DNA from: Edaphobacter modestus
Lineage (GTDB): Bacteria; Acidobacteriota; Terriglobia; Terriglobales; Acidobacteriaceae
NCBI RefSeq assembly: GCF_004217555.1
Contig: NZ_SHKW01000001.1
Location: forward strand, 1,612,001 to 1,676,000
Direction: 5' to 3'
DNA length: 64,000 nt
Below the pieces are notes generated by a model. It worked only from the letters and a program-made list of their open reading frames with translations. It ran no database searches and was not told where the DNA came from. This document shows positions 1-64,000 of the stretch, piece by piece (the stretch's first letter is position 1; each line of letters starts with the position of its first letter). The position numbers were made by a program, and so were the translations under genes.

Positions 1-780
1 CATGGGTTCCTTGGGGAATCCGAGACGCTTGCCAAGATAGATCGCCGTCACGAGGGCCGAGACACCTGATGTGACGTGTACGACAGTTCCGCCGGCAAAA
101 TCGAGGCATGGAATTCGCCCGCCCGCCGCCGCATTCAACAGACCACCTTTACCCCAGACCATGTGCGCCATGGGGCTATAGATGAACAGTGTCCACAGCG
201 CCATGAAGACCAGCATCGAGGAGAACTTCACACGCTCGGCGAAAGCTCCGGTAATCAAGGCCGGGGTAATGATTGCAAACATCAGTTGATAGACCATGAA
301 GGTCTGGAGCGGAATCGTCGCCGCATATGCGGGATCGGGCGCCAAGCCTACACCGTGAAGAAAGGCGTTGTGAAAGCCACCAATAAACGAGTTTCCCTGA
401 CCAAAGGCGAGCGAGTAGCTCACCAGGGCCCACAGCACCGTCACCATGGCCATCATGGCGAAGGTCTGCATCATGGTGCCAAGAACATTCTTCTTGCGTA
501 CCAGACCGCCATAGAACAGTGCCAATCCGGGGCCGCTCATCATCAACACCAGTGCCGAGGAGACCAGCATCCACGCATTGTCGCCTGAGGTCTGCGCCGC
601 GGCGATCGCGGTGGTGTTGTCCGCTGTCTGCTTTTCGAGCGTCGCCAGCCGATCCGCCTGCGAAGAAGGAGCAAGTGCTACGGGGGCCTCCGCGAGGGCT
701 GTGTGCCCAGCCAGCATCGGGCCGCTCACTCCAAACACGAGCAGAAACGCCAGAAACACCTTCACTACGGCAACACGCAT
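1..780 (-). CDS. amt: Ammonium transporter (Amt family), partial
   Basis: Read on the minus strand from an ATG at 780, this frame stays open to the left edge, so the C-terminal part is outside the window (260 residues seen). It begins with a signal peptide-like stretch (about residues 1-30). A short linker follows with the coiled-coil-like segment DRLATLEKQTADNTT, then Amt transmembrane segments including ALVLMMSGPGLALFYGGLVR and, near the edge, LDFAGGTVVHVTSGVSALV, the classic Amt signature. It should be an inner-membrane channel taking up ammonium/ammonia. An extended N-terminus with a signal peptide is known in many Amt proteins. No GlnK gene is visible upstream. Other long frames here (e.g. 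176-787) are shadows. Confidence 0.93.
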   Translation of the reverse strand, partial: MRVAVVKVFLAFLLVFGVSGPMLAGHTALAEAPVALAPSSQADRLATLEKQTADNTTAIAAAQTSGDNAWMLVSSALVLMMSGPGLALFYGGLVRKKNVLGTMMQTFAMMAMVTVLWALVSYSLAFGQGNSFIGGFHNAFLHGVGLAPDPAYAATIPLQTFMVYQLMFAIITPALITGAFAERVKFSSMLVFMALWTLFIYSPMAHMVWGKGGLLNAAAGGRIPCLDFAGGTVVHVTSGVSALVTAIYLGKRLGFPKEPM

Positions 781-1011
781 GGATCAATCACCTGTCTTGA
801 TAAAGATTTGAAAATTCGGAAGAGACATGCAGAATGAACCGCTCGGAGAGGAACGACAAACCTGCAGTTTTGTCTTCGCTACGGCGTGGGAGCAAAGACT
901 TATGTCGAACTGATGTATTTAATCTACACAAGGGGAAGCGCATCACAAAGCGGGAAATCCTCAGACAGCGTTTCGTATCTTGTGCCCTCTTCCCTGCTCT
1001 CTTCCTCAGGG

Positions 1012-1290
1012 CTATTGCCCGGCGAGCACTGTCTCCAAAATCAAGAGCCTCTCCGTTTCGAGATTGCCGGTTGCCATCCGCCTTCCGGCTCGACGATACC
1101 AGTAGGCTGCGTTTCCCTCATCGCCTTCCTTACGATGCAGATACGCATGAACCCATGCACTGTTTGCGTCCTCCCCGTCCTGCGCCACCTCGTGAGCACG
1201 TTCCCAGTTGCCCTGGACATCCCACCACAAGGCCAGCACGGCCCCTTGAAACTGATCCGGATCGGCTGCTTTGAATTCTGCTTCCGTCAT
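1012..1290 (-). CDS. Small conserved hypothetical protein
   Basis: 92-residue soluble protein without signal peptide or membrane segment. The sequence is compact and protein-like, with WERAHEVAQ and AWVHAYLHRKEGDEGNAAYW, and ends in a hydrophobic helix. The alternation of aromatic and charged residues suggests two or three TPR/Sel1-like helices, which is inference. It ends 14 bases before the stop of the hydrolase gene that follows on its right on the same strand, so the two may be cotranscribed. I recall similar short proteins from acidobacteria but no function is known to me. Confidence 0.7.
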   Translation of the reverse strand: MTEAEFKAADPDQFQGAVLALWWDVQGNWERAHEVAQDGEDANSAWVHAYLHRKEGDEGNAAYWYRRAGRRMATGNLETERLLILETVLAGQ

Positions 1291-1303
1291 GACGGTCTGC
1301 CCC

Positions 1304-2209
1304 CTATTGCGCAGGCGCGGCGTATCCGCGTTCCCGCATCCACTTGATCAGGAGATCGGGCCACACGCTTAGCTGCGGGTTGGCAGTCGCCAACCCAGCA
1401 CCGTGCGCTCCATGCTGGAACAGATGCATTTCGGCGGGAACACCGGAACGGACCAGCGCCTCATAGAACATCACACTGTTCATGACCGGGACGGTCTTGT
1501 CATCGGTGGTAGAGAACAGAAACGTAGGCGGCGTCTGGGCCGTAACCTGCGTCTCCTCGGAGAGTGCGCTTACCAAAGCAGGATCCGGAGTCTCCCCTAA
1601 AAGATTGAGTCTGGAGCCGGCGTGAACCGATGGATCCATCATCGTGATGACGGGATACGCCAGAATGAGGAAATCGGGCTTACTGCTCTTCTGCTCGATA
1701 GGATCGACCGCGTTTGGATCGCCGGGGGCGAAGTGGGTTCCGGCGGATGCAGCCAGATGTCCTCCCGCAGAGAAGCCCAAAATGCCTACGTGATCTTCGG
1801 CGATTCCATATTCTCCGGCGTCTGCGCGCACCAGCCGGATTGCCCGCTGCGCATCGCCAAGCTCTACCGGGTGGTGATACCTCGGCCCAAGGCGATAACG
1901 GAGGACAAAGGCAGCTACGCCACGGTCGTTCAACCATCGGGCAACCGCAAAACCTTCCTTGTCGATGGCGAGATGCTGGTATCCACCACCGGGCGCGACA
2001 ACGACTCCGGTTTTCGTTGAATTTGCACCCTTCGGCAGAAAGACCGTCAGCTCGGGCTTGTCGGTGTCATCGCTGCCAAGGGCTCCGGGAGCGCCTGAGG
2101 GCCACAAGAGGATTTCCGGCCCGGGGTTTGCCGGGCTTGTTCCCTGCTGAGCGAAGACTGCAGGTGAAACGAGTGTCAATACCATCGAGCACGCCGCGGT
2201 AAATCGCAC
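1304..2209 (-). CDS. Secreted alpha/beta hydrolase (esterase/acetylxylan esterase-like)
   Basis: Exported serine hydrolase of the BD-FAE/dienelactone-hydrolase-like group often annotated as xylan esterase. After a signal peptide (RFTAACSMVLTLVSPAVFA) come the oxyanion-loop motif VVVAPGGGYQHLA, the nucleophile elbow GFSAGGH and a C-terminal HGAHG holding the likely catalytic histidine. The acid should be the Asp in the TTDDKTVPV stretch. I prefer a GTG start at 2209, ten bases behind AGGAG; a longer frame reaches 2269 but would put extra residues before the signal peptide. Its likely job is deacetylating or cleaving plant polysaccharide esters in the periplasm or outside; the substrate is not shown by sequence. 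Confidence 0.85.
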   Translation of the reverse strand: MRFTAACSMVLTLVSPAVFAQQGTSPANPGPEILLWPSGAPGALGSDDTDKPELTVFLPKGANSTKTGVVVAPGGGYQHLAIDKEGFAVARWLNDRGVAAFVLRYRLGPRYHHPVELGDAQRAIRLVRADAGEYGIAEDHVGILGFSAGGHLAASAGTHFAPGDPNAVDPIEQKSSKPDFLILAYPVITMMDPSVHAGSRLNLLGETPDPALVSALSEETQVTAQTPPTFLFSTTDDKTVPVMNSVMFYEALVRSGVPAEMHLFQHGAHGAGLATANPQLSVWPDLLIKWMRERGYAAPAQ

Positions 2210-2331
2210 GTTGAATTTTCTCCTCACGTTGCTCCACTCTAACAACTCCCCGAAAGGTGGCAGACGCACGGATAGATTTTTTCACGGAGAATCACGTACC
2301 CTATCGTTGGGTCAAAGCATCGGGAGAACAA

Positions 2332-2919
2332 ATGAAGGATCTGGTTCAGAAGCAACTCGCACAGTCGATCTCCACACTGCAGGCTACGATGGAGGATCGA
2401 AACATAGCCGATACCATTGTGACCATTGCAGAACTGACCGCCAACGCAATGCTGGCGGGCCGCAAGCTGATGGTTGCGGGAAATGGCGGCTCAGCAGCCG
2501 ATGCCCAGCACCTTGTTGCGGAGTTCGTCGTCAGGCTGGTGGAGAATCGGCCTGCATTGAGAGCGATCGCTTTAACGACTGATACCTCCATCATCACGGC
2601 AGCCGGAAATGACTTTTCCTACGACTGTATCTTTGCCCGCCAGGTTGAGGCGCTGGGCCAGCCGGGCGATGTCTTCTTAGGCATTTCCACCTCAGGAAAT
2701 TCGAAGAACATCCTTCAGGCCGTACAACAGGCCAAAGAGCTGAACATCACAACGGTTGGTTTCACCGGCAATGGCGGCGGCCGAATGGCGGCTCTGTGCG
2801 ATCACAACGTCATCATCCCTTCTAATGTGACGATGAACATTCAGGAGAGTCATCTGGCGCTTGAACACATCTTCTGTCTGGGTGTCGAACATTTCTACTT
2901 CAAGAAGGAAACCTCCTGA
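2332..2919 (+). CDS. gmhA: Phosphoheptose isomerase, SIS domain
   Basis: 195 residues, the usual GmhA length. GmhA converts sedoheptulose 7-phosphate to D-glycero-D-manno-heptose 7-phosphate, the first step of ADP-heptose supply for LPS core. The SIS domain shows the phosphate-binding loop VAGNGGSAADAQHLVAEFV, the ISTSGNSKN loop and the C-terminal helix IQESHLALEHIFC with the conserved Glu and His. The ATG at 2332 follows GGGAGA at good spacing; the frame is open upstream to 2257 but those residues are unlike the family. No other heptose gene is next to it. It converges with the thioredoxin-like gene, with only six bases between the stops. Confidence 0.95.
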   Translation: MKDLVQKQLAQSISTLQATMEDRNIADTIVTIAELTANAMLAGRKLMVAGNGGSAADAQHLVAEFVVRLVENRPALRAIALTTDTSIITAAGNDFSYDCIFARQVEALGQPGDVFLGISTSGNSKNILQAVQQAKELNITTVGFTGNGGGRMAALCDHNVIIPSNVTMNIQESHLALEHIFCLGVEHFYFKKETS

Positions 2920-2925
2920 CGCGGA

Positions 2926-3480
2926 TCAGTCGCCCGGCTCCTTGAGCAGAAGCTCCACATCGAGACGAAAACCCTTCTCCCGGACCGCGCCGACGTAGGT
3001 CCGGGCTAGACGCCCGCTGCGATCTATCAGAAGCGTTGTGGGGAGACCGTCCATTCCATAGCCAACCTGCGACATCGGCCGAATGAGGGCCACGGGATAG
3101 GACACGTGAAGCGTTTCAAGAAAACGACTTACTCCGACAGGAACCTCATTGGAGTCTCGTTCATCCATGGCAACCCCAACCACGGTGAATCCCTGTGCAC
3201 CGAAATCGTGACTGACGTGCATCAAAATTGGAGTTTCTTCCCAGCACGGAACGCACCAACTCGCCCAGTAGTTAATTGCAACAACCTGGCCACGGTGATC
3301 GGAGAGTTTCCACGTTTGACCATCGAGCAGTGTCAGAGTCAGTGGCGGCACGGGTTTTCTACTCTTCGGTGTGGCGAGGCCAGCGGAACGGTGGGAATGG
3401 GCGAGGATAGCGACGGCCAGCGTGATTCCTGTCAGGCCGACAAGGATGTATCGAAGGTAAATACTTCTGGACACTGTCAT
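2926..3480 (-). CDS. TlpA/ResA-type membrane-anchored thioredoxin-fold protein
   Basis: 184 residues with an N-terminal membrane anchor (about residues 9-27) followed by a periplasmic thioredoxin fold. The active site is WASWCVPCWEE, a CxxC redox pair, and the cis-proline region is DGLPTTLLID. Such proteins reduce disulfides in the periplasm, commonly for cytochrome c maturation or as general reductants. The family (AhpC/TSA-Redoxin, TlpA-like) is clear but the specific partner is not. The cytochrome genes further right are not adjacent. Confidence 0.88.
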   Translation of the reverse strand: MTVSRSIYLRYILVGLTGITLAVAILAHSHRSAGLATPKSRKPVPPLTLTLLDGQTWKLSDHRGQVVAINYWASWCVPCWEETPILMHVSHDFGAQGFTVVGVAMDERDSNEVPVGVSRFLETLHVSYPVALIRPMSQVGYGMDGLPTTLLIDRSGRLARTYVGAVREKGFRLDVELLLKEPGD

Positions 3481-3712
3481 ATGACCTGTGACGTGAGTGC
3501 ACCCACACGGAGAGGGCCGGGGAAACGGTATGAGTATAGGCCGACGTCTTACTCAACGAAAGTATTTTGCATAGCGAAAGACTTTTGTCGAGTCCTTCGC
3601 GAACGCAGGCCGCATCTCAATCAGATTGAATGTATCCGAGCAGGTTGGACGTATTCAGGACTCTCAGGTTCTTAGTCGAAATTTATTCGCAGCGGCGATT
3701 CGAGGAGATCAA

Positions 3713-4282
3713 ATGCACGATACTTACAAAAAACAGAAGCAGGTCAAACTGGCCGCACGCATGTCGGTCTTTATTGGCATGCTCTGTCTGATTGCCGGTT
3801 GTAACACCAAGACCAAGGCGACTCCCGAAAATTTCACCAAGGCGATCAACACCTATTTTCTGGATCGCCCAGAGTGCCTCTTCCCGAATATTCGTTTTCC
3901 CTACGCGACGGCTGACGCTGCAGAGACTAAGCAGATGAACGCTCTGGTCCGATCACGTCTCCTCGAATCGAGCTATGAGTCAGCCGTCAAGACGACTCGT
4001 TACACGGTGAGCCGGACCGGGGAACGTTTCGCACCACGCTTTTGTTATGGGTACCGCGAAATTAGCGCGATCGACAGCTTCACGCCGCCAAAGACCGGGC
4101 CGAGCGGCTTTCCCGAGACGGAGATCAACTATCGCTATCAGTTCAAGAATGTTCCGGTCTGGGCTCAGGCTTCCGATATAGCGGACGCATTCCCCAAGAT
4201 GAAACAGGCCACGACGACTGGCGGCGCCGACAAGATTACCCTGGCACAGACACTCGCGGGCTGGCAGGTGCCGGAACGATAG
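3713..4282 (+). CDS. Putative lipoprotein of unknown function
   Basis: 189 residues from the ATG at 3713, which follows GAGGAG by six bases; the upstream in-frame extension to 3626 has no support. Residues 17-30 form a lipoprotein signal ending in LIAGC, with a lipidated Cys. The mature part starts near NTKTKATPENFTKAINTYF and includes PECLF and RFCYGYREI with paired Cys, then a YRYQFKNVPVWA segment. The phrase FTKAINTYFLDRPECLF resembles small acidobacterial and proteobacterial lipoproteins with no assigned role. The gene stands alone. Confidence 0.75.
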   Translation: MHDTYKKQKQVKLAARMSVFIGMLCLIAGCNTKTKATPENFTKAINTYFLDRPECLFPNIRFPYATADAAETKQMNALVRSRLLESSYESAVKTTRYTVSRTGERFAPRFCYGYREISAIDSFTPPKTGPSGFPETEINYRYQFKNVPVWAQASDIADAFPKMKQATTTGGADKITLAQTLAGWQVPER

Positions 4283-4306
4283 CCCGCTGGCCCGCGCTCC
4301 TCGGTG

Positions 4307-5079
4307 TCAGCGCCATCCACCTCCAAGTGTCGCATAAAACTGCACCGGAGATGCTGCCTCCTGTTCCTGAGCCTGTGCCAACCGCAACTGAGCGCCATAG
4401 AGATCTGTGTCGGTCGTCAACACTTCGAGATATCCCGTATTTTCCTCCGGAGTAGCGAAGGCGCGCCAGGCGAACTGCATCCATCGCAGATTTCACTTGC
4501 CCTGCCTGCCGTTCACGATGCTCACGAGTCTCTTTTATAGGAGACCAAGGCATTCGAAACATCCTTGAACGCGTTCAGCACGGTGCTCTGATAGGAGAGG
4601 AGCATCTCTTTTTGCTGTTGCTGCGAGAGCCGATAATTATTGCGGATTCTGCCTCCATCGAAGATAGGTTCGGTGATGGAGCCGACGCATACCAATAGGA
4701 AGCAGGTCCCCGTGAAGACGTAGTTCAACTGATTGCTCGCAGCTCCGCCCAGACTCGTTAACGCAAGCTGGGGGGAATATTGTGCACGCGCGACACGATT
4801 CTCGCATTGGATGCAACAAGCTTCTGCTCTGCCTGCTGAACATCCGGTCTGCGTTCGAGCAGTTCCGACGTATCCCGACCGGAATTTCCTGTGGATGCGG
4901 CTGATCGGCGATTTGAAGGCCTCTATCGATCTAGCAGGATTATGGCCTAGAAGTACGCTGAGGGTATTTTCCTGAATTGCTATCTCGCGGCGGATCTGGG
5001 GTAGATTTTCCTCGGCTGCATACAAGAGTTCTTCAGCCTGTCGTGTGTCTTCAAGCGATCCAGCTCCGCCTTTTTCCAA
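4307..5079 (-). pseudogene. Remnant of RND efflux outer-membrane factor (NodT/OprM type)
   Basis: Minus-strand remains of a TolC-like outer-membrane channel, readable only by changing frame. One frame has SLEDTRQAEELLYAAEENL and SVLLGHNP, the alpha-hairpin repeats of the family. A second carries RRPDVQQAEQKLVASNAR-like residues. The first resumes with VARAQYSPQLALTSLGG and EPIFDGGRI. The tail is in a third frame with GYLEVLTTDTDLYGAQLRLA, and the stop is at 4307-4309. At least three frame changes plus loss of the N-terminal half show that the gene is dead. It joins directly to an RND pump fragment. Confidence 0.85.
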
Positions 5080-5233
5080 GGCTTGTGTCAGATCGAGTGG
5101 ACCAGATCACGGTCACGACAGGAATATCAATGTTTGGGAAGAAATCGGCCGGCGTGGTGGCAATGGAGGTAAAGCCGATCGAGGCAACAACGAATGTATA
5201 CGGTCGATTCAGCGCGAGTCTAATAATCCACAT
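5051..5233 (-). pseudogene. Remnant of RND efflux pump (AcrB/MexB-type), N-terminus only
   Basis: Sixty codons from an ATG at 5233. The start MWIIRLALNRPYTFVVAS and the segment PADFFPNIDIPVVTVIWS are the N-terminus of an AcrB-type permease: TM1 and the start of the porter domain. About a dozen residues usually found in TM1 appear missing, and after codon ~48 the sequence runs into the outer-membrane factor remnant. The rest of the ~1000-residue pump is gone. An operon of pump and outer-membrane factor has thus been collapsed by a large internal deletion. Confidence 0.85.
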
Positions 5234-5679
<446 letters not shown>

Positions 5680-5876
5680 TAGATTCTAAGGACTTAGAAT
5701 TGATGGCGTCCTACAGTGACAAATAGATTGGGTGCAGCAAGCAAATCTAATAGTCAGCATGACTGTGTGTTCCCCTTTCGTCTAAACCAAAGTCCGATCA
5801 TCTTTTTTGGCCTGCCTGGTGGCCTGCGGTCAGAGGTTTGCGTCGGCGACGTGTACCGCTCGAGGTGACCTCTTAC

Positions 5877-6830
5877 GTGAATAAGAGACCTATCGTTGTC
5901 CTAGGAAGCGCAAACGCCGATCTGGTTGCTCGAAGTTCCCGATTGCCGACGCCAGGAGAGACCGTCCACGGCGATTTATTCGCAATTCATCCTGGGGGTA
6001 AGGGGGCGAACCAGGCAGTTGCGATCGCTCGTCTTGATTTCCCAGTGGAATTCCTCACGGTGTTTGGAAACGATGATTTCGCAGGGATGCTTCGTTCCTC
6101 TCTGGAGGACGCCGGCGTCGACATTTCTTTTGCCGAGACGCAGGAGATCACCTCCGGGGTCGCGCTCATCAATATCGACGCTAACGCAAGCAATCAGATC
6201 GTAGTGATACCGGGAGCCAACGCGCGGGTCGATGAAACCTATGTTCGAAAGCATCGCAACAGAATCGAATCAGCGGCAGTTTTGCTGCTTCAGCTTGAGA
6301 TTCCTATATCGGCCGTAGCATGCGCAGCAGAGATCGCGCACAACGCTGGCGTTCCTGTCATTCTGGATCCCGCTCCAGCATGCGCGTTGCCGCCTGAGCT
6401 TCTTCGCTGCGTATCCTGGCTTACTCCGAATCAAACCGAAGCTAAGCTTCTGAGCAAGACGAGAGCTGCACCGTCCGACCTGAACGAATTGAATTCCATG
6501 GACCAAATTTTCTCCGACGCGCAAGAGTTACAGGATCTCGGCGTGCAGAACGTTGTTCTCAAGCTGGGTGATCAAGGTGTGGTGCTAAAGGAAGCGAACG
6601 GAGCAGTGACTCACCTCCCGGCCGCCCGGGTCGATGCCATCGACACAACCGCCGCCGGCGATGCCTTCAATGGTGCTTTCGCTATGGGACTAGCCAGCGG
6701 GATGGCTACGATGGAAGCCGCACGATGGGCCGTTGCGGCGGCCTCCATTTCCGTAACAAAAGCTGGTGCTCAGCCTTCGTTGCCGACCCTGGAAGAAGTG
6801 AAGGCATTTCTCATAATTCATCGATCTTAG
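5877..6830 (+). CDS. rbsK: Ribokinase (PfkB family)
   Basis: About 318 residues, the usual ribokinase size; it phosphorylates D-ribose to ribose 5-phosphate with ATP. Visible motifs are VLGSANADLV at the N-terminus, the substrate-binding HPGGKGANQAVA, ILDPAPA, WLTPNQTEA and the C-terminal PfkB signature DTTAAGDAFNGAF with the catalytic Asp. I place the start at the GTG at 5877, behind GAGG at 11 bases, because family members begin just before the first strand. The frame is open to a TTG at 5838. No ribose transporter or regulator is adjacent. Confidence 0.9.
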   Translation: MNKRPIVVLGSANADLVARSSRLPTPGETVHGDLFAIHPGGKGANQAVAIARLDFPVEFLTVFGNDDFAGMLRSSLEDAGVDISFAETQEITSGVALINIDANASNQIVVIPGANARVDETYVRKHRNRIESAAVLLLQLEIPISAVACAAEIAHNAGVPVILDPAPACALPPELLRCVSWLTPNQTEAKLLSKTRAAPSDLNELNSMDQIFSDAQELQDLGVQNVVLKLGDQGVVLKEANGAVTHLPAARVDAIDTTAAGDAFNGAFAMGLASGMATMEAARWAVAAASISVTKAGAQPSLPTLEEVKAFLIIHRS

Positions 6831-6910
6831 CCAAACAAGAAATTCAGCAGAATCGAGCCCACGAGCAAATCGCTCTCTTTAACGGACTACAAAACGCGTT
6901 ACTGATCCAA

Positions 6911-7981
6911 TTACTTTGTCTTCAGGTATGAAATCAGATCAGTAATGTCTTTATCCGTTAGATTGGGGTGTGGCGGCATAGGCGGTTTTGCGTCAGGAAT
7001 ACCTACTCTGGCCACCGTGCGGACCCTGCTCTCTCCCACCCTATCCACGACTCCAAGTAGCGACGGAAAAACTGGAGGCATGCCCGCTCGAGTTGGCTGA
7101 TGGCAGACCGAACAATTCGCCGCATAGATCGTCTTGCCGCTCTCGGCATTTCCGCGGACTTGCTGAGTGGTGGCCTTAGTGGCACTCGCTAGAGGTTTGG
7201 CTCCGCCATCCGCCTTCCCGCCCGTTGGAACCGCCACTTGAGAGACGTCGGGAGAACCTGGAACTGAAGATTGTGCATTCTGAGCACTAGTCGCTGAAGC
7301 TGTTACGGGAGATATCGTAGAAGAGGAAGTCACCCACGCACCCAGAAAGTCTTTGGAGAGTCCAGATCGTTCGGCCAATGCATTCATTGGCGTTACCCTC
7401 TCGCCATGAGGCACATCGTTATCAGTCGCGTTCTGACTTAACTGGAGGGCACGAATGTATGCCACGATCGCCCAACGATCCTGTGGCGAGATCTGAGCGG
7501 CATAATCAGGCATAGCACCATAGCCGTTGGTGATGACTGAAAAGAAATGTCCCAGGGGAGCATGCCGAAGTCGATCGGTATGTAAATTCGTGGCCGGATA
7601 ATATCCACGCTGAACAATCATTCCCTTTCCATTGCCGACACGAGAATGGCATGGAGAACAGAAGATGTTATAACGCTCCTGCCCACGTCGCAGCAGATCA
7701 TACGTGACTGCAAAAGGAAGGCCGTCAGCTTCAGCGCCGCCAATCATTCCACTTGCGAGATATCCCGTCTGGAGCTGAGAACGAGCAACCGTGCCCACTA
7801 CCTGAGGTCTCACCGAACGTCCGTCAGGAAACAGAGTCGACGAGCGTTGAGGAAACATCTTTGGCTGATCCTGCATGTCTTGCCTGCAACCCGCTAGAGC
7901 GAAAGGAAACAGGAGAAGCGTGCTGATAAGTAACGCTGAACGGCTGGATTGCGGGCGAAAGCTGCGCGGCATAAGCTCCAT
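6911..7981 (-). CDS. ActE-like lipoprotein cytochrome c with two haem sites
   Basis: 356-residue exported protein with lipoprotein signal FPFALAGC. The first half carries SSTLFPDGRS, IGGAEADGLPF, the haem site CSPCH, the ligand region NGYGAMPDYA and DRWAIVAYIRALQLSQNA. This pattern matches the ActE subunit of alternative complex III. After an Ala/Ser/Thr-rich linker (about residues 205-270) comes a second cytochrome c domain with CSVCHQP and a PPMPP methionine region. In known ACIII operons ActE sits with ActA-F; here it is alone beside a small cytochrome gene. A fused ActE-cytochrome acting as electron carrier to an oxidase is an inference. Confidence 0.85.
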   Translation of the reverse strand: MELMPRSFRPQSSRSALLISTLLLFPFALAGCRQDMQDQPKMFPQRSSTLFPDGRSVRPQVVGTVARSQLQTGYLASGMIGGAEADGLPFAVTYDLLRRGQERYNIFCSPCHSRVGNGKGMIVQRGYYPATNLHTDRLRHAPLGHFFSVITNGYGAMPDYAAQISPQDRWAIVAYIRALQLSQNATDNDVPHGERVTPMNALAERSGLSKDFLGAWVTSSSTISPVTASATSAQNAQSSVPGSPDVSQVAVPTGGKADGGAKPLASATKATTQQVRGNAESGKTIYAANCSVCHQPTRAGMPPVFPSLLGVVDRVGESRVRTVARVGIPDAKPPMPPHPNLTDKDITDLISYLKTK

Positions 7982-8034
7982 TTACGGCATGAAAGATGCA
8001 TTGATAAAACGAACCGCATGCCCTGCGATTCGTT

Positions 8035-8388
8035 TTATTTCAGGGTACGTAAATATCGAACTAGACCGCTGATCTCTTCCTTCTTTAAGGAGTCCTTGAA
8101 TGGCGGCATATTATTCTTCCCCGCAGAGATCACCTGAATAAGGTCATCATTCGACAAAGACTGCACCTCTTTCGAGCTGAGATCCTTGACCTTCAAGGTT
8201 TTCCCCATGTCGGATCCGTGGCCATCGGGACCGTGACAGAGAGCACAACGGGAATTGAAGAGAGCTTTGGAAGCAGAGGCAGCTGCCGGTTCTTCCTGCC
8301 ACGATGCTCCTTGCGCCGAGAATCCAAACCAAAAAGTTGCCGCCACCACAAATGTGCCGACAGTCATGCCTACGCAGGCCCTTTTCAT
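8035..8388 (-). CDS. Small periplasmic monohaem cytochrome c
   Basis: 117 residues with signal peptide (residues 1-28, cleaved around AQGASW) and one class-I haem site, CALCH, followed by GPDGHGSDMG. The axial methionine is likely the one in GKNNMPPF, and the C-terminal helix is LVRYLRTLK. It lies upstream of the ActE-like gene on the same strand with about 50 bases between, so the two are probably cotranscribed and may hand electrons to each other. Confidence 0.88.
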   Translation of the reverse strand: MKRACVGMTVGTFVVAATFWFGFSAQGASWQEEPAAASASKALFNSRCALCHGPDGHGSDMGKTLKVKDLSSKEVQSLSNDDLIQVISAGKNNMPPFKDSLKKEEISGLVRYLRTLK

Positions 8389-8594
8389 GCTCTATACCTC
8401 ACCAATGAAACTTATGAATCACTCTGTTGTACGGACGAATAGGCACACGCAACGTGCATCAGCCTATTCAGAACTTGTATATATCATATTGGATTTCCGG
8501 ACGGCAGAAACCCTGGGTATCGGGTTGACATAAAGTGGCTCGCACCACAACGATAATTTCAATATTATATAAAATTGGGCAACTACAACCAGCG

Positions 8595-8618
8595 GCACCC
8601 TACGGGGCACCCTACGGG
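8595..8618. repeat. Tandem 12-bp duplication over a stop codon
   Basis: The 12-mer GCACCCTACGGG occurs twice head to tail (8595-8606 and 8607-8618). The second copy contains the TAG of the GH92 gene on the minus strand. If the second stop were lost, translation would meet the same stop four codons later. Confidence 0.8.
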
Positions 8619-10915
8619 GCTGCCTCGGGCAACGGTGTCATCTCATAACGCAACTCGCCGCCCTGCTGAATCTGGGCATGAGTCAGCTTCCAGTTATTTA
8701 TTTTGCGGCCATTAAGAAGAACCTGTCTGACATATCGCTTTCCGCTCTCCGTCCCAGTTGCGACGATGTGAAGGGCACGGCCGTTTTCAAAATGAACGCG
8801 CATATCGTCAAAACGTGGTGATCCGATCGAGTATTCGGGAATACCAGGACATACTTCGTACCATCCGAGTGCGCTTAGGACATACCAGGCACTCATCTGG
8901 CCGGCATCATCATTACCGGCAAGACCACCCGGTCCGTCGTGATACTCGGAATCCATCAAGGCGCGTACACGTTCCTGTGTCTTCCATGGAACTCCTGCCG
9001 CGTTGTATAGATACGCAATATGATGGCTTGGTTCATTTCCATGCTCGTAATGGCCTTCATCAAAAAGCTTGTCAAGCTTATCGACGAACTTCTCTTTGCC
9101 GCCTTCCAGCTCAATGAGTCCAGATACATTCTGAGGAACGAAAAAGGTGTATTGCCAAGGTAGCCCCTCGGTTATCCAGGAATATGTTCCCGCTGGATCG
9201 AATAGAGTGGCCCATGATCCGTCCTTATAGCGACCGCGCGCAAAACCTGTTTGTGGATCAACAACATTTCTCCAATTTTCGCCATGCTTGCTGAAGAGTG
9301 CCGCATCCGCCTGCTTGCCAAGAACGGCCGCGATCCGGGCCAGCATCGCATCGTCATAGGAATACTCGAGCGTTCGCGAAACCTGTTCGTTTTTATGAAA
9401 CGCATCCTCGATGTGGTCTTCTAAGGGGATGTATCCATATCTCAGGTAAGAATCGAGACCACGCCGTCCTTTGCCGTCAAGATACTCCTGCCGCGAAACA
9501 GGCTTTTCGGTTGCATTTCTTCGCATGAGTTCGTAGGCCTTTTGGATATCGAACCCTCTTATTCCTTTGCTAAAAGCATCGATTATCGCAACCGATGCGT
9601 GGTCCCCTACCATCTCGGAGGTATAGCTGTTCCACGCCGGGAAGATGGGCAGATATCCTCCTTCTGTGCCATTCAGTACAAGGGATTTCATCATGTGAGA
9701 GTCGCGCGATGGGTCGATGATGGTCAGGAGAGGCAATTGCGCGCGGAAAGTATCCCACAATGAAAAATCGCCATAAACAACAAATCCCTTTCCCGGTTCA
9801 ATCTTGCCGTCGCTGGCGAAACGCGGGTAGCTCCCGTCTACATCGCTGTAGGTGCGGGGATGCAGCATGGCATGGTAGAGCGAGGTATAAAAAACCGTTC
9901 GCTCCGGCGAGGTGCCTCTGATTTCAATCTTGCTCAGTTCGCGATGCCATTGCGAACGAGCCTTGTCTCGAACGGCAGCGTAGTTCCAGTCAGGAATTTC
10001 GTCATGGAGATTTCTTCGTGCCCCGTCGAGACTGACAAAGGACGTACCTATTCGAGCCTTGATGGCTTCGCCCCCCTTCACCTCGCCCAGGAGGATGTAA
10101 GCACCAAAGCCGCCACGCGGATTACCCGTCGGAACTTTTACGGATGCGGCCGATGCCCCTCCCGTCGATGTCATCATCGCCGGGATTGTGATAACGCCAG
10201 GCGGCTTTCCATCACCATCCTGTTCCAGGTTCCCGGCATCTGCCGTTCCACCGACCCATGTCCCCTCAGTCCTAAACGCCCGATCAAATTGAATAACGAA
10301 GTATGTGCTGAAACCTGCGAGTTTTCCACTTCCCGCATACTCGCGTCTCACCGGTACTTTTGCTGTAATCTCCCTCTTCGCAGGGTCGATGTGAACCCAG
10401 CCATCGCCGCCTCTGGAATTATTTTCGATCACGATCCACCCCTGTTTCGCTTCCCTGCTGAAGCGAAACAGCATCATTCCAGATCTTGTGGTTCCGGTAA
10501 TCTGAGCGATGACATCAGAATCTGTCAGATGGACCGTATATTCATACGGAGTCGCCCTTTCGGAGACTCTCTCAAAAGAAGATGCCCGCTCGACGGCCCC
10601 AGTCATTACTTCGCCGATGCCCGGCATGAGAGTAATGCTCCCGTAATCCGGAACACAGCTTCCGCTCAGAAAATGTGATCCACGAAATCCCTGGATCTTT
10701 GCATCGGTGAAGTAATAGGGAGCTATGCATTTGGTCTCTCCCGCCCGGGTCTGTGGAGTCCAGTTTGTCATCGCAAAAGGAACCCCGACTGCCGGATAGG
10801 TTTGCCCCTCTCGTTCTGTTCCAACAAGTGGATGGACGAGGTCTTCTACGGCCTGTGCATAGGAAGAAAGAGGAAAGCTTGCAAGGCATAAAAACAACAG
10901 AATGATCTTCGCCAT
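8612..10915 (-). CDS. Secreted GH92 alpha-1,2-mannosidase-like glycosidase
   Basis: About 767 residues. The signal peptide is IILLFLCLASFPLSSYAQA. The mature N-terminal part has VHPLVGTEREGQTYPAVGVP, the usual opening of GH92 enzymes, with FRGSHFLSGSCVPDYG. The catalytic domain has SLWDTFRAQLPLL, GNEPSHHIAYLYN and GNDDAGQMSAWYVLSALGWY, all GH92 signatures. GH92 enzymes are calcium-dependent inverting alpha-mannosidases that trim N-glycans or yeast mannan. The ATG at 10915 behind AGAGAGAT is preferred; the frame opens 33 bases earlier. The stop codon lies inside a 12-base tandem duplication. Confidence 0.92.
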   Translation of the reverse strand: MAKIILLFLCLASFPLSSYAQAVEDLVHPLVGTEREGQTYPAVGVPFAMTNWTPQTRAGETKCIAPYYFTDAKIQGFRGSHFLSGSCVPDYGSITLMPGIGEVMTGAVERASSFERVSERATPYEYTVHLTDSDVIAQITGTTRSGMMLFRFSREAKQGWIVIENNSRGGDGWVHIDPAKREITAKVPVRREYAGSGKLAGFSTYFVIQFDRAFRTEGTWVGGTADAGNLEQDGDGKPPGVITIPAMMTSTGGASAASVKVPTGNPRGGFGAYILLGEVKGGEAIKARIGTSFVSLDGARRNLHDEIPDWNYAAVRDKARSQWHRELSKIEIRGTSPERTVFYTSLYHAMLHPRTYSDVDGSYPRFASDGKIEPGKGFVVYGDFSLWDTFRAQLPLLTIIDPSRDSHMMKSLVLNGTEGGYLPIFPAWNSYTSEMVGDHASVAIIDAFSKGIRGFDIQKAYELMRRNATEKPVSRQEYLDGKGRRGLDSYLRYGYIPLEDHIEDAFHKNEQVSRTLEYSYDDAMLARIAAVLGKQADAALFSKHGENWRNVVDPQTGFARGRYKDGSWATLFDPAGTYSWITEGLPWQYTFFVPQNVSGLIELEGGKEKFVDKLDKLFDEGHYEHGNEPSHHIAYLYNAAGVPWKTQERVRALMDSEYHDGPGGLAGNDDAGQMSAWYVLSALGWYEVCPGIPEYSIGSPRFDDMRVHFENGRALHIVATGTESGKRYVRQVLLNGRKINNWKLTHAQIQQGGELRYEMTPLPEAAP

Positions 10916-10990
10916 AATCTCTCTTATTTGGGTTAGTTCCGATCGCAAACCGGTCGCTGACTCATAAATAGCTACGCCGATGAACCGCCG

Positions 10991-13204
10991 TCATGATGTT
11001 ACGGCGGTCGCTATCCACTTCTCCAAGTCTCGCGAAGGCATTGGCCTTCCATACAGATACCCCTGTACCGCATCGCATCCAAGGCTCGTAAGAAGTTTTG
11101 CCTGGGCTTCCGTCTCAACTCCCTCGGCTACCACTGTCATCCCTAAACTTTGCCCGATCCGAATCACGGCAGTCGCGACTGCCTGTGCCCCCGGATCGGT
11201 TTCAAAATTACGCATAAAGCTGCGATCAAGTTTAAGCTCCGTGATCGGAAGACGAGTCAATCTCGCCAGACTCGAAAAGCCGGTTCCAAAGTCATCGATC
11301 GACAAGCCCACTCCTATGTCGTGAAGCTGCGATACCGCTTCGAGGCTCTCTGGATGCGAATCCATCATAACGCCCTCTGTGATCTCAATTGTGAGATGGG
11401 TGGCCGGCATATGATATTCCTCCAGCAGATCACTAACGAAGGCAGGAAGATTTCGACTACGGAAATGGGAAGGCGAGAGATTTACAGAGACCGCGGGCAC
11501 GATTATTCCTTGATCCCTCCATATCGAAAGCTGGCGGCATGCTTCCCGTAGCGACCAGCAACCGATGAACTCGATCTGTCCAATTTCCTCCGCAAGCGGA
11601 ATGAATTGTTCCGGAGAAATATTCCCGAGTTCTGGGTCTTTCCATCGAAGCAATGCTTCGACCCCGATGAACTCCAGGGTCTTGAGCCGGAACTGAGGCT
11701 GATAATAAAGCTCAAGGGATCCTTGGGAAATGGCGTTGCGCAAAGCTGCGCCCAGCAGGAGACGATCCTGCGCTAGTTTATTCATTTCGGGGTGATAGAA
11801 GTGGTAGCTCGCCCGCCCCGCCAGTTTCGCTTGATGTAAGGCAGTCATGGCCTGCTCGATAAGAGCCTGCGCAGGGATGCTGTCGTCGTCGGCTAAGGTG
11901 ATCCCGATACTCGCGGAAATGGAGAGCCTCATATCCATCGTATCGATGGGCTCTTTAAGAACACGGAGAATCTTGTCCGCCATCGCGGACGCACGAGAAG
12001 CGTTGCAGCGTGGAACCACAAGAACAAAGGAATCTCCCACAGTTCTGCATACTATGCCTGACGGTTGAGACAATTTCTTCAACCGGGCTGCTGTTTCAAC
12101 CAGAATTCTCTCACCAGCGGAATGACCGAGTGTACTGTTCACGTCTTTGAAGCGATCTATATCCAGCGCGAAGAAGGCAATTTCATCTTCATCGATTTCG
12201 CGCAGTAGCTCATTGGTGATGCCATAGAGCGAGGTTCTGTTCGGAAGCCCGGTAAGAGAGTCGTAGAGCGATAGCTGCTCAATCTGTCGTTTCGCCTCGT
12301 CTCGTTCGATGGCAAGCACGCAGAGATGTAGACAAGCAGAGACAAGTTCCTTGTGAAGGGGGCTGGGACCGCGTTTTTCTCGGAAAAAGAATGTGAAAGT
12401 TCCAGCAACCCGGCCATCTCGCATCTTGATCGGCGATGACCAACACGCACGCAAGCCATACGGTAGCACTAGAGACTTATAGGGTGCCCAACGCCAGTCA
12501 GTTTCGATGTCCGCCACGCAAACCGGTTCACCGGAATACGCGGCAGTACCACACGAACCCGCGTCTTTTCCTATTGGAAGACCATTCACGGCTCCGGAAT
12601 AGGAGGATGGCAGACTGGGACCAGCGAGCGGCCGCAATCTCTTCTCACTGTCCACTAAAATCATGGAGGATACGACCTCTGGCGCAATTGCCTCAACCTG
12701 CCGGCATAGCAGATCGGCCACCTCTCTGAGCGAAGAGTTGCTGGCTACGGCCTCGAGAACGACTCGTTGCAGCCTTTGGATCTGCTTGGTCTCCGTCATA
12801 TCGGCGAAAACTACGATCAGATTCTGTACGTTCCCTTTTTCATCAAGAACATGATTAACGTGAGCTGAGGTCCATATCTCTCGCCCGTCCTTCCGGTAAA
12901 ACAGGGTCTCATCATTAAAAGCATTCTTGTTCCAGGCCTTCTCACGTATGCGCTGGAGAGTCGCGAGATCTGTGTGTTCCCCTGCGAGGAATTCGGTAGG
13001 TCGCTTTCCAAGTACCTCGTCCCGGGTATAGCCGAACATCACGGTAAAGGCGCGATTTGTATATACAATCCGCCGGTGTTCGTCCAGTACAAGGACTGCC
13101 CGATCGGTTTCATTAATCGCTAGGGAAAGGAGACGCAATTCGTCCCGGCGACGATCTTCTTCCTGCGGATCGTTGGGAGGCCACATATAGTTTTCCGCCT
13201 TCAC
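10991..13204 (-). CDS. PAS-GAF-GGDEF-EAL cyclic-di-GMP phosphodiesterase
   Basis: 737 residues, no membrane segment. Order: PAS (about 25-145; AVLVLDEHRRIVYTNRAF, VFADMTETK), GAF (about 150-300; CGTAAYSGEPVCVADI), GGDEF (about 315-475; YDSLTGLPNRTSL), EAL (about 490-735). The GGDEF signature is changed to RTVGDSF, so cyclase activity is probably lost. The EAL domain keeps GVEALLRW, IDDFGTGFSSL and VVAEGVET, so it should hydrolyse c-di-GMP. The GAF VCVADIETDWRWAPYKSL style is typical of this group of sensor phosphodiesterases. The PAS/GAF ligand is unknown. The gene is monocistronic. Confidence 0.93.
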   Translation of the reverse strand: MKAENYMWPPNDPQEEDRRRDELRLLSLAINETDRAVLVLDEHRRIVYTNRAFTVMFGYTRDEVLGKRPTEFLAGEHTDLATLQRIREKAWNKNAFNDETLFYRKDGREIWTSAHVNHVLDEKGNVQNLIVVFADMTETKQIQRLQRVVLEAVASNSSLREVADLLCRQVEAIAPEVVSSMILVDSEKRLRPLAGPSLPSSYSGAVNGLPIGKDAGSCGTAAYSGEPVCVADIETDWRWAPYKSLVLPYGLRACWSSPIKMRDGRVAGTFTFFFREKRGPSPLHKELVSACLHLCVLAIERDEAKRQIEQLSLYDSLTGLPNRTSLYGITNELLREIDEDEIAFFALDIDRFKDVNSTLGHSAGERILVETAARLKKLSQPSGIVCRTVGDSFVLVVPRCNASRASAMADKILRVLKEPIDTMDMRLSISASIGITLADDDSIPAQALIEQAMTALHQAKLAGRASYHFYHPEMNKLAQDRLLLGAALRNAISQGSLELYYQPQFRLKTLEFIGVEALLRWKDPELGNISPEQFIPLAEEIGQIEFIGCWSLREACRQLSIWRDQGIIVPAVSVNLSPSHFRSRNLPAFVSDLLEEYHMPATHLTIEITEGVMMDSHPESLEAVSQLHDIGVGLSIDDFGTGFSSLARLTRLPITELKLDRSFMRNFETDPGAQAVATAVIRIGQSLGMTVVAEGVETEAQAKLLTSLGCDAVQGYLYGRPMPSRDLEKWIATAVTS

Positions 13205-13567
13205 GACAAAAAAGTTCTGATAGCCCGGTTGTAGATGCCCAAACCGGCAGAGGTAGTCATTACAGTCCTGGAAATATTCAGAGGTCTCAATTGTCCGAAA
13301 TCGTTATCCATTACTAGAAGATTGCTTATCGTGATTTTTACTTTTGCCTCTAGGAAAACTCGCGTACAGGGGAGCGGCGTTTGTTCAGTCAAATATAGCC
13401 GAGACCTGTGAAGATTCCCATCGGATCTTGACTAAAACACCCCGCTCAGGGTTCATGAGGCGGAACGAGTTTTGGATCGCCGAATTCGAGGTCACTGAGT
13501 CGCAGGCGCTAACGCAAACTCTTCCCCTCAGTTTCCTATCGGAAGGGACAAACTAACCGGCAAAGCG
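13205..13567. other. Intergenic, no gene recognised
   Basis: Stretch upstream of the GGDEF-EAL gene and downstream of the DUF4159 gene (both on the minus strand). Short frames such as 13344-13556 have no recognisable features. It should hold the promoter of the phosphodiesterase gene, but I could not place -35/-10 boxes with confidence. Confidence 0.5.
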
Positions 13568-14395
13568 TCAATGTGTCATGGCGTAGATGACATAGTTCAC
13601 GCCGATCTTCGTGCCCATGACCGTATATTTAGGCGGGTAACGGGGCTCATCCAGAAACTCCCACGAATCACCGAGGTCAGAGTTCAGCGAGAGCGCGACC
13701 ATAACGCGGCCTTTGTCATCATAAATTCCCTTCCAGTGTGCAACCACTCCGTCTTTCTTGTGACCGGTACTTAAATGCTCTGCACCAGGAACTTGAAAGC
13801 GATCATCGAGATCATAAAAAGTGTGAAAGATTGGATCAGTATCGGGAATATCCACGAGTTCTCGGTCAGGAAATACCATCTTCATTGTCTTTTCGAAATA
13901 AGCTTGTTCCTCCGTGCCATGGCAGTCGTCTGCCATAAAAAAGCCGCCTCGAAGCAGGTAATCGCGCAGCTTCTTGGCCTGAGGCTCAGTCAGCCCCCAT
14001 TCGCCAACCTGCACCGCATAGAGCCACGGCCAGTTATAGATTTCGTCCCCGGTGTCTAAATTCACCGGCTGCTCAACGGATCGTGCATCTACACGGGTAA
14101 GGCGCCGAATGGCGTTTGCGAGCGCGCGATCGGCGCGGGGGTAGTCCTGCGTCCAAAGCGAAAGTCCTTGCTGCCATGGCCCGTCGAACCTTCCACGATA
14201 GCCATCAAGGGGGCCGGGAGGAAACATGAGGCGAGCGAAGGTCCATTCAGCAGGCTTGTTCCAGTCCACGGGTAGCGGCGCACTATGGCCGTATTCCACA
14301 GAGGGATATTCGCGAAAAGCCTGCTGGGCGAGGACCACACCGATGATGACTCCGAGGAAGACGAATACACCGCCTGCTAGCCTCAGGTTTTTCAT
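13568..14395 (-). CDS. Exported DUF4159 protein (paralogue A)
   Basis: 275 residues from the ATG at 14395, behind GGAGCG; the frame runs further up without support. N-terminal signal or anchor (LAGGVFVFLGVIIGVVLA). The body has the DUF4159 features WTFARLMFPP, LWTQDYPRADRALANAIRRL, NWPWLYAVQVGEW and LLRGGFFMADDCHGTEE, ending in GVNYVIYAMTH. DUF4159 is a flavodoxin/GATase-like fold of unknown role, usually near MoxR-vWA genes. It lies 38 bases after the multicopper oxidase, likely in one transcript. A paralogue starts the divergent operon on the other side of the oxidase. Confidence 0.88.
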   Translation of the reverse strand: MKNLRLAGGVFVFLGVIIGVVLAQQAFREYPSVEYGHSAPLPVDWNKPAEWTFARLMFPPGPLDGYRGRFDGPWQQGLSLWTQDYPRADRALANAIRRLTRVDARSVEQPVNLDTGDEIYNWPWLYAVQVGEWGLTEPQAKKLRDYLLRGGFFMADDCHGTEEQAYFEKTMKMVFPDRELVDIPDTDPIFHTFYDLDDRFQVPGAEHLSTGHKKDGVVAHWKGIYDDKGRVMVALSLNSDLGDSWEFLDEPRYPPKYTVMGTKIGVNYVIYAMTH

Positions 14396-14433
14396 AGGAC
14401 GCTCCTTGATGATTTGCGAGGTACCGACAACGA

Positions 14434-15879
14434 TCACCCGTAACGGAAAAGCGCTTTGAATCCGTAGTCCATGTGCTGTTGAAGATGGCAATGAAAGAGG
14501 GAAAGGCCGGGCTGGTCCGCGGTAAAGTCAACAATTGCTCGTCCATAGTAAGGAACAACGACGGTGTCTTTGACAATGCCGGCTGTTTTCTTCCCGTTGA
14601 TCTCGCTCAGTTCCCAGAGGTGTCGGTGTAGATGCATGGGATGCGCATCGTCGGTCCGGTTACGCATCACTAATCGGTATCTCGTTCCTTCTTGCAGTAC
14701 GAACTCCCGCTCGTGAGGATAGGGTTTGCCGTTAACCAACCAGGAATTGAACTTGCCGGCACCTCCTGGAATCTTCTCGAAGATGGTCTCAATAGTCATT
14801 TCTGGAGTACTTGGGCGAGCATTGGGGTCACCGAATATTGTGTAATCCCACGTGAATCTGGGTGGGTCAACCCACTGCGGCTGCTTATGCTGGCCCGCGT
14901 ATTCCACAATCACTCCCAGCCCGGCTTCACGAATCATCTTTTCGGTTGCTCCCAAAATCCACACGCCGGGATGAACCATCTCTACGATGACATCAACCCG
15001 TTCACCAGCCCCCAAAAATACCGCATCAACATCACGAGGTGTCGGCACCGGGTTGCCATCCAGCGCGATCACCCTCATTTTGTGCCCCGCCAACGCTATG
15101 CGTCGGTTTTCGATTGCGCTGGCGTTAAGAAAATGGATGAGCAATCTTTGTCCCTCGCGGACACGGATAGGCTCTCCAGAACCTAAAGCCTTGTCGTTGA
15201 TGGAGTAAATCATTGATCCTACTTCCAGACCGTTCGGATCTGTATTTACTGTGGACGGTTTTTCGAGCACCGGATCATTGTGAGTATCGTCGTCGTCATC
15301 CTCCATCGTGCTGGTAAAGAATGGTTCCCAATCGCGTAAGGCAAGAAACAGCTCCTGGTCGTATCGCCCTGAATCATTTCCTCCATCCACATAGACAAAG
15401 CCAAATTGCCCCGTGAAGGAACCTTTATGTAGATCATCCATCGCCATTGCGTGGGAGTGATACCATCGGCTTCCGGCGGGTCCTGGGGTGAGTTGAAATC
15501 GATATCGGCCATGTGGCGGAACGAAGGGAGATCCCTCTTCTTCCGTCCCGTCCACCTCCGACGGGATAAGCATCCCGTGCCAATGTACGAGTTCCGGAGT
15601 ATCCGTATCGTTGATCACTTCGACCGTAACTGTTTTACCCTCGCGCATTCTAAGCACCGGTCCTGGGGCACTACCGTTATAGCCTGTGGTGGAAAGGATG
15701 TGTGAGCGATCGAGTTCAACCGCGACTGGGGAGATCCGGAGAGTGTAATCCGCTTTGCTTTCGGAAGCCGCCTCCAGCAAGGCTGGAGACTTTGACTGCC
15801 CCGGAAGTGGGAACTGCATCAACGCAGCTTGGGCAAAGCCCATTCCGCTGATTTTGAGTAGATCTCTTCGCTTTATCAA
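14434..15879 (-). CDS. Multicopper oxidase (laccase-like), Tat-exported
   Basis: About 482 residues. It contains all four copper motifs: HWHGMLIP, WYHSHAMAMD, HPMHLHRHLWEL and HCHLQQHMDYG. The position of the type-1 axial ligand, just after that Gly, is Phe rather than Met, as in higher-potential laccases. The N-terminus KRRDLLKISGMGFAQAAL resembles a twin-arginine signal. I choose the TTG at 15879, which follows GAGGAG by nine bases and puts the signal at the start. Longer frames up to 16155 would overlap the divergent gene. It probably oxidises phenolics, metals or organic substrates in the periplasm. DUF4159 paralogue A follows. Confidence 0.9.
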   Translation of the reverse strand: MIKRRDLLKISGMGFAQAALMQFPLPGQSKSPALLEAASESKADYTLRISPVAVELDRSHILSTTGYNGSAPGPVLRMREGKTVTVEVINDTDTPELVHWHGMLIPSEVDGTEEEGSPFVPPHGRYRFQLTPGPAGSRWYHSHAMAMDDLHKGSFTGQFGFVYVDGGNDSGRYDQELFLALRDWEPFFTSTMEDDDDDTHNDPVLEKPSTVNTDPNGLEVGSMIYSINDKALGSGEPIRVREGQRLLIHFLNASAIENRRIALAGHKMRVIALDGNPVPTPRDVDAVFLGAGERVDVIVEMVHPGVWILGATEKMIREAGLGVIVEYAGQHKQPQWVDPPRFTWDYTIFGDPNARPSTPEMTIETIFEKIPGGAGKFNSWLVNGKPYPHEREFVLQEGTRYRLVMRNRTDDAHPMHLHRHLWELSEINGKKTAGIVKDTVVVPYYGRAIVDFTADQPGLSLFHCHLQQHMDYGFKALFRYG

Positions 15880-16043
15880 TCTGTCACTCTCCTCAAGCCT
15901 TCCGGAGTCGTCTAACCAGAAAAACCGGTAAATTCCAGATTTCGTTGCTACAAAACCGCAGTTTGCTTCGTCTACCCGCTTATTAGACAGGGCTACACCG
16001 ATTTCTGGTACTCTCCTCATCACTCCAACCCGGAGGTCTTTGG

Positions 16044-16847
16044 ATGAAGCTCTCGCAGGCCGGCTTTGTATCTGTAATCGCTGCCGTCTGTTGCGTCGGA
16101 TTACGAGGCTACCAGCGAGTTGCGGACCTTGGCTTTGGAAACGAAGATTCTCCAACGAATATCAAAGCCGAGTTTTATTGGTCGCGCCTCGCGTTTTCCT
16201 CGAACCTTCAAGGATTGAACAACTTTGGTGGTTTCGGGTACTGGCGGAGGAACGCCTGGTCCAGGGACTACCCGAAGGCAGATAGGCAATTTCTCATAGC
16301 GATGCACAGGCTAACACGCATCGAGGGACGTCCGACTGAACAGGTAGTCACCCTCGACTCGGACGAAATATTCAACTATCCCTGGATCTACGCGGTCCAG
16401 GTCCAGATGTGGTCATTCACCGACAAAGAGGCCCATCGGCTACGCGAATACCTGCTGAAGGGCGGATTCCTTATGGTCGACGATTTTCATGGCACCGAGG
16501 ACTGGGAAAACTTTATGAATGGAATGCGTCAGGTGCTTCCCGAGTACCCGATTGAAGATCTTCGGAGTAGTGACGAGATCTTCCACACACTTTATGACGT
16601 GGAGGACAAGATGCAGATTCCAGGAGAACACTGGATTCGCACCGGCCGCACTTACGAAAAAGATGGATATCAGCCGAAATGGCGAGCGATCCGTGACAGC
16701 AGAGGTCGCATCATGGTGGCCATCTGTCACAACATGCACCTTGGCGATGCGTGGGAGTGGGCCGATGACCCGAATTATCCGGAACAATTCGCCTCGATGG
16801 CCTTCCGAGTCGGACTTGATTACATCATCTATGGAATGACTCACTAA
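16044..16847 (+). CDS. Exported DUF4159 protein (paralogue B), operon leader
   Basis: 267 residues; the ATG at 16044 follows GGAGG by seven bases. Hydrophobic signal (AGFVSVIAAVCCVGL). DUF4159 features match paralogue A almost block by block: YWSRLAF, SRDYPKADRQFLIAMHRL, NYPWIYAVQVQMW, LLKGGFLMVDDFHGTED, and the same ending GLDYIIYGMTH. It is the first gene of a plus-strand run reaching 29956. The two DUF4159 genes flanking the oxidase on opposite strands suggest an old inverted duplication or a shared regulatory region. Confidence 0.88.
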   Translation: MKLSQAGFVSVIAAVCCVGLRGYQRVADLGFGNEDSPTNIKAEFYWSRLAFSSNLQGLNNFGGFGYWRRNAWSRDYPKADRQFLIAMHRLTRIEGRPTEQVVTLDSDEIFNYPWIYAVQVQMWSFTDKEAHRLREYLLKGGFLMVDDFHGTEDWENFMNGMRQVLPEYPIEDLRSSDEIFHTLYDVEDKMQIPGEHWIRTGRTYEKDGYQPKWRAIRDSRGRIMVAICHNMHLGDAWEWADDPNYPEQFASMAFRVGLDYIIYGMTH

Positions 16848-16879
16848 CGGCATTTAGGAAAATTTCAGGTCCAACAGGC

Positions 16880-19165
16880 ATGTTTGAATTCCTCTTCAAA
16901 TATCCGGGGTCGGTCTTTACCAAAGGGCGGCTTGTGTTTCTCTCCGCACTACCGGTGTGGCTGCTGCCTGTGCTGATTGTTTGCGTCTGCGTAAGCCTGG
17001 CGCTGCTCACGTACCGAAGAATCCCTCACGTGGTGCCTAAGCTAAGAAATTGGCGCGTATGGAGTTTGGCTGCAATGCAATCGGCATTTCTGGCCTTAAT
17101 CCTGCTGTTGCTCTGGCAACCCGCGATGACGGTTGCCGCATTGAGTTCACATCAAAATATTATTGCCGTGGTTCTGGATAATTCCCGAAGCATGGCCATC
17201 TCCGACGAGGATGGCAGAACACGTGAAGCAGCCGCACTGGATGTCCTCGAAAAAAATCTGCTTCCAGGACTACAGAACAGATTTCAAATACGCTTGTATC
17301 ACCTCGGAAAAGATATCAAGCAGGTTGATCGCTTCACAAACACTCAGCCTCCCGATACGGCCACAAATATCAACAGGGGTCTCAGGCACCTCGCCGAGGA
17401 CACGACGGATCTTCCGATCGGTGCTGTTCTCCTGCTTAGCGATGGAGGGCAGAACAGCGTAGAAATGGGAAGCTCGGGAGTCGCTCTTGAATCGTTGCAA
17501 GCGCTGCATAATCGACGATTGCCAGTTCATACCATTGGCTTTGGCCGTCCAGAACTCGCGCGGGACCTCGAAATCGAAAATGTAAGCGTAGCCGCGACCG
17601 CAGTCGTTAACTCGCGCCTGTCTGCCGCAATCAGTTTTGTGCAGTATGGCTACGCAGGCCAGGTCGCAAAGATCAGAGTTCGAGATGGAAACAAACTCCT
17701 CTCGAGTCAGGAGGTAAAGCTAGCGCCTAACGGAGTTCTTCAAACAGAATCACTCTTTTTCTCTGCCGGCGATGCTGGCGCTAGAAATCTTCAGTTCGTG
17801 ATCGAGCCATTGAGCGATGAAGAGAACCTTAAAAACAACCAGCTAACACGTCCGGTTCTAATAACCGACAAGCAGCGCCGGATCCTCTACATAGAGGGAG
17901 AACCTCGATGGGAATTTAAATTTATCCGTCGCGCTGAAGAGGACGACCCGACCATACAACTTGTTTCCATGCTGCGTACAAGTGAGAACAAGATCTATCG
18001 ACAGGGAATAAAAGATCCCAGCGAACTCGCAGATGGTTTTCCGGTTCGGCCGGAGGACCTGTTCGGCTACTCCGGCATCGTTATCGGTTCGGTTGATGTT
18101 AACTACTTCACGCCATTACAACGAGAACTGCTGCGCGAATATGTTGACCGTCGCGGTGGGGGCCTGCTCTTGTTAGGAGGTCGAATGTCGTTAGGTAACG
18201 GAGGATGGGAGGCATCGAGCCTGAACGAGCTTATCCCGACCTTCCTGCCCGCCGCGCGTAACACTTTCCACCGCAATCCGGCGACCGTAGAGCTGACGGC
18301 AGAAGGTAAGGATTCTCCAATCACTCGTCTTCTCGACGATCCATCGAAAAACGCGGACCGCTGGAAAAAGTTAACCTATTTAGCCGATTATCAGGACGCC
18401 GGTTCGCCAAAGCCCGGAGCTTCTGTCCTGGTGCAAATGTCTGCCGGCCGCAAAAAACTGCCGCTGCTGATTACCCAAAGCTATGGCCACGGCCGCACCG
18501 CACTTTTAGCTACAGGTGGAACGTGGCGTTGGCAGATGGCTGAGACCTTGGGTGATCCCTCTCACAACCTCTTCTGGCAACAACTCCTACGCTGGCTCGT
18601 GGCGGATACTGCTGGTCCTGTTAGTGCTTCCGTTTCATCTCACACTCTTTCGGATGAGGGAAGCTTGCGTTTGACAGCGCAAGTTCATGATGCCCAATTT
18701 CAACCTGCAGCGAATGCTCACGTAAGCGCCCACATTCTGGGGCCCGATGGGATCAACGCGTTGATTGATCTTCAGCCGTCGCAGGATATGCCCGGCGTCT
18801 ACGCAACAGAGTGGAGTGCCGACAAGCCGGGAAGTTATCTAACCGAAATTGTCGCGGAGGATAGTAGCAAACAAAAGCAGGAGATGGGCCGCGATGTGCT
18901 GACATTTCGCCGTGAGGATGGCATTGCGGAAGACTTCCATACCGAGCAGAACCGTCAGCTATTGCGGCAATTGTCCTCTCAGACCGGAGGTCGTTACTGG
19001 ACGCCGGATGCAATCAAAGATCTGCCTCAGGCTATTTCGTACTCTGAGGGCGGGGTCTCCGTCCGCACCACGAATGAGTTGTGGAATATGCCGATCGTGT
19101 TTCTCCTCCTTATAGCTATCCCTGTCACGGAATGGTTACTCCGACGCAAATGGGGCATGGTATGA
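16880..19165 (+). CDS. Membrane vWA-domain protein with GATase1-like domain
   Basis: 761 residues. Two N-terminal membrane helices (about 22-45 and 60-83). A von Willebrand A domain starts at IIAVVLDNSRSMAISD, with the MIDAS motif DxSxS. A glutamine-amidotransferase-like region follows, with ILYIEGEPRWEFKFIRRA and GGGLLLLGGRMSLGNGGWE. The C-terminal helix is IVFLLLIAIPVTEWLL. Such proteins (like BatA/BatB and YegL-type) sit in the membrane with large periplasmic parts and work with MoxR ATPases. It overlaps the next gene by ATGA. Confidence 0.85.
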   Translation: MFEFLFKYPGSVFTKGRLVFLSALPVWLLPVLIVCVCVSLALLTYRRIPHVVPKLRNWRVWSLAAMQSAFLALILLLLWQPAMTVAALSSHQNIIAVVLDNSRSMAISDEDGRTREAAALDVLEKNLLPGLQNRFQIRLYHLGKDIKQVDRFTNTQPPDTATNINRGLRHLAEDTTDLPIGAVLLLSDGGQNSVEMGSSGVALESLQALHNRRLPVHTIGFGRPELARDLEIENVSVAATAVVNSRLSAAISFVQYGYAGQVAKIRVRDGNKLLSSQEVKLAPNGVLQTESLFFSAGDAGARNLQFVIEPLSDEENLKNNQLTRPVLITDKQRRILYIEGEPRWEFKFIRRAEEDDPTIQLVSMLRTSENKIYRQGIKDPSELADGFPVRPEDLFGYSGIVIGSVDVNYFTPLQRELLREYVDRRGGGLLLLGGRMSLGNGGWEASSLNELIPTFLPAARNTFHRNPATVELTAEGKDSPITRLLDDPSKNADRWKKLTYLADYQDAGSPKPGASVLVQMSAGRKKLPLLITQSYGHGRTALLATGGTWRWQMAETLGDPSHNLFWQQLLRWLVADTAGPVSASVSSHTLSDEGSLRLTAQVHDAQFQPAANAHVSAHILGPDGINALIDLQPSQDMPGVYATEWSADKPGSYLTEIVAEDSSKQKQEMGRDVLTFRREDGIAEDFHTEQNRQLLRQLSSQTGGRYWTPDAIKDLPQAISYSEGGVSVRTTNELWNMPIVFLLLIAIPVTEWLLRRKWGMV

Positions 19166-20121
19166 GGCAAGCATTGAGACGGCAAATAGATAGGCGAACC
19201 ATCATCGCGCTCTTTGCGCTGCTCGGGATGGCTGCGCCTCAAGTACGCGCCTCAACCTACTATGTCGTTGTTGCCGGGTTGGGAGGTGAACCTGACTACG
19301 AGCAGCGCTTCAATGCAGCAGCAAAAGATCTTGAAAAGACATTCAAAAGCGCCGGCACCAACACGCAAGCCTATGTATTGAGTGGACCTGAGGCCACGGC
19401 TTCCCACCTCAAAGACACCTTCCGTACCGTTGTAAACGCAGCGAGGGCCGAGGACGATTTGGTGTTGATCCTAATCGGCCACGGTTCATTCGATGGAACG
19501 GAATACAAATTCAACCTACCGGGTCCGGATGTAACTGGCGAAGAGATCGCAGACATGTGCAATCATGTTCCCACTCGACGCCAGCTCATCGTGGATACAT
19601 CGAGTGCAAGTGGCGGTGCAATGCGGGCCTTTGAACGGCCCGGACGCGCTGTTGTCGCTGCCACGAAGTCGGGCACAGAAAAGAATGCAACGGTATTCGC
19701 AAGATACTGGGTGCAGGCATTGCAGGACCCTGCATCCGACACGGATAAAAGCGGGTCCATTGACGCCTTAGAGGCATTCACCTACGCCTCCAAGAAAACT
19801 GCTGCGTTCTATGATTCGCAAAAGCGCCTATCTACTGAGCATGCTGTCTTCGATGACATCGGCCATGGGGAACCTGTACGCGAGCCTGACACGAAGCAAG
19901 GTGCGTATTTGGCCAGCTTTACGCTCTTTCGATTCGGAAAGAATCAGCAGGCCGCAAATGATCCGGCGAAACGTCAGCTTCTGATGAAGAAGGAAGAACT
20001 CGAACAACAGATCGACATCCTCAAATATCAGAAGGCCGCAATGGACCCCGCAGACTATAAAAAACAATTGACGACAATGTTGCTGGATTTGGCCAGGGTG
20101 CAGCAGGAGTTGGACAAATGA
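19162..20121 (+). CDS. Exported caspase/legumain-fold (C13-like) protein, catalytic Cys apparently replaced
   Basis: 319 residues from an ATG overlapping the preceding stop. Signal peptide (TIIALFALLGMAAPQVRAS). A caspase-hemoglobinase-like core follows: YYVVVAGLGGEP, then LILIGHGSFDGTEYKFNLPG with the His-Gly of the dyad, then RRQLIVDTSSASGGAMRAF where active C13/caspase-like enzymes have a Cys at the Ser-rich turn. A C-terminal coiled coil (about 270-319, MKKEELEQQIDILKYQKA) ends the protein. It may be an inactive scaffold or a serine variant; which is unknown. Its role inside the MoxR operon is inference. Confidence 0.7.
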   Translation: MRQALRRQIDRRTIIALFALLGMAAPQVRASTYYVVVAGLGGEPDYEQRFNAAAKDLEKTFKSAGTNTQAYVLSGPEATASHLKDTFRTVVNAARAEDDLVLILIGHGSFDGTEYKFNLPGPDVTGEEIADMCNHVPTRRQLIVDTSSASGGAMRAFERPGRAVVAATKSGTEKNATVFARYWVQALQDPASDTDKSGSIDALEAFTYASKKTAAFYDSQKRLSTEHAVFDDIGHGEPVREPDTKQGAYLASFTLFRFGKNQQAANDPAKRQLLMKKEELEQQIDILKYQKAAMDPADYKKQLTTMLLDLARVQQELDK

Positions 20122-22313
20122 GACGCATCATTCAGCCTCTTACCATCCTTCTGCTAAGCACAACAGCTCTTGCGGCTGTTCCCTCTGCTTGCTGGTCGCT
20201 GCGAAAACACGGACGTGAGTCAGACGCTCAAACATGTTTCGAGCAGCTAACGCGAAGTGAAGACAGCGCAGTTCGGGCGGAGGGATTTTGGGGCCTGGAG
20301 AACTGGGATCAAGCCAATGAACAGTTTCGGCTGGCGACACAAACCTCCGGCGGTGCACCAGGCACCAAGATTCGATGGGGGATGTTACTGCACGAGCGCT
20401 TCAATAATAAGGAGGCAGCTGATCTCTTTCGCGAAGCGCTCGGGCAGGACCCCTCTAACGTCGATGCGTACATGGGGCTTGCAACCATATCGGCAGAAAG
20501 TTTTGATGGTAAGACGACCTTCTATCTGACGAAGGCTCTTAGCCTTGACCCCAAAAAAGCTGCCGCACACGAGAGGATGGCAAACCTCGCCCTCGAAAAC
20601 GATGATCTTCAATTCGCGGCGGATGAAGCCGACAAGGCAATCGCCCTCGAAGGCGACGCGCTCGATGCGATGGCGATTCATGCGGCGATTGATCTTATTA
20701 GTCAACGATCCCCTGACGTATGGATTGGCAGGATCATCGCGGTCAATCCTCATTATGGAGAGGCGTACTCCCGTATTGCCCACCACCTCGAACTTCACTA
20801 CCGTCACGAAGACGCAACCACCTACTACCACAAAGCAGTTGAAGCTGAGCCTCAGCTATGGTCGGCACACTCCTCGTTGGGAATAAGCCTTATGAGGATG
20901 GGCAAACAGGAAGAGGCCCAAAAGGAGCTCGAGCTGAGCTATAGCAACGGATACCGTAATGCAGCGACGGTAAACAGTCTTCGCTTACTCGACAGCTATA
21001 AAGATTATGTAACCTTTCGCGACAACGTAACAGTTCTGAAGTTGAAGAAGACAGAAGCAGATCTGCTGCGGCCCTACTTGCAGGACGAACTGCACACAAT
21101 TGTTAAAACCTATGATGCGAAGTATGCCATGAAGCTACCAGGCGTCATTCAGGTGGAAGTTTACCCAGATCACGAAGATTTCGCTGTCAGAACGACGGGC
21201 ATGCCAGGCCTTGGTGCTCTGGGAGTGACCTTCGGAGAAGTGATCGCGATGGATAGTCCATCCGCGAGAAAGCCGGGAGATTTCAACTGGGGTGCGACTT
21301 TATGGCATGAGATGAGCCATGTCTATGTGCTTACAGCGACTAAGAATCACGTTCCCCGATGGTTTACTGAAGGCTTGGCTGTTCACGAGGAGGGAGAACG
21401 ATCCTCGGAATGGAGCAACCGAGCGACACCTGAAGTCCTTCAAGCGATTCGGGACAAAAAGCTGCTGCCAATTCTGAGGCTGGATCGCGGGTTTATCTAC
21501 CCTGAGTATCCTTCTCAGGTAGTCGTGTCCTATTTTCAGGCCGGCAGCATCTGCGACTTTATAAAGGCGCGCTGGGGCGAGGAAAAGCTCCTGACGGTCA
21601 TGCACTCCTATGCGCAATTGAAGACGACCTCGCAAGTCATCGAACATGACCTCGGCATGGCGCCCGAGGCGTTTGATAAGGAATATCTAGCATGGATAGA
21701 TAAAAGATATGGCGCCGAGGCTTCGCATCTCAATGAGTGGCGCGACAAGTTGAAAGCACTTATTGCCGCTGCACAAGAAAAGCAATTTGACTTGGTCATC
21801 GCACAGGGACCAGCAGTTAGAGCTCTCTACCCTGAGTACGTTGGTGAGGGAAACGTCTACCAGCTCATGGCGGATGCTTACAAAACAAAAGCAGATGTTA
21901 AAGGAGAGCTCGCGATTCTTGCGGCATATAAGCAGATCGGAGGCGAGGATCCCCAAACTCTGAAACGGTTAGCCACTCTTTATGAGAACAATGGTGACAA
22001 GACGAACGCTATCGCTACGCTGGAGCAAGTGAATTACATCTACCCGGTCAACAATGCAGAGCTTCATAGTCACCTTGGCGATCTGCTCTACCAGCAAAAT
22101 CATTACGACCGTGCCATCCACGAATATGCTGCCGCTGTTGCTTCTCATCCTTTAGACAAGGCAGGGGCAAATTTCTGCTTGGCGAAGGCATACCTAGCTG
22201 CTGGACATAACAAGGAAGCGGAAGAAAGTGTGCTGGCAGCTCTTGAAATCGCCCCTGGATATGGTCCAGCACAAAAATTGTTATTGGAGCTTCATCAAGC
22301 CACAGAAAAATAA
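20118..22313 (+). CDS. Exported TPR protein with HExxH metallopeptidase domain (MA clan)
   Basis: 731 residues. Signal peptide (ILLLSTTALAAVPSA), then TPR helices over about 60-290 (NKEAADLFREALGQDPSNVDAY). A zincin domain follows with WHEMSHVYVL, where the HEMSH Glu is catalytic near residue 397, and the third ligand helix WFTEGLAVHEEG. C-terminal TPRs complete it (YDRAIHEYAAAVASHPLDKAG). It overlaps the C13-like gene by ATGA. Together the two give the operon one likely active protease and one protease-like scaffold in the periplasm. Confidence 0.85.
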   Translation: MRRIIQPLTILLLSTTALAAVPSACWSLRKHGRESDAQTCFEQLTRSEDSAVRAEGFWGLENWDQANEQFRLATQTSGGAPGTKIRWGMLLHERFNNKEAADLFREALGQDPSNVDAYMGLATISAESFDGKTTFYLTKALSLDPKKAAAHERMANLALENDDLQFAADEADKAIALEGDALDAMAIHAAIDLISQRSPDVWIGRIIAVNPHYGEAYSRIAHHLELHYRHEDATTYYHKAVEAEPQLWSAHSSLGISLMRMGKQEEAQKELELSYSNGYRNAATVNSLRLLDSYKDYVTFRDNVTVLKLKKTEADLLRPYLQDELHTIVKTYDAKYAMKLPGVIQVEVYPDHEDFAVRTTGMPGLGALGVTFGEVIAMDSPSARKPGDFNWGATLWHEMSHVYVLTATKNHVPRWFTEGLAVHEEGERSSEWSNRATPEVLQAIRDKKLLPILRLDRGFIYPEYPSQVVVSYFQAGSICDFIKARWGEEKLLTVMHSYAQLKTTSQVIEHDLGMAPEAFDKEYLAWIDKRYGAEASHLNEWRDKLKALIAAAQEKQFDLVIAQGPAVRALYPEYVGEGNVYQLMADAYKTKADVKGELAILAAYKQIGGEDPQTLKRLATLYENNGDKTNAIATLEQVNYIYPVNNAELHSHLGDLLYQQNHYDRAIHEYAAAVASHPLDKAGANFCLAKAYLAAGHNKEAEESVLAALEIAPGYGPAQKLLLELHQATEK

Positions 22314-22333
22314 TCTCAGGAGCCGACAATCGA

Positions 22334-23362
22334 ATGGCTACTTTTACTGATCTGAATGTGGATGCTGCCGAACTCCAGCAGCGCATCGAGCGATTTCATA
22401 AGGTCCATGAATCCATAGTCCAACAGGTCCGAGAGGTCATCGTTGGGCAGGACGAGGTTCTGGATCAGGCCCTCATATCGCTTTTCGTTGGCGGACATTG
22501 CCTACTGACGGGTATGCCCGGCACAGCGAAGACTCTCATGGTGCGCACAATCGCAGATGCACTCGGCCTCGAGTTTCGTCGGATTCAATTTACTCCGGAT
22601 CTAATGCCCTCCGATATCACAGGCACGGACATCATCGAGGAAGACCTTGCGACCGGCCATCGCAAATGGACATTTGTCCGCGGTCCGATCTTCGGCAACA
22701 TTCTTCTGGCCGATGAGATTAATCGCACACCTCCGAAAACTCAGGCAGCCTTGCTTGAAGCCATGCAGGAGCGGGCATGCACCGTAAGAGGTCATGTCTA
22801 TCCTCTCCCAGCTCCATTCTTTGTTTTGGCGACGCAAAACCCGATTGAGCTTGAGGGTACCTACCCTTTGCCGGAGGCGCAGCTCGACCGCTTTCTCTTC
22901 AATGCAGTGTTGGACTACCTGGATCCCGAAGAGGAGTTCAAAGTCCTAAACCTCACAACCACCACGCATTCGGCCAATGTTAAGCCCGTAACTTCTGCGG
23001 AAGAACTGCTCGACTTTCAACAGCTCGTAAGAATGGTTCCTATTGCAGACTCCCTGGCGCGCTACGTAATCAGGCTTGTGCGCGCGACCCGCCCCAAGAG
23101 CGAAGATGCTCCGGATTTCGTGAAGAAATATGTGGATTACGGTGGGAGCATTCGAGCAGCTCAGTTCATCGTTCTGGCTGCAAAGGCAAAGGCACTATCC
23201 AGAAAGCGATATCACGTCACGTATGAAGACATAGTCTCTCTCTCCATACCGGTGTTACGGCATCGCGTTCTATTGAACTTTCATGCCGAATCCGAACGAA
23301 TTGACACAGATGACATTCTTAAGCGTCTTCTGGCACATATGCCCCCTTCCAGGGAGGAATGA
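22334..23362 (+). CDS. MoxR-family AAA+ ATPase
   Basis: 342 residues, cytosolic. Walker A is GMPGTAKT; Walker B is LLADEINRTPPKTQAALLEA; sensor 1 is FFVLATQNPIELEGTYPLPE; sensor 2 lies in the C-terminal lid (GGSIRAAQFIVLAAKAKAL). MoxR ATPases act as chaperones with vWA proteins, loading metals or remodelling complexes. The gene starts 20 bases after the TPR gene behind AGGAG, and its stop overlaps the DUF58 start. Confidence 0.95.
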   Translation: MATFTDLNVDAAELQQRIERFHKVHESIVQQVREVIVGQDEVLDQALISLFVGGHCLLTGMPGTAKTLMVRTIADALGLEFRRIQFTPDLMPSDITGTDIIEEDLATGHRKWTFVRGPIFGNILLADEINRTPPKTQAALLEAMQERACTVRGHVYPLPAPFFVLATQNPIELEGTYPLPEAQLDRFLFNAVLDYLDPEEEFKVLNLTTTTHSANVKPVTSAEELLDFQQLVRMVPIADSLARYVIRLVRATRPKSEDAPDFVKKYVDYGGSIRAAQFIVLAAKAKALSRKRYHVTYEDIVSLSIPVLRHRVLLNFHAESERIDTDDILKRLLAHMPPSREE

Positions 23363-24243
23363 TGCAGCGCTTTCTCGATCCTTCGGTATTGGCTAGCATC
23401 TCTTCGTTAGAACTGATTGCTAAAACGGTTGTCGACGGTTTTGTTGCTGGCCTGCACCGGTCGCCAGCCTTTGGCTTCAGTCAGGAGTTTGCCGAGTACC
23501 GCGCCTACGCGCAAGGCGATGATCTGCGTCATGTGGACTGGAACCTCTTCGCACGAACCGAGCGTTGCTATTTGAAACGTTATGAAGGCGAAACAAATAG
23601 CCAGTTGATGATCTTGCTCGACGCCAGCAATTCGATGCAGTACGGCTCCGGAATACCTGCGAAGAGCGATTACGCGCGCTATATCGCAGCTTCGCTCTTC
23701 TACATGGCGATCCATAACCAACGAGATGCGGCAGGCATCATCGTGTTTGATGATGAAATTCGAGATTATGTCCACCCGTCCACTCGCCAGGGACAGCTGA
23801 CGCGCTTGTTCGTGGCGCTTGAGCAGGCCGAGCCTCGTGCTCGGACAGATTTCTTAAAGCCGCTGGCCCGTTTCCAGGCGCTACTGCATCGGCGCGGAAT
23901 CGTAATTGTGATCTCCGATTTTTACGAAGATCCCGCAGCGATCGTGCAGGCGATCGAGTCGCTGCGTTTTCGCGGAAACGACGTAGCTCTATTTCATATT
24001 CTGGATCCCCTGGAGATCGATCCAGACTTGGAAAGTCCCACGGTTCTCGTGGACATGGAATCCGATCGAAGGCTTGAAGTAACTCCGGAATACGTATCAA
24101 CTTATCGAGCTAAGGTCCAGGCTCATATCCAACAACTTCGGGAGCTCACACAGTCAAGTGGATTGGATTATCACCTTTTTCTGACCAATCAGCCGTTAGA
24201 CACTGTGTTGCGTCAATATCTCTCGTTGCGGCGGACAAGATAA
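23359..24243 (+). CDS. DUF58 protein (vWA-like partner of MoxR)
   Basis: 294 residues, no membrane segment. DUF58 core: EYRAYAQGDDLRHVDWNLFA and CYLKRYEGETN, followed by a vWA-like region with ILLDASNSMQYGSG (MIDAS-type DxSxS) and VIVISDFYEDP. DUF58 proteins almost always follow moxR and are thought to be its direct client or adaptor. The start is either of two tandem ATGs (23359 or 23362) inside the moxR stop, behind GGGAGG. The stop shares a base with the next ATG. Confidence 0.93.
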   Translation: MMQRFLDPSVLASISSLELIAKTVVDGFVAGLHRSPAFGFSQEFAEYRAYAQGDDLRHVDWNLFARTERCYLKRYEGETNSQLMILLDASNSMQYGSGIPAKSDYARYIAASLFYMAIHNQRDAAGIIVFDDEIRDYVHPSTRQGQLTRLFVALEQAEPRARTDFLKPLARFQALLHRRGIVIVISDFYEDPAAIVQAIESLRFRGNDVALFHILDPLEIDPDLESPTVLVDMESDRRLEVTPEYVSTYRAKVQAHIQQLRELTQSSGLDYHLFLTNQPLDTVLRQYLSLRRTR

Positions 24244-26279
24244 TGGGATTTCTGGCGCCATGGTTTCTAGCAGGGCTCGCCGCCCTGGGCGTGCCGGTTT
24301 TTGTCCACTTATTGCGGAAGCACGTTACGATCCCGCGGCCAGTCAGTTCCCTGATGTTCTTTGAACGGGGGATTCAAAGTTCTACGCGACATAAGCGCCT
24401 GAAATATCTCTTATTGCTAACGTTTCGGTTGGCTCTTCTGCTGTTTGTTGTATTGGCGTTTGCCGATCCGTTTTTACGCCGGCCGGCAAACCTGACCGGA
24501 CACCTGCTGGTCATTGTTCTCGACAACTCGTACAGTATGCGGACCGGCACGCGATTCTTAGAGGCCCGGCAGCAGGCTCTAAATCTTCTTGCGGCCAAAC
24601 CACGCGCGCAGCGAGCACAGATACTGTCACTCGGCGGACCGCCTCAACTGCTGACGCAGCCTACCCTTGATCCCGATCTCTTACGATCGACTCTTGAAAG
24701 TATTCAGGTCGGAGATGGTCACAGCAGCTTCGGAGATTTGGGAAGAGCTGTTCGAGCTCTCAGTGAAACGTCGCGCGAGCCGATTGATCTCCACCTCTTC
24801 AGCGACATGCAACGCACTGCGATGCCTGGAAATTTCGCAGACCTGGTGTTTCCACCAAATGTCAAGCTGACACTGCACCAGACGGTAAAAGCGACATCGG
24901 CGCCTAACTGGACGATTGAGAACGTCAACGCACCCACCGAGCTTACCGATCCCAAAGACATCGCAAGATCGCGGGTGCAATCCACAGTGGTTGGTTTTGG
25001 AACGTCCGAGGCCGAGAAAAATGTCTCCCTCGCTGTAAATGGTAAGGTAATCGCCACGCGCAAGGTGACGGTACCTGCAAACGGTCGCGCAACAGTTGAG
25101 TTCGCACCACTGGACCTGGCATACGGTTTTAATCGTTGCGAAGTACGAATTGAAAACGACGATTCTTTCCCTGCAGATAACGGGAGTCTCTTTGCCGTGC
25201 GCCGGCTGGACCCCCAGCGGATCTTATTTGTCCACACAGCAACGGACGAAAGGTCAATGTTGTACTTCGGATCCGCGCTCAACGCAGCGAGTCATGGCGC
25301 TTTTGTTTTGCAATCTATGGCGGCAGAACAAACATCTGGTGTCGACCCATCAAAATTCGCCTTCACTGTTCTATCCGACACAACGTCCCTGCCCTCGATC
25401 TTCGAACATACTCTCGAGCAGTACATCTCAAAGGGAGGAAACGTTCTAATTGCAACAGGCCTGAATTCCGGACGAAGCACCCGCATCCCATTGTGGAAGG
25501 AAGGTTTACCGAAGCCATACAACTTCGTTTCGTCAGGTGCAGCCAGCGTCGGCCAGGTCGATTTCACCTACCCTGCGTTAGAGCAGGCGTCACCCGCACG
25601 CGACAACGGAGGTTGGGCGGGAACGAAAATCTACTATGCGACAGCGGTAGACCCATCCCACGCCCGTGTTGCTGCCCGCTTGAGCAACGGGACTCCTCTT
25701 TTGCTTGAACGTCAAATTGGAGAAGGTCACGTACTTTTGTTTGCGTCGGGATTCGACAACATAACGAATGACCTGCCTCTCCATCCAATCTTTGTCGCAT
25801 TCATTGACAAAACTTCCCGGTATCTTGCTGGAACAGAACAACAAAGCGGTGCGCGAGTTGTGGACTCCTTCGTGCAGCTTCGCCACTCCCTTGACGCTTC
25901 GGGCAAGACCACAACCAGTGAAGTTATTGATCCTCAAGGACACCGGCCACTCTCTTTGAATGAGACGCGAACCGTACAAGTCTTCCGCCTGGCGCAAACT
26001 GGTTTTTATCAGATCCATTTTGCCGATGGTCATGAAGGCGTCCTCGGCGTAAACCCTGACCGCCGCGAATCGGATCTCGAACCCATTTCTGCTGAGTTGC
26101 AGACACTCTGGACGGGTAGCAACATCGCCTCTCCTGAACCCGAGAAAATAATTGCGGCAGGAGAGAAATATCAGCGCATAAGTCTTTGGTGGTACGTTAT
26201 GCTGCTTGCATTGGTAGTGGCAATCGCCGAAATTGTTCTCTCCAGCCGCTACCTGGGTACGCAGCGGGAGGAATTATGA
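24243..26279 (+). CDS. BatA-like membrane vWA protein
   Basis: 678 residues. The BatA N-terminal domain is visible: GFLAPWFLAGLAALGVPVFV as helix 1, RHKRLKYLLLLTFRLALLLF as helix 2 with the ADPFLRRP motif. The vWA domain has LLVIVLDNSYSM, with MIDAS residues. A GATase-like central region (EQYISKGGNVLIATG) and a C-terminal helix (WWYVMLLALVVAIAEIVL) follow. The start is the ATG of a TAATG overlap with the DUF58 stop. It resembles the first vWA gene of the operon in layout, so the operon encodes two related membrane vWA proteins. Confidence 0.9.
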   Translation: MGFLAPWFLAGLAALGVPVFVHLLRKHVTIPRPVSSLMFFERGIQSSTRHKRLKYLLLLTFRLALLLFVVLAFADPFLRRPANLTGHLLVIVLDNSYSMRTGTRFLEARQQALNLLAAKPRAQRAQILSLGGPPQLLTQPTLDPDLLRSTLESIQVGDGHSSFGDLGRAVRALSETSREPIDLHLFSDMQRTAMPGNFADLVFPPNVKLTLHQTVKATSAPNWTIENVNAPTELTDPKDIARSRVQSTVVGFGTSEAEKNVSLAVNGKVIATRKVTVPANGRATVEFAPLDLAYGFNRCEVRIENDDSFPADNGSLFAVRRLDPQRILFVHTATDERSMLYFGSALNAASHGAFVLQSMAAEQTSGVDPSKFAFTVLSDTTSLPSIFEHTLEQYISKGGNVLIATGLNSGRSTRIPLWKEGLPKPYNFVSSGAASVGQVDFTYPALEQASPARDNGGWAGTKIYYATAVDPSHARVAARLSNGTPLLLERQIGEGHVLLFASGFDNITNDLPLHPIFVAFIDKTSRYLAGTEQQSGARVVDSFVQLRHSLDASGKTTTSEVIDPQGHRPLSLNETRTVQVFRLAQTGFYQIHFADGHEGVLGVNPDRRESDLEPISAELQTLWTGSNIASPEPEKIIAAGEKYQRISLWWYVMLLALVVAIAEIVLSSRYLGTQREEL

Positions 26280-29200
26280 GCAAGCAGAGCGAGCTCAACT
26301 CCTACATCATGCAGCTTCTGGGCAGGTTGCGGCTGCGTGCTTGGCTGCTGGGTGGCGCTGTACTAACGAGTACGGCACTCCTGACCACGATTACGCTTGT
26401 TCTAATACTCAAACACTATGCCTTCCCCACAACTGCAATTGTTGGAGCGCGATTGGCGCTCTTGCTGGCCTTAATAACCGCTGTAGGTTTCGGCATTATC
26501 GCGCCGTTGCTTCGCCTCACCCCGGCGTTCGCAGTCACCAAAGCAGAGGCCATGCACCCGGCTCTCGATCAACGGCTCAAAACATTTCATGAACGACACC
26601 AGGAAGGTTCGAATCCATTTCTTGAGCTGCTGGCTGCTGATACCCTGGCGCGCACCCAGGATGCCGCACCTTCGTCCTTAGCTTCAGGGCACCGCCTTCT
26701 CGCCCTGACCGGAATTGGGGTGGGATGTCTTGGCACCCTCCTATGGATGATTTGTTTGGTGCCGGGTTCTATGGGCTATGGCGCTGCGCTGCTGTGGACT
26801 GGAGTTCGACAGAACACAACGCCGCCGTACAGCATTTCAGTCAGTCCAGGCGATGTAACCGTCCGCCGTAACAGCGACCAGCTTATTACGGCGCGCGTTG
26901 TTGGTTTACATCCCGAAAAAGTCCAGATGTTTGCTCATTATCAGAGCACTAACATATGGGAACCCGTGACAATGCAGACTCAGCCCGATCAAGGGGGCGC
27001 AACAAATTACCAGTTCGTGCTTGCCGGCTTGCCTGAAAGTGTCGAGTACTACGTAAAGGCAGGGCCGTTAGTCTCACAACACTACAAAGTGCGAGTCGTG
27101 GACCTTCCCTCAGTAAAGGCGATTCAAGTCACCTACCGCTACCCACAGTGGACAGGCCTGAAATCCACCATACAGAAACAAGCCGGTGATCTAAGAGCGA
27201 TCGAAGGGACCGATGCGTCGATTGAAGTAGAGATGGATAAGCCATTGAGAGATGGCAAATTGGCTCTCGATAACAATAAAGCAATCGTGTTGTCAGGTGG
27301 CGAAGCTAACAAATATAAAGGCACGATTCACATGGATAAGGATGGCGCTTATCACATCGCTGCGATCGAGCAGGGTGAATCCCTGCGTCTTTCAGAGGAC
27401 TACTTCATTGCGACCGATAAAGCGGAGCCGCCGCAAATAAATATCGTGCGTCCCGGTGGGGACTATCGAGCCTCTCCCATTGAAGAAGTAAAGGTCGGTA
27501 TTGAGGCGGCAGGTCAATTTGGCCTAAACGATGTTCGTCTGCACTATTCCGTAAACGGTGGCCCCAACCAGGAACTCAACATACTAAAAGCACGCGGCGC
27601 AAAAAGCACTGAAGGTTCACACACCTTCCGTCTCGAAGAGTTCAATCTGGTACCTGGCGACCTAGTGAGCCTGTATGCCACAGCGAAAGATGGCCATTCG
27701 GAAGCGCGAACGAATATTAGTTTCATCCAGGTCGATCCCTTCGAACGAGAGTTTTCCCAGTCACAGCAGGGTGGCGGGGGTGGCGGCGGCGGAGGCAATG
27801 GACAGAATAACCAGGCCGATTTGTCTAAGCGCGAAAAAGAGCTGATCGCAGCAACGTGGAGACAGCAGAACGAGAAGGCCTCTCGTCCGAAGGATGCTGA
27901 AGGGACGGGCCAGTTTCTCTCCGATGCGCAACAGAAATTACGCGATCAGGTTCTGGCGATCTCCACGCGCATGCAAAGCCGTGACCTCTCTGAGGCGAAC
28001 GAGGAGTTGAGCGGCTTCGAAAAGGATATGCAGGTGGCCGCGGAGGCGATGGCTCCGTCGGCGGAGAAGCTGAAGGGAATGCATTGGCAGGACGCTCTTC
28101 CCTTCGAGCAGAAAGCGCTGCAGGCGTTATTGCGTGCGGAAGCGACATTCCGGAAGATTCAGGTCGCTTTTGGCCAACAGGGAGGAGGGGGAGGAGGGGC
28201 TGGTTCTGCTGGACGCGACCTCGCAAGCCTCTTTGATTTGGAACTCGACACAGAAAAAAACCAGTATGAGACAGCGCAAAATACTTCCCCCGCCGAGCAG
28301 CAACAGAAGGATATAGAAGATGTGCTGGCAAAACTCGACGCCCTGGCGAAACGGCAGGAAGAGCTTTCCAGGCAGCAACAAAATCCGCAGCAGGGCTTCC
28401 AGCAGCGCTGGCAACAGGAGATGCTACGGCGCGAGGCTGAACAATTACAGCGTCAGATGGAACAGCTGGCCCGGAACAACGGTCAAGGCCAACAGAACAA
28501 AGAAGCGCAATCCGGACAGAGCACTGAGGGAGGATCCTCAAGCCAAAATGGTTCGCAACAGTCTCGAAATTCTTCGTCCGGCAACTCTTCTTCTCAGGCT
28601 AGTGGAAATCTTCGTGACCAGAGGATCGAACAGGCGCTGAGTCGTTTACGACAAGCCGGCGATGCGATGAAGCGGGGCAGTGGAGCCCAGGAAAATTCTG
28701 AGTCCGCCCAACAAGCCTCTGAGCGACTTGAGGAAGCAAAGAATCTGCTTGGAGGCGTCCGACAACAGCTTTCCTCTGCCAAACTAGGTTCTCTCTCTCA
28801 AGAGGCGGACCGCCTCGCGCAAGAGGAGCGCGCCCAGATTGATCGGATCAACAAATTCGCCTCGCGGACAGGGGAAACCAATCCTGTCGACCGCGATAGC
28901 ATGATGGCACGTTCTCGAGAGCGCAACCAGTTGGCCGGAGAACGGCAACAGCTCTCCGACGATCTCTCCAGGCTCCAGACAAATATCCGCGACTCTGCGC
29001 GCACGATGGCTCCCAATCAGCCAGGGGTAGCTCAGAAGCTGAGGGAAGCACTGACCGAGATGGACCAATCCGATCTCGACAACCACGTACAGAGAACCGC
29101 TGACTGGCTGCGTCGAGGGATCAATCCAAACTCCAATGGAACTGAATCCAATATTGCGCAGGGACTTCAAAAATTAAGCCAGCAGCTTCGGGATGCGCAA

Positions 29201-29956
29201 AAGCAAATGGGACAAGGAAACCCTGGAAGAGAGAGCGATCCATCTTCGCTGGATCAGACAGCGGCGCTCAATCAGATCAGACGTTTGCGAGGACAGCTCG
29301 AAGCGATGGCCGCTAAAAACGGAACTCCAGGATCGAATCCTCAAAGAAATCAACAGGGGCCTACCGCAGAACGTCGTAATCTTCAACCCGGAACCCAGGG
29401 TCGGAATCCTGGTTCAGGATCGTCAAACCTCGGCTCGCAGAATGATCAACGGCAGCAAGCCGGCCTCGGCCAGCAAGGAAACGACCGCCCAGGATCGACA
29501 GGCAGCGCAAACGGGGAGATACGCACGGGCGGAGGAAACGATGGCGTAGCCTGGGGCAACATAAATACCGGAGGCAATAGCTACGCTCCCGGGACCCGGC
29601 GCCCGGTTCCACTGGATGCCTCCGGCAATCCGCGTGATAACGAGTACACGTATGAGCAACAGATGCGTCAGCTGAATCAACTCGGCCGGATGGTGCGGAA
29701 TGACCCCAATGTCTCGAAAGAAATTCGAGATTTGACGAGGCAGATGCAAACGCTGGATCCCCGTCGTTTTCCCGGTAACCCAGAGATTGTTGAACACATG
29801 CAGCAGGAGATGCTCGACTCCATTGACCGCATCGAACTTCAGCTAAGTCGAGCCGGCTCGGCCACCGAAGCCCGTGCTGGAAAGCCCGATGCCGTTCCCT
29901 CCGGATACGAAGAGTCTGTGGCGGATTATTACCGCCGATTGAGTAAAACTCACTGA
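26276..29956 (+). CDS. DUF4175-like giant membrane protein, Gln-rich coiled coil
   Basis: 1226 residues; the ATG at 26276 overlaps the preceding stop and sits behind GGGAGGA. Three N-terminal hydrophobic helices (about 15-40, 55-80, 140-165), then a periplasmic beta-rich segment (PPYSISVSPGDVTVRRNSDQ) with Ig-like repeats. From about residue 500 the chain becomes low-complexity: a poly-Gly stretch, then a long Gln/Asn/Ser-rich coiled coil (KRQEELSRQQQN, QLQRQMEQLARN). It ends with a compact helical region (EESVADYYRRLS). DUF4175 proteins close many MoxR-vWA operons in Bacteroidetes-like and acidobacterial genomes; their role is unknown. Confidence 0.85.
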   Translation: MSKQSELNSYIMQLLGRLRLRAWLLGGAVLTSTALLTTITLVLILKHYAFPTTAIVGARLALLLALITAVGFGIIAPLLRLTPAFAVTKAEAMHPALDQRLKTFHERHQEGSNPFLELLAADTLARTQDAAPSSLASGHRLLALTGIGVGCLGTLLWMICLVPGSMGYGAALLWTGVRQNTTPPYSISVSPGDVTVRRNSDQLITARVVGLHPEKVQMFAHYQSTNIWEPVTMQTQPDQGGATNYQFVLAGLPESVEYYVKAGPLVSQHYKVRVVDLPSVKAIQVTYRYPQWTGLKSTIQKQAGDLRAIEGTDASIEVEMDKPLRDGKLALDNNKAIVLSGGEANKYKGTIHMDKDGAYHIAAIEQGESLRLSEDYFIATDKAEPPQINIVRPGGDYRASPIEEVKVGIEAAGQFGLNDVRLHYSVNGGPNQELNILKARGAKSTEGSHTFRLEEFNLVPGDLVSLYATAKDGHSEARTNISFIQVDPFEREFSQSQQGGGGGGGGGNGQNNQADLSKREKELIAATWRQQNEKASRPKDAEGTGQFLSDAQQKLRDQVLAISTRMQSRDLSEANEELSGFEKDMQVAAEAMAPSAEKLKGMHWQDALPFEQKALQALLRAEATFRKIQVAFGQQGGGGGGAGSAGRDLASLFDLELDTEKNQYETAQNTSPAEQQQKDIEDVLAKLDALAKRQEELSRQQQNPQQGFQQRWQQEMLRREAEQLQRQMEQLARNNGQGQQNKEAQSGQSTEGGSSSQNGSQQSRNSSSGNSSSQASGNLRDQRIEQALSRLRQAGDAMKRGSGAQENSESAQQASERLEEAKNLLGGVRQQLSSAKLGSLSQEADRLAQEERAQIDRINKFASRTGETNPVDRDSMMARSRERNQLAGERQQLSDDLSRLQTNIRDSARTMAPNQPGVAQKLREALTEMDQSDLDNHVQRTADWLRRGINPNSNGTESNIAQGLQKLSQQLRDAQKQMGQGNPGRESDPSSLDQTAALNQIRRLRGQLEAMAAKNGTPGSNPQRNQQGPTAERRNLQPGTQGRNPGSGSSNLGSQNDQRQQAGLGQQGNDRPGSTGSANGEIRTGGGNDGVAWGNINTGGNSYAPGTRRPVPLDASGNPRDNEYTYEQQMRQLNQLGRMVRNDPNVSKEIRDLTRQMQTLDPRRFPGNPEIVEHMQQEMLDSIDRIELQLSRAGSATEARAGKPDAVPSGYEESVADYYRRLSKTH

Positions 29957-30052
29957 CTCGTTACCCCCGCCACAGCATCGCCACCGAGATAGGGCTCTTG
30001 AAATACCAAATCTCCTACCGTCCCCCCGAATCCGCGATAAAATAATCCCATC

Positions 30053-30784
30053 GTGGCGCGTTCCTCCACTCTCCGCAATCTCGCTTGGCTCTGGCTCGCA
30101 GCTACCATTGCGGTCCTGGTCATCGGCTTTCGCCAGGCCATCTTCTTGGCGCCCATGGAAGAGACCATGGGCAATCTGCAGCGCATCTTCTATTACCACC
30201 TCGCGCACGCCATCCTCTCGCTCGTCTTCCCCTACATCAACGTAGCGGCATCGCTGGCCTACCTTTATTGGCGGCATCGCGATCCCCTCAAGGCGCTCAG
30301 CGCCGACGCTCTCGCCGTAGCCTCGGCCGAGGTCACCGTCCTCTACGCGGGCCTCTGCCTCGTGACCGGAATGCTCTGGGGCAAGCCTGCATGGGGAATC
30401 TGGTGGACATGGGACGCCCGCCTCACCACCGAGCTCATCCTCTGGCTCCTCTACGTCAGCTATCTCCTGCTCCGCCGCTTCTCCCCCACCGGCCAGACTG
30501 GCGTTCTCTCCGCTGTCCTCGCCGTCTTCGCTGCGGTAGACGTCCCCATCGTCTTCATGTCTATCCATTGGTGGCGCACACAGCACCCGGCACCTGTCTT
30601 CGGTCCCGACGGCGGCGGCATCGACCCCGGCATGGTCCCCGCGGTTCTCTGGAACCTCGCCGGATGGGCCATGTGGGGACTTCTGCTCATCGGCTTCCGC
30701 TTCGCCCTCGAGCGCCGACGCCAGCTCGCCGAGCAGGAGGCCGCCCTCGTCGCCCTCGAAGCCTCCCTCGAGACCCCTCAATAA
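30053..30784 (+). CDS. ccmC: Haem exporter / cytochrome c assembly protein CcmC
   Basis: 243 residues from a GTG at 30053. Six membrane helices and the haem-handling tryptophan-rich motif WGIWWTWDARLTTELIL are plain. The two conserved histidines of CcmC appear in FYYHLAHAIL and MSIHWWRTQH. CcmC passes haem to CcmE for System I cytochrome c maturation. It is followed 14 bases later by a ccmD-like gene. The cytochromes elsewhere in the window would be clients. Confidence 0.93.
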   Translation: MARSSTLRNLAWLWLAATIAVLVIGFRQAIFLAPMEETMGNLQRIFYYHLAHAILSLVFPYINVAASLAYLYWRHRDPLKALSADALAVASAEVTVLYAGLCLVTGMLWGKPAWGIWWTWDARLTTELILWLLYVSYLLLRRFSPTGQTGVLSAVLAVFAAVDVPIVFMSIHWWRTQHPAPVFGPDGGGIDPGMVPAVLWNLAGWAMWGLLLIGFRFALERRRQLAEQEAALVALEASLETPQ

Positions 30785-30798
30785 CGGAGCCGCACCAC

Positions 30799-30945
30799 AT
30801 GACCTGGCAGACCTTCTTCGACCTCTCCACCATGGCCCACCGCCACCTAGTCTTCGTCTACGGAGGAGTCATCGCCGTGCAGCTGGTCTATATCGGCTGG
30901 ATCGCCCGCAACTGGTCTCGCACCAAACCCTCCACCAATCGCTAG
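30799..30945 (+). CDS. ccmD: CcmD-like small membrane protein
   Basis: 48 residues from the ATG at 30799. It has an N-terminal amphipathic part (MTWQTFFDLSTMAHRH), one membrane helix (LVFVYGGVIAVQLVYIGWIA) and a basic tail. Size, helix and place right after ccmC fit CcmD, which helps release holo-CcmE. A longer frame sharing this stop is an out-of-frame shadow of ccmC. Confidence 0.8.
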   Translation: MTWQTFFDLSTMAHRHLVFVYGGVIAVQLVYIGWIARNWSRTKPSTNR

Positions 30946-31020
30946 CCTGTCCGTTCCACGCGCAGCTACCCTGCCCCAAGCCTGATCCGCTAAGCCTCTC
31001 CCACCCTCATCCCATCGAGG

Positions 31021-31123
31021 TTCTGAGCACATCTCCTCGACCGTCATCCTGATCACATCTCCTCGATCGACATTCTGAACGCACCCCCTCGGCCGTCATT
31101 CTGAGCGAAGCGAAGAATCTCAG
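31021..31123. repeat. Degenerate 26-bp tandem repeats ending in a dispersed repeat
   Basis: Three 26-base units start TTCTGAGCAC, TCCTGATCAC and TTCTGAACGC (31021, 31047, 31073). Each holds a CTCCTCG-like core and ends in a GTCA-like end. A fourth start runs into TTCTGAGCGAAGCGAAGAAT, a phrase I recognise as a dispersed intergenic repeat in acidobacterial genomes. It lies just after ccmD and encodes nothing visible. Confidence 0.75.
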
Positions 31124-31191
31124 TATTCTGCGTGCGCCGCCACGCTCTCAAAAAAGGGTCCATACCCTTCGAACACCCAACTTAAAAAAAT

Positions 31192-31220
31192 CAACGAAGC
31201 TACATGAAGTAGCTTCGTTG
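31192..31220 (-). terminator. Hairpin with T-run, oriented for minus-strand transcripts
   Basis: Perfect 11-bp stem (CAACGAAGCTA / TAGCTTCGTTG) with a 7-base loop. On the minus strand the hairpin is followed at once by ATTTTTTT, the form of a Rho-independent terminator. No minus-strand gene is seen to its right before the YncE-like gene on the plus strand, so either it ends an antisense or small RNA or its stem serves plus-strand transcription. Confidence 0.65.
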
Positions 31221-31383
31221 TCCGAGAAGGATTTACAGACGATGCAAGAGCTCCCCATCTGGCAACTCTTCACATCAAATGCGTAGACACACTTTCTGAA
31301 CGAAAGGTTTCGCATTTCGAAATCTTTTTTTTCAACTGCCCGTAACTTGCGACACCCCGATTCCGACCGATAGACTCGCTCCA

Positions 31384-32655
31384 GTGCCGAAATCCCGCCA
31401 TACCCTGCGAGACTGCTCGCTCGCCCTGCTCTGTCTTGCGCTGATTCTGCCCCTTGGGTGCCGCCGCAGCAGCTTTCCCGATGTTCCCGCGGGCTATCGC
31501 GAGTTCGCCTACGTCACCAACGGAAACTCCAACACCGTCAGCGTCCTCGACCTCGTCAACCTGCGCACCGACCGAACCCTGCGGGTTGGCGAGAACCCCA
31601 CCGGAATCGCCGCAAATCCGGTGCACAACGAAATCTACGCCGTCAACACCCGCTCCGGAACCGTCACCGTCATCGACGCCGCGAGCAACACCGTCGTCGC
31701 CACCATCGGAGTTCATCGGCAGCCCTATTTCATCAGCGTCGACTCCGCGGGAGGCCGCGCCTACGTCGCCAACTCCGGCTCCAACTCCGTCAGCGTCATC
31801 GATCTCGATCACCGCCGCGAGATCGCCGTCGTCGGTACCGGCGAGCAGCCGGGCCTCGCGCGCATCTCTCCCGACATGCGGTCCCTCGTCGTCTCCAACC
31901 GCAAATCCGGCAGCGTCTCCATCTACTCTGCCGTTCCCTACACCTCTCCCCTCGTCTCGCGGCAGGACTCCCCGGAATCGCCCCAGTCCTCCCCGCAGGA
32001 GGCAAAACCCGGCCCGCCTCTCAAGCTCCGTGCCGCCTTTCCCGGCTGCCCCGGCGCTACCGATGTCGCTATACTTCCGGATTCCTCCAAGGCCTTCATC
32101 GCCTGCTCCGGCGGTCATCAGATCATGGTCATCAGCCTGGCCGCGGCACCCGGCTCCTGGCAGGCCCGGCAGGACCCCGCCGCCACCTCCGACCACCTCC
32201 TCACCATGCTCGTAGTCGGCCGGACCCCGGTCCATCTCGCCCTCAAGCCGGATGGAGGAGAGATCTTCGTCTCCAACTTCGACTCCGACTCCATCTCCGA
32301 GATCGACACCTGGAACAACCAGGTCCTCGGAACCTACATGATCGGCAACAAGCCAGTCCACGGCATCATCACCCGCGACAACTCCACCCTCTGGGTCGCC
32401 GACTTCGGCTCCGATCTCATCAGCATCTACAGCATCGACGACGGCCGGCTCGTCACCACCGTCCACACCGGATCCGCACCCGATGCCCTCGCCTTCTCCG
32501 CGGATGAGCATCTCCTGCTCGCCATCGACGCTCACTCCGGCGACGTCTCCGTCATCCGAACCCAGGGCAAACAGGGAGCTGCCCTCTTCACCCTCCTGCC
32601 CGCAGGCTCCTCTCCCAATGCCATCGCGATCAAAGCGATTCAGCCGGTCCGGTAA
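31384..32655 (+). CDS. YncE-like beta-propeller lipoprotein
   Basis: 423 residues from a GTG at 31384. Lipoprotein signal ends in LPLGC (about residue 26). Repeated YVTNGNSNTVSVLDL, YAVNTRSGTVTVIDA, YVANSGSNSVSVIDL and FVSNFDSDSISEIDT blades form a seven-bladed-type propeller as in YncE/SMP-30-like surface proteins. No enzyme motif is seen; the family is thought to bind DNA or other ligands, or to act as a scaffold. A proline-rich insert (about 190-225) interrupts the blades. High GC third positions leave long shadow frames on both strands. Confidence 0.88.
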   Translation: MPKSRHTLRDCSLALLCLALILPLGCRRSSFPDVPAGYREFAYVTNGNSNTVSVLDLVNLRTDRTLRVGENPTGIAANPVHNEIYAVNTRSGTVTVIDAASNTVVATIGVHRQPYFISVDSAGGRAYVANSGSNSVSVIDLDHRREIAVVGTGEQPGLARISPDMRSLVVSNRKSGSVSIYSAVPYTSPLVSRQDSPESPQSSPQEAKPGPPLKLRAAFPGCPGATDVAILPDSSKAFIACSGGHQIMVISLAAAPGSWQARQDPAATSDHLLTMLVVGRTPVHLALKPDGGEIFVSNFDSDSISEIDTWNNQVLGTYMIGNKPVHGIITRDNSTLWVADFGSDLISIYSIDDGRLVTTVHTGSAPDALAFSADEHLLLAIDAHSGDVSVIRTQGKQGAALFTLLPAGSSPNAIAIKAIQPVR

Positions 32656-32992
32656 ACAGGTCCGGCAACTCTTCCCTGACGCCATAAAATTGGCCCTCCT
32701 GTAGCCGAAGGGCCCAGCCCTTCCTCCCGCGTCGCCTCCAGGGTCTAAAACCTGTCAAGTCAGTTTGCTGCAACTCACACAAAAACCAACAGATAAATGT
32801 GCCGATGAGTTTCCCCTCAGTCGCTATACTGAGATCAGACAAAAACTAGAATGTCCCCGAAAACGCGGCAGACTTTTCCCCTTTAGAATCAATACTTTGA
32901 CGCCTAACTCATTTATTTCCAATATTTTGCCCTGTTGAAAACGCACAAACTATTGAAAATAAAAGGCTAATAAGATTTACACCTGGGGGGTA
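32656..32992. other. Intergenic, no gene recognised
   Basis: Convergent gap between the propeller gene and the phosphatase gene. A weak inverted repeat (GGCCCT...AGGGCC near 32692-32715) could help terminate the propeller transcript but has no T-run. The AT-rich part (32870-32985) holds no recognisable gene. Confidence 0.5.
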
Positions 32993-35170
32993 CTACACCT
33001 GTCGTGCGAGGACCAGCGTAATGTCGTCCGGCTGCTCCTCGGCACCGATCCACGCATCGAGTGCCTGCATCACCTGGCTTGAGATCACGTGCAACGGCTG
33101 GTCGCGGTACCTGCGCACAACCTCCATCATCCGTTCTTCTCCGAACTCTCCAAAGTCGTTCTCCGGCTCCGTCACGCCGTCCGAATAACCGACCAGGATG
33201 TCGCCCGGACGCATCTGGAAGCGGTCTTCCTCGTACTGCATTCCGTCCATCAGCCCCACGACGGTGCCTCCCCGGTCCAGCCGGCGCACTACGCCGTCCT
33301 GCCCCAGCACCAGCGGTGGAAGCTGACCTGCATTCGAGTAGGTCATCATCGCCGAGCGCGCATCGTAGTGCGCCAGAAACAGCGTCGCGTACTTCTCCGG
33401 CTGCGTGCTGCGATAGAGATGACGGTTCAGCAGCGACAGAATCCGGCCGGGAGACTGGAACAGCTCGTCGCAGTCGCTTCCAAGCTCGTCGCGGTTTGAC
33501 AGCAGGCCCGCAAGCGCCGACTCGCTGTACACCAGCTCCTCGCTGGCGAAACGGTAGGCTCGCACCGCTGAGTGCAGCGTCGCCATCAGCAGCGCGGCGG
33601 AGATTCCCTTCCCGCTGATGTCGCCGATCGCGATTCCAACTCCGGTCTCGTTCCGGCTCACGTGCCCGTTATGCGCAGCTTCGTGAAACACGAGGAAGTC
33701 ATAGTAATCCCCGCTCACCGAGCGGGCCGGGCGGCAGACTCCATGCAGCTCGAGCGTTGGCAGATTCGTAACCTGGCGCGGAAACAGGTTTGCCTGAACC
33801 TCCTGCGCGATGGTGAGCTCGTTCTGCAGCCGTTCCTTCTCCTTCTGTTCCTGGAGCAGGCGCTGCAGCGAGCCCGTCATCTTGTTGAACGAGCGGCTCA
33901 GCTCGGCAAGCTGATCCTCACGCGTCACCCCGATCCTGTGGCTGAACTCGCCCTGATCGATCTTCTGAGTCGCATGGTAGAGGTCCGCGACCGACGCCGT
34001 CATCGTCTTGCTCAGCCGGATCGCCATCACCAGCGCCAGCAGCTCGATCAGCGCGAAGAAGACGCAAAGCGCGATCAGGCCGATGCGATAGGCATCCGGG
34101 AACAATCCCCCCAGCGATGCGCCGAACAGCTGGTTGTAAAGCAGGGAGGGACGCGAGTCGACGTTTACCAGAACATTGTCTCGTTCCCCCGTCCCCCAGT
34201 CGGTCATGCCGAGTGTCGACAGAAAGCGGACCTGGATGTCGGCAAGGTTCGCGCCCGGAGCCTGCATGCCTCCCGAGATCGAGGCCTCTCGCCGCCGCCC
34301 CAGACGCTCTCCCACTGCCGTCCTGCCGTTCGCATCGGGAGAGTTCGCCGGCTGCTTCGCGGAAGGATCGCTTCCCAGTCTCTCGGCAAAGAGCTGCGCA
34401 TGGCCCAGCCCGCCGGCGATCATGTCCATCACCTGCTTGTCCACGATCAGGCTGGTCACCAGGCTCAACAGACGGCCATCGTTCATCCTGTGCTGGTTGA
34501 CCACCGTCAGATAGAGATCGCCCCCGTCCAGCACCAGGCCGTTGAACTGTCCGTTCCTGAGCTCCGCTGCCCACGGCGGCAGCCCCATGGGAGTTTTGCC
34601 TTTATTGGCTCCTTGCACCATGGGAGCTCCGTTGATGTAGGTCAAGCTCTCCCGGTGCAGCCGCCTGCGCGGAGCATCGAGTCCACCGCTCAGCTCGGCA
34701 CTGTTCAAAGCTGCAGGCGGAATCTGACTGCCCTGCAGAAGGCGTGCTGCCAGTTCGACACGATGCGCATTGTCGCTGCTCATCTGCGCCAGTTCTTCCT
34801 GGATGCGGGAGTCCACCAGATGAATCGCAAACTGACCCGCCGCGACATAGGCCGAGATCAGCACGAGCGTGAGAAACAGGATCACCGGAGCCAGGCCGAT
34901 CAGCAGGTAAGTAATCACCAGCTTGTTGCGAAGGCTCCACAGCATCCGTCGCCGCACAATGCGTACCAGCAACGGCAGCGCCGTCGCCGCCAGCGCGATT
35001 CCCACCAGCAGCTGCACCAGCGCGAAGAAAGCACCGGTTCCGCCCGGAAATCTCCTCAGGAGAAAGAGGAGGCAAAACCAGACCGCCAGCCAGAATACCG
35101 CTCCGGGAAGTCCCGTCGGAGGCTTCCTGCCCATCCATTTCGGCCATCGGTTTTCCTTAGCGGTCTGCAT
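32993..35170 (-). CDS. Membrane SpoIIE/PP2C-type phosphatase with HAMP (RsbU-like)
   Basis: 725 residues. Membrane helices near 25-75 and 105-130 flank a short loop, then an extracytoplasmic sensor domain and a further helix (IGLIALCVFFALIELLALVM). A HAMP linker (MTASVADLYHATQKIDQGEF), a coiled coil and a PP2C-SpoIIE phosphatase follow, with SVSGDYYDF, IAIGDISGKGISAALLMA, GILVGYSDGVTE-like metal-binding Asp residues, and PDDITLVLARQV at the end. It probably dephosphorylates an anti-sigma-antagonist in response to an outside signal. ATG at 35170 overlaps the end of the yihY gene by 14 bases. Confidence 0.9.
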   Translation of the reverse strand: MQTAKENRWPKWMGRKPPTGLPGAVFWLAVWFCLLFLLRRFPGGTGAFFALVQLLVGIALAATALPLLVRIVRRRMLWSLRNKLVITYLLIGLAPVILFLTLVLISAYVAAGQFAIHLVDSRIQEELAQMSSDNAHRVELAARLLQGSQIPPAALNSAELSGGLDAPRRRLHRESLTYINGAPMVQGANKGKTPMGLPPWAAELRNGQFNGLVLDGGDLYLTVVNQHRMNDGRLLSLVTSLIVDKQVMDMIAGGLGHAQLFAERLGSDPSAKQPANSPDANGRTAVGERLGRRREASISGGMQAPGANLADIQVRFLSTLGMTDWGTGERDNVLVNVDSRPSLLYNQLFGASLGGLFPDAYRIGLIALCVFFALIELLALVMAIRLSKTMTASVADLYHATQKIDQGEFSHRIGVTREDQLAELSRSFNKMTGSLQRLLQEQKEKERLQNELTIAQEVQANLFPRQVTNLPTLELHGVCRPARSVSGDYYDFLVFHEAAHNGHVSRNETGVGIAIGDISGKGISAALLMATLHSAVRAYRFASEELVYSESALAGLLSNRDELGSDCDELFQSPGRILSLLNRHLYRSTQPEKYATLFLAHYDARSAMMTYSNAGQLPPLVLGQDGVVRRLDRGGTVVGLMDGMQYEEDRFQMRPGDILVGYSDGVTEPENDFGEFGEERMMEVVRRYRDQPLHVISSQVMQALDAWIGAEEQPDDITLVLARQV

Positions 35171-36320
35171 CGTTCTTTTTCGTCTGCTCCTCGAGCGCTG
35201 TTGGCTGCTCCTCCATCTTTGCCTGGCGAGCAAGCCGCAAGGTATATCGTGTCGCTGAGACGTGTGCGCCCGCCAGCACCAGCAGACCCGAGAGGAACGC
35301 CCACATCATAAGTCCTACTGAGATATAGAACGGACCATAGACCGACTGGAAATCGAGCCACGGCAGTGCCCGTACATAAAGATACTTCGCCAGCTCCCAT
35401 AGAAGACCCACCATCACGGCGGTGGGGATTACGGCCCGGGCCGGAACCTTGCGATTCGGAAGAATCCAGTAGATCAAAAAGAACAGAAAAATGCTCAGCC
35501 CGATGCCACATATCTTCATAAACCACTGGTCAGCGAGATCGTAGGCGAGATTTTCGGTATGGCCAAAGAAGAGAACGGTCAACAGGGTCTTCGAACCTGA
35601 AGTGAAGGCAACCGAGGCAAGGGCCAGAATACCGACCGCGAACGCCAGTCCCAGCGAGACGGCCTGGTTGCGCAGATAGCTGCGATTCTTTGCCACCCCC
35701 CAGACGCTGTTCAGCGCAACCTCAAGCGGTAGGAAGACGCCCGTAGAGCTGACCAGCAGCATCAGCAGCGAGAAGATCTGTACGCCCTTTCGCGGATGCG
35801 CAAGCAGCTGCATATTCCGCATCACAAAGTCCTGCCCGACCGGCAGGAACCCATGCATCATGTCGCCGACGACCTGCTCCATGGTCCGGGAATGAAAGAC
35901 TCGTCTGCAGAGGGTGAGAAGAAGGACGATAAACGGAAACAGTGACAGAATGGCGTTGGCCGCGACACTGAAGGCGTAGGTATGCACTTCGGTCCGCGCC
36001 ATGTAATGAAGCAGCGCATTCACCTGAGACCAGAAGCCTCCGTACGGAACGAAAGGAGGCACCTTCTCGATAGGAGTATCGGAGGTCATCGCCGTCGCTT
36101 CGGCCTGCGTGGGAGACGCAGCGATCGATTTAGCCTGCTCCATTGCTTCTGCTCTGGGTGGTCGGATCGAGAACATATTGGGGAAGGACCGAGGACCGGC
36201 AGCCGGTGGCAATTGGAATGCCAACATCCCTCCGTGATCCACCTTGATGCTAGCAGAGTGAAGCAGACCATCGCAGCTTGTCCGAATGGAAAGCGACCGG
36301 AGTAAGACTTCCGATTCCAT
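35157..36320 (-). CDS. YihY/BrkB-family membrane protein
   Basis: Up to 387 residues. Six membrane helices: AYAFSVAANAILSLFPFIVL, FSLLMLLVSSTGVFLPLEVA, GLAFAVGILALASVAF, IGLSIFLFFLIYWILPNR, AVMVGLLWELAKYLYV and VGLMMWAFLSGLLVLAGAHV. These match the YihY/virulence-factor-BrkB family (once called RNase BN, now seen as an unclassified membrane protein). The ATG at 36320 shares a base with the queG stop (TGATG), favouring translational coupling. The first ~80 residues are not family-like, so a later start (36176 or 36143) is possible. Confidence 0.87.
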   Translation of the reverse strand: MESEVLLRSLSIRTSCDGLLHSASIKVDHGGMLAFQLPPAAGPRSFPNMFSIRPPRAEAMEQAKSIAASPTQAEATAMTSDTPIEKVPPFVPYGGFWSQVNALLHYMARTEVHTYAFSVAANAILSLFPFIVLLLTLCRRVFHSRTMEQVVGDMMHGFLPVGQDFVMRNMQLLAHPRKGVQIFSLLMLLVSSTGVFLPLEVALNSVWGVAKNRSYLRNQAVSLGLAFAVGILALASVAFTSGSKTLLTVLFFGHTENLAYDLADQWFMKICGIGLSIFLFFLIYWILPNRKVPARAVIPTAVMVGLLWELAKYLYVRALPWLDFQSVYGPFYISVGLMMWAFLSGLLVLAGAHVSATRYTLRLARQAKMEEQPTALEEQTKKNDADR

Positions 36321-37450
36321 CAATCGTGCAGTGCGGATTCTGTGATCTGGCGGATTGCCCAGCGTGCACCCTCAGCTAGCACTTCATCCTCGCTGAGAGT
36401 CCATGCTTCAAGTTGAGACAGAAAGCTTTTGTCATGACTGTTTCCCATGGCGATTGCGACGTTACGATGCAGACGCTTTCGTCGCGTTCGTTCCAGCGGC
36501 GATCCCTTGAAGGATTTGCGAAATCCCGCCGCATCGAGGCTCGCCAGCCATTGAAGTGCGGGATTCACCAGCTCCGGGCGGGCCTCCATGCCTTGCTTTA
36601 CGGCGATTGGAGCCCTGCGGTTCCAGGGACAGACGTCCTGACAGATATCGCACCCAAAGACCTGCCGTCCCACTCCTGCACGCAGTGCTTCCGGAATCTC
36701 CCCTTTCTTTTCAATCGTCAGGTAGGCGATGCAGCGGGAGGCGTCCATCTCGCGCGGAGCCACCAGAGCCTCTGTGGGGCAGGCATCGATGCAGCGGGTA
36801 CAAGTTCCGCAGCGATCCGTCGCGAGCTCCGGAACGGCGTGCGGCGCAACGGAGATCGACGTAACGATGACACCAAGTAATAGCCAGGATCCCAGCTGCT
36901 GATGAATAACGCAGGTATTCTTTCCGATCCATCCCAGGCCCGAATGAGCGGCCATCGATCGTTCAACAAGCGGGCCGGTATCGACATAGCAGCGCGTCTC
37001 GGCCGGTATGCGCTCTTTGAGCAATGCTTCCAGCTTGTGGAGACGTCCAAGCAGCTCCTCGTGGTAGTCGGTGGGAACGGTCTCGCCATTGTCGAGGGTG
37101 CGCCCGCTCCAGGCATAGCGTGCGATCCAGCCGGCACCGGTGGGAGCAGGCGCAATCGAGGGTGGCGCGGCAGCGTTATAGTTCAGGGCACAAACGATGA
37201 CCGACCGCGCCCAGGGCATCGCCGCTCGCACTGCGCTGCGTACCAGGATGCCGTCTTCCCCACGGCGCTTCAGGTATTCCATCTCCCCTGCGCGTCCGGC
37301 TTCGACCCAGGAGGAAAAGCGGCCTGCATCGCGCTCAGCCACAGCACTTCCTGCCTCGGGAACAGGAGCGACACCAGCGGCATCGAAGCCCGTTTCAAGT
37401 GCTTGTTTTTCAATCCACGCCGCAAGCTCAGGGGTCCATGCAACCGACAC
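36320..37450 (-). CDS. queG: Epoxyqueuosine reductase
   Basis: 376 residues. QueG reduces epoxyqueuosine to queuosine in tRNA wobble position 34, using cobalamin and two [4Fe-4S] clusters. Both clusters are visible: CGTCTRCIDACP and CDICQDVCPW. Upstream lie GLGWIGKNTCVI and DTGPLVERSMAAHSG, typical of the family, and a C-terminal HEAT-like tail (VLAEGARWAIRQI). It is the first gene of a queG-yihY-phosphatase unit. The other que genes are not in the window. Confidence 0.96.
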   Translation of the reverse strand: MSVAWTPELAAWIEKQALETGFDAAGVAPVPEAGSAVAERDAGRFSSWVEAGRAGEMEYLKRRGEDGILVRSAVRAAMPWARSVIVCALNYNAAAPPSIAPAPTGAGWIARYAWSGRTLDNGETVPTDYHEELLGRLHKLEALLKERIPAETRCYVDTGPLVERSMAAHSGLGWIGKNTCVIHQQLGSWLLLGVIVTSISVAPHAVPELATDRCGTCTRCIDACPTEALVAPREMDASRCIAYLTIEKKGEIPEALRAGVGRQVFGCDICQDVCPWNRRAPIAVKQGMEARPELVNPALQWLASLDAAGFRKSFKGSPLERTRRKRLHRNVAIAMGNSHDKSFLSQLEAWTLSEDEVLAEGARWAIRQITESALHD

Positions 37451-37509
37451 TTCCTACTCCTTCGCGGACACTTTCATCCGGCGCCAGATTCAGGGTAAAC
37501 TGAATCAAC

Positions 37510-37601
37510 GGAGAGTTGGCAGAGCCCGGTTGAATGCACCTGACTCGAAATCAGACATAGTCGCAAGGCTATCGGGGGTTCGAATCCCTCACTCTCCGCC
37601 A
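37510..37601 (+). tRNA. tRNA-Ser (anticodon CGA), island attachment site
   Basis: 92 bases with encoded CCA. Acceptor GGAGAGT pairs with ACTCTCC, discriminator G, CCA at 37599-37601. The anticodon loop CTCGAAA gives CGA at 37546-37548. The long variable arm (TAGTCGCAAGGCTA) marks tRNA-Ser. The integrase gene starts 146 bases downstream in the same direction, so the 3' end is the likely attB. No second copy of its 3' end was found in the window. Confidence 0.96.
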
Positions 37602-37746
37602 GAAATTTTACAAATCCTTCTACATCAATAGGTTATGAGCCACTCGGGCCTATCTGCTACCAGCAGTTGCTACCCGATTTGCAGGCCAAGCCGATTCCAT
37701 AATCACTGAACGCGACCTGGCGACGGTATTAGCCCGAGAGGCTAAT

Positions 37747-39102
37747 GTGAAGTCACCCGTCCAGCTGTATCTTCGTGTCCGTCTGCCTGACGGAAGCTAT
37801 CCCTACCTCAGGGCCGCCTTTGCAGCGAATGGCCGCCTACGCCCCCACCATGCCATCCACTCCGGCAGAGCCACCGAGTTCCCTGGCGCTTCCTACCACC
37901 TACGCTATCGCATCGGAGAAAAGCGGGTTTGGGAGCCGGTCGGAAAGGACCCTATCCTGGCCCTAACCCGGGTCCAGCAGAAAGTGCGTGACCTTCAGCA
38001 TGTCAACGATGATGGCGATGACATTGTCCCTCAGGTTGTCGCCGACGCCGCAGCCCGTACCTCTCTGACTGCTGAGCAGCCTAAGCCGCCGCTGCTCCTC
38101 AACGAGGCAATCAAGGAGTACCTGGCCGAGGTAAAGACTCATAGGTCAGCGAAGACCTTCGCCGCCTACCGGACGACCCTCTTCTTGTTCAGCCCTGACG
38201 CCGCCAAGGAGGCTGCCAAGGACACCCAGGTAAAGATCGCTGGGCACAAGCGGAAAGAGTCCACCGCCAAGATCACCCGGCAGTTCGTGAACAAACCACT
38301 TGCCGACATCACGCGCAAGGACATGCTCGACTACGTCGAGTTCCTCAAGAAGGTCCAGGGCAGTGTCCCTCGCACCGTCCGCAATCGCGTCGACTTCTTC
38401 CAGATCTTCCTGCACCACTACGGCCTCCCGTCGTTGCTAATTGGCAAGGACCTGCCTCAGTACACCGAGAAGAAGGTTCGCGCCTACAACCCCAGCCAGC
38501 TCGCCAAACTCTTCGCCGAGGCGACGCAGGATGAAGCAGATCTCCTTCACTTCTTCCTCTGCACCGGCGCGAGAGAGCAGGAGGCTCAGTTTGTTTGCTG
38601 GACCGATGTAGACCTCGAACTCAAAACCTATACCGTCACCGAACATCTCGATCTGGGATATCAACCCAAGGACAAGGAGGAAGGCTCCCTGCCGATCCCC
38701 GATGTTCTTGTGCGGGTCCTCAAGGCTCGGCGGGAACGGTACCCACAGACGCGCCTGATATTTCCGGGCAAGGGCGGGAAGCCCAACGGTCACGCCCTCC
38801 GCGTCATCAAGCGGCTGGCCCTTCGTGCTGGAGTTAACTGTGGTCAGTGTCGCAACAAGGCAGGTAAATCCTGCGCCACCCACCCGGTCTGCCGACAGTT
38901 TGTGCTGCACAAACTGAGAAAGACGTTTGCGACAACCCTCCACCATAAAGGGCTCCCAGCGCAGACACTGCAACGGTACCTCCGTCACAGTGACCTCGAC
39001 ACTACCCTCAAGTACATCGCCGACGCGGACGATGCGACGATCCGGAAGACCATCAATAGCACCTTCCAGGGGTTCGAGAGTTATGCAGGGGGTACGCGAT
39101 GA
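37747..39102 (+). CDS. Tyrosine recombinase / island integrase with Cys-rich insert
   Basis: 451 residues from a GTG at 37747 behind GAGAGG. An N-terminal arm-binding-like part, a core-binding SAM-like domain (about 120-235) and a catalytic domain. The catalytic residues appear in order: Arg in CTGAREQE, His-Arg in VLHKLRKTFATTL, His in YLRHSDLDTT and the nucleophile Tyr in TLKYIADADD. Between them lies CGQCRNKAGKSCATHPVC, four cysteines that look like a small zinc-binding insert. It should integrate the island at the neighbouring tRNA-Ser. Confidence 0.93.
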   Translation: MKSPVQLYLRVRLPDGSYPYLRAAFAANGRLRPHHAIHSGRATEFPGASYHLRYRIGEKRVWEPVGKDPILALTRVQQKVRDLQHVNDDGDDIVPQVVADAAARTSLTAEQPKPPLLLNEAIKEYLAEVKTHRSAKTFAAYRTTLFLFSPDAAKEAAKDTQVKIAGHKRKESTAKITRQFVNKPLADITRKDMLDYVEFLKKVQGSVPRTVRNRVDFFQIFLHHYGLPSLLIGKDLPQYTEKKVRAYNPSQLAKLFAEATQDEADLLHFFLCTGAREQEAQFVCWTDVDLELKTYTVTEHLDLGYQPKDKEEGSLPIPDVLVRVLKARRERYPQTRLIFPGKGGKPNGHALRVIKRLALRAGVNCGQCRNKAGKSCATHPVCRQFVLHKLRKTFATTLHHKGLPAQTLQRYLRHSDLDTTLKYIADADDATIRKTINSTFQGFESYAGGTR

Positions 39103-39184
39103 GACTCCTTCATCTCGCTAGGCGGCATACCGTTCTCGATGCGCTCGACTGCCAATCTGAAGCTACGCGCTATCATCTCTGCAC

Positions 39185-39688
39185 ATGCCTGCTAGAGCGC
39201 ACAAGATAGTTCCTGAACTTATTCCAGCCCCGCTTTGGGGTCGAAGTGCACATCGTATGCTGAAAGGTCGGGTCGCCTGGAAGAAGATTAGGGACGCAGC
39301 TCTTGTGGAGGCTGCGCACCGCTGCATTGTCTGCCGACAGCGCGGCAAGATTCTTTTTTGTCATGAGAAGTGGCGTTTCAGTGATCAGAGAACCACTGTA
39401 AAACTCTCGGGCTTCGAAATGGTTTGCGAGCGCTGCAACTCGGTCCTGCACGCAGGTCGATCCATACTTGCTGGTTATGTGGACGATGTAGTCGGACATC
39501 TCTGCCGGATAAATAAGTGCGATGAGATTGTGGCAGCCAAAATACTCAGCAAAGCTTTCGATAAATGGAATCTGCGCAGCCAAAAGAAACGCTGGAAAAT
39601 AGAGGTTACACAAGCGTTGCTGACGCGATACCCAGAACTCGTGGCGCTACCGAAATACCAGAGTTCACGCCAGGCTCGCCAAGCATGA
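39185..39688 (+). CDS. HNH-like zinc-finger protein of the island
   Basis: 167 residues, no signal peptide. It has the layout of a treble-clef/HNH fold: CIVCRQRGKILFCHEKW, then GFEMVCERCNSVLHAGR. That gives paired cysteines plus His and Asn at the expected places. A helical tail follows. It may be an HNH endonuclease or a DNA-binding relative. It lies just after the integrase on the same strand and could be part of the mobility or defence content. Confidence 0.65.
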   Translation: MPARAHKIVPELIPAPLWGRSAHRMLKGRVAWKKIRDAALVEAAHRCIVCRQRGKILFCHEKWRFSDQRTTVKLSGFEMVCERCNSVLHAGRSILAGYVDDVVGHLCRINKCDEIVAAKILSKAFDKWNLRSQKKRWKIEVTQALLTRYPELVALPKYQSSRQARQA

Positions 39689-39844
39689 CTATAAGACCTT
39701 TGGGTTATGAAAGTATTGGTGGGTAGCGGTAGGGAAGAGCGAGAAATTCTTACAGTGGACCTATCGTGGGGTTGAAGCACGCGTTGCGACCATTAGCTTT
39801 GGGGCGGGCGTATCGGGTGGGAGGTCGGCTAGCCGCAATGCCTA

Positions 39845-39994
39845 CTACAGGTCTCCGACCTCTCGCTCTGCGAAGTGTGACAGCTGCTCGTAGAGGCGCT
39901 GGATGCCTTCCTCGTCCAGCTCGACGTTCATGGTTACGTACAGCTTGACGATAGGATTCTCATTGCTGGGGATCCACTTGAACCATCTCGGCAT
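39845..39994 (-). CDS. Possible small ORF overlapping the ABC-3C ATPase
   Basis: 49 codons from an ATG at 39994 to a TAG at 39845-39847. The stretch MNVELDEEGIQRLYEQLSHF reads like a real soluble protein fragment with a helix. It overlaps the end of the ATPase gene by 35 bases in another frame. It may be a small gene or the tail of something lost. I do not recognise it. Confidence 0.35.
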   Translation of the reverse strand: MPRWFKWIPSNENPIVKLYVTMNVELDEEGIQRLYEQLSHFAEREVGDL

Positions 39995-41027
39995 CCCTCT
40001 GCTCGATACGTCGTCTCGCGGCCTCGAGCTCCGAGGTCAGGTAGTCGCGACGATTTCGCACCACCGACTCGTGAAAATTCCTGACATCTTCGTAGCGTTG
40101 CCTCACCAGGTCGGGCAAGACAAGCCCTGCTTCTTTGTAGACCTGCCTGAGGTTATTTGGTTCCGGTGCAACTTCCAAAGTGAGCGCCTCTTCGAGATCG
40201 CGTATCGCCGAGAGGTCCAAGGTATTCGAATTTGACAGATCGTTTAGTTGCCTGGTGAGCGCGGATGTCTCAACTTCCAGCTGTTTGTATTCGGGGAGAA
40301 CATTGAAGTTCGCGCTCTCTGCTTGAAGACGCTTCAGACGCGCCTCTTCAATAGTCAATTGAGTTCTGAGGTCGGCGCTTTTTCCAATGATCGATCCAAA
40401 GGCTCCCGATCCGGCAGCCTTTTTCAATTCTTCTAACGTCTTTTCTCGATCTCTCACAGCTTGCCAGTCCCGAGCGATTTGCCAATCGAGATCCAAGAGG
40501 AACATGAGCGCTATTTGCATATCGCCTATTCCTTGCATCACTGCCTGCTTTTCTGGCGTAACAAATGCAGTACTGGCCTGTCTTCGTACAAAATAAGCGA
40601 AGAGCGACCGAAATGAAGGAGGTTTCGATCCGTTCGCCTCACGCGTTGTCAGGCCGAACATCTCCTCACCTAGAACGTCACACCAGTCACTTACCGAGAT
40701 CGTTTGCGGCAGGCCTAATGGACCAAGGACTTTTACCTTCGCTTTGGTTCCACCGCTCCGCTCCACCTCCTGTTGGATGCCTTTCAAATCGAAGGTCATT
40801 CCAAACGTGGCATCTAGCAGATCGGGTGTTCTAAAGATCGAGTCTTTGCCAGCATCGGAGCCGAGCAAGAAATGAATGATCTCAATCAGACTGGATTTAC
40901 CAGCCCTGTTGCGGGTCTGCTTGTCCGTTGCTCCTGCGCTCTTCTCCGCAATGAGAACATTAAGGCCCGGCTTTAGCGGGGCCAGATTCTTGAAGGTCGG
41001 AAGGCTACTGAAGATGCGATGAATCAT
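39960..41027 (-). CDS. ABC-3C system ATPase (DUF2326-like), apparently C-terminally truncated
   Basis: 355 residues. N-terminal SMC/RecN-like ATP site with GLNVLIAEKS and RNRAGKSSLIEIIHFLLGS (Walker A, with Arg where Gly is usual). Then comes GMTFDL, a region with SLFAYFVRRQ, and a long coiled coil (about 215-350, ESANFNVLPEYKQLEVE, NFHESVVRNRRDYLTSELEA). Relatives run to about 560-600 residues with the signature, Walker B and DUF2326 part at the C-terminus; this one stops inside the coiled coil. The stop is followed by unrelated-looking sequence. Likely inactive. Confidence 0.75.
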   Translation of the reverse strand: MIHRIFSSLPTFKNLAPLKPGLNVLIAEKSAGATDKQTRNRAGKSSLIEIIHFLLGSDAGKDSIFRTPDLLDATFGMTFDLKGIQQEVERSGGTKAKVKVLGPLGLPQTISVSDWCDVLGEEMFGLTTREANGSKPPSFRSLFAYFVRRQASTAFVTPEKQAVMQGIGDMQIALMFLLDLDWQIARDWQAVRDREKTLEELKKAAGSGAFGSIIGKSADLRTQLTIEEARLKRLQAESANFNVLPEYKQLEVETSALTRQLNDLSNSNTLDLSAIRDLEEALTLEVAPEPNNLRQVYKEAGLVLPDLVRQRYEDVRNFHESVVRNRRDYLTSELEAARRRIEQRDAEMVQVDPQQ

Positions 41028-41276
41028 GCCGACCTCCGGATGACGAGACCATCCTCAAAGGCAATCGCTCCCAATAACGTAGAGCAGGTCAAGGCTCAAG
41101 ATGAACCAGTCGTAAGAGATCCGCTTACGGCTGCGATCCGGCGTAGCGTCGATGCTTCGGTTCAGCTCTTCCCAAAGCGAGGAGACCGTTCGCGGAATGG
41201 CTAGCGAATGGAGAAGCTGCGCTCCCACGGTGAGCAGGGCACGCTCTGGTGGCAGATGCTTCGAGGGAAGTATCAC
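41026..41276 (-). pseudogene. ABC-3C middle component, with 3' frameshift
   Basis: Small protein of about 73 residues in one frame (41055-41276) with PERALLTVGAQLLHSL, TVSSLWEELN and ISYDWFILSLDLLYVIG. This fits the middle-component pattern of ABC three-component systems. Near 41080 the frame turns to SDCL and a stop. One base fewer would continue as LGAIAFEDGLVIRRSA and stop at 41024-41026, overlapping the ATPase ATG by ATGA. That neat fit indicates a one-base insertion in the TACGTTATTGGG region. Confidence 0.7.
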
Positions 41277-42271
41277 GGTGCGGTCACCGCTTTTGCATCT
41301 TCAAAGATTTCGCATCGGTCAAACAGATACGCCATGACCGCGAGAACTGCTGCCTTGTGCTGGGGTGTGTGGTCTGCTGTTCCAGCTGCCCAGGATTCGA
41401 TGTGCCCGAATATCTCGTCGGGATGGAGGACCGGCCTGACCTTCCGAAGCTCTATGTACTTTTCATGGAACGACTCAGCTACCCTTTCGCCGTAGTCGGG
41501 ATCGGGCCATCGCTCGAAGAATCCGGTCACTAAAGCTGCTTTTTGCATTCCGATCTTGAGAAAATTCGCGACCGCATCTGAAAGGAGATTAGCTTCAATT
41601 TTGCCCGGTGAAACCTCACTTATCTCGGTCATAGTGGGCGGTGAGGTTTGCGTAATGTGAGTCAGAACAGCCTTGAGATCCTGATAGCCGAGGTTGAGAT
41701 TCACTGTTACGGTAATCGAAGGGCCGAACCAAGATTCCAAGTCGGGCATAGTGAGTTTGCGAAACTCGATCAGGAGTTCTGGGTACCCGAAAGGAATGAC
41801 TTTGATCTTCTTGTTTTGAGCCCTGAGATCTTCAAGACACTCGATGATATGAGGCCCGAGCCGACCATCGTGCGCATTGTGAACAAACGCCCACGTATCG
41901 AAATACTGCTCCCAATGCTTCTTAGCTCCCTCGAAGTCCTCCGTGATCTTCTTGATAGCGTCGGCGGCTGTCATGTCATTGGGGGCGTAGCTTTGAAACA
42001 AGGTGCGTTGAGATGGAAGGTAACCGTCGTTTTTCCGATCCCCAACGTTGCCCCAAGGCCTGCACGCCAGAAAATCTCTACAATAGGCCAGGGACATGAC
42101 CCGTTCGAAAAGGCGCTGGAACGCATCGCCCCGGGCTTCCAGGAATGCGATACGAAAGTCCTTTTCATAGCTGAGTTGTTGAAGACGATCCATACGTCGT
42201 TGGCAGCCGACCCGTTCCGCTTTGCAGCGTTGAAGTGCAGAGGAAATTAAACTGAAAAGCAATTCTCTCAT
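41273..42271 (-). CDS. ABC-3C effector-type component
   Basis: 332 residues, soluble. The strong block FLEARGDAFQRLFERVMS, PWGNVGDRKNDGYL and LFQSYAPND resembles the large conserved domain of ABC three-component system proteins. A helical C-terminal half follows (KITEDFEGAKKHWEQYFDTW, HIESWAAGTADHTPQHKA). The gene overlaps the middle component by 4 bases and starts the operon. The ATG at 42193 (MDRLQQLSYEKDF) is an alternative start closer to the family. The function is presumed defence, but the biochemical activity is not known to me. Confidence 0.65.
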   Translation of the reverse strand: MRELLFSLISSALQRCKAERVGCQRRMDRLQQLSYEKDFRIAFLEARGDAFQRLFERVMSLAYCRDFLACRPWGNVGDRKNDGYLPSQRTLFQSYAPNDMTAADAIKKITEDFEGAKKHWEQYFDTWAFVHNAHDGRLGPHIIECLEDLRAQNKKIKVIPFGYPELLIEFRKLTMPDLESWFGPSITVTVNLNLGYQDLKAVLTHITQTSPPTMTEISEVSPGKIEANLLSDAVANFLKIGMQKAALVTGFFERWPDPDYGERVAESFHEKYIELRKVRPVLHPDEIFGHIESWAAGTADHTPQHKAAVLAVMAYLFDRCEIFEDAKAVTAP

Positions 42272-42598
42272 GCGGTATTTCCAGAACTCTAGTCCACCCT
42301 TTCCACGCTTTCAGAAGGTTGCTAAAAGTTGCCCATCACGTAGGCAACACGCGCAGTCTCCGATCGAGAAACGTCGGAACAGTTCGGACGAAGCTTGCGG
42401 ACGCTGTCTGCAAACTTCAGGTTCAGCGATGGTGGTGAACCGATCAGATTCACCAAGGTTCGGGGCAGACTCTCTTGAACCTGTATGGTTGGCGGAGGTC
42501 GAACACTCTGCACGTCCGGTGTCAGGTGCTCCGGCTGGTGCTGTCGCTCGTGGACTCGCCCGGTTTTGAGAGCTAATCGCTTGTGTAACGTGAAGTCT
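42272..42598. other. Gap with a possible gene-tail fragment
   Basis: Between the ABC-3C operon and the IS91 end. On the minus strand a frame (42322-42513) ends in SVRKLRPNCSDVSRSETARV and MGNF; the latter half reads like a real protein C-terminus. It may be the tail of a gene cut by the IS. I cannot assign it. Confidence 0.35.
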
Positions 42599-44150
42599 TA
42601 GTGCTGTATCTGGAGCGCCCATTTTTTCCGGTTGGTTGATTGAAGCGCTGTGGGGCGGCGCTTCGGATACAGCGACTTGAAGGAAGCCGCTGGCAGTTGG
42701 GTTGCTATGGGATTTGAATGGTGCTGCGCGGAGGCCGAGGGCATCGGAGGTCGGTGGTGCGTGGTGCGGATGCGGATTGTGGGAAGAGTTCGCGGGGGCA
42801 AAGCTTCTGGATGAGGCAGCAGACAGCGGGTGAAGCGGTGGTCTCGAGTGCGGTTGGAGCGAGATGCGACACAGGGACTCTGTGCGTGCCGGAGCAGGTA
42901 AGCAGGTCGAGGTTGGAACTGTGGGTTCATGCGGCACACTCGCGGGACAGCGGAGGAGAGCGAAGCAGGAGTTGAGCTGCGGAGAGGTGTTCGACGACGT
43001 GCATGGTTCCGCCGCAGACAGGGCAGTTCCAGAGCGATGCGGAGCTCCTATGGGTTGAAGTCTGCGCTGCATTTATCTGTCGGGGCGGTCCAGTGCTGTG
43101 GAACAGGTGGAAGCAGAGCGGCAGCAACGTAGCGCGGTACCGGTTGGTGAGGAAGCCGAAGTTGCGGATGCGCACGAAGCCGCGCGGGAGCAGGTGGAGG
43201 AGGAAGCGGCGCAGGAACTCATCGACGGGCAGGATCATGAGCCGCTTCTTGTTGGCGTGAGCGGAATCTCTCCAGCGGAAGGTGACGTTGCCGTTGGCGA
43301 GGGCAACGAGTCTGTGGTTGGAGATGGCGATGCGGTGGGTGTAGGCACTGAGATAGCGCAGTGCGTGTTCCGGCCCGCCGAAGGGGCGCTTGGCGTAGAC
43401 GACCCAGTCGTGGCGGAACAGGAGTCTGAGCCAGGAGGTAAAGGTCCCCTGTGCTGCGAGTGGTGCGAGGTTGCCGTAGAACTGGAGTGTGCCTGTATGG
43501 AAGGCGCTCTTGAGTCCGGCGACGAACTTGCCGCGGAACACGCGGCTGAGCACCTTGATGGGGAGAAAGAAGGAGCGGCGGGAGGAGATCCAGCGGGAGT
43601 GGTCTGGAGCGAGGCCGCCGGCGGCGAGCACGCAGTGGACATGGGGATGATGTTGCAGGCGCTGGTCCCAGGTATGGAGCACGCTGAAGAAGCCGATCTC
43701 GGCGCCGAGGTGTCGGGGATCGCGAGCGATCTCGAGCAGGGTCGCGGCGCTGGAGTGGAACAGCAGGTTATAAATCAGCCGCTTGTTCTGCAGAGCAAGC
43801 GGGGCCAGTTCGCGCGGGAGGGTGAAGACAACATGCACGTAGCGGGTAGGGAGAAGCTCGCGTTGGCGGGCTTCGAGCCAGCGCACACGGGCGTTGCCCT
43901 GGCATCCGGGGCAATGCCGATTACGGCACGAATAGTAGGAGATGGCGGAATGTCCGCAGCTGGAGCACTGATCGCGATGCCCGCCCAGCGCAGCGGTGCG
44001 GCAACGGGTGATGGCCAGCAACACCTTCTGATGTTGCCAGCTGATCCACCGGCGACTGCGCTTTATGAAGTCGTCACCGGCACAGTGAACGATGTCGGCC
44101 ATCTCCAGCGAAGGTCGGTTCATGCGCTGAGAGATACCCCTGCCACTTAA
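42599..44150 (-). mobile_element. IS91-family element
   Basis: Holds an IS91-type transposase on the minus strand. The left boundary is set by a shared end: 42599-42745 recurs almost unchanged at 52749-52894. That end lies on the 3' side of the transposase, where IS91 elements have their replication origin (oriIS). It contains inverted-repeat sequence (GCTGTATC near 42604, GGATACAGC near 42666). The other end (terIS) is not resolved; 44150 is an estimate. Confidence 0.8.
42927..44123 (-). CDS. IS91-family transposase (HUH, IS801-like)
   Basis: 398 residues. N-terminal zinc finger (CSSCGHSAISYYSCRNRHCP) followed by CQGNARVRWLEAR. The HUH motif is HPHVHCVLAAGG, the catalytic Tyr region is ALRYLSAYTHRIAISNHRL, and TFRWRDSAH follows. 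C-terminal CPVCGGTM adds a second Cys pair. These enzymes move by rolling-circle, one-ended transposition. The gene looks complete. Confidence 0.93.
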   Translation of the reverse strand: MNRPSLEMADIVHCAGDDFIKRSRRWISWQHQKVLLAITRCRTAALGGHRDQCSSCGHSAISYYSCRNRHCPGCQGNARVRWLEARQRELLPTRYVHVVFTLPRELAPLALQNKRLIYNLLFHSSAATLLEIARDPRHLGAEIGFFSVLHTWDQRLQHHPHVHCVLAAGGLAPDHSRWISSRRSFFLPIKVLSRVFRGKFVAGLKSAFHTGTLQFYGNLAPLAAQGTFTSWLRLLFRHDWVVYAKRPFGGPEHALRYLSAYTHRIAISNHRLVALANGNVTFRWRDSAHANKKRLMILPVDEFLRRFLLHLLPRGFVRIRNFGFLTNRYRATLLPLCFHLFHSTGPPRQINAAQTSTHRSSASLWNCPVCGGTMHVVEHLSAAQLLLRSPPLSRECAA

Positions 44151-44663
44151 CTTAGCGCAGCGCCATCAAGGCTGGCTCAACCACACGCGCATGCGTCCGC
44201 CGCTCTCAAAGCGGCTTCGTTCAAGTCGGCTTGTGGGAAGTAAAGTGCGCTGAAGATTCAAAGCAGTTTCGCTTTATGGGGCCATACAAGAAGGAGATTG
44301 CAGCTTATGGGGGTGAGCTAATTTCAGCTTACCCGAGGCGGCATGGCGACCCCAGTCGGAGAAACAGGCAGTAAGGTGCCCGTCACTCGGGAGTGACCGT
44401 CACCTCTTGAAGGCGACCTATTGGTACTAACCGGCGAAAAGGACCTCGGTGTTGCTCTTCAGATTGCCAAAGTGGACTTTGTTAGATCAGCGCAGAGACT
44501 CAGGTATGCACCCGCCTAAGGTTGGAGCGAAAAGGATTTCTCCAAATCAGGCCCTCATCGCCAGCTTTACCCCGTCCGTCGCGCACACCATCTTCCTCTC
44601 CTGCAGGTTCTACCTAGCATATTGATCGCGCCCAGTCGGCAGTACCCCAGGACAATAATACGA
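44124..44663. other. IS flank with inward repeat motif, no gene
   Basis: No convincing gene. At 44251-44284 the plus strand reads TGAAGATTCA, then CAGTTTCGCTTTATGGGGCC, with looser copies CAGCTTATGGGGG (about 44300) and AATTTCAGCTTACCC (about 44320). The same pattern occurs inverted near 49985-50045. These look like the ends of an IS21-like or similar element. A short G/C-rich part (44380-44480) is also free of genes. Confidence 0.5.
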
Positions 44664-46334
44664 TCACCGTTGCGGCGATTCGCCCCGCGGAGGCTGGAAC
44701 GCTCTGCGGATCGCGTTTGTTAGATCCCCTTCCACTGCACCGATCGAGCACGTCGTGCCTTGCGTCCGATGAGCTCCGTAGATGTCCCGTCCGTCCACCG
44801 GCGGCGACAGGCAGATCGCCTTGTCCCCCGCACTACCCGCAGGGCTGAAAGGCCGGAATGGCGTGAAGTACAGTCCAAGCAGGGGCGGCACCGAGGCGAT
44901 CGTCGCCCCGCACGACTTGCCCGGAAATTGAATATTGTGCCCCAGATCCTTATAGATCCGGTTCGCATCCCCACCCGAACATCCACCAGTAAAACCACCC
45001 TCGATAATCGTATTCACAAACGAGATCGCAGACGCTCCCGAGCAATTCTGTCCCTGCTGAACCGGTCGATTTCCATTCGACACAATACTCGTATTCACAA
45101 ACGTCATCTGCGTCCCAAAGAATGCTCCCGCATTCGCTGCCACATTGCTCGCGAAGATCGTATTCGTTACCTGTCCACCGGTAGCCGGCATGCAGAACGA
45201 CTCGATCGCCCCGCCCGTCTGGCTCGATCGGTTCCTGAGGAACAGACTCCGACTCACCTTCAGCGGCGATTGCCGCACATACATCGCCCCTCCCGCAGTC
45301 GTCGCCACATTCCCCACAAACGCCCCAACCCCGATCTCCACTCGTCCAGCTTCCCCCGCCGAGATAGCCCCGCCCGCTGCCCCGGCGATGTTCCGCTCGA
45401 ACCGCCCGTTGTTCACCCGCAGCGCACTTCCCCCCGCCAGATCGCCGATACTGGCAATCGCTCCCCCACTCCGAACCGCCTGGTTATCCCGGAACTGCAC
45501 CGCCCGCATCGTCACCTCCGATCTCACTCCCAGATACATCGCGCCCCCATCGCGCCCCGCGTGGTTCCGCTCGAACTGTGTGTTCTCCACCGTCAGTTTG
45601 CACCGCGACGTAAACGCCCCACCATCCTCCGCAACCCTGTTGTCGGCGAACCATGAACCCGCAATCGCCACCTCGCATCCCTTCGCCGCAGTGCCCCCAA
45701 AATTCGACCCACCGTTGCGGAAGAACTGCGTATCGCTGATCTGCGTCCGCGTCGCCGGCCCCGTCCCAATCACCTGCCCCACATTGTCCGTGAACCGCGT
45801 CCCGTTCGACACCACCAGTGTCCCCTCGGACACAACCACCACAGGTCCAACATTCTCCGCAAACCACGCACCCCGAACCTCAAGCGAGCCCGCGATCACC
45901 CAAACCGGCTTCTGCGACTTGGAGATGATCGTCCCCTCCAGCAACGACACGTTCCCCTCCCCCGAGATCACCCCTCCCGGCAAGCCCGACGAACCAACTC
46001 CACCCCCCTCGATCCGTATCCGCTTGAACGACACCTTCGGCGACCGTCCCGAACCCATCCCGAACATCCGGTTCCCCTTCCCGTCCAGCGTAATCGCACC
46101 ACCTCCATCGATCGCCGCATCCTTCAGCAGCGCATGGCTGCCGGTGAACGCAATCACTCCCGAACATACAAACTCGATCCGTCCGCCCACGGCCAGCGCC
46201 TCGGTCAGATCCACCCGCGGATCCCCTGGCACCGAATCCTTGCCACACACGGTCACCGTCGCATCCGCATAAGCGTCCCGCGCAGAGCCAGCGAGCAGAA
46301 TCACCAGCATCGGCCACAAAAGCAGCATCCTCAT
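44664..46334 (-). CDS. Exported right-handed beta-helix protein
   Basis: About 556 residues from the ATG at 46334, which overlaps the previous stop by ATGA; the open frame up to 46571 is a shadow extension. Signal peptide MLLLWPMLVILLAGSARDAYA. The body is a parallel beta-helix of the polymorphic-outer-membrane-protein kind, with many repeats such as FERNHAGRDGGAMYLG, RFERNIAGAAGGAISAG and FRDNQAVRSGGAIASIG. Near the end there is a CSIGAVEGD motif. It probably binds or cleaves polysaccharide or acts as adhesin. It is translationally coupled to the 913-residue protein upstream. Confidence 0.85.
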   Translation of the reverse strand: MRMLLLWPMLVILLAGSARDAYADATVTVCGKDSVPGDPRVDLTEALAVGGRIEFVCSGVIAFTGSHALLKDAAIDGGGAITLDGKGNRMFGMGSGRSPKVSFKRIRIEGGGVGSSGLPGGVISGEGNVSLLEGTIISKSQKPVWVIAGSLEVRGAWFAENVGPVVVVSEGTLVVSNGTRFTDNVGQVIGTGPATRTQISDTQFFRNGGSNFGGTAAKGCEVAIAGSWFADNRVAEDGGAFTSRCKLTVENTQFERNHAGRDGGAMYLGVRSEVTMRAVQFRDNQAVRSGGAIASIGDLAGGSALRVNNGRFERNIAGAAGGAISAGEAGRVEIGVGAFVGNVATTAGGAMYVRQSPLKVSRSLFLRNRSSQTGGAIESFCMPATGGQVTNTIFASNVAANAGAFFGTQMTFVNTSIVSNGNRPVQQGQNCSGASAISFVNTIIEGGFTGGCSGGDANRIYKDLGHNIQFPGKSCGATIASVPPLLGLYFTPFRPFSPAGSAGDKAICLSPPVDGRDIYGAHRTQGTTCSIGAVEGDLTNAIRRAFQPPRGESPQR

Positions 46335-49072
46335 GGCAACACCGCCGTATCGAACCGCGGGTCGTCCCACCGCTGAAAGTCGAGCTTGACCTTCCGCTTC
46401 GCCGCGGCACTCGTAATCTCGATCACGCCATTGCCGCCCGACTGAATCGGCACGGCATTGCCGCTCGACTGAATCGGCGCCACCCCAAGCGCCCCGGGCG
46501 CTGACCCCGCAAACGTCCAGTCCTCCCGCGCAGGCTGGACCACCGAGTCCACCTTGTCCACCTGCTCGCACGAAAACTCAATCCGCTGCCCCGGCGATCC
46601 ACGCGCCGAAACATACACCCCAGCGCAGCCGCCCGAGAGATGCATCGGTTCTCCCGGCCCCGGATTCCGCGCCAACACCCGGCTCCGAAACTCCTCAAAG
46701 CTCATCGTCGATCCATCCACAATCTCGAAGAAGCCGAAGCTGTCCACACTTCCCCAGTCCGACACATCGATCGCCGGCCCCCGCTTGAAGTACAGAGCCA
46801 TCCAGAACACCGGCCCCGCCTTGTATCCCGGGCAAGCATCCGAGTCCGATCGGATGAAGTACCAGTTGCTCCGCGCATCGAAGATCATGCATGGCGTCCC
46901 CATATCCGCCGGAATCACCAGGTTCACCCCACATGCAAACCCATCCCACACGCATAGATTGTGGTCGTACGACGCATCCGTAGGCTCCATCACCGGTCGG
47001 CGCCCCTCGAACCGAAGAAAGCGGTCGAGCGTCGAACGCCGCGTCTCCTCCGCCCGCGGAATCGCAGGTTTATCGTTCCCAAACCCCGGCTTGATATCCG
47101 GAGCACCCGCCAGCATCAGCGTCGTCGGCACCGCCGCCCCCAGGTCGTCTTTCTTGAACATCTCGTCGATGAAGTCCACGGTTGCATTCTTCGCGATCCC
47201 CGTTGTATGCCCGCCTGCCGTAATCGTAAAGCTCTCCCCACTCGACACAATCTCCCATCCAGAGTGGTGGATCCGCTGGTGCACCAGTGCCGTCGTCCGC
47301 TCCATCGCCAGCGAGTACGTCGCCTCATCCGGACGATAGCCCGACGTCGCATAGTAGATCGCCTGCGCAGGATACCCCGCCGTCGTCGCCGCATACGGAT
47401 TCCCCGCGAAGCTCGGTAGATTCAGCGAGTCTCCAAAGAAGTACAGCCCCACCGCATGCAGATGATCCGACCCCAAGATCAGGTCGAACAGTCCATTCGT
47501 CGGGGAGCCCTTGCTCTTGTCCCGCCACACCGCGTCCACATACTCCATAGCCTCCCGTTTGCGCCGATACGGCGCAAGCCGCCTCCCCTCGCTGCTCGTC
47601 ACCGCATACTTCGCAATCGAATACTCCAAAATCGCACGTGCCCCCGTCTGAATATCAGGGTCCGTCGCAAACTCCGCCAGGTTGCCTATCGATACCATCG
47701 TGTACCGCGCATACGGCCTGCTGTTGTACTCGATAAAGTCATGCTGCGATATCCGCTGTAGCTCCTTCAGAATCCACTCCCGCAGATCCGCTTGGTCACC
47801 CGAGTAGCCCGTCGATCCATGCGTGATCAGGTACTGGTTGTTCAGGTATTTCGTCGAATTGATCATCCATAGGTGATTTTCCGACTCCGGAATCGTGAAG
47901 AACAGCGATCCCACAGCTGCCACCGCGACCAGCCCCGCAACCCCCGACAACACCGCTGCCGCGGCCGCCGGGCCCCCCCCCATCATCGCGGCAAAAAACG
48001 GCACCACGAAGAATAAAAAGTAGACCAATAAGAGCAACAGCAGAATCCACCCGAAATCCTCCGCGATGCCCCCAAGGTCATCCAGAAATCCGTCCACTCC
48101 ATCGCGATCATCTGAACGCTCCTGCGGATCGCCAACGCTCTGCTCTTCATTCCCGCACTCCCAAAGGTGATACCGCTCCTGCGCCGGCCCTCCATCGATG
48201 TCGATCAGCCGGTCGTTCAGTTTCTTACGCGCCTCATCGCTCAACACCGGCACCCGCCGATCCAGCTCCGCCACCCGGATCAGTACCTTCAGCGTTGAGT
48301 CCCAGTCCCCTTCCGTCGTCCCACCCGTCCAGTAGTTGCACGGCAGGCCATTTGTGCCCACCTGCTTGGCTTGGCGTTCAATCCGCAGCAGAGCCGCATC
48401 CACCTCCGCCACAAGACACTTCTCCGTAATCTGAAACGTCAAGCCCGCCGTCCCTTCAGGAGCCCCCACGCGCGGTTTCGGCAGGATCCTGATCTCCTGC
48501 GTCCCGGTATCCCTGCACTCCGGAGGCAGCCGCACGATCATCTCGACCCGTAGCGGAAGCGTAAAAGTGGCCAGCGCCGTCCACACAGGTTTCGTCAGAA
48601 AATCCTTCTCCGCCGCCGCCCGCACCGTGTCGTCACCCGACGCGCACTTCGCGTCAAACCACTTGCAGATCTGCCCCGGCGTAATGTCGCTCGTAAACTC
48701 GCACACATCCATATGAGACGTCGTCGACGTCACCTGCTGCCGATGCCGCTGGATCCATGCCAGCTTCCCCAGCACCTCCGCCGCGATATCTTCATTGTTC
48801 GCCGACCCCTGGAACAGGGACACAAAGTCCAGCTCCATACCGCACGCCATCGCCGTAATCACCGCGTCCTGGCGATCCGGAAGCGTTGCAATCGCCTCCG
48901 CCACCGACGTCGGCGCCGCCTTCATCGGCATCTGGTACTGACCTTGAGCCACATCGCCCCATGCCACCGGCCCACCCAGCCCGCACACCAGCAACACACA
49001 CACACGCACCAACCAGCCAACCGCCCTGGCCCCATCCCCCGCGACGGTTCCCCAGCGGCGCATCGTACGCAT
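46331..49072 (-). CDS. Large exported/membrane protein of unknown function
   Basis: 913 residues. Signal peptide (VRVCVLLVCGLGGPVAWG). An N-terminal domain (about 40-290) has paired Cys (CEFTSDITPGQICKWF). A transmembrane helix near residue 340-390 (ILLLLLLVYFLFFVVPFFAA) follows, with an Ala/Gly-rich neighbour. An alpha-helical toroid-like part (about 410-650) has NNQYLITHGSTGYSGDQADL and IEYNSRPYARYTM, recalling alpha/alpha-barrel lyase-like or heparinase-type folds. A C-terminal beta-rich part has CVWDGFACGVNLVIP. I do not recognise a named family. It is the first gene of a two-gene operon. Confidence 0.7.
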   Translation of the reverse strand: MRTMRRWGTVAGDGARAVGWLVRVCVLLVCGLGGPVAWGDVAQGQYQMPMKAAPTSVAEAIATLPDRQDAVITAMACGMELDFVSLFQGSANNEDIAAEVLGKLAWIQRHRQQVTSTTSHMDVCEFTSDITPGQICKWFDAKCASGDDTVRAAAEKDFLTKPVWTALATFTLPLRVEMIVRLPPECRDTGTQEIRILPKPRVGAPEGTAGLTFQITEKCLVAEVDAALLRIERQAKQVGTNGLPCNYWTGGTTEGDWDSTLKVLIRVAELDRRVPVLSDEARKKLNDRLIDIDGGPAQERYHLWECGNEEQSVGDPQERSDDRDGVDGFLDDLGGIAEDFGWILLLLLLVYFLFFVVPFFAAMMGGGPAAAAAVLSGVAGLVAVAAVGSLFFTIPESENHLWMINSTKYLNNQYLITHGSTGYSGDQADLREWILKELQRISQHDFIEYNSRPYARYTMVSIGNLAEFATDPDIQTGARAILEYSIAKYAVTSSEGRRLAPYRRKREAMEYVDAVWRDKSKGSPTNGLFDLILGSDHLHAVGLYFFGDSLNLPSFAGNPYAATTAGYPAQAIYYATSGYRPDEATYSLAMERTTALVHQRIHHSGWEIVSSGESFTITAGGHTTGIAKNATVDFIDEMFKKDDLGAAVPTTLMLAGAPDIKPGFGNDKPAIPRAEETRRSTLDRFLRFEGRRPVMEPTDASYDHNLCVWDGFACGVNLVIPADMGTPCMIFDARSNWYFIRSDSDACPGYKAGPVFWMALYFKRGPAIDVSDWGSVDSFGFFEIVDGSTMSFEEFRSRVLARNPGPGEPMHLSGGCAGVYVSARGSPGQRIEFSCEQVDKVDSVVQPAREDWTFAGSAPGALGVAPIQSSGNAVPIQSGGNGVIEITSAAAKRKVKLDFQRWDDPRFDTAVLP

Positions 49073-49278
49073 AGGTGACTCTTGGCGGGAAGCTTATCAC
49101 CTTGCGGACGATTTCGCTGAAGAACTGAAGCGTACCGGGGCTAATTCTGCTCCGGCGAAGCCATGGACACCGTAAACTTCACCACGTCTTCGCTCGTATG
49201 ATCTCGCCATCCGACCTTTCAATTATTCCCGGCGCCATAATCAATCGAGTGAAAAACGCATCTCGTATTTCACTTCCG

Positions 49279-49967
49279 GTCGAGTAGCCCCGGGGAATTT
49301 CAACCCCGAGGCCCTCACAGAACCGTGCGTGAACCTCTCGATTCACACGGCTCTTCATAGCTGAGGCTTGTCTCTTGCGAGATCAAACCGTCTCTGGAGG
49401 TAGAGGCTCCTCCTGGTTGCCTAGTTGGCCAAGCTCTCCGTCGAGCTATGTCATCCTCTTCGCTCCCCGTCCGTTACAGACGCTTCAACGCTACTACAGG
49501 ATGATCCGCCAACTTCAAGTGCATCGATATTTCCCTTTCGTGGGTCCCACTTATGGGTTTTCTCTTAGCATCACTTGAAGACTTCCCATGTTCCGCCTAC
49601 CTGCCTCATTGGCAAGCTCAGGCCACCTCTCATGCCGGATGCCACTCCGCCCGTAAACAGGTTTCGTCGGAGCTTTGTCCCGCAGTAACAATCACGCCGC
49701 GGTTTTGACATCATCGAATTGCTTTCGACACTTCAACAGTGGTTCCTTTGCAGTCCTCTTCTTGCCTGATACCTGACCCGGTCAATGCCAGGCCTTTTCC
49801 TTCCGCGCTCACGACCATGGCTTTGGGGCCACAGCCGCCGAAGGTGGTTTGGAACCTGCTCCTGCAAGCAGGTTCCGAGGGGCCTCCCCTCATCGGATAA
49901 GCAGTTACGCGCTACTTGGCCTCACGGCCTTTCACGCTCATGGCGCACGATGGTCGGCAAACCGCAC
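49279..49967 (-). ncRNA. ORF-less bacterial group II intron (689 nt)
   Basis: On the minus strand the RNA starts GTGCGGTTTG at 49967, matching the 5' consensus GUGYG. It ends with a domain V of exactly 34 nt at 49320-49353 (GAGCCGTGTGAATC, GAGA tetraloop, GGTTCACGCACGGTTC) holding the AGC triad. A domain VI hairpin (GCCTCGGGG / CCCCGGGGC) then runs to ...CTACTCGAC at 49279. The body contains phrases familiar from such introns (AGTAGCGCGTAACTGC, AAGTGTCGAAAGCA). No reverse transcriptase is encoded; domain IV is tiny. It is therefore a deletion form needing a helper maturase. Exact 3' end may shift by one base. Confidence 0.88.
49320..49353 (-). ncRNA. Group II intron catalytic domain V
   Basis: 34-nt helix; the 5' and 3' arms (GAGCCGTGTGAA and TTCACGCACGGTTC) pair with the usual bulge, closed by a GAGA tetraloop. 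The AGC triad is at positions 2-4. This is the most diagnostic element of the intron. Confidence 0.9.
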
Positions 49968-49984
49968 CTTACTCGCCCTGAACC

Positions 49985-50045
49985 CATAAGTTGAAACTGG
50001 TAGCCCCATAAGATGAAACTGAACCTCAAAAACTGAATTTCAGGG
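49985..50045 (-). repeat. Tandem IS-end-like motif, minus orientation
   Basis: On the minus strand this reads TGAAATTCAG, then TTCAGTTTCATCTTATGGGG, then CAGTTTCAACTTATGGG. Two near-identical copies of AGTTTCA(T/A)CTTATGGGG are set about 20 bases apart. A similar motif stands inverted at 44251-44284. Such multiple end repeats are typical of IS21-family ends; no IS21 transposase is seen here. Confidence 0.6.
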
Positions 50046-50054
50046 CGAAACAGG

Positions 50055-50084
50055 AATGGCCCCTTCGATCATGAAGGGGCCATT
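50055..50084. terminator. Strong 12-bp hairpin
   Basis: Perfect inverted repeat AATGGCCCCTTC / GAAGGGGCCATT with a 6-base loop (GATCAT). There is no clear T-run on either side (GCTCTT on the plus strand), so it may be a terminator relying on the stem alone, or a structural element. It sits between the IS-end-like motif and the KAP locus. Confidence 0.5.
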
Positions 50085-50428
50085 GCTCTTCCGGAATCAT
50101 TATAGGAGGGTGGTTCAATTAATTCTCAACTAACGCTAATAGGCCTTACCTCTCATTGAACCAGCATAGGTCAGGCGACAGATTACTTCCGAGAAGCGCG
50201 TTTCTCATTACCAATGTTTGGTCGGTCCCGCAACCGCGCATACTGTAACGTAAGCTTGACCAGTGCAAGCGCTAGCCGGAGCAATGGTCTGGGGATGCTC
50301 AATAGTGCTTGGCGCCGGCTGACTATCAGTACCGTGTACCCATTCGATCGCTTGGTCGCCCGTCGAGACATGGGATATCTTGCTTTCATCTGCTTACATT
50401 TCAGAAGACTAGGAAGGAGGCTTCGGAC

Positions 50429-51157
50429 ATGATCGACAGCGCAGACTCTGACGGCCCAGACGACGATGATGATGATCTTGTTGCCGAGGAAGCGGCCAAA
50501 GACCACTCCGATGGTGGTGATCCCGACGAATCCACCAAAACTCCGGATTCAAGTAGCAATGAAGCGTCTGTTGGCGCCGCCGGCCTGCGCGACATGCCAA
50601 CAGATCAAGACGAGCTCGGATTCGGCATCTATGTCGAATCCGTCGCGGCATTCCTTACACACAAAGACACCAAGCCACCTTTGACTATGTCCATTGAGGG
50701 GGCATGGGGATGCGGCAAATCCTCGTTTATGAGCCAATTGGCCAACGAGATTGAGAAGACGACGAAGGAGGCACCGGATTGCCCGCGAATCATCAAATTC
50801 AACGCATGGCGTCTCGATAAGGGTGAATCTCTTTGGGCAGCCTTCGCGCTCAGCGTTACCAAAGACCTGCGGAAGAAGCTGGATTTCTTCGGTCGTTTGC
50901 GGGCCGACATTAAGCTTAGGTGGCTCCGGACAGACTGGTCACGAGGGTGGTTCTCATTTGTCCGTTTTACCTTGGTCTGCCTCTTTCTGGGGTACACCGG
51001 CATCGCGATGGTTGGGTATCTGTCGTCGCATTTAACTTCGATCAACCCGTTCACGGAAGCCGTTAGGGCACCTTCGCAACCTGCAACAACTGCGAAGTCC
51101 GGGGCCACGGGCCAATCATCTTCACAAAGTCCTGGTGTGGCAAATCGGAATCCTTAA
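50429..51157 (+). pseudogene. KAP-family P-loop NTPase, N-terminal half (frameshifted)
   Basis: From the ATG at 50429 behind AGGAGG at nine bases. Acidic low-complexity head (SDGPDDDDDDLVAEEAAKD), then LGFGIYVESVAAFL, Walker A GAWGCGKSSFM, IIKFNAWRLDKGESLW (the KAP motif) and a membrane helix FTLVCLFLGYTGIAMVGYL. It stops at GVANRNP, just where the next frame carries KSESLKPEPPKP. KAP NTPases have two helices inserted between Walker A and B; the second helix is in the other frame. One indel near 51130-51150 separates the halves. Confidence 0.85.
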
Positions 51158-52452
51158 AGCCTGAGCCCCCAAAACCCGAGATCGCAAAACCAGAGCCCCA
51201 AAAGGCAGAGTCTCCAAAGCCAGAAGACGTCCTAATCAAAATCTTGTTTACAGGTTTGGGCGGCGCCGGCTACATCCTGCTGGTGGCGTGGTTACTCAAA
51301 AAGGCCACGGAGATCGTTGGCAACCCGCTTGAGATCGATTGGCAAAAGTACTCGTCGGATCCCCGTTACGACGATCGCCGCGCATTCATTCAGACGTTCC
51401 ATGAGGACTTTATAAAGATCGTTGAAACATATTCCGAGGGGCGGAAGATCTTCATCTTCATCGATGATTTGGACCGATGCGAGATTCCTCGAGCAGCGGA
51501 GTTGATGCAGTCGATCAATCTGTTACTAAGCGATTCTTCTCAAATCGTCCATATCCTCGGCATTGACCGCGAGAAGATTGCTGCCGGGTTGGCCGCGAAG
51601 TATCATGTTCTTCTGCCATATCTGGACGAACGCAAGGAGATTTCACTTGGCCGCCTAGGGCTTGAGTTCGGCTTCTCTTTCCTTGAAAAGTTCATCCAAA
51701 TACCTTTTCAGGTTCCTCGTCCGACGAAACGCGAAGTGAAACTCTTCTTGGACGCACTTAATGAAAACCGGCGGAAGCCCGACGAATATCCTGGTGCCTC
51801 CCCTTCTGCGGGAACCATGTTCTATGCGAAAGCCGATTCTCCCATGGTCAAGCGGATTGTAGCGGACGTTGCACCAGCGCTCGAATATAACCCGCGACGC
51901 ATAAAACAATTTATCAATCAATTCCGATTGTCCGCGATCATCGCTAGTCAAACCGGATTGTTTGATCCAGGAATCGGCTTCGCGGGTTTTACGCCTGAGA
52001 TTCTCGCGAAGCTTCTGGTCATAACCCTCAGATGGCCCTCCTTGATAACCGACGCCCTGTCCTCTCGAAAACTGCTATTCGCCCTCGAAGTGATGGCGAT
52101 TTCGGATGACCCGGAACAGTCACTGAAAATTGGGGATTTCGAGGTTACAGGGGGGCTCGCTGAATTGTGGTTTAAAAATGATGCGCTCAAGGCTCTCCTA
52201 CGTGTAGGCATCGAAATACGCACCCCGCACTCACGCGATATTGTCATACCCCGACAATCGCTTGAAAAGGTTGATTTGGTGCGATACCTGCAGGTGTCCC
52301 CTGCAATTCGATCGAAATTATCGCGTGAAGACGAAGAGAAGCCAACTGATTCGCCTCCAACAACGACTAAAACTAAAATTGTTGGCATCGGAGAAGAGTT
52401 CAAGCGGGATCCAGACTACCACCGAGGGCTTGCGGGGCTGATCAAGCAATGA
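51158..52452 (+). pseudogene. KAP-family P-loop NTPase, C-terminal half (frameshifted)
   Basis: Continuation in another frame. It opens with a Pro/Glu/Lys linker (PEIAKPEPQKAE), then helix 2 (GLGGAGYILLVAWLLKKA), then Walker B FIFIDDLDRCEIPRAAELM and HILGIDREKIAAGL. The usual C-terminal KAP part follows (YNPRRIKQFINQFRLSA). An internal start at 51244 (TTG) is the first codon of the open frame and is not a likely real start. KAP proteins are membrane-associated NTPases, often tied to plasmids, phages and defence islands. Confidence 0.85.
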
Positions 52453-52942
52453 ACTGTGCCCAATTCTGACAAAATCCTCGCCCGCAGTTAGTTTATCGAC
52501 TTCGACCTACCCGAAAATGAGGTTTGCGGTAACTTGCCGGAACTAGGAGCCGCTGCACCCTTAGTTATTGCCAAATTGCCGATGCACTCAGCGAGGGATG
52601 GATTGATACCCACAAGTCCTAGTAGCCTGTCGCAGAGAGTTCGTTACCACTCACGAGCGGCCCAGTCGAATTCGTGAGACGGGGACTGGTTCAGGTCTCC
52701 CAAGAATGACCTCTCTGACCTACTAACGTTTTCTTTGCGACAGGCCACTAGTGCTGTATCTGGAGCGCCCATTTTCTTCAGTTGGTTTGATTGAAGCGCT
52801 GTGAGGGCGCTTCGGATACAGCGACTTGAAGGAAGCCGCTGGCAGTTGGGTTGCTATGGGATTTGAATAGTGCTGCGCGGAGGCCGAGGGTATCCTCACA
52901 ATCAGGTACGAATGAGCCTAAAACCACCGCTCTTGGTTGCCT
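52453..52942. other. Intergenic with solo IS91 end
   Basis: After the KAP locus I see no gene. The middle (52749-52894) is the copy of the IS91 end described separately. The rest (52453-52748 and 52895-52942) holds no recognisable coding or RNA feature. Confidence 0.5.
52749..52894 (+). repeat. Solo copy of the IS91-family origin end
   Basis: 146 bases nearly identical to 42599-42745: the same start TAGTGCTGTATCTGGAGC and the same end GAGGCCGAGGG, with a few changes (GCGCTGTGAGGGCGC against GCGCTGTGGGGCGGCGC). It is in the same orientation. No transposase is attached. This is either a truncated element, a one-ended transposition scar, or an end left after deletion. Confidence 0.85.
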
Positions 52943-53326
52943 TTAATCTTTTAATTCTCCTGATGGCTTTCCACCGAGCATCTTTTTTGCGCCGTCCGGC
53001 CAATTCGTCTCCATTAGATTTCCGGGACGACTCTCCCATGTAAACGTCTTACCAGCCACTTTCACAGTTCCATTTATCCAACATTGAAAAACAGTGTAAC
53101 TGTCATGCACGTCTCCCGGACTGAGAAGGCGGTAGGTGCGAAATTGTTTCCGTATCTGTTCAGGGGTTAGATGATATTGCCTACAAGAATCTGCATCTAT
53201 ATCCCCTTGTTTCCATTGTGGCTGACCAATCGTAATGTCGGCTGATTTTGGAAGTGGATAGTGCGCCGGCTGCTGCTTTGCTCCAAGCAGGATCACACTT
53301 AAGAAAAGTAAACTACCACGTCGCAT
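52943..53326 (-). CDS. Exported protein, likely immunity partner of the amidase
   Basis: 127 residues; signal peptide MRRGSLLFLSVILLGA. Mature part with WKQGDIDADSCRQYHLTPEQ, LLSPGDVHDSYTVFQCWING and GKTFTWESRPGNLMETNWPD. Paired Cys near 48 and 82 suggest a disulfide. The pattern resembles small periplasmic proteins found beside peptidoglycan amidase effectors. Its ATG lies inside the last codons of the amidase (14-base overlap). I infer it binds and neutralises that amidase in the periplasm. Confidence 0.65.
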   Translation of the reverse strand: MRRGSLLFLSVILLGAKQQPAHYPLPKSADITIGQPQWKQGDIDADSCRQYHLTPEQIRKQFRTYRLLSPGDVHDSYTVFQCWINGTVKVAGKTFTWESRPGNLMETNWPDGAKKMLGGKPSGELKD

Positions 53327-53933
53327 CGGCAGCCTCCCCTGCGCCTTTCCTCGATATTTGTGGGTGACGATAAATATCGGTGCGTTGTAAATGAAGCGAA
53401 TCTAAAAGACCTTCGATCAGCCAATGCAACGACTGCTGCTGCTGTGTGGTGGGGGATTCGTAGTGATTGCCAAAACTGTCCAAGCTCCTTCCTACTATCT
53501 CTATTCCAATAGAATCGCTGTTGCTTGGGTAACGGTCAGGATACTTCTTGGTTTCCTCTCGCTTATCCATTGCTCGCGCATAGCTACCGTTAATCCCACC
53601 CGTAATTTTGGTAAGCGAGTGATAATACTCTTCGTCTTTCGGAACACAGGAGTGTTTCTGATAACACCTTGATAGGATTGGACCTACATGCCAACATTTT
53701 TGATGAAACGACACCGTCTGATACAGAGTTCCATCCTTGTCGATCAAAAGGTGAGCGCCGGTTCCTTTAGCGCCTGTGCGATAGCCTGCTAAAGTGCCTT
53801 TGGCGGTCGATGAATCCGTTTGATGGACCACAATCGCATCGATCAGTGTCAGCGGGCCATGCGAAATCTGAGGAATCAACTCCACTTTGATACGAGCATC
53901 ACGAATGACTCCGTCGTTATCAATACTCAGCAT
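53313..53933 (-). CDS. Peptidoglycan amidase effector (amidase_2/PGRP fold)
   Basis: 206 residues. Amidase_2 (N-acetylmuramoyl-L-alanine amidase) fold: VVHQTDSS (His37), GTGAHLLIDKDGTLYQTV (His61), FHQKCWHVG (His82), SIGIEIVGRS and a C-terminal HPQISRKGAGEA (His190), giving the zinc ligands. No signal peptide, so export must be by another route. It lies directly after an Hcp-like gene and overlaps an exported protein. That order fits a type VI secretion amidase effector delivered by Hcp. A phage endolysin is the alternative. Confidence 0.8.
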   Translation of the reverse strand: MLSIDNDGVIRDARIKVELIPQISHGPLTLIDAIVVHQTDSSTAKGTLAGYRTGAKGTGAHLLIDKDGTLYQTVSFHQKCWHVGPILSRCYQKHSCVPKDEEYYHSLTKITGGINGSYARAMDKREETKKYPDRYPSNSDSIGIEIVGRSLDSFGNHYESPTTQQQQSLHWLIEGLLDSLHLQRTDIYRHPQISRKGAGEAADATW

Positions 53934-53936
53934 GGA

Positions 53937-54350
53937 TCAATTCCCCATCTTGATATCGATGTATTGCTTCTGGTCCAGAGCAGGCTGCAATTTTATGCTC
54001 AGGATATGATTGCTCCCTCCGCCTCCAGACGTGTGAAAGCCACTGATCCACCCTTGAAAACTATAGGTGCAAATGGCGTCCTCTTGATTTTCATCCTGCC
54101 AGAACTCAACCTTGATGTTTTTGATCTTGTCTCGGGTGACGACGCCCGCAAGTGAGAAGAGATTCTGCAGCGTGGCAAAAGGCATGTTCTGTGTGTCGTG
54201 AATGTCAACGACAAAGCTGATCGAACAGCGGAGTGACCCCATATGTGGTAATCCATAGCGGTCATGAAGGGCATCCATCCCAACATGGGCAGAAACAGCA
54301 TTGAACTTTTGTCCGTCGATGCTAACGGTCGCGTTGGACGGTTGCGGCAT
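53937..54350 (-). CDS. Hcp-like (TssD) tube protein
   Basis: About 137 residues from the ATG at 54350, behind GGGAGG. Beta-rich, no signal peptide: VSIDGQKFNAVSAHVGMDA, SLRCSISFVVDIHDTQNMPF, TYSFQGWISGFHTSGGGGSN and a final HILSIKLQPALDQKQYIDIK. The pattern resembles Hcp/TssD beta-barrel tube proteins. I am confident it is of that general fold, less so of T6SS membership. It is the first gene of a three-gene unit whose second gene is an amidase. Confidence 0.65.
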   Translation of the reverse strand: MPQPSNATVSIDGQKFNAVSAHVGMDALHDRYGLPHMGSLRCSISFVVDIHDTQNMPFATLQNLFSLAGVVTRDKIKNIKVEFWQDENQEDAICTYSFQGWISGFHTSGGGGSNHILSIKLQPALDQKQYIDIKMGN

Positions 54351-54481
54351 TTGTGACCTCCCATTTCCAGGAGAGCTTATCAAAATCTCAAGACTTCGGT
54401 CACTGCGGGGTTCGTTACAAGCGCCGGTACACCAGTCACGAAGTACTGTTGGATTGCCCGATGTTTTGTGTCAGTGAGAAG

Positions 54482-54940
54482 TTAGTGTAACGCAGCTATC
54501 TTTGTCGATCGATAGTCGCAGTCGGGGGTGTGGAGAAGTGGGAAGCGCGTAGCGGTTTCCACTTCTCCATCCCCTTTGTTGGCTGTGGTCAGCCACGCTT
54601 CTGGAGCCGGTGGTCTATAACCCAGCGAGGAGTGCGGTCTGACGGTGTTGTAGTGGATGCGCCAGCGTTCGGCCAGCACACGCAGCTCCTTGATCGAGTA
54701 GAAGAGTTCTCCGTTGAGGAACTCATCCCGCAACTTGCTGTTGAACGATTCGCAGTAGCCGTTCTCCCACGGAGAACCGGGTTCGATGTACAGTGTTTTT
54801 GCGCCAGGCTCAGCGAGCCATTTGCGCAGGTCCTTCGCGACGAACTCAGGACCGTTGTCCGAGCGAAGGTGTTCCGGTATTCCTCGCGTCACCATCACGT
54901 CGGCCAGAGCACCGATCAGGGAAACGTCGGCGCTTGAACA
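54482..54940 (-). pseudogene. IS3-family transposase remnant (OrfB C-terminal part)
   Basis: About 139 residues of an rve-type integrase core: GIPEHLRSDNGPEFVAKDL (the second catalytic Asp), IEPGSPWENGYCESFNSKLR (catalytic Glu) and IHYNTVRPHSSLGYRPPAPE. Upstream in frame a few more codons (SSADVSLIGALADVM) match, then the homology ends near 54940. The N-terminal part with the first Asp and OrfA are missing. Dead remnant. Confidence 0.88.
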
Positions 54941-55202
54941 TGAACAAGGCTCCTCGGCGAGCGACTCCAGACTATGACACCCCCGTTAATGCAGCAGAGC
55001 CCCTTCCTTTCCAGTAATGGCCTTGGTCTTATGTCTGTCGGGGTGTGTTGCGGAATGAGCCGAACGCGAAGAGTGATGCCGCACATCATCCTGGTCGAGG
55101 CTCGCACCCGCCCTGAGGGCGTCCTACCACAATGGTGAAGAACGGCTAGTGGAAGGCCGCGTCCCCTAGAGGCCCGACCTTCTACCGCTGTCTTCAGCTT
55201 CC

Positions 55203-56351
55203 CTACGAGACCTTCATGATGTAGTTGATATTGGTGTACGGCGGATCGATACTGAAGGGTACGGTTTGTACACGGTAATTGGTACCTCCCGAGTTGAAGC
55301 CGTTCCCATCACCATCCTTGGTTACAGTACCCGGACGATAGGCACCCACATACACACTCTGCGTATCGCTGCCACCCGAGCCACCAAAGTCTCCGTTGGC
55401 TCCACGCAAAAAGCGACCTTTTAAGTTCGGGACGCCGGCCGTATTGCCGTCACACAACGCCCAGCCTTTCGGTGGAGCCGCAGTGCTGAACCACGGGAGG
55501 ATGGATCCGACTGGTAGAGTATTCAGGGTCTCCGACGCTTGAACTTGGCTGATCTGGGCTTGCAGTGCGTTCATGTTGTTCTGGATTGATGAAGCCGTGA
55601 CGATCGGGAACACTGAGTCCTGAGCCCAGAAGATGTTCAGAGGCCCAACGTTTGTAGAGACGACGACAGCTTTATCTGAGTAGAACTGATTGCCGTTAAT
55701 CACTCCGCTCGGGTCTCGGGTACATGTGATGGAGCCATTGGCATCCGTAGAGTTGATAGTTTCCTTCGTCCCTTGGTCATACGTAACGATGCCCCCTCCG
55801 GCTCCAAAGTTGTAGCCTGTGCACTGCACTCCATTGTCGGGCTTGATGCCGTTTACAGTGATGGACTGACCTGCCGGAATGGAGAAGTTGATCACCATTG
55901 TGCTAGGTGTAAGCGTCTTATATGACAGGCTGAACTGGCCTCCTGCCGCTCTGAGGCAGTCGTTCACCGAATCGAGCCCCCTCGACAATACAAGATTTGA
56001 ATAGTTGTATTGATTGTTTGATACCGCCGAAGACGACTGATATTGACTGCAGAACTGCTTGAATCTGGTCGCCTTGTCCTTACTGGCGAAGGCCGCACCT
56101 ATCGGTAGCCCCTGAACAACCGCGTTTCCAGACGCGTTGATGGCATTGTCGTTCGTGCTCCCATCGGCGTAGCAGTAGTTGGAGAAAGTAGCCGAGACCG
56201 CAGCATCGTTCGTCTGGCTAACTGTGATGTTGTGAAGCGCGTTCTGAGCCATCGAGTAGCAGACGTCGACGGCATTGACTTGTGCTTCGGAGTACGTTGT
56301 GGCCAAGAGACAGAAAACTACAGTGAGAGTCGATTTACGTAGCTTTATCAT
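55203..56351 (-). CDS. Exported protein with tail-collar domain
   Basis: 382 residues from the ATG at 56351 (a longer frame to 56816 is not supported). Signal peptide (STLTVVFCLLATTYSEAQ). The middle part is Ser/Asn-rich with paired Cys (CYSMAQNALHNITVSQTNDA). The C-terminal domain has LPVGSILPWFSTAAPPKGW, ALCDGNTAGVPNLKGRFLRG and PYTNINYIMKVS. This is the phage tail collar fold, also used in exported microcystin-dependent-like proteins. A signal peptide argues for a cell-exported protein and not a phage structural one. Confidence 0.8.
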   Translation of the reverse strand: MIKLRKSTLTVVFCLLATTYSEAQVNAVDVCYSMAQNALHNITVSQTNDAAVSATFSNYCYADGSTNDNAINASGNAVVQGLPIGAAFASKDKATRFKQFCSQYQSSSAVSNNQYNYSNLVLSRGLDSVNDCLRAAGGQFSLSYKTLTPSTMVINFSIPAGQSITVNGIKPDNGVQCTGYNFGAGGGIVTYDQGTKETINSTDANGSITCTRDPSGVINGNQFYSDKAVVVSTNVGPLNIFWAQDSVFPIVTASSIQNNMNALQAQISQVQASETLNTLPVGSILPWFSTAAPPKGWALCDGNTAGVPNLKGRFLRGANGDFGGSGGSDTQSVYVGAYRPGTVTKDGDGNGFNSGGTNYRVQTVPFSIDPPYTNINYIMKVS

Positions 56352-56670
56352 TTTTTGCGGCTCCGCGAATGAAATTTGACCCGGTGGAAGATCGTTGTGC
56401 TTCCCCCTCACCGCAAGGTGAAAGAGGTTGAGACGGATTGTGAAAAGAATGCTGCAAGGATCCAGACGTAAGTTGACGCTGCCTAATTCTCTGCGTCCCA
56501 TGTGAAAACGCCCATCTCCCATTTGGGAGATATTTTGTGCGACAATCGGATTTCCCTCCCTATGTGCTTGAACTTTGGCTAAGCCAACCATGAGGCGAAC
56601 CAAGCCCCGGATGGCTTTTGGATGTTGCAGGTCGCTGTTCGTTTGCTGATGATTCTGTGAGGTTCGAGCC
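56352..56670. other. Divergent intergenic region, no gene
   Basis: Separates the tail-collar gene (minus) from the LuxR-type gene (plus) and should hold both promoters. Imperfect inverted repeat CCCATCTCCCATTTGGGAGAT near 56508-56530 could be an operator. No coding sequence is recognised. Confidence 0.5.
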
Positions 56671-57888
56671 TTGGTTACTTCTGAACGCCTGTCCCGTTTA
56701 CTGCTTCTGCTGTACGAGAGCGCATCGACACCCGGCCAGATGCAAATGTTTCTCGACGCCCTGGTAAAGACGATGGACGCAAAAGGTGCCGTCATCCGCG
56801 AACACGTCTTCAGCACGAAGCAGGAAGTGCGGATAGGAAAGACAACGCTTTCAGAGACCGTTGGCTACTCGGACGAAGCCTTAGCCAGATATCGGGACTA
56901 CATCCACAGAAACGATATCTATCTGAAGAACGCTCTGGAGCGATACCGAGACGCAGACTGCGGCCTCAGCCAGTCCCTTGTCACCGAAGCCGAGAGAAAA
57001 CAATCTGAGACATATGCCGATTACATGGTTCCGTTTGACATTGGACCGATGGCCTGGGCGAAGCTCGCCCAGAGACCCGATTGCCACGCTTCAATCAGCA
57101 TTGTCCGCCGTGATGGAGCAGAGTTCTTCGACAACTACTCGCTTGAATTGCTCACCGCCCTTACGCCACATCTACGTCAGGCGCTGAAACTCTCCCGGTC
57201 ACTCGCCGAGTTGCAAACAACCAACGCGGTGCTGACGGAGAGTCTTGATGGGATGCAGATTGCCATATGTCTGGTCAAACAGGACGGCTCGGTGCTTCGA
57301 TCTACCGCAGGGGCAATACACCTATTTGACTTGGGAGACGGGATCTCGCTTCGGTCGGGTCGTCTTCGGACTCAGGCTCTTTCCGAACAGGTGACCCTGG
57401 ATGGCATGATTGCTGGGGCCTGCCTTACCGGTGCGGGTCATGGATTCGATGGCTCAGGAAGGGTGCGTGGAAATGCGGCGGGCGGACATAAGGTACGGGC
57501 TTGGACGGCGCGGTCTGGAGGAGCGATGCTGATCTCGCGAACACCACCAGCACGTCCGTTGCAAGTGGTGGTCTACCCATTCTGTTCGGGAGTACTGGCA
57601 TCAGAGTCAGAGGCGACGGCGCTGGTGCAGTTCAGTGATCCTTCGGCTATTCCCCGATCGCGTGATGCTGTCCTGCGAGCTCTATACGGCCTGACACCGG
57701 CGGAATCACGACTGGCGGATGTGCTACTGGAAGGGCTTGAGGTCCGCGAAGCTGCCGACCGGCTCGGGATCACTGTCGAGTCCACCCGTTTCAACCTGAA
57801 GCGGATTTTGGCAAAGACTGGGACTCACCGCCAAGCCGAGCTGATGCGCCTAATTCTGTCGCTGCCGGGGGTAAGAAAGGAGCCTTGA
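56671..57888 (+). CDS. LuxR-type transcriptional regulator
   Basis: 405 residues from a TTG at 56671. The long N-terminal part has no named sensor domain that I recognise (SETVGYSDEALARYRDYIHR, GPMAWAKLAQRPDCHASISI), recalling PAS/GAF-like ligand domains. The C-terminal LuxR HTH is clear: LYGLTPAESRLADVLLEGLE, VREAADRLGITVESTRFNLK. It is divergent from the tail-collar gene and could control it. Confidence 0.88.
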   Translation: MVTSERLSRLLLLLYESASTPGQMQMFLDALVKTMDAKGAVIREHVFSTKQEVRIGKTTLSETVGYSDEALARYRDYIHRNDIYLKNALERYRDADCGLSQSLVTEAERKQSETYADYMVPFDIGPMAWAKLAQRPDCHASISIVRRDGAEFFDNYSLELLTALTPHLRQALKLSRSLAELQTTNAVLTESLDGMQIAICLVKQDGSVLRSTAGAIHLFDLGDGISLRSGRLRTQALSEQVTLDGMIAGACLTGAGHGFDGSGRVRGNAAGGHKVRAWTARSGGAMLISRTPPARPLQVVVYPFCSGVLASESEATALVQFSDPSAIPRSRDAVLRALYGLTPAESRLADVLLEGLEVREAADRLGITVESTRFNLKRILAKTGTHRQAELMRLILSLPGVRKEP

Positions 57889-57902
57889 ATGAGCGAAAGC
57901 CC

Positions 57903-58097
57903 TCAATCGAACCGCCGGAGCCTTCTGGGCATTACGAGGTAGCGCCACTGTAGCTCGGCTGCGTCACCTTCCGGGCGCATCTCCATGACTGACTGAGCGT
58001 CCTTGAATGCGAGTCGGACCCGTCCCACGCCACCTGCTTCGACGACATCCGCTCTTAGCGCTACATACTCGCCGTTGGCAACGGCTCGGCCTTCCAT
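57903..58097 (-). CDS. Possible small hypothetical protein
   Basis: 64 codons (MEGRAVANGEYVALRADVVE, GRVRLAFKDAQSVMEMRPEG). It overlaps the end of the 380-residue gene by 37 bases in another frame. The sequence reads like a real beta-rich fragment. It could be a small downstream partner of that gene. Not recognised. Confidence 0.4.
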   Translation of the reverse strand: MEGRAVANGEYVALRADVVEAGGVGRVRLAFKDAQSVMEMRPEGDAAELQWRYLVMPRRLRRFD

Positions 58098-59203
58098 TCC
58101 CGCAACACGTCTACGAACCAGCTCATCACCTGGAAGAACTCGCTCAAGGTGTTCCCGACCTGCATCGATGCGAGGAGCACTACCGGATATTTATCGATGC
58201 CCTTTGTCGAAAGAGTTAGGCCTGGGATCTGGGTGAGCCGCTTCAGCCACTCTTCGCGCATTACATCTGATTCGAACGGGCCTCGCTTGCAATAGCCAAA
58301 GTTGACGATAAGCTTGCCCTGGGTGGAGATTGTCAGCGGATAGAGCTTCTGCCCTGACCACAATGACACTGCGTTAATGGTGCCGTCGATAATCCCCTTC
58401 CCGTAGGTGACGCGATCCGTATTTTGCCCCATCCAGTCCCTGATCTTTCGTGCAACCGTCACTGCTTCGGGATGACGGATGGTGAGTTCTTCAAAGAAGC
58501 TTGCCTCGTCCCACTTTCTGGTCGGGGCTGCAGTTTTCAGCCCTCGTGTCTCTTCGGTTTGGCCGTACAGTGTCGGGACGATCGTTCGCAGACCGTTATC
58601 TCCCAGGAACTGCCTTAGCTCGAGTGCCAGGACCTCCGCTGGGTTCATCTGACGGTTCAGAAACTCAACGACCCTCTTCAGCTCCCTCGGGATATCATCC
58701 GCCACAAACAGAAGCCGGATCTTCTGCGCCTCAATGTTCGTCTTCACCTGCATCCAGAACTTCTCGACGTCTATCTCCTGGCCGAGGCGCTGCTGCAGTT
58801 CCTGGTCTGGCTCGACCTTGTTGCGTTGGCAGTTCTCTTCGAATTTTCCGCGTATAACTTCGATCTTCAGATTGACGACCGCGTTCGCGGCATAGTCCAA
58901 CATCTGTCCTACGACCTCTCGCCTTATGCGGCTGTCAGTCTGCCGTTTTACTTCCACAATCGTGGGGATTCCGTCCTGATCGAGGAACAGGTGATCCGCG
59001 GACCACCAACCTGGCCCATCGGTCTCGGCTGGAATACCGATCTCGCGCGTCACGAGAAGCCAGCGGCGGGGCTCTTCAGGATCGATCAGTTCACCTGCTA
59101 AGAGTTCAGGGTGTTCTTCGAGTAGGCGCTGAAAGTCCTCTTCTAGCGCAAACAGTGAGGGCTTCATAGCGGTCAGCGATCCGTCTTCCTGCAATACAAA
59201 CAT
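58061..59203 (-). CDS. PD-(D/E)XK nuclease-like protein
   Basis: 380 residues, soluble. N-terminal half has DHLFLDQDGIPTIVEVKRQT, the Asp...GluXLys pattern of a restriction-endonuclease fold, followed by a REVVGQMLDYAANAV helix. This resembles NucS/DUF91- and Mrr-like proteins. The C-terminal half (TINAVSLWSGQKLYPLTIST, IVNFGYCKRGPFES) looks like a separate substrate-binding part. Possibly a defence or repair nuclease. The ATG at 59203 is the first codon of an open frame. Confidence 0.7.
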   Translation of the reverse strand: MFVLQEDGSLTAMKPSLFALEEDFQRLLEEHPELLAGELIDPEEPRRWLLVTREIGIPAETDGPGWWSADHLFLDQDGIPTIVEVKRQTDSRIRREVVGQMLDYAANAVVNLKIEVIRGKFEENCQRNKVEPDQELQQRLGQEIDVEKFWMQVKTNIEAQKIRLLFVADDIPRELKRVVEFLNRQMNPAEVLALELRQFLGDNGLRTIVPTLYGQTEETRGLKTAAPTRKWDEASFFEELTIRHPEAVTVARKIRDWMGQNTDRVTYGKGIIDGTINAVSLWSGQKLYPLTISTQGKLIVNFGYCKRGPFESDVMREEWLKRLTQIPGLTLSTKGIDKYPVVLLASMQVGNTLSEFFQVMSWFVDVLREWKAEPLPTASM

Positions 59204-59242
59204 CAGGGGCCTTTCAGTTCGTTAAGGTTAGGTGCCGTCCGA

Positions 59243-59890
59243 CTAGGTTCCGCGCTCAGTCAGCTTGTGCTTCTCGCGGTGCCGCTTCAACTGGCTGTCA
59301 TGCTGCGGTGTCAGTCTTTCCAGAACTGGGCTGGTGTTAAGGCCCAAGGCTTCGGCTGCATGAGAGCTGAGAGAACTCGACACGATCGGTACTCCCTCTT
59401 GTGTAAAGCTGACCAGTCCCGCGTCGAAGGCGGCGTCCCACAGCGAGGAGAGGAGCAGACCGTTGTAGACGTTCAGGCGCAGGGCATCGTTCTCGCATTC
59501 GGCCCACGGGACGATGTGCGAGGCGCGGAGTAGCGCGGGGTCGGTGATGCCGGTGAGCGGGCACGTGCCATTCCAGTACTCCATCAGGGCCTGGCGGAAG
59601 ATGTCCTGGCCGACGCGGGCGATGACGACACGGTCGGCTTCGGTCTCGCGGGGCAGTGCTTCGGTTTGCCCTTCAAAGGATTGCAGCGGGAGCTGCGGCA
59701 GGCTGACGCTGAGCTGGTAGGTGCGGGCGATGGCGCGATGGAGCTCAGTGAGGTTCAGGAAGACTTGCGTTGAGGCGCCAGGACCGGGAAGTGTCGATGG
59801 TCCAAACTCGCGGGCAACACCAGCGTGTTGGACTGAGATTAGCCATGGGGCGGAGAGCGAATGTGCGATGAAGATGTCGCCGGGGGCGGT
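59243..59890 (-). pseudogene. HNH endonuclease, N-terminally cut
   Basis: The C-terminal HNH part is well preserved: LMEYWNGTCPLTGITDPALL, RASHIVPWAECENDALRLNV and NGLLLSSLWDAAFDAGLVSF (the HNH_2 pattern). The preceding domain (SLSAPWLISVQHAGVAREFG) is also family-like. Upstream of about 59890 the frame runs into unrelated sequence and then the antisense of an IS5 transposase, so the true N-terminus appears lost at an insertion or recombination joint. The open frame to 60061 is therefore hybrid. Confidence 0.7.
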
Positions 59891-59904
59891 AGTGGAGGCG
59901 AAGC

Positions 59905-60065
59905 GTACCCACGCCAACACGCTCGCTGAGTACGTCGAGGCCGTCGCCAACCAGGTCCGCACCGACATGATCATTTTCGACGATGAGGTCGAGGACCGCA
60001 CCCTGCGCCCCGGCTTGCTCGACGCCACCGGTGACTTCGTCATCGACACGTCCGCGATCAACTAG
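59905..60065 (+). pseudogene. Orphan C-terminal protein fragment at IS5 joint
   Basis: A plus-strand frame carries THANTLAEYVEAVANQVRTD, IIFDDEVEDRTLRPGLLDAT and VIDTSAIN before a stop at 60063-60065. It reads like the C-terminus of a real protein and directly abuts the first codons of the IS5 transposase fragment. It has no start of its own. It probably came with the transposon or from the gene that it hit. Confidence 0.45.
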
Positions 60066-60916
60066 TCGAGCAGCTGAACTACAACCTGCTGTTCCGCTGG
60101 TTCGTCGGCCTGGGCATGGACGACGCGGTGTGGAACCATGCCGTGTTTTCCAAGAACCGCGACCGGCTGCTGACGTCGGACGTGGCGCAGCGGTTCTTCG
60201 CCGAGGTGAACGTGCTGGCGAAGCGCTTCATGAGTGACGAGCACTTCACCGTGGACGGCACGCTGATCCAGGCCTGGGCATCGCAGAAGAGCTTCCGGCC
60301 GAAGGATGGCTCCGATGATGGCGACGGCACTAACTTCCGTGGGCAGAAGAGGTCGAACGAGACCCATCAATCGACTACCGATCCGGAGGCGCGGCTCTAC
60401 AAGAAGAGCTATGGCAAGGAGTCGAAGCTCGCGTACCTGGGCCATGCGCTGGTGGAGAACCGCAACGGCCTGATCGCCGCCGCGATGGCGACCCAGGCCG
60501 ACGGCCATGCCGAGCGCGACGCAGCCCTGCTGATGCTCGACGAGCGGCAGAAGAACAGCTCGCGGCGCATCACGGTTGGTGCCGACAAGGCCTACGACGC
60601 GAAGGACTTCATCGCCGGAGCCCGCGCCCTCAACGTCACCGCACATGTGCAGAAGAACGACAAGGGACGCCGCTCGAACCTCGATGGCAGGACCACCCGG
60701 CACGCCGGCTATGCGCTCAGCCTCAGCCGCCGCTGGCTCGTGGAGAAGACATTTGGCTGGTTGAAGCAGACCGGTCCGCTCGACCAGCTGAAGGTGCGAG
60801 GACTCGCCAAGGTCGACTGGATCTTCGTCTTCAGCTGCGCCGCACATAACCTGCTGCGTCTGCCAAGGCTCATCCAAAGCCATACTCAGCAGGACCCACA
60901 GCAGCAGTGCGCCTGA
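60062..60916 (+). pseudogene. IS5-family transposase, N-terminally truncated
   Basis: Homology begins at CTA GTC GAG CAG (LVEQLNYNLLFRWFVGLGMD) and runs to the end, with FMSDEHFTVDGTLIQAWASQ, KSYGKESKLAYLGHALVEN, RITVGADKAYDAKDF (DDE Asp) and WLVEKTFGWLKQTGPL (Glu). The N-terminal ~70 residues of a full IS5 transposase are missing, so an ATG at 60116 is only internal. The element is inactive. Its left joint is fused to an orphan fragment. Confidence 0.85.
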
Positions 60917-61062
60917 AGGCCGGTTGAGTCTTCAACCCGGCAAGAAAACATGCCGCAGAATCCGCCAGCCAGCCGTCATAAACAACCCAACTCCCCTGCA
61001 TCAACCCAAAACCTCATCAGTAAAGGAGTCAGCTCTAGCTATTTCAACAAGCTCCTAGGTGC

Positions 61063-61878
61063 CTACCGTGACTTTCTGAGCATGGCAGTTCCTGACTTAT
61101 CCGGCCACAGGGAAACATATTCCCCGGTGGCTTTACGGAATTCATCAATGGCCCGAGTGGCACCGCTCCAAGTGCCAGAGGAGTAATCGTGAAGAATCAA
61201 CATTCCACCTCTGGTGGTACGGGGATAGAAAAACTCCAAGGCGGCCTTCATTGGCGCATAGAGGTCGCAATCGATGTGGACGAGAGCAAACCTGGAGGCC
61301 TGAACTTCAGGAGTGATCGAGTCGGGGAAATATCCAGGGACGTATACGGTCGTGGAGTTGTGGCCCACCGTTGCTCTCACATAGTCGATAGAAGTATCCG
61401 CGAAATAACCGGGCTTAGCGCGGTGATCTCCGACTGTATCCCGTGTGTCAAAACCAGCGAAGGTGTCGAAAAGGTACAGTTTTCTTTGCGACCCTGCGGC
61501 ATACGCAGCCAAAACTGCCGCGGAATTTCCTTTCCAGACGCCCAACTCCGCAAAGTCGCCGTCGATTGCTTCGTTTTGAAGCTGACGCAAATTCAGTAAA
61601 AGCCCCATAAATCTGGGCGCATCGCCGTTGTTGTTTATCTTATTGCCGCGGATCCAACGACGATACAGATCGTCCCGGTCAGGAAATGAGTGAATTGAAT
61701 CTGGATAATAAGCGGTGAAGTGAGGAAGAACACCATTAGGCGACCACCGAGTTAAGCCGAAGCGTGCTTTCGAGATGCAAGACCTTTGAAGATTAAGGAT
61801 GTGCCACTTTACAGAGGCGGCTAATTCCGGGGGAGACTTCCTCATCAATCGGACGAGCTTGTTTGTAGCGTGTGGCAT
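61063..61878 (-). CDS. TylF/MycF-type SAM-dependent O-methyltransferase
   Basis: 271 residues. The methyltransferase core has DGDFAELGVWKGNSAAVLAA (SAM-binding), LYLFDTFAGFDTRDTV and FALVHIDCDLYAPMKAALEF with the metal-binding Asp pair of the TylF group, then GGMLILHDYSSGTWSG. These enzymes methylate sugars or secondary metabolites. The gene stands alone, so its substrate is likely a surface glycan; this is inference. Confidence 0.85.
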   Translation of the reverse strand: MPHATNKLVRLMRKSPPELAASVKWHILNLQRSCISKARFGLTRWSPNGVLPHFTAYYPDSIHSFPDRDDLYRRWIRGNKINNNGDAPRFMGLLLNLRQLQNEAIDGDFAELGVWKGNSAAVLAAYAAGSQRKLYLFDTFAGFDTRDTVGDHRAKPGYFADTSIDYVRATVGHNSTTVYVPGYFPDSITPEVQASRFALVHIDCDLYAPMKAALEFFYPRTTRGGMLILHDYSSGTWSGATRAIDEFRKATGEYVSLWPDKSGTAMLRKSR

Positions 61879-62020
61879 TTCCTTTCCTCGTATTGAGATT
61901 AGGTTCCACGATCACGTGCCGATTTCGCCCACGACTCGCGCTCAGGCTTCAGCAATTATAGAGAATCGATCCAAGGTTTGCCTGAGATCTACACATGCGG
62001 CGACAGACTTCTTCACTGAA

Positions 62021-62043
62021 GCACAAACAGCAGTAGTTTGTGC
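62021..62043. promoter_or_regulatory. Perfect inverted repeat, putative operator
   Basis: GCACAAAC / GTTTGTGC, 8-bp arms with a 7-base spacer, 73 bases before the TonB-like gene start. A close relative, ACAACAGTAGTTTGT, lies at about 62592-62607 before a tiny ORF (62617-62718, 33 codons). The shared core CAGTAGTTTGT suggests one regulator for both sites. Confidence 0.55.
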
Positions 62044-62116
62044 AAAGGCCATGAGATGAGAGCGCGGATGAGGAAATGGATGCGGTGATATGCTCTCGGT
62101 GTCGGAGGATGGAGCG

Positions 62117-62570
62117 ATGCCTCTCCCCGCCACCCTATTTCTGCTATTCATCTCTCTTTCCCTACAACAAGCAACGCAGCCACTCCCAGAAGCACCCGCG
62201 CCGCAGGCACAGGCTCCGAAGCCCAACCCCGATGCCAACGGCGTCTATCACTTCGAGAAGGGAGTCGTCTCTATTCCCGAACTCGCCTATTCGGTCCAAG
62301 CAGAGTTACCGGAGAAAGCACGCAAACATCGGCTATCGGGTTCCACCAGGGTTCGCATCGTTTGTCGACACCGATGGACACGTACGCGATGCTGAGGTGA
62401 TCCGCTCTGCGGCAGAACGCTACAAAGAGAAGAAGGACCGCGAGGCGGCAGTTCTTTTCGACCAACCGTCACTTGAGGCCGCGAAGCAATATCGCTTCAA
62501 ACCAGGCACGTTTCGAGGCAAACCAGTCCCAGTCGAGATGGAGACCGAGGCCGAATTCATGATGTATTAG
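62117..62570 (+). pseudogene. TonB C-terminal-domain protein, frameshifted
   Basis: Start PLPATLFLLFISLSL (signal) with a Pro-rich segment (PLPEAPAPQAQAPKPNPD), then IPELAYSVQAELPEKARKHR and SGSTRVRI in one frame. The next frame continues VDTDGHVRDAEVIRSAAERY and AKQYRFKPGTFRGKPVPVEM. Together they make a full TonB-C domain. One extra T near 62361-62363 (ATCGTTTGTCGAC) separates the two. The protein would couple outer-membrane transporters to the proton motive force if intact. Confidence 0.8.
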
Positions 62571-63162
62571 GATGTGGCGGCCTAAAGCAAAAACAACAGT
62601 AGTTTGTACCGTCTATATGGCTGTGAAGGCGAAAGCTAACAAGGAAGCGCGGCTATTCCTTGAAATCCCTGAGTATTTGGAATTTCGTGACGTGGTTCTC
62701 TTGCGATCCCGACGATAGGATGCATATTAATTTGTATCAACAACTTGCAGTTAGATATAAATCCCTCACTCTTCCAGATTCGCCTTCAAACTGAAGCTTG
62801 CCCTGTTTTACATGGCTATGGTTGCTACGTAGCTAAGGGAACTCCTTCACTCGTTAAGTAATCCACATTATTTTCGCCTATTATTCGCCCATGGGGTGCG
62901 AGCGGCACACCGCGACTGACAAATGGCCGGCAGGCAAAATCCATTGCACCGGCCGTAAGAACTGCGCCCCACAACAGCGCCTTCCACTTCAATTAAGACT
63001 GCAGGATGGGCAGAAGCTATAGAAACTGGGAGAGCGAGGCCATTGCTTAACAGATGTTGCGGCGAGGAAGGCGTTGCAGGCTGGAATAAGAGGCGACATG
63101 AAGGGTTGTTCTTAAAGCTGACAGACGATCTGTACCAGAAACTCCAGAGGAGATGACGACTC
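62571..63162. other. Mostly empty stretch with a 33-codon ORF
   Basis: Holds the second CAGTAGTTTGT motif and a short ORF (62617-62718; MAVKAKANKEARLFLEIPEY). That ORF may be a truncated gene start. I see nothing convincing in 62720-63162; a minus-strand frame (62868-63170) lacks protein-like features. Confidence 0.4.
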
Positions 63163-63447
63163 GTGACCACTACTTACAAACTCATTGCCATGCCGTTCCT
63201 GCTTTGCGAGGGAGAGTTCAAAGGATACCTAGAGACTGTTACATTCATTGCAACCGCCGAACACGCCACGCACAAGTGGTGGACAGTAAATGTCGGTACC
63301 TATGAGAGCGACTTTAGCAAGATCGTGTCACCCGAATTGGCGCGGCACGTGGTCGGGAAGCTGAAGGCAGGAGAGACAGTGGAGTTCCCCAACCGCTACG
63401 AGTTGGAAGAGGTGAAGGACAGGTTCGGTGGGAGCTGGAAGGATTAG
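63163..63447 (+). CDS. Small hypothetical protein
   Basis: 94 residues from a GTG at 63163. Soluble and protein-like: FLLCEGEFKGYLETVTFIAT, HATHKWWTVNVGTYESDF and AGETVEFPNRYELEEVKDRF. No family recognised. It is followed, convergently, by the MliC-like remnant. Confidence 0.55.
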   Translation: MTTTYKLIAMPFLLCEGEFKGYLETVTFIATAEHATHKWWTVNVGTYESDFSKIVSPELARHVVGKLKAGETVEFPNRYELEEVKDRFGGSWKD

Positions 63448-63551
63448 ATTCGATGGCTCGACGTTATCTCATCGCGGGTGGTGCTGGAGAATAGCCGCCT
63501 GGGCCCGGAGTCAAAGCTCTGATAAGAACCCTCTCCCGGATTCGTCCAATC

Positions 63552-63918
63552 CTACTGCTTGCAAGTCACGCTTGGCTGACCTGCCATTCTCTGTGATGTG
63601 AGTGTAGGTGCGCTGTCTCCGGGAACCAACCAGGTGAAATCGTCGGAGACATATTTTGCACCTGCAGTCGAAGAGACTCGGGAAAGCGTCATTGACTTCT
63701 TATCGGCGAGAGGAATGATCGCAACATTCCTGGTCTCGTCTTTGAGATATTCGATCAAGAATGACTTTTTGCTGAGGCCCATCTTTGTGCCTTCAATATC
63801 ACATTGATATCGCGCAACATTCTTAAATGACTTTCGACTTAGCCTCTACGTGTGTCGCTATTGATCCGGCAACGAATAGCATTCCAGCAACCGTGACTGC
63901 TCGTCTCCTCATCACCAT
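63552..63918 (-). pseudogene. MliC-like lysozyme inhibitor, frameshifted
   Basis: On the minus strand an ATG at 63918 (or 63912) starts a signal peptide (RRRAVTVAGMLFVAGSIATH) that stops at KSKVI. In another frame just after lie SFKNVARYQCDIEGTKMGLS and AKYVSDDFTWLVPGDS, ending in PSVTCKQ. That matches the MliC/PliC fold with its paired Cys. A single indel near 63830 divides signal from domain. If intact it would be a periplasmic inhibitor of C-type lysozyme. Confidence 0.65.
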
Positions 63919-64000
63919 AGCCGGCCTCTCTCGGCACAAATCTTATACTCCAGGTGCCGCGAAATGTCCTGCGCTTTATTAGTGTTCGATCCGATCGAAG

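Follow-up and report, generated by a model that had tools for sequence, protein, structure and literature searches.

A reverse transcriptase-less group II intron of Edaphobacter modestus with an apparently chimeric domain composition

Results

The window (the whole stretch of 64,000 nucleotides of Edaphobacter modestus DNA analyzed here) contains on its minus strand a group II intron inserted at the end of a dispersed repeat. The host genome (7.4 Mb in 8 contigs; completeness 100, contamination 6.38) has a single copy of this intron. The features of the locus, in the direction of the intron RNA, are the following.

49949-49974, minus strand: 5′ exon, the end of a dispersed Edaphobacter repeat; IBS1 GACCATC at 49955-49949
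49279-49948, minus strand: whole group II intron, 670 nt, with no ORF of at least 80 aa (Rfam, ORF list, and fold)
49583-49948, minus strand: D1, of an RT-bearing acidobacterial type; 5′ end GTGCGCC at 49948
49717-49723, minus strand: EBS2 candidate AGCAATT, weak here and 7/7 in the relative L042 (pairing by eye)
49687-49693, minus strand: EBS1 GATTGTT
49581-49589, minus strand: best single putative recombination break (intron positions 360-368), at the D1/D2 junction
49513-49582, minus strand: D2 (fold)
49451-49506, minus strand: D3 (fold and D3-D6 alignment)
49356-49450, minus strand: D4, about 95 nt, with closing stem CATAGCT/AGCTATG and no reverse transcriptase (RT)
49405-49430, minus strand: D4a hairpin with the Shine-Dalgarno-like AGGAGG
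49320-49353, minus strand: D5, 34 nt (Rfam)
49282-49316, minus strand: D6, with the bulged branch-point A; 3′ end GAC at 49281-49279
49220-49278, minus strand: first part of the 3′ exon; CGGAAGTG carries the repeat onward in several empty sites

An ORF-less group II intron had been predicted at this place from the letters alone, and covariance searches bore this out. On the minus strand, the Rfam family RF01999 (group-II-D1D4-2) matched at 49771-49891 with 107.1 bits (gathering threshold 36) and RF00029 (Intron_gpII) matched at 49279-49355 with 61.0 bits (gathering threshold 40). Since D1 and D5-D6 score above the thresholds of their families and the domains follow the order D1 to D6, the element at 49279-49948 is, as judged from its sequence, a real group II intron. 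The Rfam matches showed this normal order and not the circularly permuted arrangement, in which D5-D6 precede D1 (PMC8637638). The 5′ end has the GUGYG form (GTGCG at 49948). The 34-nt D5 with its AGC triad and GAGA tetraloop is present as predicted (49353-49320), as is the D6 hairpin, whose bulged A at 49285 is seven bases from the 3′ end of the intron. The domains fold: the 670-nt RNA had a z-score of -4.74, none of 20 shuffled sequences was equally stable, and the centroid structure contained D2, D3, a short D4, D5, and D6 with the bulged A. No ORF of at least 80 aa overlaps 49279-49948. Neither outcome that would have refuted the original prediction, domains that fail to fold or a clear RT remnant in the locus, occurred.

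The 5′ boundary had to be moved. The original prediction took a GTGCGG at 49967 as the first bases of an intron of 689 nt; this motif belongs to the exon, and the intron begins with GTGCGCC at 49948, 19 nt away, for a corrected length of 670 nt. The upstream position was ruled out by a plasmid of Neochlamydia sp. S13 (L060), where RT-less copies start at 2314, 2959, and 3604. The second and third of these open with GTGTGCCACGAGC (GTGTGCC being the first bases) immediately 3′ of the ...CCCGAT that ends the preceding copy, and the counterpart of this start in the window is GTGCGCCATGAGC at 49948. Also against 49967, the empty sites continue through GTGCGGTTTGCCGAC, and the exon end GAGTAAG that it implies pairs at just 5 of 7 positions with the EBS1 loop. 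With the boundary at 49948, EBS1 pairs with IBS1 at 6 of 7 positions (2 of 193 other offsets were equally good), and at the copy in E. aggregans (L039) the same EBS1 pairs at 7 of 7 positions with GACAATC. Over 10 introns, the mean best EBS1 pairing was 6.4 with cognate and 5.1 with non-cognate exons; this test used the best 7-mer of each loop and is modest as sole evidence. The fit was poor for L060 and L057, with 14 and 7 of 193 other offsets equally good. Empty sites agreed with the predicted junction: of 16 loci examined, 8 gave alignments that extend across it and cover 8 or more bases on either side, a count that includes two matches of 21 nt each that are possibly due to chance (L104 and L105). 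The clearest empty site, L093, aligns over 59 nt without gaps at 85% identity. Of 199 relatives, 23 had a match to the joined flanks at E 0.01.

The 5′ exon, GAGTAAGGTGCGGTTTGCCGACCATC, was found 44 times with at most 3 mismatches in five genomes (7 in the own genome, 20 in E. aggregans G034, 11 in G018, 4 in G030, and 2 in G048); the reversed pattern gave no matches under the same search. Among the 30 of these loci that were listed, the window's own (L140) is the only one that continues into the intron. A truncated RT-bearing intron, L041, occupies the same point of a variant of the repeat, and L097 has the empty form of that variant. The repeat (L139-L168) is about 100-190 nt long where best conserved and has the common 3′ end GAGTAAGGTGCGGTTTGCCGAC. 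No Rfam family matched L136 or L097, two loci that hold it. A coding reading of the exon in the KVRFADHPEVKYEMR frame was rejected: at the loci listed, stops interrupt the frames in which this DNA lies and its surroundings differ, and for this reason the exon DNA is taken as a noncoding dispersed repeat. The intron had been described as lying just inside IS-end-like repeats. This holds for the sequence at 50003-50021, which in inverted orientation is similar (84% over 19 nt) to 44264-44282, located upstream of an IS91-type transposase gene; the exon directly next to the intron is another repeat, the dispersed one described above. Downstream of the transposase gene (42927-44123, minus strand), the segment 42599-42745 recurs 10 kb away at 52749-52894 (98% over 89 nt), the remnant of a second copy. 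A KAP-family P-loop NTPase is split over the adjacent ORFs 50309-51157 and 51244-52452, possibly a broken gene.

Relatives without an RT were found in other genomes. E. aggregans has two, 96% and 85% identical to the window intron, the former (L039) at a different site. When 396 genomes of the phylum were scanned in a second round, one relevant locus was added, in another genus of the same family (G516); the other matches of this round were mostly D5-D6 alone. Viral contigs queried with a protein of the window and with a D5 pattern, together with phage records, gave no relevant match. The part of D4 that lies 3′ of the Shine-Dalgarno sequence resembles the corresponding part of L039, L040, L058, L045, and L091 (0 of 500 shuffles as similar in each case), hardly resembles that of L053 (44 of 500), and does not resemble those of L055, L057, and L060 (282-355 of 500). 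The hosts of this six-member set are Edaphobacter (the own genome, G034, and G005), G516, and the SBC1 and SBC2 plasmids of Caballeronia. Compared from the side of the Caballeronia intron L058, the D4 similarity is clear for L039 and L040 (0 of 500), weaker for L045 (17 of 500), and absent for L091 (279 of 500). These D4 comparisons make a single loss of the RT likely for the six introns, with the window intron as the link, given the weakness of L058 against L091 and L045. RT-less introns outside the set probably lost their RT separately. An RT-bearing intron with this D2-D6 was not encountered, the plasmid records covered being 40 of 163 and 25 of 287.

Several of these records have unusual arrangements. 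On a plasmid of Caballeronia sp. SBC2 (L058:2529-4972), the RT-less intron is nested in D1 of an RT-bearing intron, a twintron whose outer member has an ltrA annotated at 3728-4972. The Neochlamydia plasmid (L060:2314-4247) carries its three RT-less introns, of about 645 nt, head to tail with exonless junctions, and six places in that record match. The 5′ exons of two RT-bearing relatives (L042:2625 and L062:2901) indicate that these introns are inserted in the RT genes of other introns, at the YADD codons.

A pattern search found a hairpin ending in the Shine-Dalgarno sequence (D4a) in 16 of 18 introns, including all 10 RT-less ones; L058b and L062, which gave no match, were left out of the D4a count. 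In the 16 introns 47 of 48 stem cells are paired, which none of 2000 shuffles reached, and the sole unpaired cell is an A-C of the window intron itself. Among the 67 pairs predicted for D3-D6 in eight RT-less introns, 41 have changed on both sides in a compensatory manner, the structure having been predicted from the very alignment that was scored. L045 and L091 were left out of an intron alignment because their D6 is decayed, and one of the three L060 copies represented all of them. All eight RT-less introns retain six pairs of the stem that closes D4. D4a is the usual place of maturase binding, and its conserved hairpin is the main reason for expecting that a protein would act in trans on these introns. 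Retention of D4a with its Shine-Dalgarno sequence in the RT-less relatives, which suggests use of a protein in the lineage, also makes it very improbable that the window intron splices free of protein. The analogy for such splicing is C.te.I1 of Clostridium tetani (PMC3919590, PMC4424553, both in excerpt), and it would agree with the lack of a close RT in the genome.

The domains of the intron did not give a uniform picture of its ancestry. Pairwise identity per bin with the RT-bearing L041 is 84-96% as far as position 400 and falls to 42-51% after it. With the RT-less L058 it is 55-63% in D1 (69% in a first bin of 13 nt only), 76-82% over positions 350-500, and then 65, 44, 92, and 70%; for these values and for the trees, L058 was trimmed about 38 nt inside its likely 5′ end. 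In a D1 tree of 16 rows and 370 columns, the window intron and L039 group with L041, L042, and L044 (90/93). A clade of the window intron, L039, and L058 was rejected (p-AU 1.9e-51), and the set of the window intron, L039, L041, and L042 was borderline (p 0.054), with L044 falling inside it. The long branch of L044 is due to its first 120 nt as taken, which do not align (43% and 28%). The D2-D4a tree, with few rows (18 rows, 186 columns) and long branches for L053 and L091, placed the window intron, L039, L040, L045, L091, and L058 on one side of a branch (96/99) and rejected the clade of the window intron, L039, L041, and L042 (p-AU 8.6e-51). In the multiple alignment, the best single break was at 360-368: informative sites were divided 112:10 before it and 12:53 after it, and none of 2000 permutations was equally good. 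Three further comparisons put the break within 353-371, each with 0 of 2000 permutations. When L041 is aligned pairwise, identity is still 86% over positions 350-400, which allows a break up to about position 400 (about 49549); the break may therefore differ from the exact D1/D2 junction. These trees and break tests indicate that the intron is chimeric, with D1 and D2-D4a of different histories.

L041, L042, L043, and L044 are near one another in both trees, which makes the window intron and L039 the likely recombinants. Without recombination, the window intron would be an ordinary ORF-deletion derivative of an L041-type intron in which unequal rates make D2-D6 look foreign. Such an origin could draw on the 84-96% identity of D1 to L041 per bin and on the ORF-less introns of Thermosynechococcus elongatus, which, in the portion of PMC2882425 available, arose by simple deletion. 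It is scarcely credible here, since D2-D4a sides with L058, L040, L045, and L091, joining with L041 and L042 is rejected at the p-AU given above, and L041-L044 keep together on both sides of the break; plain deletion from an L041-type intron is ruled out by that rejection and by the break test. L040 starts at a contig end right at the D1/D2 junction, as would fit a D1 that is repeated in that genome. In a Rhodothermaceae MAG (L053:3492-3567 and L054:3570-3645), D5-D6 is 96% identical to that of the window intron over 78 nt. The D1 of L053 is near 60-67% despite the matching D5-D6, perhaps because of another exchange, or of constraint.

A search of the own genome for an RT-bearing copy, suggested by the original prediction, turned up distant RTs only. 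The RTs of L061 (Sinorhizobium) and L043 (Acidobacteriota) each had six matches in it, at 35-40% identity. Three of these are open copies of a single other RT (464, 464, and 354 aa), and the rest are pieces adjoining introns of types D1D4-6 and D1D4-4. That the three-copy RT, unrelated to the intron, helps it in trans has in its favor that these copies are open; a 35% identity to the matching RT type and a different D5 make this very unlikely, as does the situation in T. elongatus, whose driver proteins, as far as the excerpted PMC2882425 goes, act on introns of one common origin. RT pieces closer to that of L043 occur elsewhere in the genus. E. aggregans has two at the ends of contigs C209 and C99 (47 and 48%) and short ones on C6 (72%) and C2 (68%), and G018 has an N-terminal piece in L041 (74%) and a C-terminal piece in L042 (53%). 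The matching RT type thus occurs in Edaphobacter, though no intact RT-bearing intron with this D1 was found there, L041 and L042 being broken. The own genome holds a second intron without an RT (L048:3883-4500, C7), of type D1D4-6, with about 620 nt from D1 to D5-D6 and longest frames of less than 140 aa. It also holds a lone D5-D6 of 42.4 bits (L046:4412-4488, C1:5544411-5544487), with no recognised D1 and no RT nearby.

Discussion

The original prediction offered in-trans help or a fossil as the readings of an ORF-less intron, and this was the right pair of alternatives. As a fossil, the intron would have arisen by deletion and inserted a single time, and would by now have lost both splicing and mobility; its intergenic repeat location would mean that there is no selection for splicing. 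The single copy, the lack of a close RT in the genome, the visible decay of the relatives L045 and L091, and the one broken D4a pair and one IBS1 mismatch of the window intron, which also count against the explanation favored below, agree with this reading. Every domain still folds, D5 and D6 are intact, and the E. aggregans copy is 96% identical, and we regard a fossil as unlikely, if by no means negligible. The same EBS1 meeting a fully pairing IBS1 in E. aggregans, together with the conserved D4a, leans toward past movement with an RT in trans. The enabling RT seems to be absent from the genome now, as the RTs present are all distant.

We therefore favor, with moderate confidence, a non-autonomous mobile group II intron that combines an old RT-less lineage with a captured D1, was served by an RT in trans, and is now stranded. 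The older lineage would be marked by its D2-D6 and by the particular shortened D4 that keeps D4a. It would have gained D1 with its exon-binding sequences from an acidobacterial intron that carries an RT, by recombination near the D1/D2 junction. The RT/maturase of a related intron would have acted in trans in splicing and in reverse splicing into DNA, the target here being the end of a dispersed intergenic repeat. With no close RT left in the genome, the copy would probably be competent for splicing, or nearly so, and yet stranded. The anatomy, the boundaries, the missing RT ORF, the chimerism, the empty sites, the E. aggregans copy, and the lack of a close RT are read from the sequence; splicing, mobilization in trans, the direction of the exchange, and stranding are inferred from these. 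Of the original prediction, the ORF-less intron stands and the 5′ boundary does not; it had not recognized the true insertion target, the chimeric D1/D2 structure, or the relatives that lack an RT.

No title or abstract in the literature searched, with subscription journals mostly outside it, dealt with a D1/D2 chimera or with this Edaphobacter intron. Within that literature, the D1/D2 recombinant and the RT-less set common to Acidobacteriota and Pseudomonadota are new. A broader proposal, which we put forward tentatively and hold to be possible rather than probable, is that RT-less D2-D6 cassettes form a long-lived, cross-phylum lineage that outlives loss of the RT by capturing, near the D1/D2 junction, the D1 (the targeting domain) of resident RT-bearing introns, in the manner of SINEs. 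If true, such a lineage would break the rule that ribozyme and protein evolve as a unit. An RT-less lineage in two phyla with an exchanged D1 would illustrate how catalytic RNAs can part from their proteins, as is presumed to have happened during the emergence of spliceosomal introns. The natural chimera also offers a test of which part of the RNA is recognized by the maturase, and hints that stripped-down introns can persist by means of borrowed targeting parts and proteins.

In the portion of PMC4424553 available, bacterial ORF-less group II introns are rare and nearly always accompanied by a related protein-coding intron, their long persistence is thought improbable, and that of C. tetani is the sole exception without a related protein. 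The same text finds that RNA and protein trees exclude extensive exchange and that conflict in topology tests is perhaps due to reassortment. Mobilization of ORF-less introns in trans is known in T. elongatus (PMC2882425, in part). The TeI3 introns described there are like the window intron in the loss of the RT from D4 with D4a kept (the window intron has no IEP in its D4), in good EBS/IBS pairing, and in insertion into other mobile elements. RT-bearing relatives act on them in trans, as we infer for the window intron. They differ in being copies from one intron in one genome that also has RT-bearing forms, whereas the window intron has at best RTs of 35-40% identity in its genome, relatives in two phyla, and a D1 that would differ in origin from D2-D6. 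C.te.I1 likewise lacks an ORF and, at the level searched for the window intron, a related IEP in its genome; in the excerpted PMC3919590 it has several ways of splicing in vivo and a D4 loop of 311 nt. The RT-bearing RF01999-type introns of Acidobacteriota, L041-L044, share the D1 type and the splice-site motif, and the site of L041 is a variant of the same repeat; unlike that of the window intron, their D4 holds an RT (no longer intact in L041 and L042), and their D2-D4a is on another branch. The Caballeronia SBC1/SBC2 intron L058 has the nearest D2-D4 outside Acidobacteriota among the matches listed and a similarly shortened D4, and differs from the window intron in its D1, only 55-63% identical, and in being nested in an RT-bearing intron.
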